Below, piece after piece: positions 1 to 25,825 of a stretch of DNA of 25,825 nucleotides. How positions within the stretch are numbered: the first letter of the stretch is position 1; the number at the start of each line of letters is the position of its first letter. This DNA is from a virus: IMG/VR virus record IMGVR_UViG_3300021957_000265, positions 1 through 25,825 of that record. One strand, given 5' to 3'. The notes below the pieces were generated by a model, which saw nothing but the letters and a program-made list of their open reading frames with translations, made no database searches and was not told where the DNA came from. Made by a program: the position numbers and the translations under genes.

Positions 1-120
1 CTAGAAGCTGTTGCAGCAAAAGTAGATACTATTACTCAAATGCAACAAGACATAGCAGTAATTAAAGCAAAGGTAATGTGGATGGAAGATTACCTTGTTA
101 AAAATGGAAGTGATAAATAA
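1..120 (+). CDS. C-terminal fragment of a hypothetical coiled-coil protein
   Basis: The reading frame is open from the first base to a TAA at 118-120 and gives 39 residues ending VKNGSDK; the start lies outside the window. The visible part has regularly spaced hydrophobic residues (V, I, M) between charged or polar ones, as in a short coiled coil. The stop overlaps the next start codon (TAATG), so the two genes are probably cotranslated as part of the late operon. I do not recognise the family. Being next to internal-virion-type genes suggests a small structural or accessory protein, but this is inference. Confidence 0.6.
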   Translation, partial: LEAVAAKVDTITQMQQDIAVIKAKVMWMEDYLVKNGSDK

Positions 121-2177
121 TGGCAACTAGAGATTTTAAAAACTTACCAACAGCAGCAGAACCGGGACAATCAACAGATATTGGAAAAAGAAGTCAAGAC
201 ATTGACACTTATTTAGCAGAGCAAGTTAAAAGTCCAGAAATAGCAGATGCTGCAAAACAAACATATACACAACAACAAGTACAACAAAATGAATTATTAA
301 GTGGTTCTACTTTAGGTTCTCCTACAACTGTAGGTCAAGCTAGTTTAACTGCTCCTACCATTACAGGTGCAACTCCTGCATCAGCAACAACTATTGCACA
401 ACCTACAAATATTGCAGCAGGTCAAATGACTGCGGCTCAAGGTACAGCACAAACTGGTACAGCAGCACAAGGTACAGTAGGAACTCAATCACAAGTTACA
501 GCAGCACAAGGTACTTTATCAGCAGGTGCTACACCGACTGGTGCAACAGCTACACCTACTACTCAAGCAATTGCTCAAGCTGCACAAGGTCAATTATCAT
601 CTGGTGCATTAGCACAATCAGTTAGTGGAACAGCAGCAACAGTAAATGCACAAACAGCTACACTACCGGGAAGTATTCAAGCAGCAGTAGGAAGTAATCC
701 GGCTCAAGTTACTGCAGCAATAGTTAATCAACCAACTGCAGTACAAGCACAAGTCGCAGCTTTACCTACTACAACTTTAGTATCAGCACAGTTACAAAGT
801 TTATTACAAGGTATTGAAACAGGTACAGTACCTACATGGGCAAGAGCAGCAGTAGATGCAGTTGATGCCCAATTAGCACAAAGAGGAATGAGTCGTTCTT
901 CTGTTGGTAGAGATGCATTAATTAATTCTATCATACAATCAGCTATACCAATTGCACAAGCTAACTCTTCTATGTTGCAACAAACTGCAATGGCTAATCT
1001 TAACAATCAGCAACAAGCAGAAGTTTTAACTAAGCAACAACAGTTTCAAGCACAGTTACAAAATGCTGAGAATGAAATGAAAGCTAATTTAACTGAAGCA
1101 GGTTTTGAACAGCAAATGGGATTAGCTAATTTACAAAATGCACAACAAGCAGTATTAACAACAGCTAATCAACAACAACAAGTTAGATTACAAAACTTAG
1201 CAAACTTACAATCAACTTCTTTATCTAATGCACAGTTACAACAACAAGTAACTCTTGCAGGTATGAATAACAATCAAGCTGTAGCTTTAGCAAATGCTAA
1301 GACTATTGCAGGTATGGATGTTTTAAATTTAAACAACCAACAACAAGCTGTTATATCTAACTCTAATTTATTTAGAACATTTGAAGTAACAAATTTAAGT
1401 AATACACAACAAGCAACTTTATCAAATGCTGCTAGATTAGCTTCACTTGATATGGCTAATTTAAATAATAACCAACAAGCACAAGTTTTAAATGCACAAG
1501 CATTTCTCGGTATGGATATGAGTAATTTAAGTAACAGTCAACAAGTAGCTGTTCTTAATTCACAAAATAAACAACAAGCTATGTTGTCTAATCAAGCAGC
1601 AACTAATGCATCTGCACAATTTAATGCAACAAGTACAAACCAAACAAATCAGTTTATGTCTAGTTTGGCAAATACAGTTAATCAAAGTAATGCACAAAGA
1701 GATGATGCTATGTCTCAGTTTAATACAACTGAAGCAAACAGAATAGCACAAGTAAATGCAGGTAATACTTTAGAAGCTGATAGATTACAAGAACAATTAA
1801 ATACACAAATAGACCAGTACAATGCAAACTTAGGATTTCAAAGAGACCAATTTAATACTCAGAATGCAATAGCAATTGAACAATCAAATGTACAATGGAG
1901 AAGACAAACTAATACTGCAAACACAGCAGGTCAAAACTCTGTTAATCAAGCTAATGCAATGAACGCATTTAATTTAAGTAATCAAGGTTTATCTTTCTTA
2001 TGGCAAGAAATGAGAGATGCAGCTAAATGGGAATATGAAGCTGCACAAAATAGTGAAGATAGAGCAAGTGTATTAGCCCAAGCTGCACTTGGTAATGAAG
2101 CTGCAAGTGATGCAGTTAAATCAAATAACCTAAAAACTTTAGGTCAATGGGCAATAGATATTTGGAAAACAATATAG
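120..2177 (+). CDS. Q/N/A-rich internal virion or tail-associated protein with 22-residue repeats
   Basis: This is a 685-aa protein of strongly biased composition. Residues 1-60 are polar. Residues 60-230 are Ala/Thr/Gly/Gln-rich low complexity. Residues 232-282 form a more ordinary segment (GTVPTWARAAVDAVDAQLAQ, then a Met/Ser-rich turn and an Ala/Ile helix) of a kind I recognise from marine phage structural proteins. Residues 291 to about 490 are tandem 22-residue repeats with a core like NLNNxQQAxxLNA. Residues 490-600 continue as Gln/Asn-rich helix, and the C-terminus (625-685) has several Trp residues. There are no Cys residues and no enzymatic motif. It lies just upstream of other ejection-type genes, so a long helical internal-core or tail-needle/fibre-like role is likely. 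The exact role is not shown by sequence. Confidence 0.7.
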   Translation: MATRDFKNLPTAAEPGQSTDIGKRSQDIDTYLAEQVKSPEIADAAKQTYTQQQVQQNELLSGSTLGSPTTVGQASLTAPTITGATPASATTIAQPTNIAAGQMTAAQGTAQTGTAAQGTVGTQSQVTAAQGTLSAGATPTGATATPTTQAIAQAAQGQLSSGALAQSVSGTAATVNAQTATLPGSIQAAVGSNPAQVTAAIVNQPTAVQAQVAALPTTTLVSAQLQSLLQGIETGTVPTWARAAVDAVDAQLAQRGMSRSSVGRDALINSIIQSAIPIAQANSSMLQQTAMANLNNQQQAEVLTKQQQFQAQLQNAENEMKANLTEAGFEQQMGLANLQNAQQAVLTTANQQQQVRLQNLANLQSTSLSNAQLQQQVTLAGMNNNQAVALANAKTIAGMDVLNLNNQQQAVISNSNLFRTFEVTNLSNTQQATLSNAARLASLDMANLNNNQQAQVLNAQAFLGMDMSNLSNSQQVAVLNSQNKQQAMLSNQAATNASAQFNATSTNQTNQFMSSLANTVNQSNAQRDDAMSQFNTTEANRIAQVNAGNTLEADRLQEQLNTQIDQYNANLGFQRDQFNTQNAIAIEQSNVQWRRQTNTANTAGQNSVNQANAMNAFNLSNQGLSFLWQEMRDAAKWEYEAAQNSEDRASVLAQAALGNEAASDAVKSNNLKTLGQWAIDIWKTI
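990..1589 (+). repeat. Tandem 66-bp / 22-residue coding repeats
   Basis: Within the 685-aa protein, residues 291-490 split into about nine units of 22 residues (one of 21). Example units begin GLANLQNAQQ, TLAGMNNNQA, DVLNLNNQQQ, EVTNLSNTQQ, DMANLNNNQQ and DMSNLSNSQQ. Conserved positions are NL at 4-5, a polar N/S/Q run at 6-9, QA near 10-11 and a second aliphatic-N-A patch near 13-16. A 22-residue period is two hendecads (11+11), the periodicity of a right-handed or nearly straight coiled coil. DNA identity between units is low, so the repeats look old and protein-selected. Confidence 0.8.
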
Positions 2178-2184
2178 ATAACAT

Positions 2185-2634
2185 ATGAATGATGTGCAGT
2201 CTGCATTGCACTTAATTTTAAAAGCAGACAATTATAAAAATATGTTTAATGGTAATGTTGGACATGCCTTAGATTATATTTTACCTGCAATAAAGTTAGG
2301 TCAATACCGAGTATTCAGAAGAGGTGAGTATCCATTTGCTTATACAAGTTGGGCTTACATGAACGAAGAATCGGCAGAACAATTTAAACAAACAGGAATT
2401 ATAGAAGATGATTCTTGGTGGAACAATGGTAATCAAGTTTGGCATATAGATACTATTGTTGAAAAAGGATTTGATGTACTACCAATACATAGGTGGACAT
2501 CACATAATATCGCTGAATTAAAAGGTGATAAAACTAAAATTAATTGGATAAGAATTGGTTTTAAAAATAATAATTTTTATATTAAAAAACAAGGACACGC
2601 AATAGCAAGGAGTGAAAAACAATGGGTGCAATAA
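2185..2634 (+). CDS. HlyC-like toxin-activating lysine acyltransferase homologue
   Basis: The 149-aa product resembles the RTX toxin-activating acyltransferases (HlyC family), which move a fatty acyl group from acyl-ACP to internal lysines of a target protein. Visible signatures are YILPAIKLGQY (31-41), a YPFAYTSWAYM segment (49-59) matching the HlyC YPVAYCSWANL block, and NGNQVWHIDTI (81-91) matching the RKWFIDWIAPFG block; D89 fits the catalytic Asp. Length is close to the usual ~150-170 aa. By my recalled alignment the HlyC catalytic His23 position holds Met20 here, while His27 lies seven residues later, so activity is uncertain. No RTX toxin gene is visible. The gene follows the stop at 2177 by 7 bp and overlaps the next gene by 13 bp, linking it to the Lys-rich virion-type protein downstream. 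Confidence 0.75.
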   Translation: MNDVQSALHLILKADNYKNMFNGNVGHALDYILPAIKLGQYRVFRRGEYPFAYTSWAYMNEESAEQFKQTGIIEDDSWWNNGNQVWHIDTIVEKGFDVLPIHRWTSHNIAELKGDKTKINWIRIGFKNNNFYIKKQGHAIARSEKQWVQ

Positions 2635-3887
2635 GTAGAGTATTCAAAGGTGCAACTAAAGCAGTAAAAAAAGTAACCAAAGGTGTTACCAAAGCCGCTA
2701 AAAAAATTGGTAAAGGTATAGCTAAAATTGGTAAATCTGTTTGGAATGGTGTTAAAAAACTAGGTGGTAAAGCTTTTGAAATGTATGGTAAAATAAGTGG
2801 TAAGCTTGGACCTATCGGTATGATAGGATTGTCCATGGCTATGCCATATTTAATGCCCGGTTTTTCAAGTGCAGCAGGTGGACTATGGACAAACTTTGGT
2901 GCTAAATCTGCAACATGGGCTAATGCGGCTAACAATCCTTTTTTAAAAGTTATTGGTAATGTTGGTGGTAAAATTTATAAAGGCACAAACTTTATTAAAG
3001 GTACTGCTCAAGGTATCTCACAAACTATAGGACAAACATTTAAAGGTTTTGCAAGTGAAGGTACTTTAGGTAGTAGAATCTCAACAGGATTTAGTAATTT
3101 ATATAAAGGTACAACAGAAGTTTTAACTGGTCAAGCAGGTAAAGGTACTATGATACCTACACAATTTAAAGATGCTTTAGGTACAACAGTAAATAAAAAT
3201 TTATTAAATGTAAAATCTGGATTAGAATCATCACAGTTTGCAGCATTTAATCCAAACACTATAACACAAACTGGCGGTATTACTCTTGGTAATATGAATG
3301 TAGCAAATAAATTTACATATGATGTTACTTCAGCAGCTATGAAAAATGCAGGAGTATTTCAAAACTTTGATGCTAATGCAAATAAATATTTAAATACATT
3401 AAGAAAAGTAGGTGTTGATGATAATACTGCATATGAATATTTAAGACAAAATGGTGTTGGTTCTGATGGTATTCTTGATTTTAGTTTATCAGCAGACTTT
3501 GCAGAAACAGGTGGAGTTGGTGCTTATGACTTTACTGGTAAAAATTTAAAAGATAGTTTTAAAGCTGCAGATTATAATTACAATATGAAATTTACAAAAC
3601 CTAAAGTAGAAGGTGATATATTTGCTCAACCAGATTCATTATTGAATCCTAAATCTGGAGTTTCTAAATCAAAAGATTTTGCTAGTGCTGCAGTAAATTC
3701 TGCTTTAACAAATCAAAATGAAGACATTCCGGGTTATGAATTAGCTTCTGCTATTAAGTCAACAGAACCTAATACAACAACAGCTAATTATGGTTCAACA
3801 ACAGGTGCATACACTAAAGAAGGTTTGTTATTAAATGAAGCACAAAGAAATTTCTTTTTAAATCAAAACTTAGATATTAAAGCATAA
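2622..3887 (+). CDS. Putative ejected/internal virion protein with Lys-rich amphipathic N-terminus
   Basis: This 421-aa protein is unfamiliar by family but striking in composition. Residues 1-61 carry 16 lysines spaced 3-4 residues apart among Ala, Val, Ile and Gly (for example VTKAAKKIGKGIAKIGKS), the pattern of a cationic membrane-active helix. A hydrophobic stretch follows at 63-85 (GPIGMIGLSMAMPYLMPG). The rest is Gly/Thr/Asn-rich with moderate Phe and Tyr content. The start is supported by AAGGAG 9 bp upstream, inside the end of the acyltransferase gene, which it overlaps by 13 bp. Position among virion genes and the membrane-seeking N-terminus suggest a protein ejected into the host envelope. 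It is also the obvious candidate target for the adjacent lysine acyltransferase; both points are inference. Confidence 0.65.
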   Translation: MGAISRVFKGATKAVKKVTKGVTKAAKKIGKGIAKIGKSVWNGVKKLGGKAFEMYGKISGKLGPIGMIGLSMAMPYLMPGFSSAAGGLWTNFGAKSATWANAANNPFLKVIGNVGGKIYKGTNFIKGTAQGISQTIGQTFKGFASEGTLGSRISTGFSNLYKGTTEVLTGQAGKGTMIPTQFKDALGTTVNKNLLNVKSGLESSQFAAFNPNTITQTGGITLGNMNVANKFTYDVTSAAMKNAGVFQNFDANANKYLNTLRKVGVDDNTAYEYLRQNGVGSDGILDFSLSADFAETGGVGAYDFTGKNLKDSFKAADYNYNMKFTKPKVEGDIFAQPDSLLNPKSGVSKSKDFASAAVNSALTNQNEDIPGYELASAIKSTEPNTTTANYGSTTGAYTKEGLLLNEAQRNFFLNQNLDIKA

Positions 3888-3895
3888 GAAGTACA

Positions 3896-4081
3896 ATGTC
3901 AACAAAGAAAAAGTCAACTGTAAATAAAGCAGGGAACTATACTAAACCGGGCATGAGAAAAAAAATATTTAATCGTATTAAAGCACAAGCTTCACATGGT
4001 ACAGCAGCAGGTAAATGGAGTGCAAGAAAAGCACAAGCATTAGCTAAAGCTTACAAGAAAGCAGGTGGAGGATATAAATAA
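3896..4081 (+). CDS. Small basic conserved phage protein (61 aa)
   Basis: The product is short and highly basic, with a C-terminal block WSARKAQALAKAYKKAGGGY that I recognise as a recurring motif in small hypothetical proteins of marine phages. N-terminal residues 1-25 are Lys-rich, followed by GMRKKIFNRIKA. The charge and size would fit nucleic-acid binding or a minor virion or packaging component, but no function is established from sequence. The stop TAA (4079-4081) overlaps the next ATG by one base, so it is translationally coupled to the following basic protein. Confidence 0.7.
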   Translation: MSTKKKSTVNKAGNYTKPGMRKKIFNRIKAQASHGTAAGKWSARKAQALAKAYKKAGGGYK

Positions 4082-4323
4082 TGGCATTAGCTAAATCTCA
4101 AAAGAGTTTAAAAGCATGGGGGAAACAAAAATGGCGAACAAAATCTGGAAAAAAATCAAGTGTAACTGGCGAAAGATACTTGCCATCTGCAGCAATAAAG
4201 AACCTAAGTGCTGCGGAGTATGCGGCAACGACAGCAGCAAAAAGAAAAGATAAGAAAAAAGGTAAGCAACATAGTAAGCAACCTAAAAATATAGCAAACA
4301 AGACAAGGAAATATAGAGTATAA
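4081..4323 (+). CDS. Small basic conserved phage protein (80 aa)
   Basis: This very basic protein contains the blocks SLKAWGKQKWRTKSGKKSS (residues 8-26), TGERYLPSAAIKNLSAAEYA (29-48) and GKQHSKQPKNIANKTRKYR near the C-terminus. This arrangement is familiar from a DUF family in marine phages and large algal viruses (DUF5872-like, from memory). Trp/Lys-rich composition suggests nucleic-acid or anionic-surface binding, but no catalytic motif is visible. It is coupled to the gene before (TAATG overlap) and is separated from the next start by one base. Confidence 0.7.
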   Translation: MALAKSQKSLKAWGKQKWRTKSGKKSSVTGERYLPSAAIKNLSAAEYAATTAAKRKDKKKGKQHSKQPKNIANKTRKYRV

Positions 4324-4324
4324 T

Positions 4325-4852
4325 ATGGAACTAGATAAAGCAAAATTAAATCAATTTGAAGAAGCGGGTATGAATCCATTTAATTCACCTGTTCCGGGTG
4401 AGTCATTGACACAAGACCCTAATCAAAAATTTCCATGGGAGCAACCTTCTGAAATTAATGATGTTGATAGTGCTATTAAAGAAATATTTATTAACTTAAC
4501 AGAAAAAAGTACTTTAGTTGAACTGTTAAATATTTTAAAGAATGGTCAACCTGTAGATGAGATTGCACAAATAATTGCATATAGAGGTGCAACAGTTGGT
4601 AAATATAATAATGATTTAATGTTGTTATTATTAGAACCATTAATGTATTTAATTATAGCAATTGCTGAAGAATATGAAATAGACCCAGTTATTTATGAAG
4701 GTATGGATAATGATATTGGTGATGAAGAAGATTATGATAGAGCAGTAGAACAAAAAACAAAACCAGAAATTAAAAAAGATAGTGTTCCAGACTCAATATT
4801 AGCTAGAGTAAAAACATTACCTTCAGAAGAAGAATTAAGAGGAGAACAATAA
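4325..4852 (+). CDS. Conserved acidic phage protein, function unknown (175 aa)
   Basis: The N-terminus contains NPFNSPVPGESLT and a KFPWEQPSE element (residues about 18-42), a signature I recognise from hypothetical proteins encoded in the structural region of many marine phages. Residues 45-125 are helical, with a hydrophobic patch LMLLLLEPLMYLIIAIA (about 98-115) that could be a buried helix or membrane-associated. The C-terminal third is acidic and charged, and probably flexible. It opposes the very basic neighbours upstream in charge, so it may partner with them or act as a chaperone or assembly factor; this is inference. Confidence 0.7.
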   Translation: MELDKAKLNQFEEAGMNPFNSPVPGESLTQDPNQKFPWEQPSEINDVDSAIKEIFINLTEKSTLVELLNILKNGQPVDEIAQIIAYRGATVGKYNNDLMLLLLEPLMYLIIAIAEEYEIDPVIYEGMDNDIGDEEDYDRAVEQKTKPEIKKDSVPDSILARVKTLPSEEELRGEQ

Positions 4853-4853
4853 T

Positions 4854-6422
4854 ATGGCATTAAGTTTTGGAGATATAGCTTTATCAATAGGAGCAGGTGT
4901 TGCAGAAAAAGATATGCAGTACATGCAAGAAAAAAGAAATGCAGATTTTAATTTAGCAATGGAAGAGTTTAAAGATAACAAAGCACTTGTTACTAAACTT
5001 GCAGAGAATAGATACTCAAGAGATGTTAATAAATATGATGACGAAGTTAAAAAATATGATGCAGTTAAATCTGTTTATAGTGCAATTGAAAATGATAAAC
5101 TAAGTCCATTTGAAGCAGCATTTAGACTTGCTAGTGTTAATGACCCTAACTGGGGTAAATATGATAAAGCAGAAAGAATTGCAATTGCTAAGAAAAATGC
5201 AGAAGGATTTGATTACACTTATTATACTGATGAAGATAGACTTAAAGGTTTATTACCAGAAGGTAAAAACATTGGTGACAAAAAATCATTTAGTGTTCAA
5301 CATGATAAGTTAGAAATTACTGAACCTACTGCAGATAAATATTTCTTAGATAGTTCTTACTGGAAAGGCAAAGGTCCAAACCTAGATAACTTTAAAGGTG
5401 AAAGTATTCTTACTGGTCAAATTAAAAAACTTTTAGGTAAGACAGATTCAGATGGAAATGCTGAGAAAGTAGATATGTCTAATTATATTGCTGACTTAGA
5501 AAAATTAAAAACACAAGACATTAAATCTATTATTGGTAAAGAAACTTATACTTCAAATAATATAAGTGATTCTGTACTTGCTATTAGTGAGGGTAATTAT
5601 GCTTTTGGTGATGGAACAAGTAAATCTATTCCTTCAGCATTATCAAGTAAGTATGCTACATATAGTGGAGTAGCTACTAATGATGTAAGAAAAAGTATTA
5701 TTGCACCAATGAATGCAATGAAAATAAAAGACATTGATAAGTTTTTTACCTCTAAAGAAAATGGAGAAGTAGTAATATTACCGGGTGGTACTTCAGCTTA
5801 TATAGATGGTAGAGAATTATACAATGATGTTGTTAATAAATTATATTATAATATTGTTTATTCTAATGGTCAGTTTGCAGGTAGAGAAGAATTATTTACT
5901 GACTCTAATATTAATAAACAATACAATATGGAATTTCAAAACAGAAGTATTAAATTAGATTTAAAAGATGCAACAGGACTTTATATTATTCCAAGTAATG
6001 TTTTACCAGTAGGTGTAAGTTTAGCAGATTTAGGTATTAATAAAAACGATATTGTTAATTATGTTCAGAAAAATTTTCCTAAAAATAAATCATTAAATGA
6101 ATCTAAAGAAATGTTAAATGGTTTAGTATTTCAATACATTGCTAAAAATAAAAAAGAAGTAACTAATACTTCTAATGTAAATGAAAATGTTAATAATAAA
6201 AATGAAGGCAGTATTACTGTAACTGAAAAAATTATTACAGACATTATGGAATTAAATGAAGGAACAACTAGAGAAGATATCATTAAACAATTACAAGACG
6301 ATAAAAGATATAATGTACCAGAAAGTATTTTAAGTGGTGGTAATGAAACTTATGATGATAAGATGAAAAACCTTATTAAAAAAGATAAAAATTCTGGTGT
6401 AGAATATATTCCATTTGGTTAA
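4854..6422 (+). CDS. Hypothetical virion-region protein (522 aa)
   Basis: The protein opens with a short hydrophobic/Gly segment (LSFGDIALSIGAGVAEKDM) followed by a charged helical region of about 70 residues with coiled-coil character (residues 20-75). The remainder is mixed alpha/beta, rich in Lys, Asn, Asp and Tyr, with an Asn-rich spacer near residues 435-455. I see no catalytic motif. The start follows the previous stop by one base (TAATATG). Size, position before the 1823-aa protein and lack of enzyme motifs suggest an internal virion or tail component like the middle core proteins of T7-like phages. The assignment rests on position only. Confidence 0.6.
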   Translation: MALSFGDIALSIGAGVAEKDMQYMQEKRNADFNLAMEEFKDNKALVTKLAENRYSRDVNKYDDEVKKYDAVKSVYSAIENDKLSPFEAAFRLASVNDPNWGKYDKAERIAIAKKNAEGFDYTYYTDEDRLKGLLPEGKNIGDKKSFSVQHDKLEITEPTADKYFLDSSYWKGKGPNLDNFKGESILTGQIKKLLGKTDSDGNAEKVDMSNYIADLEKLKTQDIKSIIGKETYTSNNISDSVLAISEGNYAFGDGTSKSIPSALSSKYATYSGVATNDVRKSIIAPMNAMKIKDIDKFFTSKENGEVVILPGGTSAYIDGRELYNDVVNKLYYNIVYSNGQFAGREELFTDSNINKQYNMEFQNRSIKLDLKDATGLYIIPSNVLPVGVSLADLGINKNDIVNYVQKNFPKNKSLNESKEMLNGLVFQYIAKNKKEVTNTSNVNENVNNKNEGSITVTEKIITDIMELNEGTTREDIIKQLQDDKRYNVPESILSGGNETYDDKMKNLIKKDKNSGVEYIPFG

Positions 6423-6437
6423 AATAAAGGATAACTC

Positions 6438-9400
6438 ATGGCAACTCAAGGGCTAAAACTTCCTTCATATCTTGAAGAGCAGCTTTCTGCTGTCTCTCCT
6501 GTAAATAATACAGACAACTCCCCAAAAGAAAATACTCTTACTCTTCCTAAATATCTTTCGGAAGAACCTAGTACTGTGCGTAAGTTACAGTTTGGTGCTG
6601 CAGAAGAAACTTATTTATTAGGTGACATTTGGAGATTAACAGAATCTGCTATCAAAGCTATTGGTCCAGATACTTTTAAAGAAGCAAGAGAAGATGTTGA
6701 AGAAGATAGATTAAAAAAATTATATGCAGAGTTTCCAGAATTTGAAACAGGACAATATGATAATGATGCTTCAGTATGGGGTGGTCGTGCAGCAGTTATG
6801 GTTACTGACCCTTTATATTTATTAATGCCTTGGGCAAGAGCAGCACAAGCAGGTAAATTAATTGGTAAAGGTGGACTTGCACTTACTGGATTAGGTGCGG
6901 GTGTTGGTGCAACAGATGCAACTATTAGAGGTTTAGCTAGAGATGGAGAAGTAAGTGGAAAACAAGTAGGATACTCTGCATTAGCAGGTGGTGTTTTATC
7001 TCCGGCAGCTCTAGGAGTACAAAAATTAGGTGGTGTTGCACTAAATAAAATGTTTCCTAATTTATTTAAAAACAAAACAAAATTACAATCAGAAGAAATT
7101 ACTAATACATTAAGAAATAATTTTAAAAATAAATATAATTTAAATGATACTCAATTAGATAATGTTTATAAAATATCTTCTCTTCCAAAAATCAAACAAT
7201 TGTTTGATGATATAGTTAGAACAGAAAATAATTTTAAAGATTTTATTTTACCAAGAACAAAACTATTAGATAAATTAAATAAAGTTACTAATAATTTTTC
7301 TAAGAGTGTACCTTTAAGACCCGACCAATTAACTAGTATTTTAAAAGAAATACCGGGTGGTATGAAAATAAAATTTAAATCTATTGGTGATAAGACTTTA
7401 TCAACTGCAACTCAAGCAGAAAAGAAAACAATAATAAAAAATATTAAAACAGAAATAGATGATGTAATTAATGCGTCAGTTAAAGACCAAGCAAGAAGAA
7501 ATCATTTATATCAAGTTGAAGTTATTAAACAAATCCATAAAGCGGGAGGTTTAACTTCTGCTGTAGGTAGAGCATTATCTATTAACATTACAAGACCTAT
7601 TGTTGGTGCAGGTGCAGGTGCAGTAACTGGAACTATCTTTACAGATTCTGATGAAGGATTTAATAAAATGGTTATGATTGGTGCAGGTTTAGGAATGACA
7701 CATAGAGTTTTAATGCGTGGTGGTATTAAAGGTATAGCTAAACCAGAACAAATTTCATTTGCAAATATAATGAAAAAAGATTTTTGGACTAACTTAGATA
7801 GAAAAATTAGAATAGGAACATCACAAACATTACAAAGTAAATTAACTAATAGAGGTCCAGTCTTAGATGAGTTTTCTAATTTATTATTTTCAAGACCAAC
7901 TGATACAGTTAGATTAGATTGGTTAGGAAGAGTTGCAAAGAATCAAGATGAAGCTATTGGTATTATTGGTAGTGGTCGTGCAGTAGAAGAAGTTGCAGAA
8001 AAAAGAATAGCAGGATTTGTTGGTAGTATTTATGATGATGTCTTAGGTAACTCTGGAGGACAAGTACAAGCAGATGCATTAAATATTGTTAGAGGTTCAA
8101 AAGAAAAATTTTCTGATGAAGCTGTAGCTTTATCTGGAAGAATTAAAAATTGGTTAAATGATTTTAGAACTTACTACAAAGATGTAGGTTTTACAGACGC
8201 ACAACTTATTGATAATTATTTTCCTCGTAAATTTAATTATAAACAAATACTTCAATCAGATGCAAGTAAAGAACAATTTTTACAAACAGTAACTCAAGTA
8301 TTTAAAAACTTAACTAAAAATGCTTCAGCTAAAAATCCAGTTAAAGTTGGTATGTCTGGTACAGGTAAGCCAGTATTAAGTAAGAAAAAATTTAATGATA
8401 CAGAAGCTAGACAAGCCGCAGAAAAATATTTTAGAAGTATTACCGACAGTCACGAAAATCCTATTTTAGATTTTGCTAAATTAGAAAGAGGAGAAGTATT
8501 AAATTATAAAAATATTACTTTACCTTTAAGTGAACATATTAGATATGAAAGAATACTTCAAGGTTCTTTTGATGATGTAGAAAAATTATTACAACCTTAT
8601 TTAATTAATGATGTTGGTGCAGTACTAACTGACCTTATAAGAACAAGTGCAAAGTCAGTAGAATTTGCTAGAGTGTTTGGACCAAAAGGTGAATTGATTG
8701 GTAACTTTGCAAAAAGATTAGCTTCACAATATGAACAAGCAGGATTTACAAAGATAGGCGGATTCTATGGTAGTGAACATAGATTAGATGCTGAAGCAAT
8801 TAAAAATGCTGTTAATGCATATTTTGGAAGATATGGTAAAAGTGGCGGACCAAGAGCAAGAACTTTTGGTGCAGTTTTATCTACACTTGCAAACTTTAAT
8901 ATGATGGATAAAGTTACTTTAGCAAACCTTGGTGACCTTATTCAACCTTTTCAAAATAGTAGATACTTTGCATCTGCAATACAAGGTTTTGGTTTTTATC
9001 GTTCACCAAAATTTAGCGACCAATTAAATATAATACATACAAAAATTGCTCAAGCTAATTTAAAAGATGCATATATGAGTAGTACTGGTTCTAGTCCATT
9101 AACTTTAGAAAGTGGATTAAGTGGTTCTATTAGTTCTTTCTTAGGTAAATCTAATGAAAAATTTTTTAAATTAATTGGACTTGAAGGTATTACTAATGTT
9201 GCTAGAAGATATGCTTATAATGTAGGTGTAATAGATGCACATAAAACTATTAGAAAAGTAGTTACAACTTTAGATAAAAAAGGTATTAATAATATTAGCT
9301 TACAAAATGCAGATAAAAATTTATTAAAAGATATAAATCATTTAATTAAAACTGGAACAATAAGATTAAATAAACAAGGACAGATTGTTAACAATGATGA

Positions 9401-11909
9401 TATATTTTTTTTAGGAAGAATTAAAAATTTAGAAGATGCACTTGTTGATAAAAGAGCAGCAAATTTAATAGATAATATTGGATTAAAAGCTGCAAACAGA
9501 GATGCTTTAATACCTCAAGTTGGTAATAGATTACTATTTACTCAAGATAAAAATCCTTTTATAAGAATGATTGGACAGTTTTCTTCTTGGGCTATGGCAA
9601 AATCTGCACAAACAAATGCTATGCTTCAAAGAGTTGAAGATGGAGATTTAAGAACAGCAATAGGTTTAGTATCTTCTCTTGGAATCTTTGGTGCAGTACA
9701 AGATTTAAGAGAGTTTGCGAAGACTGGTAAATTTAATACTTATGAACAGATAGATGATGACCCTGCAAGATGGTTATCAGATGCATTTATGATGTCTGGT
9801 AATATGGGTTGGTTGCCAACAAGTTTTATTAATCAAATTATTGGTTATGGTAATGATGCTCCAATATTAATTGGTCCGGGTTATAATGTTCTTTACGATT
9901 GGAGTAGGGCTTTAGCACAAACTGGAGATGCATTTTTAAATAAAAAAAGTTATGATGAAGCAATAAGAAATTTTTATAAGAACGCACCTATTCCTACAGT
10001 AAGAGGAATACTTGATAGAGTTGGTGTACCTTTTATGACTTATAAAAAAGATTCTAATTTATTTAAAAATAAATCTGGTATTACATCTAATATGTTTAAT
10101 AAAGGTGGTGTTGCTGACAAAACAAGAATGTTATTTAATGAAGGTGATGTAGTAGATAAGTCATTTAGTGATTCATTTGCAGAAGCTAGAGGAAACAGAC
10201 AAGAATTATTTGAATGGGATGGCAATCAATATACTACAAGAAGAGCAGATGAAAGTGACCAACAGTATAAAAACTTTTTAGGAGTAAATAAAATTGAAGG
10301 ACCACAAATAGTATTAAAAGAAAAACCTTTAGCACCTGCTAATAATGAACAGTATAACGAAACATTAAAAGGTTATGATGAAATAGTACCTAAAAAGAAA
10401 CCTATACTTACAGTAGAGAAACCAAAAAAATCTAACTTTAGTTTATTCTCTTCTGCCGAAGCATCAATCCCAGATGATAAACAAGAGATAGAAGTTAATG
10501 CTAAAAAGTTTTTAGAAAAAGATATACAACCTAAAGATACAGTAGAAGTAAATAAATTTGGTTGGAATAAACTTGTTAATAAAATACCACCTAATGTTAG
10601 ATTAATGGTTAATGATGTATTTAAACAAAGTACTGATGGTAAGTTTGATAAAGTATTTACAGAAAAAAATTTAAATACAGAATATAAATCAATATTAAAA
10701 TCTATTGCTTTAGATGTTTTAAGTAAAGGTAAAACTAATATTGAATATAAAGATTATAAAAGTGTAGAAGGTGACAATGCTTATGCAGATGTTAGTTATA
10801 CTGCAAAAGGTGTACCAGATATAACTGATAAAAGATTTAATTTAAAAACATCTTTAGGTCAAGCTTCAATAAAAGTAGATAGAAATGGTAATCTTATTAT
10901 TGTAGATAAATTTAACTTTAATGATTCCGCAGATATAAATTCTTTTACAGACTTTTATCAAATGGTAAAAGAAATAGGTGGGTCAGCACTACAAGGTGAG
11001 GGTTATAATCTTGTACGAAAAGTTGGTAAGTGGTTTGGTTCACCAGAAGGTGAAGGACAAACTGTAAGAATTAATTTAGGTCCAGTTGATTTATCTAAAT
11101 TTAAAAATATTAAAATTGCAAAAGCAAATAAAGGTGGAGTAATAAGAAAACATTTTAGATATGGTGGTGACACTATGGGTGGACCAAATGATAAAAGTAA
11201 TGCGGGTCAAGGAAGCGGAAGTCAAGGACCTGCAGGTGGTCAATCATCTGGTGGAAATTATGGTGGTGGAAATAATAATAATAATAACAATAATAATAAT
11301 AACAATGGTAGTACAGCTAGAGAAAGATATATAGCAACTCAATATAACAAGACTAAAACTAAAACCAAAGGGGCGACAAATGGGGGAAGTGGTAGCGATA
11401 ATAATAATAACACTAGTAATAATACTAAAAATAGTAAGACAGATACAAAGGATAAAAGAAAATACACATCACAAGTAACAAGAGGACCTTATACAAAATA
11501 TAATATTGATAATCCAATAGATATTAATTCAATATTAAATCCTTCAGAAATAAGTGTAGCAGGAGAAGGTGGATATAAAATATCAAAAGATATTTATTCT
11601 CCTACTGGTGAAGTAGTTGGAAATGTATATAGTACAAAAGCATATTTACAAGGAGATGTTAATTTACAAGGAGATACTAATCAATCTTTTAATATAGATT
11701 TTAGTAATCAAAAAGGATATGATGCAACAGCTTCGTATGATTTAGATAACAGTATCTTAAGTGGTAATGTTTCTAAATATACTAACATAGGTAATACAGG
11801 ATATAAGGTTGGAGTAGGAATAGATTACAATGATGGTGATATAGGTCCATCTTTTCAGATAAAGAAAAGCTTTAAAAAGGGCGGATTACTTGACAAAAAA
11901 AGAGGTTGA
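6438..11909 (+). CDS. Giant internal virion/ejection-type protein (1823 aa)
   Basis: This is the largest gene in the window. Residues 125-200 and 380-435 hold Gly/Ala-rich hydrophobic stretches suited to membrane insertion. Residues 440-1210 resemble the long helical region of large internal virion proteins of marine podoviruses, including a conserved-looking NPFIRMIGQFSSWAMAKSA block (near 1038). Residues 1243-1275 contain FSDSFAEARGNRQELFEWDG plus a YTTR element, a short motif common in phage virion proteins. A Gly/Asn-rich linker with 12 consecutive Asn (1612-1623) precedes a beta-rich C-terminal domain of alternating polar and hydrophobic residues (about 1700-1810). KGG motifs occur at 1222, 1565 and 1814. 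SD-like AAAGGAT lies upstream of the ATG. By analogy with T7 gp16 it may form the ejectosome; no lysozyme motif was recognised. Confidence 0.7.
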   Translation: MATQGLKLPSYLEEQLSAVSPVNNTDNSPKENTLTLPKYLSEEPSTVRKLQFGAAEETYLLGDIWRLTESAIKAIGPDTFKEAREDVEEDRLKKLYAEFPEFETGQYDNDASVWGGRAAVMVTDPLYLLMPWARAAQAGKLIGKGGLALTGLGAGVGATDATIRGLARDGEVSGKQVGYSALAGGVLSPAALGVQKLGGVALNKMFPNLFKNKTKLQSEEITNTLRNNFKNKYNLNDTQLDNVYKISSLPKIKQLFDDIVRTENNFKDFILPRTKLLDKLNKVTNNFSKSVPLRPDQLTSILKEIPGGMKIKFKSIGDKTLSTATQAEKKTIIKNIKTEIDDVINASVKDQARRNHLYQVEVIKQIHKAGGLTSAVGRALSINITRPIVGAGAGAVTGTIFTDSDEGFNKMVMIGAGLGMTHRVLMRGGIKGIAKPEQISFANIMKKDFWTNLDRKIRIGTSQTLQSKLTNRGPVLDEFSNLLFSRPTDTVRLDWLGRVAKNQDEAIGIIGSGRAVEEVAEKRIAGFVGSIYDDVLGNSGGQVQADALNIVRGSKEKFSDEAVALSGRIKNWLNDFRTYYKDVGFTDAQLIDNYFPRKFNYKQILQSDASKEQFLQTVTQVFKNLTKNASAKNPVKVGMSGTGKPVLSKKKFNDTEARQAAEKYFRSITDSHENPILDFAKLERGEVLNYKNITLPLSEHIRYERILQGSFDDVEKLLQPYLINDVGAVLTDLIRTSAKSVEFARVFGPKGELIGNFAKRLASQYEQAGFTKIGGFYGSEHRLDAEAIKNAVNAYFGRYGKSGGPRARTFGAVLSTLANFNMMDKVTLANLGDLIQPFQNSRYFASAIQGFGFYRSPKFSDQLNIIHTKIAQANLKDAYMSSTGSSPLTLESGLSGSISSFLGKSNEKFFKLIGLEGITNVARRYAYNVGVIDAHKTIRKVVTTLDKKGINNISLQNADKNLLKDINHLIKTGTIRLNKQGQIVNNDDIFFLGRIKNLEDALVDKRAANLIDNIGLKAANRDALIPQVGNRLLFTQDKNPFIRMIGQFSSWAMAKSAQTNAMLQRVEDGDLRTAIGLVSSLGIFGAVQDLREFAKTGKFNTYEQIDDDPARWLSDAFMMSGNMGWLPTSFINQIIGYGNDAPILIGPGYNVLYDWSRALAQTGDAFLNKKSYDEAIRNFYKNAPIPTVRGILDRVGVPFMTYKKDSNLFKNKSGITSNMFNKGGVADKTRMLFNEGDVVDKSFSDSFAEARGNRQELFEWDGNQYTTRRADESDQQYKNFLGVNKIEGPQIVLKEKPLAPANNEQYNETLKGYDEIVPKKKPILTVEKPKKSNFSLFSSAEASIPDDKQEIEVNAKKFLEKDIQPKDTVEVNKFGWNKLVNKIPPNVRLMVNDVFKQSTDGKFDKVFTEKNLNTEYKSILKSIALDVLSKGKTNIEYKDYKSVEGDNAYADVSYTAKGVPDITDKRFNLKTSLGQASIKVDRNGNLIIVDKFNFNDSADINSFTDFYQMVKEIGGSALQGEGYNLVRKVGKWFGSPEGEGQTVRINLGPVDLSKFKNIKIAKANKGGVIRKHFRYGGDTMGGPNDKSNAGQGSGSQGPAGGQSSGGNYGGGNNNNNNNNNNNNGSTARERYIATQYNKTKTKTKGATNGGSGSDNNNNTSNNTKNSKTDTKDKRKYTSQVTRGPYTKYNIDNPIDINSILNPSEISVAGEGGYKISKDIYSPTGEVVGNVYSTKAYLQGDVNLQGDTNQSFNIDFSNQKGYDATASYDLDNSILSGNVSKYTNIGNTGYKVGVGIDYNDGDIGPSFQIKKSFKKGGLLDKKRG
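11271..11306 (+). repeat. AAT/AAC trinucleotide run encoding 12 Asn
   Basis: The stretch reads as five AAT, one AAC, four AAT, one AAC and one AAT codon in the giant virion gene, inside a Gly/Asn/Ser linker. A second, shorter Asn-rich patch follows near 11398-11430. Simple repeats of this kind can change length by slippage without breaking the frame. Confidence 0.85.
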
Positions 11910-11934
11910 CAAGATTTAGTTTGAGGTGTATAAT
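11906..11934 (+). promoter_or_regulatory. Consensus sigma70 promoter upstream of hsp20
   Basis: TTGACA (11906-11911) and TATAAT (11929-11934) are separated by exactly 17 bp: a perfect match to the housekeeping sigma70 consensus. The -35 box overlaps the stop codon of the giant virion gene. Predicted start is near 11941, which leaves about 60 nt of 5' untranslated RNA before hsp20. Confidence 0.85.
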
Positions 11935-11941
11935 ATAGGAG

Positions 11942-11975
11942 TATGGGATAGCTATAGGTAGTATCCTGTATTTTT
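11942..11975 (+). terminator. Hairpin plus U-run in the hsp20 leader (terminator or attenuator)
   Basis: TATGGGATA (11942-11950) pairs with TATCCTGTA (11962-11970): nine pairs, two of them G-U, with an 11-nt loop, followed directly by TTTTT (11971-11975). It could end transcripts from the virion operon. Because it lies just downstream of the predicted hsp20 start site, it would also sit at the very 5' end of the hsp20 message, as an attenuator or a stabilising 5' stem. Confidence 0.5.
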
Positions 11976-12003
11976 AATAACTCGCTTAACAAAAGGAGCA
12001 ACT

Positions 12004-12423
12004 ATGATAAACCTACCTACTAGGGTCTTTGACCCATTTAAAAACATGACAGTTGGATTTGATGATATATTCGACCAACTATCTACATTGTCTAAATATG
12101 AGACACCAAACTATCCACCATATAATATAAAGAAAGTTGGAAAAGATAAGTACCAACTTGATATGGCATTAGCAGGATTTAAGAAAGAGGATGTGATTGT
12201 TGAAGTCAATGACAATACATTAACTGTTTCTGGTAAAGCTGTTGATAAAGAAGATGATAGTTTTGTTCATAAAGGAATAGCTAGAAGAGCATTCAAAAGA
12301 CAATGGACATTAGCTGAACATCTTGAAGTTAAAGATGCACAACTAAAGGATGGAGTTCTGACTGTAGATATGAAGTTAAATCTACCAGAAGAAAAGAAAC
12401 CTAGAACAATTAAAATAAAATAA
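12004..12423 (+). CDS. hsp20: Small heat-shock protein, Hsp20/IbpA type
   Basis: The 139-aa product is a full-length alpha-crystallin-domain chaperone: an ATP-independent holdase that keeps unfolding proteins soluble. The N-terminal arm contains FDPFKNMTVGFDDIFDQLST, as in IbpA. The core begins at PPYNIKK (about 38) and includes DMALAGFKKEDVIVEV, LTVSGKA and GIARRAFKRQWTLAEHLEV, followed by DGVLTVDM. The C-terminal IxI-like anchor is TIKIK. It has its own consensus promoter and a strong SD (AAAGGAG, 5 nt before ATG), and a terminator follows. Hsp20 genes are known in marine cyanophages; here it may protect virion protein folding or counter host stress during late infection. Confidence 0.95.
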   Translation: MINLPTRVFDPFKNMTVGFDDIFDQLSTLSKYETPNYPPYNIKKVGKDKYQLDMALAGFKKEDVIVEVNDNTLTVSGKAVDKEDDSFVHKGIARRAFKRQWTLAEHLEVKDAQLKDGVLTVDMKLNLPEEKKPRTIKIK

Positions 12424-12427
12424 AAGG

Positions 12428-12449
12428 TAGGGGGTGTTAAAGCCCCCTA
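12428..12449 (+). terminator. Strong hairpin terminator after hsp20
   Basis: TAGGGGG (12428-12434) and CCCCCTA (12443-12449) form a perfect 7-bp stem with an 8-nt loop, 5 bp after the hsp20 stop. On the plus strand only a short mixed A/T tail follows. On the minus strand the stem is followed by ACC and then TTTTATTTTATTTT, so it may act in both directions. Confidence 0.75.
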
Positions 12450-12499
12450 TTAAAATGAAAATTATATTATTAATATTAATACTAACAACAGGAGAAACT

Positions 12500-12694
12500 A
12501 TGGCACATGTAAAAGGACACATCAATGTACCTGCACGAGAGATGAAAGAGTCAGAAACAAAAAATAGTTTCTTTCAATCTTTTAAAAACACATTAAAAGA
12601 AATAAAAAATTCTAAACCAGTACCTTTTAAAATTGAAGGTCCAGATGAAGTAGTAATAAAAGTATTTAAAAAAGGTGGGAAGGTTTCTAAATGA
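12500..12694 (+). CDS. Small hypothetical protein ending in KGGKVSK (64 aa)
   Basis: The ATG at 12500 has a clear SD (AGGAG, 5 nt upstream) and gives a 64-residue protein starting MAHVKGHINVPARE. An in-frame ATG at 12455 would add 15 residues with a hydrophobic, signal-like run, and an in-frame GTG at 12434 would lie inside the terminator hairpin. Neither has an SD, so the downstream start is preferred. The middle is Lys/Ser/Phe-rich, and the C-terminus FKKGGKVSK matches the end of the next protein. The stop overlaps the next start (ATGA). Function unknown. Confidence 0.65.
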   Translation: MAHVKGHINVPAREMKESETKNSFFQSFKNTLKEIKNSKPVPFKIEGPDEVVIKVFKKGGKVSK

Positions 12695-12840
12695 TAAAGA
12701 CTCCTAAGACTACTAATAATTTTTGGAAAAGTTTCCAATCAAAATTTTTAGGTACATCAAAAAAGAAAATGAAATTTGCAGGTGTTCCAAAAATAAATGT
12801 AAAGCTTTATAACAAAGGCGGAAAGGTAAGTAAAAAATGA
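12691..12840 (+). CDS. Small basic hypothetical protein (49 aa) ending in KGGKVSKK
   Basis: This short frame starts MIKTPKTTNNFWKSFQSKF and ends LYNKGGKVSKK. Its start overlaps the previous stop (ATGA) and its own stop overlaps the next start in the same way, so the group is translated as a coupled chain. Layout (FWKSFQSKF, then a C-terminal KGGKVSK) resembles the preceding protein (FFQSFKNTL, then KGGKVSK), suggesting a diverged duplication. High Lys content. Function unknown. Confidence 0.65.
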   Translation: MIKTPKTTNNFWKSFQSKFLGTSKKKMKFAGVPKINVKLYNKGGKVSKK

Positions 12841-12947
12841 TGACATTCCCAGACATAAAAGACAAAGTAAAAGATGTATGGAACAAGTATAACCATTGTA
12901 TTATAAGTGCAGTAGTTGGTTTCGTACTTGGTGCTATAGTATTTTAG
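12837..12947 (+). CDS. 36-aa single-pass membrane peptide
   Basis: The product begins MMTFPDIKDKVKDVWNKYNH and ends with one membrane segment, CIISAVVGFVLGAIVF (residues 21-36). The soluble part is at the N-terminus and the membrane segment runs to the last residue. The start overlaps the previous stop (ATGA) and the stop is one base from the start of the putative holin, so a small lysis-related role such as an antiholin or accessory holin is plausible. This is inference from context. Confidence 0.65.
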   Translation: MMTFPDIKDKVKDVWNKYNHCIISAVVGFVLGAIVF

Positions 12948-12948
12948 T

Positions 12949-13335
12949 ATGGCTTGGTTTAGTTTAGCAAAGGTTGCTCTTCAAGCAGGTACTCACATCT
13001 TTAAAAAAAGACAAGAGACAAAGATGATGATGGCAGATGCTCAACATAATCATGCTGTGAAGATGGCTAAAGGTGATATAGATTATCAAGGTAAGTTATT
13101 AGAAGCAAGACAATCGGACTGGAAAGACGAGTTCGTTTTGGTCGTATTAACACTCCCAATATTAGTGATTGCGTATGGAGTATTTAGCGAAGACCCAACT
13201 GCGTCTGCTAAAATAAAAGAGTTCTTCGAACAGTTTCAACAACTGCCCAGTTGGTTCACGAATTTATGGATTCTTGTCGTGGCTAGTATTTATGGTATAA
13301 AGGGAACACAAATTTTTAGGAATGGTAAAAAATAA
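12949..13335 (+). CDS. Putative holin-like membrane protein (128 aa)
   Basis: The soluble N-terminal half has a helical, charged region (residues 18-58: Lys/Met/Ala/His-rich). Two hydrophobic segments follow: FVLVVLTLPILVIAYGVF (62-79) and WFTNLWILVVASIYGIKG (102-119), separated by an acidic amphipathic loop. The tail is short and basic (FRNGKK). I recognise the SWFTNLWxLVVASIYGIKGT ending from a protein widespread in marine phages. Two membrane passes, small size and its place at the end of the late operon fit a holin that would release the cytoplasmic lysozyme encoded on the other strand. Family assignment is not certain. Codon choice in the membrane region is less AT-rich than in neighbours. 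Confidence 0.6.
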   Translation: MAWFSLAKVALQAGTHIFKKRQETKMMMADAQHNHAVKMAKGDIDYQGKLLEARQSDWKDEFVLVVLTLPILVIAYGVFSEDPTASAKIKEFFEQFQQLPSWFTNLWILVVASIYGIKGTQIFRNGKK

Positions 13336-13339
13336 TTAA

Positions 13340-13480
13340 ATGATAGATAAGTTTTTATATAATTTTTTTTCAAGTATAGATACTTTCTTTTCTGTTATAG
13401 AAAAGTATTCTATAAAAATGACTGAATCTTTATGGCATATAAGAGTAAAACTTTTAAATAGAAAGAGAAAAAGAAAATGA
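13340..13480 (+). CDS. 46-aa hypothetical protein with Phe-rich start and basic tail
   Basis: This short frame starts MIDKFLYNFFSSIDTFFSVI and ends LLNRKRKRK. The first half is aromatic and amphipathic and the last six residues are all Arg or Lys, so it could lie on the inner membrane face. It starts 4 bp after the previous stop and its own stop overlaps the next start (ATGA). Its place beside the putative holin suggests an accessory lysis role, but there is no direct evidence. Confidence 0.5.
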   Translation: MIDKFLYNFFSSIDTFFSVIEKYSIKMTESLWHIRVKLLNRKRKRK

Positions 13481-13632
13481 ATTTTAAATGGGATTTAAAA
13501 AAAGAAATAGATAATAAACGAAAAGAAATTTCTGCTAAGTCTCAACTTCGTAAGAGAAGTAAAGAGAGCATAGCAAGACCTAAAGCTGAAAAGAATATTA
13601 CTTCTACAGACCCAAGACTACAAGGTATTTAA
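13477..13632 (+). CDS. 51-aa basic hypothetical protein ending the plus-strand operon
   Basis: The frame starts MNFKWDLKKEIDNKRKEISA, is highly charged and helical through residue 40 and ends ITSTDPRLQGI. Its ATG overlaps the previous stop (ATGA). The stop at 13630-13632 is one base away from the stop of the first minus-strand gene, so it closes the late arm. No family recognised. Confidence 0.55.
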   Translation: MNFKWDLKKEIDNKRKEISAKSQLRKRSKESIARPKAEKNITSTDPRLQGI

Positions 13633-13633
13633 A

Positions 13634-13870
13634 CTATAAAATATTTTGACAGTATTTTTCTAACCACTCATGTATAGGAAGTAGTTTTCTTTTTGCTTCC
13701 TTAACTAAAGATGTATAGAACATTCGTTCTTCTCGACTACGAGAGAAAGCATCTTTCATAACTTGCTCATCCTCTATAGGAAGAGTAGTTATTTCTGTAA
13801 TCAACTTCCCCTCGTTATCTAAAATTACTTTATACGAAAATATTGTAGCTTCCCTTTTTCGAGTTGCCAT
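13634..13870 (-). CDS. Hypothetical protein at the end of the minus-strand operon (78 aa)
   Basis: The soluble charged protein starts MATRKREATIFSYKVILDN, with an alternating pattern at residues 8-30 that suggests a beta hairpin, followed by helices rich in Arg, Glu and Lys. An SD (AAAGGA) lies 8 nt upstream of the start. It overlaps the end of the membrane-protein gene upstream by 46 bp in another frame. It is the last gene of the leftward operon. I do not recognise it. Confidence 0.6.
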   Translation of the reverse strand: MATRKREATIFSYKVILDNEGKLITEITTLPIEDEQVMKDAFSRSREERMFYTSLVKEAKRKLLPIHEWLEKYCQNIL

Positions 13871-14055
13871 ATTTTTTTCCTTTGCGATTTAATTATAAGA
13901 AGCAGTCCTAGTACAAACAAAGGATAACCAATAATAAAGATTATGATATTTATTAGTTCGTAACTTATTCCTAAAGCTTCTGCCCAAATTTCTAATAACT
14001 CTACACACTTGTAGAATATTTTATTTGTAATGTTATTCAGTATCGTCAAAGACAT
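13825..14055 (-). CDS. Small membrane protein with one or two hydrophobic segments (76 aa)
   Basis: An amphipathic N-terminal part (NKIFYKCVELLEIWAEALG, residues 11-29) is followed by a long hydrophobic stretch INIIIFIIGYPLFVLGLLLII (35-55) and a basic tail (KSQRKKIWQLEKGK). The Pro near the middle of the hydrophobic stretch could split it into a hairpin. The layout is familiar from small membrane proteins of marine phages. It overlaps the end of nrdB by 23 bp. Function unknown; a lysis or envelope role is possible. Confidence 0.65.
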   Translation of the reverse strand: MSLTILNNITNKIFYKCVELLEIWAEALGISYELINIIIFIIGYPLFVLGLLLIIKSQRKKIWQLEKGKLQYFRIK

Positions 14056-15028
14056 TTGACCAATTACCTTTCACACTAGCTTTAGTATATGCTGAAGCCC
14101 TACCTTCAAAAAAGTTTTGGTGTTCAACTCCAATAACTTCATCCCACCAAGTCAAAGGATTATCACTAATACCAAAGTTAGGTTTTAAACCTAGCTGAAG
14201 TAATCTTCTATCAGCAATATATCTATTGTATTTTTTCATTTCATCCAAGGTAAGTCCTTGAACATCTCCCATCTCAAACACTAACTCGATAAATTTATCC
14301 TCGTGTTCAACCATTTCTCTACAGATATCATACAGTTCTTTTTTAAAATCATCTGTCCATATCTCTAAGTTTTCTTTGATAAGAGTACGAAATACTTTTG
14401 TCATTCCTTCCACATGTAAAGACTCATCACGAATACTGTAGTCAACAATCTTACACATCCCCTTCATCTTATTAAATCTTTGAAAGTTAATTAGTATAGC
14501 AAAGCTAGAAAACAATTGTAGTCCTTCTGTGAAACCAGAATAAACTGCTAATGCTTTTGCTACATCTTTTAAATCTTTCTTTGTTTTAACTTCACCAGTT
14601 TTAAACTGATGAATGTAATCATGTTTAGCTGACATCTCTTCGTACTTAGCAAATGCTTTGTACTCTGACTCTGGCATACCTACTGTATCTAACAATAAAG
14701 AATAAGCATGTTGATGAATTGATTCCATGTTTGCAAAAGAACCCATCATCATTCTAAGTTCTGGTTTTTTAAACATAGGAATATACTTTTCATAGTAACC
14801 CGAACCTACATCTACATCTGATTGTGTGAACAATCTAAATATTTGTGTTAGTAAATTTTTTTCTGATGGTGAAAGTTTTTGATTCCAATCTTTCACATCT
14901 TCATGCATTGGTACATCTTCGGGTAACCAATGTAATTGATTTTGTATTGTATAATAATCGAATGCCCAAGGGTACTCGAATGGTTTGTAATAAGTTCTTT
15001 CTTCAAAAACTGGACTTAAGCTTCGCAT
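14033..15028 (-). CDS. nrdB: Ribonucleoside-diphosphate reductase beta subunit, class Ia
   Basis: This subunit holds the diiron-tyrosyl radical that drives dNTP synthesis with NrdA. Numbering from the upstream ATG at 15037, the metal ligands read as D74, E105 and H108 (MESIHQH), E171 (FTEGLQL), E205 and H208 (RDESLH), and the radical tyrosine is Y112, at the E. coli Y122 position relative to the first Glu. The C-terminus is acidic (NVFDDTE), as needed to dock on NrdA. The ATG at 15028 is chosen because the AGGAGG in the end of nrdA sits about 10 nt before it but only 1-2 nt before the ATG at 15037. The resulting length, about 331 aa, is typical. It overlaps nrdA by 13 bp, so the pair is cotranslated. 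Confidence 0.95.
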   Translation of the reverse strand: MRSLSPVFEERTYYKPFEYPWAFDYYTIQNQLHWLPEDVPMHEDVKDWNQKLSPSEKNLLTQIFRLFTQSDVDVGSGYYEKYIPMFKKPELRMMMGSFANMESIHQHAYSLLLDTVGMPESEYKAFAKYEEMSAKHDYIHQFKTGEVKTKKDLKDVAKALAVYSGFTEGLQLFSSFAILINFQRFNKMKGMCKIVDYSIRDESLHVEGMTKVFRTLIKENLEIWTDDFKKELYDICREMVEHEDKFIELVFEMGDVQGLTLDEMKKYNRYIADRRLLQLGLKPNFGISDNPLTWWDEVIGVEHQNFFEGRASAYTKASVKGNWSNVFDDTE

Positions 15029-16917
15029 GATAAACATTCCTCCTCTGTTGCTTCTTGTTCTAGTCTAACTCTCTTTACTTTTAAATTAATATTCTCTGCA
15101 CTTTTACCTTCTCTACTTCGTAGATAATACAAACTTTTCAATCCTTTTTTCCAAGCTTGATAATGTACCTTGTTAGTGTACCTTAAAAAATTATCATGCT
15201 CTTCTTGTTCTGCTTGTACTCTTGGTGCAACAAAGAATAAGTTAACTGATTGTGCTTGACAAATAAATTCTTGTCGTTTAGATGCATGTTCGATAATCCA
15301 ATTCTGGTCTATCTCATCTGCAGTTTTAAAAACATCCCTTTCTAAATCAGTTAAAAAGTCAAGGTGTTTTACTGAACCAGTATGTTCACTAATACTTTGC
15401 CAGATTTTATCTTTGAACTGTTGGTAATCACTATCATATTCTTTTTGTAGTTCCTCCGAGTTGTTCCATTTTTGTTTTAGTAAATTGTGAAGTTGTCTAT
15501 TCCTTACTTGGAATGAACCATTTAAAGTTTTATGTATAAATACATTTGCTCTGATTGGTTCTATTGAAGGACTAGTACCTCCACAAATAATTGATGATGT
15601 AGCATTAGGTGCAATAGCTAACAAGTGTGCATTACGCATTCCTGTTCCTTCCATGTCTGGTGCTTCACCTCTTTCTTCTGCTAACTCCATTGAAGTTTTA
15701 TTAGCTAACTCTTTTATCTGTCTAAACATTTTTAAGTTTTGACCTGTAGCTATTGGTCCTTCAAATGGTACATTTAATTTTTGTAAGTAAGTATGAAATC
15801 CCATAGCACCCAGACCTAAACTTCTTTCTCTGTATGCACTATAACCTGCTTTAGTAAATCCTTCCATACCTTCTTTAACTTTCATTTCTAATACATCACC
15901 CTTGTAATCATATGAGAAATCATATGTTTCTTGAATAAAATGTTCAAGAACATTATCTAACATTCGTACCATATCTGGAATAAATGTAGGTGATGTTGAC
16001 CACTCATCATACTTAGCAAGGTTGACACTTGATAAACAACAAACTGCTGTTCTATCTTCATCTGTAGGTAAAGTTATTTCACTACAAAGATTAGATTGTT
16101 TAATACTTAATCCTAATTTTTTCTGTGTTTCTGGCAAACTTCTATTAGAAGTATCTACAAAATGTAAATAAGGTTCACCAGTTTCATGTCTTGTTTCTAA
16201 AATTAATCTCCACAATTCTCTAGCATTAATAGACTTAGATATTTTTTTTGAATGCGGGTCTATAAGTTTCCAATCTATATTCTTATTAACTGCAGTCATA
16301 AAGTCATCAGTAATATTAATACCATGATGAAGGTTAAGACATTTTCTGTTTGCGTCACCACCAGAAGACTTACGCATAAATAAAAACTCTTCTATTTCTG
16401 GATGAGATATATCCATGTAACAAGCATAACTTCCTCTTCTTGTTGTTCCTTGATTGAATGCTAACATCTGACTATCAACAACTCTCATAAAAGGTATTGA
16501 CCCAGTTGATTTAGAACCATGGGAAGTAGAAGTACCATCACTTCTTACATCACCCCAATACCCACCGATACCACCACCATTACTAGCTAACCAAATGTTC
16601 TCATCATAGTGAGAAGATAAACCACCTCTACTATCGGGAACATAATTTAAGAAACAAGAAATAGGTAATCCTTTTTTTGTACCTGCATTAGAAAGTATAG
16701 GAGAAGAAAAACCAAACCATAAGTTACTAGCATAATCATATAATCTTTGTGCCATATCCCAATCTGTTTTACCTCTATATGTAGCACCATACTTTGAAGC
16801 CCTAGCAAACGCATGTTGCGGTGATGTCTCGTTCTTATCTAAGTATCTATCTTGTACTGTTGCTATACCAAATGGTGTTAAGTTATTATCTCTTTCTAAG
16901 TCTATTTTTATTTTCAT
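15016..16917 (-). CDS. nrdA: Ribonucleoside-diphosphate reductase alpha subunit, class Ia
   Basis: The catalytic subunit reduces ribonucleotides. Active-site residues visible: C88 (ISCFL) and C293 (AVCCLSS) as the redox pair, N276/C278/E280 (SNLCSE) for the thiyl radical site, Y597-Y598 (LYYLRSR) for radical transfer, and the mobile C-terminal CLSC pair (C628, C631). At 633 aa it is shorter than E. coli NrdA (761 aa). The sequence starts almost directly at the catalytic region and has no recognisable N-terminal ATP cone, so dATP feedback inhibition is probably lost, a useful trait for a phage. SD AAGGAA precedes the start, which overlaps the stop of the DUF6378-like gene (ATGA). Confidence 0.96.
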   Translation of the reverse strand: MKIKIDLERDNNLTPFGIATVQDRYLDKNETSPQHAFARASKYGATYRGKTDWDMAQRLYDYASNLWFGFSSPILSNAGTKKGLPISCFLNYVPDSRGGLSSHYDENIWLASNGGGIGGYWGDVRSDGTSTSHGSKSTGSIPFMRVVDSQMLAFNQGTTRRGSYACYMDISHPEIEEFLFMRKSSGGDANRKCLNLHHGINITDDFMTAVNKNIDWKLIDPHSKKISKSINARELWRLILETRHETGEPYLHFVDTSNRSLPETQKKLGLSIKQSNLCSEITLPTDEDRTAVCCLSSVNLAKYDEWSTSPTFIPDMVRMLDNVLEHFIQETYDFSYDYKGDVLEMKVKEGMEGFTKAGYSAYRERSLGLGAMGFHTYLQKLNVPFEGPIATGQNLKMFRQIKELANKTSMELAEERGEAPDMEGTGMRNAHLLAIAPNATSSIICGGTSPSIEPIRANVFIHKTLNGSFQVRNRQLHNLLKQKWNNSEELQKEYDSDYQQFKDKIWQSISEHTGSVKHLDFLTDLERDVFKTADEIDQNWIIEHASKRQEFICQAQSVNLFFVAPRVQAEQEEHDNFLRYTNKVHYQAWKKGLKSLYYLRSREGKSAENINLKVKRVRLEQEATEEECLSCEA

Positions 16918-17198
16918 TGTTTTCCTTCTTTCTCTCTACATTCTCCCGCTATTGACATGTATGCTGACGCATCAATGTAAGTGTCTGGTTTTGGGTTACC
17001 AAATTTTGCTCTTGCAATTTTTAAAAGTGTCATACATATTGCAACATCATGTCCTGTAATTGGTATGTCAAAATATGCTGACCAAAGTTTAGCAATATTC
17101 TGATGATTAATTACTTTATCACCATAATCATTTGCCCTGTCACCTGTAATTAATTTTACTGCTGTCTCTAAATATTCTTTAGTTATGTTTTTTGTCAT
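16914..17198 (-). CDS. DUF6378-like small phage protein (94 aa)
   Basis: Key blocks are ITGDRANDYGDKVINHQNIA (17-36), LWSAYFD (38-44), HDVAICMTLLKIARAKFG (50-67) and DTYIDASAYMSIAGEC (72-87). These match a conserved phage family that I recall as DUF6378, an all-helical protein sometimes compared with MazG-like nucleotide pyrophosphatases. Its position directly upstream of nrdA fits a nucleotide-pool role, but that is inference. SD AGGAG lies about 9 nt upstream, inside the previous gene. Confidence 0.75.
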   Translation of the reverse strand: MTKNITKEYLETAVKLITGDRANDYGDKVINHQNIAKLWSAYFDIPITGHDVAICMTLLKIARAKFGNPKPDTYIDASAYMSIAGECREKEGKQ

Positions 17199-17409
17199 CT
17201 AACATTTCTCCTATCATTATCTTTTCAAATTCATTCATACCTATATATGTAGCTAACTGAGGATTCTTTTTAGCAAACCAAAAAGTTCCTTGTGCTAAAG
17301 TCATTACTTGTCTGTCACCTTCTACAAGATTAACTAACTCAATGTCAATCTTTTTTGTTTTGCCCACACCAACTGGTGTAAATACTATGTATGCTTTACC
17401 GCTTTCCAT
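17179..17409 (-). CDS. Hypothetical protein (76 aa)
   Basis: The product starts MESGKAYIVFTPVGVGKTKK. The GVGKTK piece resembles part of a P-loop, but it lacks the full GxxxxGK(S/T) spacing and follows only one predicted strand, so it is not taken as an ATPase. The remainder is mixed alpha/beta, with FWFAKKNPQLATYIGMNE. It overlaps the endonuclease gene (14 bp) and the next gene (20 bp). No family recognised. Its place between endonuclease I and the DUF6378-like gene suggests a DNA-metabolism accessory role. Confidence 0.6.
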   Translation of the reverse strand: MESGKAYIVFTPVGVGKTKKIDIELVNLVEGDRQVMTLAQGTFWFAKKNPQLATYIGMNEFEKIMIGEMLDDKKHN

Positions 17410-17770
17410 TCTTTGTCATCCATCCTTTCGGTATAACCTTGTCACAAAATTTAATCTTATACTTAGTACACCAGTCAGCATAAGTTGTTTTTGAATTTTT
17501 ATTTATCTTTACCTTTGCGTTTTGAAAACAAAGACGAATATCGTAGTCACCCATACTTTGTAAGTATAGATGTTTTTTTCTGTCAGCTAAAGTAAATCTG
17601 CCCTTTAACTCTACAAAGATATTAGTATGAGGAAAATACAAGTCGGGAAGATAAGTCCGAAGAATAGCCGGTTGGACATAGTTTATCTTCTTGTATTCAT
17701 AAAAGAACTTAATCTTTTTAGGAAGGTTAGTGATAATCTCTTTTTCAAATTTGCTCCTATATCTTACCAT
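17396..17770 (-). CDS. T7 gp3-like endonuclease I (Holliday-junction resolvase)
   Basis: This nuclease cuts branched DNA, helping degrade host DNA and resolve replication or recombination junctions before packaging. The catalytic set of T7 endonuclease I is intact: E9 (KFEKEI), D43 (YLPDLYFP), E54 and K56 (FVELKG). Other family blocks are FFYEYKKINYVQPA, ADRKKHLYLQ, DIRLCFQNAKVKI and YADWCTKYKIKFCDKVIPKGW. At 124 aa it is slightly shorter than the T7 enzyme (149 aa), lacking some N- and C-terminal tail. It overlaps both neighbours by a few bases, within a tight nuclease/replication operon. Confidence 0.93.
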   Translation of the reverse strand: MVRYRSKFEKEIITNLPKKIKFFYEYKKINYVQPAILRTYLPDLYFPHTNIFVELKGRFTLADRKKHLYLQSMGDYDIRLCFQNAKVKINKNSKTTYADWCTKYKIKFCDKVIPKGWMTKNGKR

Positions 17771-18054
17771 CTTTTGATACCGCTTGGAATATTTTCAGTA
17801 CCCTTTATTATAGCATCAAGTTGCTCAAATGTCAAGTCCGGATTTCGTTTTAACTTCTTAATTATCCACTTATATGACCACGCAGATAGTCGCACTTGAT
17901 TTTGAAATACATAGTGTGTTTGTTTAGGTGCTAAATCTAACACATTCTTTTCGTTAATCAGTTTCTTTTCGTGTTCTGGTAGTAAAGAATGAAGCCATTG
18001 AACCATAATGGTCTTAGCTTTTCTTCTAATTTTTTTTATTTGTTTTGTATTCAT
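17764..18054 (-). CDS. Small basic hypothetical protein (96 aa)
   Basis: The protein is Lys-rich at the N-terminus (MNTKQIKKIRRKAKTIMVQW) and later contains HYVFQNQVRLSAWSYKWIIKK and a helical C-terminal part (DLTFEQLDAIIKG). Charge and a Trp-rich helical middle would suit DNA or protein binding. SD AAAGG precedes the start. It overlaps the SpeD-like gene upstream (29 bp) and the endonuclease downstream (7 bp). The sequence looks like a conserved marine phage protein but I cannot name a function. Confidence 0.65.
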   Translation of the reverse strand: MNTKQIKKIRRKAKTIMVQWLHSLLPEHEKKLINEKNVLDLAPKQTHYVFQNQVRLSAWSYKWIIKKLKRNPDLTFEQLDAIIKGTENIPSGIKRW

Positions 18055-18424
18055 TTTGTACCTTTATTAATTTAAAATTAGTTTCTCTATCAAAGTATCT
18101 ATAACTCATTCGTACTGGTTTAAACTTATAAAGATAAGAAAATACAATCTCTTCATCTAAATCTTTACAAGAATAAACATCAAGTTGAACAAGTGAGGGA
18201 TTGTCTTCATCCCAAACATGCATTGCTATATGAGAAGTTTCTATAATAGTAACTGCTGTTAATCCTCTGTTGCCTATGTTGTCACAATACTTTAGATATG
18301 GACCACCAAGTATCTTCATGTCTATATCTTTTATTAATTTTTTTAACCAAAGTTTAGTTGACTTTAAATCTTTGGGTGGGTCTAGTACTTCTGCTCTTAC
18401 AAGTAAGTGCTTGTGTTTCAACAT
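18026..18424 (-). CDS. speD: SpeD-like S-adenosylmethionine decarboxylase (pyruvoyl enzyme)
   Basis: The classical family decarboxylates SAM to feed spermidine synthesis, after self-cleaving at a Ser to form a pyruvoyl group. Compared with the short bacterial/archaeal form, the required residues are present: S64 (IIETSHIAMH) as the cleavage Ser, H69 as the processing His and C86 (DVYSCKD) as the catalytic Cys, in 132 aa. Some SpeD relatives, including phage ones, are reported to act on ornithine or arginine instead, so the substrate is open. No strong SD is seen; the start lies 4 bp from the exonuclease stop. It sits among nucleases rather than polyamine genes, and no spermidine synthase is visible. 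Confidence 0.88.
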   Translation of the reverse strand: MLKHKHLLVRAEVLDPPKDLKSTKLWLKKLIKDIDMKILGGPYLKYCDNIGNRGLTAVTIIETSHIAMHVWDEDNPSLVQLDVYSCKDLDEEIVFSYLYKFKPVRMSYRYFDRETNFKLIKVQNEYKTNKKN

Positions 18425-18427
18425 AAA

Positions 18428-19318
18428 TTATTTTTCTATTATCTTCACCTCTTCTACTTTTGGTTCTTTAGCAATGTGTGTGAAGTACACATTACCACTT
18501 GCATATTTAAATGCTCTCAATCCTTTACCTTCGTTTGTATCTTTATGACACTCAACTTTGTGTGAACAGAATACACAACCCGCAGGAAGTTTCATGTTAC
18601 CTGCTTTCTCATGTGGTACTGGTTCATAACATTTAGGTGGAACTTCTTTTAAATCTAACTTCTCTTTAACATCTTTAATTAAAGTTTTAATATTTGGTTT
18701 AGTTAAATCATCTGGTCTATACAAAGCAATCTGTCCAGTTGATTTATTGATTGCAAGAAAACCACCTTGTTTTGTTTTCTCATTCTCTTCATATCCTGTT
18801 AGCTGTGCGATATAACCAAATGGGTCATCCTCTGCAAGTGTTCCATTCTCAAACTTTTTAAATGAATATGCTGACGCAGTTTTAACATCAACAACTTCAC
18901 CATCAATCTTACTATCCATGTGACCAACAATACCATCAACACTAACTTTCTTTTGTTGGTCAGTTACTTTGTGTCCTGCTAAATCAGTTAAAAATAAAAC
19001 AAGATGTTCGAGTAAGTGTCCATACAAAAACTTTAATTGTAAAGAAGGATTTGATTTTTCTTTCTTGATTGGTTTATGTTTGTCATACCAAAGTTGTCTC
19101 AATGGTCTTCCAAGTATAGACATTCGTAAAGAACTTCTATCTTGTTTAACTGGATTAATCCAGTCAACTATTGCGTCTTTGATATTACTTAAAAATTTAT
19201 TTAGTTGTTCATCTGAGACTTCTAGTTTCTTACCATCCCCAAGATTAGTAAGTAGATTATTAATATCGGGAACTAAAGTATCTAATGTCTTAGTGTGTTT
19301 CTTTCCAGTTGTTTCCAA
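18428..19318 (-). CDS. PD-(D/E)XK (RecB/Cas4-like) exonuclease
   Basis: A 296-aa nuclease likely used for DNA degradation or recombination, filling the role of T7 gp6. Motifs in order: GHLLEH with E104, GHMDSKIDG with D135, VVDVKTAS with D144 and K146, and the QxxxY motif AQLTGY (Q172, Y176). A Cys group follows at C230, C248, C251 and C257 (GCVFCSHKVEC), like the C-terminal Cys cluster of Fe-S RecB/Cas4 nucleases, though I see no N-terminal Cys partner. The start codon is TTG at 19318, backed by GGGGAG 7 nt upstream inside the end of polA, which it overlaps by 29 bp. No ATG occurs in frame until residue 66. Confidence 0.88.
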   Translation of the reverse strand: METTGKKHTKTLDTLVPDINNLLTNLGDGKKLEVSDEQLNKFLSNIKDAIVDWINPVKQDRSSLRMSILGRPLRQLWYDKHKPIKKEKSNPSLQLKFLYGHLLEHLVLFLTDLAGHKVTDQQKKVSVDGIVGHMDSKIDGEVVDVKTASAYSFKKFENGTLAEDDPFGYIAQLTGYEENEKTKQGGFLAINKSTGQIALYRPDDLTKPNIKTLIKDVKEKLDLKEVPPKCYEPVPHEKAGNMKLPAGCVFCSHKVECHKDTNEGKGLRAFKYASGNVYFTHIAKEPKVEEVKIIEK

Positions 19319-20996
19319 TTTTATACTCCCCTGTTAATGGACATCTTATATTTAATTCCTTACCCGCATTAGTAATTGATTGAACTGCAAGTTGTCCTAG
19401 TTGTTCTGCTTGATTTTCTTTTACTTGATATTGAAACTCATCATGGACATTAGCTACAGGCAAAGCATCAATATTATTTTTCTCAATCTCTCTGTCTAAT
19501 AATACCAATGCTTTCTTCATTGCTATTGCCCCTGCTCCTTGGATGAGGGTGTTGACTGCTGAGTGCTTTTGTCTGATGATGAGGTTTCTTTGGTCGATTC
19601 CTTTGAGATATCCTTTTCCACAAGCGAGGTCCACTCTGTCTCGCAACCTTTTAAGACTTGGTAAAGACTTAAGAAATCTTTCTTTAATCTTTCCTCCATA
19701 CTCTTGAGACCTTCCGCAGATACTTCCGAGTTTTTTGTTACCTGCCCCATAAATGAACGCATAGATAAATGTTTTTGCAGTATCTCTGCTTTCCAACCCT
19801 GCAAGAGTTTGATTTGTAGTGTGTATATCTCCATTAATGACTTCATTAATATACTCCTTATCGTTCATGTAGTGGGATAATATTCTTAATTCAAGTCCAC
19901 TTGCGTCTATTCCCACTAGTTTATATCCGCTTGGGACTGTCCATAATTCCCTGCATTCTTTTCCATAAGGAGAGTACACAGCAGGGATTTGAGCCATGTT
20001 GGGCGACTGGTGACTCATTCTTGAAGTTATTGCACCATTGGTAATAACTCTTCCATGTACTCTCCTATCTTCTGCTACCGCTTCAATCCAAGAATTAATC
20101 ATTGCAATTCTCTTTTGCAGTAGGAGAAACTCGTTTATCAATTCCGCTTCGGGAATGTTTTTAATCTCTGATAAAACTTTTTCATCAACAATTACATGAC
20201 CTTTGTCTGTTTTCTTTTTAGGTTTCCAACCTAGTTTCATAAGTCGTTCACCTATTTGTTGTCGTGAACCTAAGTTAAACTCTTGATACTTAACCTTTGT
20301 AAATGGTTCACCTTTAACATAACCTCTTGCTTTATTGTTTGACTTAGGTATGAAAGTCTCTTCAATTTTAATTGGTGGAAAAGTTTCTCTAACTTTACTT
20401 TGTACTTCATCAATCTTATTCTGAAGTCTAGCAAGTAGGATGTGTGCTTTCTCACTATCAAAAAGAAATCCTGTCTGTACTTGTTTCTCAATAATCCTTG
20501 CAACATCATGTTCCAAGTCTATAGATTTTTGAGAAAAATTTTTACCTTGTCTTTGTAATAAGTCATAAACTTTTTTAAGAAGTTTAACATCACGAATACA
20601 ATACTCTAACATTTCTAAAGAGAACTCAGAAAAATCTTTGAACTCTAACTTATTGTACGCAAACTTATTTCCAAATGCTCTTAAAGAATGTCCACCTTCT
20701 CTTACTGGTTTAAACAATCTTGATAGTATAAGTGTATCAGTAACCTTTCCTATCTTAAATAAATCTACACCAAGAACTTTTTTAATAACTGGAGCATCAA
20801 ATCCTATGATGTTGTGTCCAATAAACTCTTGATAATTCTTCGCATCATTCTGAAATTTATGTAAATCATTCGGAGTATAACATACAAGATTGCCCTTATC
20901 ACAAATAGTGACCAAGCAAAAAATCTTGTTAGGTAATTCAGAACCATTAACAATTTCGGTTGTCTCGATATCCAAGAACAGTTTTCTCTCACCCAC
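19290..20996 (-). CDS. polA: Family A DNA polymerase with 3'-5' exonuclease
   Basis: The replicative polymerase. The exonuclease domain (1-150) has D9/E11 (LDIET), D67 (HNIIGFD) and D136 (YCIRDVKLL). The polymerase domain (about 230-568) has motif A LVGIDASGLELR with D364, motif B R404-D-T-A-K408 through Y412 to YG (416-417), and motif C NVHDEFQ (H519, D520, E521). The residue equivalent to E. coli F762 is Tyr412, as in T7. At 568 aa it is shorter than T7 gp5 (704 aa), and I see no room for a T7-type thioredoxin-binding insertion. The start is GTG at 20996, with AAGGGA 7 nt upstream. It directly follows the primase-helicase gene. Confidence 0.95.
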   Translation of the reverse strand: MGERKLFLDIETTEIVNGSELPNKIFCLVTICDKGNLVCYTPNDLHKFQNDAKNYQEFIGHNIIGFDAPVIKKVLGVDLFKIGKVTDTLILSRLFKPVREGGHSLRAFGNKFAYNKLEFKDFSEFSLEMLEYCIRDVKLLKKVYDLLQRQGKNFSQKSIDLEHDVARIIEKQVQTGFLFDSEKAHILLARLQNKIDEVQSKVRETFPPIKIEETFIPKSNNKARGYVKGEPFTKVKYQEFNLGSRQQIGERLMKLGWKPKKKTDKGHVIVDEKVLSEIKNIPEAELINEFLLLQKRIAMINSWIEAVAEDRRVHGRVITNGAITSRMSHQSPNMAQIPAVYSPYGKECRELWTVPSGYKLVGIDASGLELRILSHYMNDKEYINEVINGDIHTTNQTLAGLESRDTAKTFIYAFIYGAGNKKLGSICGRSQEYGGKIKERFLKSLPSLKRLRDRVDLACGKGYLKGIDQRNLIIRQKHSAVNTLIQGAGAIAMKKALVLLDREIEKNNIDALPVANVHDEFQYQVKENQAEQLGQLAVQSITNAGKELNIRCPLTGEYKIGNNWKETH

Positions 20997-21013
20997 AATT
21001 TAATCCCTTCCAT

Positions 21014-22669
21014 TTAAAATTTATCTTCTTCTGTCTCATCACCTTGAGGTTTATCTACTTCGTTAAGTCTGCCAGTATCTTTGTCCCAATATAAGTAACA
21101 TGCAGGACCAGTCATACCCACAAATCTATTCTTCAATACTCTCAATGTGGTTGTGTTTCTTTGTGCAATATCCTCACTCTGACTATCTCTCTCTAATCCA
21201 AGAACCATATCAGATAGCTGAGCAATAGAACCCGAACCTCTTAGTTGTGCAAGTGAAGTGACTGCTCCTTCTTCATGTCCCTTACCATCTGGTCTTCGTA
21301 AGTGAGACACTACAATCAAAGCAATATCTGTTTCTTGTACTAGTGTTCTTAGTTTAGTCATTACTTCATCAAGTGCTTTTCTCTCATCACCAAACTCTTG
21401 AGAAGATACTATCATACTTATATGGTCAAGAACTATGAACTTACAATCCAAAGCTTTTGCCATGTATCTAACTCTAGCAATAATATTATCTACTGAATTA
21501 GAACCGAAGTGATTGTAGAAATAAAATCTACCAGTACCTACTGTCTTGTTGAAGTAGTTTGTTTTATCTTCATCCGATAAATTAATATCGGGTCTTCGTA
21601 AAGGTAAGTTAGCTTCTGTTCCCATGATATCTAATGCAGTTATCTTAGGACTTTCCTCTAACATTATCATTCCAATGTTACTCTCTGTACTTTTGAATAT
21701 ATGATATACTAACTCTTTAATGACTGATGTTTTTCCAAGTCCAGTCCCTGCGGTAATAGTAACCAACTCACCACTACGAATACCATAAGTTAACTCATCT
21801 AGTCCTTTCCATCCATAATCTATTCTGGATTTTACTATAGGTTTAAGTACCTCAGAAAGTAATTGACTACCTTCTACGATACCATCTGGTGCATGTATAG
21901 GTGCATTCCACCAAGCTTTTACATACTCCTCATACTTCTTAGAACGCAGTAAATCGTTTGCGTCTTTGTACACTTCGGGAAGTTTAACTATCTTAACTTT
22001 CCCGGGTTGAAATAAGTCTGCAACTTTAACACTTGCTTCTCTTCCAACCTCATCATTATCAAAATTGATAACAATATTGTCGAATTTATCCAACCAAGAA
22101 TAACTTTTCTTGATATCTTTTAGTGCTGAAGCAACTCCATTCTTAATAGAAACTACTGGATATTTTGAACCTAACATCTGATAGACTGACATTGCGTCAA
22201 CCTCACCTTCTGTTATGGTTACATACTTCCCACCATTAAATAATTGCTGACCGAACAATCCAGAATTGGATGTCGAACCTAGAATTGAAAATTGTTTATC
22301 TTTAACATACCTTGTCTTTGTCGCAATCATCTGACCTGTCTCGTCATAGTATGGATAGATATGTTTTGCGATAAGGTTATTGCCATTGTACATAACCTTA
22401 ACTCCATACTTCTTACAAGTCTCTGAGTTAATTCCTCTATCTGATATTGAAGATAAAGTACCTTGATGATAACTTAAATCTGTTATCTTTTCTGCTGTTT
22501 GCATGTCGCCCCTTTGTTGTTGTTGATTTATCCCTGTCTCATTTGGGAAGAAAGTGGTGCAAGAAAAACAATAGCTACTGCCATCATCATTAACACTTCT
22601 CGCATCACTACTTCCACACTTCGAACAAGGGACATGATATTCTACAAACTTAGATTTGTCTTCATTCAT
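21014..22669 (-). CDS. T7 gp4-like DNA primase-helicase
   Basis: A bifunctional replisome protein of 551 aa, close to T7 gp4 (566 aa). The N-terminal zinc site has C15, C18, C34 and C37. The TOPRIM primase core shows TITEGEVDAMS with E154 and INFDNDEVG with D204/D206. The RecA-like helicase has Walker A TAGTGLGKTS (K313), Walker B FIVLDHIS (D415), an IALIVVSHLRRP strand (about 449-460) and a SLAQLRGSGSIAQLSD block (472-487). The C-terminus is acidic (DETEEDKF), as in T7 gp4, where the tail contacts the polymerase. SD AAGGGG precedes the ATG. It lies between ssb and polA. Confidence 0.95.
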   Translation of the reverse strand: MNEDKSKFVEYHVPCSKCGSSDARSVNDDGSSYCFSCTTFFPNETGINQQQQRGDMQTAEKITDLSYHQGTLSSISDRGINSETCKKYGVKVMYNGNNLIAKHIYPYYDETGQMIATKTRYVKDKQFSILGSTSNSGLFGQQLFNGGKYVTITEGEVDAMSVYQMLGSKYPVVSIKNGVASALKDIKKSYSWLDKFDNIVINFDNDEVGREASVKVADLFQPGKVKIVKLPEVYKDANDLLRSKKYEEYVKAWWNAPIHAPDGIVEGSQLLSEVLKPIVKSRIDYGWKGLDELTYGIRSGELVTITAGTGLGKTSVIKELVYHIFKSTESNIGMIMLEESPKITALDIMGTEANLPLRRPDINLSDEDKTNYFNKTVGTGRFYFYNHFGSNSVDNIIARVRYMAKALDCKFIVLDHISMIVSSQEFGDERKALDEVMTKLRTLVQETDIALIVVSHLRRPDGKGHEEGAVTSLAQLRGSGSIAQLSDMVLGLERDSQSEDIAQRNTTTLRVLKNRFVGMTGPACYLYWDKDTGRLNEVDKPQGDETEEDKF

Positions 22670-22690
22670 TGTCGCCCCTTGTTTAATTAT

Positions 22691-23122
22691 TTAAAACTCC
22701 TCGTTGTTACCTTCCGCAACAAACCCACCATCCGAGACATCAAAGTCTTCGCCATATGGTACGAGGTCAAGTACTTGTACTGCTTGTAAATCCAAGCTTG
22801 TACCAGACTTACCTGCAAAAGTCCAATCAAAAGCTTTGTATAAAACTTTTACCTTTGAACCATTACCTACTAATACATCAATAGGATTTTTTGCAGAGTC
22901 CACTAGTCTCGGCATAGGATTTTTAGTCCCATCCGCCCTAGCAACTTTTCTTTTGAACTTGATAATAGAACCTCTATCATCTTGTTTAACTGAAACACCC
23001 TTACCCTTAAACTCCTCGGCAGTTTTATCGTCAACTGCTAAGTCGATTTGATATACTGGGTCGAATGTTGTATTAGGTCTAGTCACACTAGCCCAATATG
23101 CTTTTCCTTCAACTGTTGGCAT
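22691..23122 (-). CDS. T7 gp2.5-like single-stranded DNA-binding protein
   Basis: The product coats ssDNA and coordinates the replisome. Its OB-like core has alternating strands (KAYWASVTRP, YQIDLAVDD, SIIKFKRKVARADG, SKVKVLYKAFDWTF, LDLQAVQVLDLVPY), and the acidic tail ends in an aromatic residue (DFDVSDGGFVAEGNNEEF), the hallmark of gp2.5-type SSBs. The 143-aa length is shorter than T7 gp2.5 (232 aa) but usual for marine podovirus versions, from memory. It is first in the replication operon, with a consensus AGGAGG 5 nt before the ATG and a strong promoter upstream, consistent with high expression. Confidence 0.88.
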   Translation of the reverse strand: MPTVEGKAYWASVTRPNTTFDPVYQIDLAVDDKTAEEFKGKGVSVKQDDRGSIIKFKRKVARADGTKNPMPRLVDSAKNPIDVLVGNGSKVKVLYKAFDWTFAGKSGTSLDLQAVQVLDLVPYGEDFDVSDGGFVAEGNNEEF

Positions 23123-23153
23123 ATATACCTCCTATTTTTTTATTGAAGTTTGT

Positions 23154-23182
23154 ATTATATCACAAAACAAAAACAAAGTCAA
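23154..23182 (-). promoter_or_regulatory. Sigma70 extended -10 promoter for the replication operon
   Basis: On the minus strand, TTGACT (23182-23177) and TATAAT (23159-23154) are 17 bp apart, and TGA precedes the -10 box (TGnTATAAT). It lies about 32 bp upstream of ssb, with AGGAGG at 23128-23133. Confidence 0.85.
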
Positions 23183-23353
23183 GTGATAATTTATTTTAAA
23201 CATAGTCTTAACTCTATTAAGATATTTATATATATTATTATTAATATTATAATAATAACTATTAATAATCTTTAACATAGTTAAATAATTTATTTAAATT
23301 AAACATATTATATCATACAATTGTGTCATAAGCAAGGCAAAAATAAATTTATT
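23183..23353 (-). other. AT-rich intergenic region with palindromes; candidate replication origin
   Basis: This non-coding stretch is almost entirely A/T over 23220-23300. It contains four inverted repeats: TCTTAA/TTAAGA around a 5-nt loop (23206-23222), TTATTATTA/TAATAATAA around a 6-nt loop (23235-23258), TTAAATA/TATTTAA around ATT (23281-23297), and the perfect palindrome AAAATAAATTTATTTT (23340-23355), which overlaps the lysozyme stop. AACATAGT occurs twice (near 23199 and 23274). Such a region beside strong promoters and next to ssb resembles the T7 primary origin, but no origin activity can be shown from sequence. Confidence 0.4.
23307..23335 (-). promoter_or_regulatory. Second extended -10 promoter upstream of the replication operon
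   Basis: On the minus strand, TTGCTT (23335-23330) and TATAAT (23312-23307) are 17 bp apart, again with TGA before the -10 box. Transcripts would cross the AT-rich palindromic region before reaching ssb, giving a leader of about 180 nt. Confidence 0.65.
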
Positions 23354-23827
23354 TTATACCTGCGACATTTTATTTGCTAGATATTCGGCACGACTGGGTG
23401 TTTGTTTAGCCCACCTGCTGTCCAACATCTCAAGTTTCGCCCCCTCAAAATTTAACTTGGCAATGTTCTCAAACATTTTATTGAACTTACTTACACCCGC
23501 CTTGCCTAATTGGAAACACATGTTACAAAATATAGATATAACTTTCATCTTTCTGTTTATATCTAGTAGTTCAAAGTCTGTGTTTGTCAATCTTTCTTTG
23601 ACTAAAGAATTTGCATTAGCCCATGCTAAATCAAAGTCTTCATCAAAAACTTCTTGTAACTTTTCTTTACTGTACGCAACTCCTTTTTCAAAGAGGTCGG
23701 TGTCTTTTACTAAATGACCCCAACCTATTGTGTCAAATCCTAGAGAATCACTATATATAGTATCTCTAAAACCTTCGTGTTCTTGTATTTCTTTTTTTAC
23801 CTGTTCTATTTCTTTAAACATTATCAT
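23354..23827 (-). CDS. T4-type lysozyme (GH24 endolysin)
   Basis: This muramidase cleaves peptidoglycan at lysis. The catalytic triad keeps the exact T4 spacing: E18 (EHEGFR), D27 (YSDSLG) and T33 (DTIGWGH), corresponding to T4 E11, D20 and T26. GWGHLV follows, and the C-terminal helical lobe (residues 75-157) ends SRWAKQTPSRAEYLANKM, as in the family. Length 157 aa is normal (T4: 164). There is no signal peptide, so it needs a holin for access to the wall. SD AAAGGAG lies 4 nt before the first ATG and 10 nt before the ATG of Met3. It overlaps the nuclease-like gene upstream by 14 bp. Confidence 0.92.
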   Translation of the reverse strand: MIMFKEIEQVKKEIQEHEGFRDTIYSDSLGFDTIGWGHLVKDTDLFEKGVAYSKEKLQEVFDEDFDLAWANANSLVKERLTNTDFELLDINRKMKVISIFCNMCFQLGKAGVSKFNKMFENIAKLNFEGAKLEMLDSRWAKQTPSRAEYLANKMSQV

Positions 23828-24197
23828 AAAACTCCTTTCGAAATATTTCTTTTATAGGTATTAATACACATTTACTTGCTTTGTTGTCGCCCACATTTTT
23901 TGTCAACTTATCTTTGTAACTATCAACAATCTTTTTTAGAATGTCTGTTTTAAAAACAAGTGTACAAAATTCTTTTTGTTTTAACTCTAATCTATGAAAC
24001 CAATAGTCACTTGTTGTTGCATAGATACCGCTTGGTTTTCCTCTGTACTCATATTCAATGGCTATGTTTCCTGTCTTCTGCCACCAATCTCTTTCTGACT
24101 TGACTTCTATCTGACACTTAGAGAACATGTCTTTAACTTTTTGTTCTCGTATCTGTCCATACTTTAAATCAATATCAAACTTTTTATTTCCTGCCAT
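23814..24197 (-). CDS. Putative nuclease-fold phage protein (127 aa)
   Basis: The protein carries QIEVKSERDWWQKTGNIAIE (29-48) and YRGKPSGIYATTSDYW (51-66). The EVKSE strand, the TGN and IE pieces and the PSGI/TTSDYW segment form a pattern I recognise from conserved phage proteins likely to have a PD-(D/E)XK or resolvase-like fold, with E18, E31, K33 and E48 as possible active-site residues. Assignment to a specific activity is not safe. SD AAAGGGG lies 8 nt upstream of the ATG. It sits between two cell-wall hydrolase genes, overlapping both by 14 bp. Confidence 0.55.
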   Translation of the reverse strand: MAGNKKFDIDLKYGQIREQKVKDMFSKCQIEVKSERDWWQKTGNIAIEYEYRGKPSGIYATTSDYWFHRLELKQKEFCTLVFKTDILKKIVDSYKDKLTKNVGDNKASKCVLIPIKEIFRKEFYDNV

Positions 24198-24732
24198 TTA
24201 GATAACCCCTTTCAGTTATGTATAAAATTGTTCTTCTTAGTTTGATTGCATAATTTTTATCTGTTGAATAGTTATATAACATTTCAGTTAATAAAAATAT
24301 ATCGTACTCATCAACTACCCACATATCATACATCTTTTCTCTAAACTCTGCATAACTTCTATGACTTAACAAAGTTTCTATGTAGTGAACAACTGATAAA
24401 CATTTAGTAGGATAAACTTTTAATCCAAAGTTTGCTTCTAAATTTTTTAATGGTTTGATATGCGGTTTATTTAAATCATACTCACGCACACCATATAAAT
24501 TGTTTCCTTGTATTGCAAATCTTGACCTACCCCAATTACTTTCTAAAGAAGCTTGACCTACAATTATTTCTATAGGTATTCTATCTTTAGAAGGTAAGTC
24601 TGCATTATAAAACAATGCACAATTTTTTACTCCTTCTATAAACTCTTCGTTATTATTATATTCAAAGTCATCTTGAAAATTAAAAGATGACTGACATAAA
24701 ATTAATAAACCTGCACAAATATTTTTTATCAT
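24184..24732 (-). CDS. Bax/FlgJ-like glucosaminidase (GH73) with N-terminal export signal
   Basis: Residues 45-135 match the Bax-type N-acetylglucosaminidase domain: RIPIEIIVGQASLESNWGRS with catalytic Glu64, then RFAIQGNNLYG, FGLKVYPTKCLSVVHYIETL and SHRSYAEFREKM. Residues 1-20 (MIKNICAGLLILCQSSFNFQ) form a short basic-hydrophobic signal or membrane-anchor segment. Cys13 is not preceded by a good lipobox. The enzyme should cleave the glycan strand and may reach the periplasm through Sec, unlike the cytoplasmic lysozyme two genes downstream. Its start overlaps the end of the 25-aa membrane peptide gene (TAATATG). Confidence 0.85.
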   Translation of the reverse strand: MIKNICAGLLILCQSSFNFQDDFEYNNNEEFIEGVKNCALFYNADLPSKDRIPIEIIVGQASLESNWGRSRFAIQGNNLYGVREYDLNKPHIKPLKNLEANFGLKVYPTKCLSVVHYIETLLSHRSYAEFREKMYDMWVVDEYDIFLLTEMLYNYSTDKNYAIKLRRTILYITERGYLNGRK

Positions 24733-24733
24733 A

Positions 24734-24811
24734 TTAAATCAATCCAAATGTTGATGTGATAATAAAACTCCACATAATTATTAACAAAAAATAAACTATA
24801 AGATTTAACAT
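24734..24811 (-). CDS. 25-aa membrane peptide upstream of the glucosaminidase gene
   Basis: A short frame starts MLNLIVYFLLIIMWSFIITS and ends TFGLI with TAA at 24734-24736, just before the next ATG (TAATATG). Nearly every residue is hydrophobic, making a single membrane helix. An AGG lies 8 nt upstream of its ATG and a promoter lies directly upstream, so it would be the first gene of the cell-wall hydrolase transcript. Possible roles are a small holin-like or regulator peptide; it could also be only a leader. Confidence 0.5.
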   Translation of the reverse strand: MLNLIVYFLLIIMWSFIITSTFGLI

Positions 24812-24825
24812 ACGAATAACCTATT

Positions 24826-24854
24826 ATTATACCATATCTTTTTATGAATTGCAA
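24826..24854 (-). promoter_or_regulatory. Extended -10 promoter for the wall-hydrolase genes
   Basis: On the minus strand, TTGCAA (24854-24849) and TATAAT (24831-24826) are 17 bp apart, with TGG preceding the -10 box (TGnTATAAT). It lies about 15 bp upstream of the 25-aa peptide and so also upstream of the glucosaminidase, nuclease-like and lysozyme genes. Confidence 0.7.
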
Positions 24855-24898
24855 GTAAATAATTTTTTATTTATTATACTTGTAAGTCATTGATTTTA

Positions 24899-25117
24899 TT
24901 ATCTTTTTACAGGTTTAAAAGTGACTTCAATCTCACAATCAAATCCGCAATAGTCGCCATGCCAAGTATTATCTAACTCTTCAAGTAGTCTTATAAACTC
25001 TCTACCTTGAATACATTTTTTAGATGTTAGCATTTGTTTTATTTCTGTATCTTTACTTTCCTTACCATTCTTCCATGTAGTATCGTAAGAAAATATTTTA
25101 TAACTATCTATATGCAT
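24899..25117 (-). CDS. Hypothetical protein (72 aa)
   Basis: The soluble protein starts MHIDSYKIFSYDTTWKNGKE and ends CEIEVTFKPVKR. The last third has two Cys and a strand-like CGFDCEIEVTFKP, and the middle is a charged helix (REFIRLLEELDNTW). A perfect SD (AAAGGAGG) lies 5 nt before the ATG. It is downstream of a run of similarly small genes and ends about 45 bp before the next promoter. No family recognised; an early host-takeover or accessory gene is possible from position. Confidence 0.65.
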   Translation of the reverse strand: MHIDSYKIFSYDTTWKNGKESKDTEIKQMLTSKKCIQGREFIRLLEELDNTWHGDYCGFDCEIEVTFKPVKR

Positions 25118-25129
25118 TGTTCCTCCTTT

Positions 25130-25378
25130 CTATTCTGGTGATACTGGGTCTGTCAATGTCTCCATTTGTTCCAGTCTATTTCTTGGTTCACTTGTTTGTT
25201 CATACGAAATTGTTTTATGTCCTTGAACAACTTCCCTATATTCTAACCAACCAATAGCTTCATCTAAACCTTTAATAAAAAAAGCTTTTTGTGTTTCATT
25301 TTCAAACACATATGTTCTTGTTAGTTCTGCGTCTGAACCCCACGCAATAGTTATCTTTGGTTTTTTATCTCCACTCAT
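25130..25378 (-). CDS. Hypothetical protein (82 aa)
   Basis: The sequence starts MSGDKKPKITIAWGSDAELT, continues with a strand-helix pattern (RTYVFENETQKAFFIKGLDE, then AIGWLEYREVV) and ends with a polar, Pro/Glu-rich tail (TDPVSPE). The central part looks like a small alpha/beta fold. SD AAAGGAGG precedes the start and the upstream stop TAA overlaps the start (TAAATG). I do not recognise a family or a motif. Confidence 0.65.
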   Translation of the reverse strand: MSGDKKPKITIAWGSDAELTRTYVFENETQKAFFIKGLDEAIGWLEYREVVQGHKTISYEQTSEPRNRLEQMETLTDPVSPE

Positions 25379-25612
25379 TTAACCTCCTTTGTATTCATCT
25401 ATATTATTTTCTTCCCAACTGCCACCAGAATATTCTGCGTACCAATTATCAAAACTTCCTATTGCATTAACATATTTTTTTGTTTCACCTTCATACCAAT
25501 CACGCAATTCTTGTAAGTTTTTTTTAATATTTTTTTTAGCTTCATCTTTACTATCCCAATAATAACTATCAAGCATATTAGATTTATATTCATGGTCATA
25601 ACAATTACTCAT
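25379..25612 (-). CDS. Acidic hypothetical protein (77 aa)
   Basis: Tyr, Asn and Glu-rich, starting MSNCYDHEYKSNMLDSYYWD, with a helical KDEAKKNIKKNLQELRDWYE segment and an acidic tail ending NIDEYKGG. The start is set by AGGAGG and lies inside a 22-bp sequence that is repeated at the start of the gene upstream. The stop of the upstream gene (TAG) directly abuts this ATG. Function unknown; the small acidic make-up is typical of early phage proteins. Confidence 0.65.
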   Translation of the reverse strand: MSNCYDHEYKSNMLDSYYWDSKDEAKKNIKKNLQELRDWYEGETKKYVNAIGSFDNWYAEYSGGSWEENNIDEYKGG

Positions 25613-25626
25613 CTACACTACCTCCT
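25605..25626 (-). repeat. Direct repeat copy 1: SD-stop-start cassette
   Basis: A 22-bp sequence containing, on the minus strand, AGGAGG, then GTAGTGTAG (GTA GTG then the stop TAG) and ATGAGTAA. It is identical to 25785-25806, exactly 180 bp away. It ends one gene and starts the next. Confidence 0.85.
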
Positions 25627-25792
25627 CTGTTCCCTCATCTGTTATTTCTTCATCAAAACAATGCACCTCTTTATAGTCCGCACCACCATCATTATGAATT
25701 TCTAGTGCATCGTCTAATGAGTTAGCTTTGATGACACATTCTTCTCTTACATATTTTTTAACTTCTTGCCAAAATGTGTATTCTTTACTCAT
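25613..25792 (-). CDS. Acidic hypothetical protein (59 aa)
   Basis: The frame starts MSKEYTFWQEVKKYVREECV, continues KANSLDDALEIHNDGGADYK and ends EGTEEVV with TAG at 25613-25615, next to the following ATG. The layout (WxEVxKYVREE, a DDALEI helix, GGADYKEV) is familiar from small phage proteins of unknown function. AGGAGG lies upstream of its ATG, within the same repeated 22-bp cassette that precedes the 77-aa gene. No catalytic motif. Confidence 0.7.
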   Translation of the reverse strand: MSKEYTFWQEVKKYVREECVIKANSLDDALEIHNDGGADYKEVHCFDEEITDEGTEEVV

Positions 25793-25806
25793 CTACACTA
25801 CCTCCT
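25785..25806 (-). repeat. Direct repeat copy 2: SD-stop-start cassette
   Basis: Identical 22 bp to 25605-25626. It contains the ribosome-binding site and first codons of the 59-aa gene and the last codons of the gene before it. Confidence 0.85.
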
Positions 25807-25825
25807 GTTTCTTTTTTATATCGGG
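25793..25825 (-). CDS. C-terminal fragment of an upstream gene
   Basis: The window edge leaves 10 codons, reading PDIKKKQEVV and then TAG at 25793-25795, directly abutting the next ATG. The EVV-stop ending equals that of the 59-aa protein because both lie in the repeated cassette. The start lies outside the window and identity is unknown. Confidence 0.45.
   Translation of the reverse strand, partial: PDIKKKQEVV

Follow-up and report, generated by a model that had tools for sequence, protein, structure and literature searches.

How is DNA replication started in T7-like phages that have no RNA polymerase of their own? To our knowledge this is not settled. The question is raised by the gap between the lysozyme and ssb genes of a 25,825-base pelagiphage fragment (the window, meaning the whole stretch of DNA that was analysed). 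The initial annotation of this gap proposed a candidate origin made of AT-only palindromes between tandem promoters. The minus-strand genes of the window are arranged in the order lysozyme, intergenic gap, ssb, primase-helicase, family A polymerase and Cas4-type exonuclease, and in its replication half the window matches Pelagibacter phage HTVC115P at 95% identity (complete genome, 54.8 kb; host HTCC7211). As stated in the annotation, the site adjoins ssb, and the product of this gene is gp2.5-like (phrog_112). A single-subunit RNA polymerase (PF00940) is absent from HTVC115P, whereas the positive control, pelagiphage HTVC201P, matches at 4e-105. The HTVC115P promoters are therefore presumably read by the host polymerase.

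The window has other features of interest away from this gap. A perfect TTGACA-17-TATAAT promoter with TG is located on the minus strand at 17807-17835, within the gene upstream of a T7-type endonuclease I gene. Another minus-strand promoter, at 24826, precedes a possible hydrophobic ORF of 25 residues (ATGTTAAATCTT.., seen by eye; 24732-24826) just upstream of a glucosaminidase-like endolysin. Phage-borne Hsp20 and S-adenosylmethionine decarboxylase genes are found at 12004-12423 and 18026-18424.

Table 1. Features of the lysozyme-ssb gap and adjacent genes, in window coordinates
Feature	Position	Strand	Basis
Family A DNA polymerase	19290..20996	-	PF00476, E 2.9e-54
T7-type primase-helicase	21014..22669	-	phrog_239, E 1.5e-187; PF21268 and PF03796 above cut-off
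ssb, gp2.5-like ssDNA-binding protein	22691..23122	-	phrog_112, E 3.3e-12; HTVC115P gp23
AGGAGG ribosome-binding site of ssb	23128..23133	-	sequence
P2, predicted ssb promoter (TTGACT-17-TATAAT with TG)	23154..23182	-	sequence
Putative cassette site between A/T block and P2, empty here	23183..23208	-	P1-P2 spacing and module patterns in relatives
A/T block, predicted initially transcribed region of P1	23209..23306	-	lowest-GC, least stable DNA of the window; near-fixed distance from P1
Conserved 44-nt core TTAAAG..TTATTATTATAAT..AATAATAAT	23232..23275	-	ungapped comparison with L067; multi-locus alignment
Small dyad TTAACTATGTTAA, overlapping the core start; possible operator or none	23272..23284	-	sequence
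P1, predicted sigma-70 extended -10 promoter (TTGCTT-17-TATAAT with TG)	23307..23335	-	sequence
16-bp palindrome AAAATAAATTTATTTT	23340..23355		over lysozyme stop
Phage lysozyme, gene upstream of P1	23354..23827	-	PF00959, E 7.2e-08

Two promoters, an A/T block and incidental palindromes

The two promoters with 17-bp spacers described in the annotation are present, both on the minus strand and both with extended -10 sites. P1 consists of a -35 hexamer TTGCTT (23330-23335) and the -10 site TGATATAAT (23307-23315), with a predicted start near 23300. P2 has TTGACT at 23177-23182 and TGATATAAT at 23154-23162. The assignment of P1 as a host sigma70 RNA polymerase promoter is predicted from these matches and from conservation among loci. 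The 100 nt after the P1 -10 contain 11 G/C, compared to 22, 35 and 30 for other strong HTVC115P promoters.

The roughly 120 bp between the promoters had been described as nearly pure A/T, and 109 of the 121 bases (23183-23303) are indeed A or T. Nowhere else in the window do 120 nt have so few G/C (11); in 100 dinucleotide-preserving shuffles of the window the corresponding value averaged 22.5 and never fell below 17. The weakest 100-bp duplex, at 23214-23313, begins at the P1 -10 and extends downstream. Its stability is 88.8 kcal/mol against a mean of 119.1 kcal/mol (sd 6.6) for the window.

The palindromes, which the annotation took to be the working part of the origin, did not stand up to the same scrutiny. 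Inverted repeats are present in the A/T stretch, but in arm length, fold energy and symmetry they are mostly what chance produces in A/T-only sequence. The longest perfect arm, 9 bp, was reached in 18% of shuffles of the 231-nt region and 28% of shuffles of its core. The fold energy has a z of -0.12, and the symmetry test gave p 0.36. One count points the other way, with 9 overlapping repeats that have arms of at least 7 against 2.2 +- 1.8 in shuffles, but these shuffles distributed the A/T across all of the 231 nt. RNAalifold retained 5 pairs across the block in 26 loci, none with a two-sided change, and therefore a conserved RNA hairpin is not supported. The perfect 16-bp palindrome on the lysozyme stop is there as described, overlapping two bases of the stop codon; it is found in 25 of 72 upstream regions (from the best 80 of 109) and is not generally conserved. 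These tests of arm length, number of repeats, symmetry, fold energy and covariation led to the rejection of the palindromes as the main signal; they are a by-product of A/T-only sequence. Iterons, searched for as three or more direct repeats for an initiator, are absent from 23100-23420, which contains just two two-copy families.

Conservation of P1 and the block

Relatives were chosen from IMG/VR by similarity of their ssb (the best 80 of 109 loci), and HTVC115P, HTVC103P and HTVC104P were added. A set of 72 loci, not independent of each other, includes the window and leaves out HTVC103P, HTVC104P and ten IMG/VR loci with 56-59% ssb identity. Among these 72 loci (best 80 of 109), 64 have a -10 box with an A/T block behind it, comprising 51 distinct sequences. 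The contig of one, L035, is cut within the block, and when it is dropped 63 of 72 loci have P1 plus block. The nine loci without the full element are L035, seven contigs that start too close to ssb and L059, the only genuine absence; the upstream region of L059 differs. One of the seven, L044, retains part of the block. P1 plus block is conserved in relatives down to 70% ssb amino-acid identity. In the ten loci with 56-59% identity, one of which (L074) has just 15 nt upstream, and in HTVC103P and HTVC104P, no extended -10 site of the P1/P2 kind was found within 600 nt before ssb.

The promoters themselves are well preserved. TG.TATAAT lies within 70 nt of ssb, at the P2 position, in 72/72 loci, and is retained at P1 in 62 of the 63 P1-bearing loci (both from the best 80 of 109), with L036 having GAGTATAAT instead. 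The -35-like hexamer of P1 varies (TTGCTT, TTGATT, TTGACT) and in more distant loci it is TTGACT or TTGACA.

Conservation extends into the block. The 44-nt core of the window and that of L067, whose ssb is 71% identical, share 38 of 44 positions without gaps; 5000 letter shuffles gave a mean of 20.1 and a maximum of 32 identities. Over the whole block, 19 columns are invariant among 26 aligned loci. In the loci listed the core lies 31-45 nt from P1, a near-fixed offset, whereas the P1-P2 spacing ranges from 147 to 828 nt (63 loci, best 80 of 109). The conserved unit is therefore P1 plus block. The annotated layout, a block between two promoters, does not hold, since only P1 is tied to the block. 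The unit is also specific to its locus; when IMG/VR was scanned with an exact pattern, 21 stretches matched, each of them next to the lysozyme, gp21 or ssb gene of a member of this phage group.

In 60 of the 62 loci of at least 4 kb (best 80 of 109), no other 120 nt are lower in GC than the block. The exceptions are L073 and HTVC115P. In HTVC115P a stretch near the left end, 242-361, is both AT-richer and weaker than the block, with 9 G/C in 120. Nothing comparable was found near the gp03 homologues of three relatives, where the best stretches have 16-21 G/C per 120 and synteny is uncertain. The HTVC115P left end (195-480) consists of a terminator-like hairpin and then the AT stretch, and could be a rival origin or an early-promoter region.

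P1 plus block is a real conserved element. The initial annotation was right about the element and wrong about the reason; the palindromes are incidental, and P1 and the block together form the unit.

Two observations on the surrounding regions were made by eye. Upstream of P1 in L058 (about 175-240 of the locus) there is a possible 20-residue lipoprotein-like mini ORF ending LSTCG, and L062 has a similar one. In HTVC103P and HTVC104P the ssb-primase gap (10690-10910 and 5440-5670, respectively) has a promoter-like site together with a strong hairpin that ends in a run of Ts, an arrangement that resembles a small RNA gene.

A candidate R-loop origin and its alternatives

An A+T-rich element of the unwinding type lies directly downstream of P1, as in T4-type R-loop origins, and an AT-rich cluster adjoins promoters, as in T7-type primary origins. 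The T7 primary origin cluster has adjacent promoters. Of the two systems T4 is the better analogue, not T7 as the annotation had it, since the T4 R-loop origins use the host RNA polymerase and T7 uses a phage enzyme. The T4 origins oriF and oriG consist of a promoter and an A+T-rich downstream element and are served by host RNAP, according to the available part of PMC3016281. This is also the layout of P1 plus block, and by analogy a host-RNAP-primed origin of the R-loop type is the leading reading, unproven and tentatively held.

According to this mechanism P1 and the block would act as one DNA unit, a host RNA polymerase promoter followed by a DNA-unwinding element. The transcript starting at P1 would remain hybridised in the A/T block as an R-loop, and its 3' end would prime leading-strand synthesis by the family A polymerase. 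The displaced strand would then admit ssb and the primase-helicase from the adjacent operon, as in oriF and oriG. P2 would merely be the ssb promoter. The gap between the block and P2 would tolerate insertions, and in relatives could serve as a cassette site for structured RNA modules.

Transcription-primed initiation by host RNA polymerase, as the annotation proposed it, survives in part. P1 leading into conserved, least stable DNA beside ssb, primase and polymerase genes, with no RNA polymerase in the isolate, fits the proposal; the palindromes and the two-promoter layout do not. P1 plus block combines its layout with conservation at near-fixed spacing, extremely low stability, locus specificity, no RNA covariation or conserved reading frame, and the absence of a phage RNA polymerase from the nearest isolate.

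The differences from known systems are also clear. P1 has no known dependence on MotA, the window encodes a family A polymerase, and the element is known here from sequence alone. Further, the block is conserved in sequence, whereas the T4 unwinding elements need no specific sequence and are interchangeable, as described in the available part of PMC3016281. The T7 primary origin has an AT-rich cluster of about 61 bp (T7 3761-3821; PMC12839067, seen as an excerpt), and the window shares with T7 a T7-type primase-helicase, a family A polymerase and a gp2.5-like ssb. T7, however, has its own RNA polymerase and HTVC115P has none, the window itself being a fragment. The ColE1 origin, in the portion of PMC5043065 consulted, resembles the proposed mechanism in its host-RNAP transcript (RNA II), R-loop and use of Pol I, a family A polymerase, and its primer RNA is structured, as are the modules of relatives described below. 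The window, however, has no structured RNA, and in relatives the modules vary or are absent, so they cannot be an obligatory primer fold.

Several results weigh against an origin. The AT-richer and weaker site at HTVC115P 242-361 is one. Another is that P1 plus block is missing from L059, HTVC103P, HTVC104P and the loci with 56-59% ssb identity. The conservation of the block in sequence is unneeded for an unwinding element and suggests that a protein-binding or leader role would suit it too. GC skew, proposed as a check in the annotation, makes no turn at the site; its extremes are at 17.3 kb, where genes converge, and at 54.4 kb. Third-position skew to the left and right of the site shows no origin pattern either, though skew tests are confounded by gene direction and are weak for a lytic phage. 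Thus of the two signs the annotation looked for at this locus, conservation was found in the block sequence and replication bias was not seen as a skew turn. A search of the non-subscription literature turned up nothing on transcripts, R-loops or replication in this phage group, and no earlier description of an origin in the group.

Close behind in probability, and likewise tentative, is that the block serves P1 as a cis-regulatory or leader element and plays no part in initiation. It could be a DNA target, consisting of the TTAACTATGTTAA dyad and the A/T tract, to which a regulator of the phage or an AT-binding protein of the host attaches. It could also be a linear leader in the RNA, rich in AU and bound by an RNA-binding protein. 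The block would then time the ssb-primase-polymerase operon, and P2 would be a second start. Conservation of the block sequence, not of composition alone, points this way, as do the near-fixed distance from P1 and the structured RNAs of relatives, which lie on the same strand behind P1. The dyad, however, is gone in the L058, L060 and L067-L073 type loci. The block RNA folds no better than shuffles (mean z -0.55, 31 blocks) and shows no covariation, but a linear RNA signal would show neither. It is improbable that these are ordinary tandem promoters in an AT-rich gap and that the block is a mere insertion-tolerant spacer or landing site for RNA modules. Chance-level AT-only palindromes are consistent with a spacer, and so are the 39 of 63 loci without a recognised module against 24 with at least one (best 80 of 109). 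But a neutral spacer is not expected to hold 38 of 44 positions ungapped, or to remain the lowest-GC stretch in 60 of 62 loci (best 80 of 109).

Two further readings have little probability. It is quite improbable that the P1 transcript is translated into a tiny membrane peptide encoded in the block. A conserved ATG does open hydrophobic peptides of 18-19 residues in 13 of 63 loci, for example of the L009, L038, L039 and L057 types, but in 39 of 63, including the window and HTVC115P, 1-nt indels lead to an N/Y-rich frame and in 11 of 63 there is no ATG (best 80 of 109). In addition no ribosome-binding site precedes the ATG, unlike that of ssb. Since 1-nt indels separate the N/Y-rich and hydrophobic frames, coding is unlikely overall, and a coding leader was rejected because the reading frames are not conserved. 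It is harder still to credit an AU hairpin in the P1 RNA as the working part. The block-less L059 has AATAATAAGG-GAAA-CCTTATTATT after its promoter (by eye) and many blocks have central 9-bp arms; against this stand the RNAalifold pairs, which show no two-sided change. The R-loop origin is retained as the leading, tentative reading.

Putative RNA modules at the same site in relatives

Between the block and P2, relatives have additional DNA on the P1 strand, higher in GC and non-coding in appearance. Four modules, M1-M4, were recognised by pattern, which gives a lower bound, in at least 24 of 63 loci (best 80 of 109), either singly or in arrays up to M1+M3+M2+M3. Among the 39 without modules, 35 have P1 and P2 within 170 nt, the empty form to which the window belongs, and four (L017, L023, L067, L068) are longer. 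The modules of HTVC115P are M4+M3, at about 7732-7835. From P1 to P2 the coding strand of L057 and of HTVC115P showed no intrinsic terminator, and the inserts of 13 loci contained no tRNA or tmRNA.

The modules look like structured RNAs, and covariation was shown for M1, where it is strong, and for M2. M1 is about 190 nt long and its pattern occurs in 119 IMG/VR stretches. An alignment of 46 representatives of 83 distinct copies gave 28 pairs, 17 of them with two-sided changes. With the structure predicted from this same alignment, pairing is seen in 95.9% of cells and drops to 32-47% on sliding the partners; the covariation score reaches 0.519, compared with 0.192 for shuffles. M2 is represented by 11 sequences and 17 pairs, including a four-pair pseudoknot; all are 100% paired and three pairs have two-sided changes. 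This structure was, however, drawn by eye on these very sequences, which biases the slid control in its favour. For M3, each of the inner eight stem pairs can form in 26-30 of 30 loose candidates, five of those pairs being fixed by the search pattern. The M3 hairpin, GTAGTGCC..AACTAC, hosts many different loop inserts. Domains are also swapped between modules. One 31-nt stretch is found in the M2 loop of L065 and the M3 loop of L136, and another in M3 of L050 and M2 of L132 and L134. Such nested swapping of M2 and M3 was observed in L065, L136, L050, L132, L134, L147 and L059.

M1 often lies close behind promoters of early or replication genes. Outside this phage group, the CTGAAC motif of many M1 loci follows the end of a sigma70-like promoter by about 39-54 nt, so M1 would start near the 5' end of the transcript; promoter scores vary, and other M1 loci have no good promoter. 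No A/T block was seen in the M1 contexts listed outside this phage group. Of 19 clusters of downstream genes, 9 were scanned in PHROGs and 5 had matches, including Cas4-type and RecE-like exonucleases. M1 loci occur in marine viral contigs such as L041, L064, L112, L170 and L191. In genomes M1 was found on a single contig, 9.8 kb, of a planctomycete MAG (4107-4293, 175.9 bits), which may be a viral contig.

The compensatory base changes in M1 and M2 are of the kind seen in curated RNA families (Rfam 15, and surveys such as PMC2864571, in the part available). Unlike these families, the modules have no Rfam 15 match up to E 1 in the window and ten loci, which include carriers of M1, M2, M3 and M4; the scan took in L036, with the same M4+M3 as HTVC115P, in place of HTVC115P itself. 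Distant blastn with two M1 queries and an M1-M3 array against 50,697 phage records gave no match, and the HTVC115P modules matched HTVC115P alone in these records. A search of the non-subscription literature found no earlier description of the modules or swapped domains. Their 5' position suggests that the modules may be leader elements for stability or antitermination, with decoys as an alternative.

The ssb leader of these pelagiphages is probably a cassette site. Behind one promoter and block, marine phages would assemble structured RNAs of an undescribed kind into arrays, with nested domains that can be exchanged. M1-M4 would then be a new combinatorial class of phage RNA, acting as 5'-leader elements or as decoys. 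The RNA cassette site is a more novel discovery than P1 plus block.

For the cultured phage HTVC115P on HTCC7211, the analysis names one 100-bp candidate origin. The modules occur in many marine viral contigs but in one cultured phage among those searched, have no Rfam entry and exchange domains. If they are made during infection, they would add a new layer to what is known of phage RNAs in SAR11, the most abundant of marine hosts.
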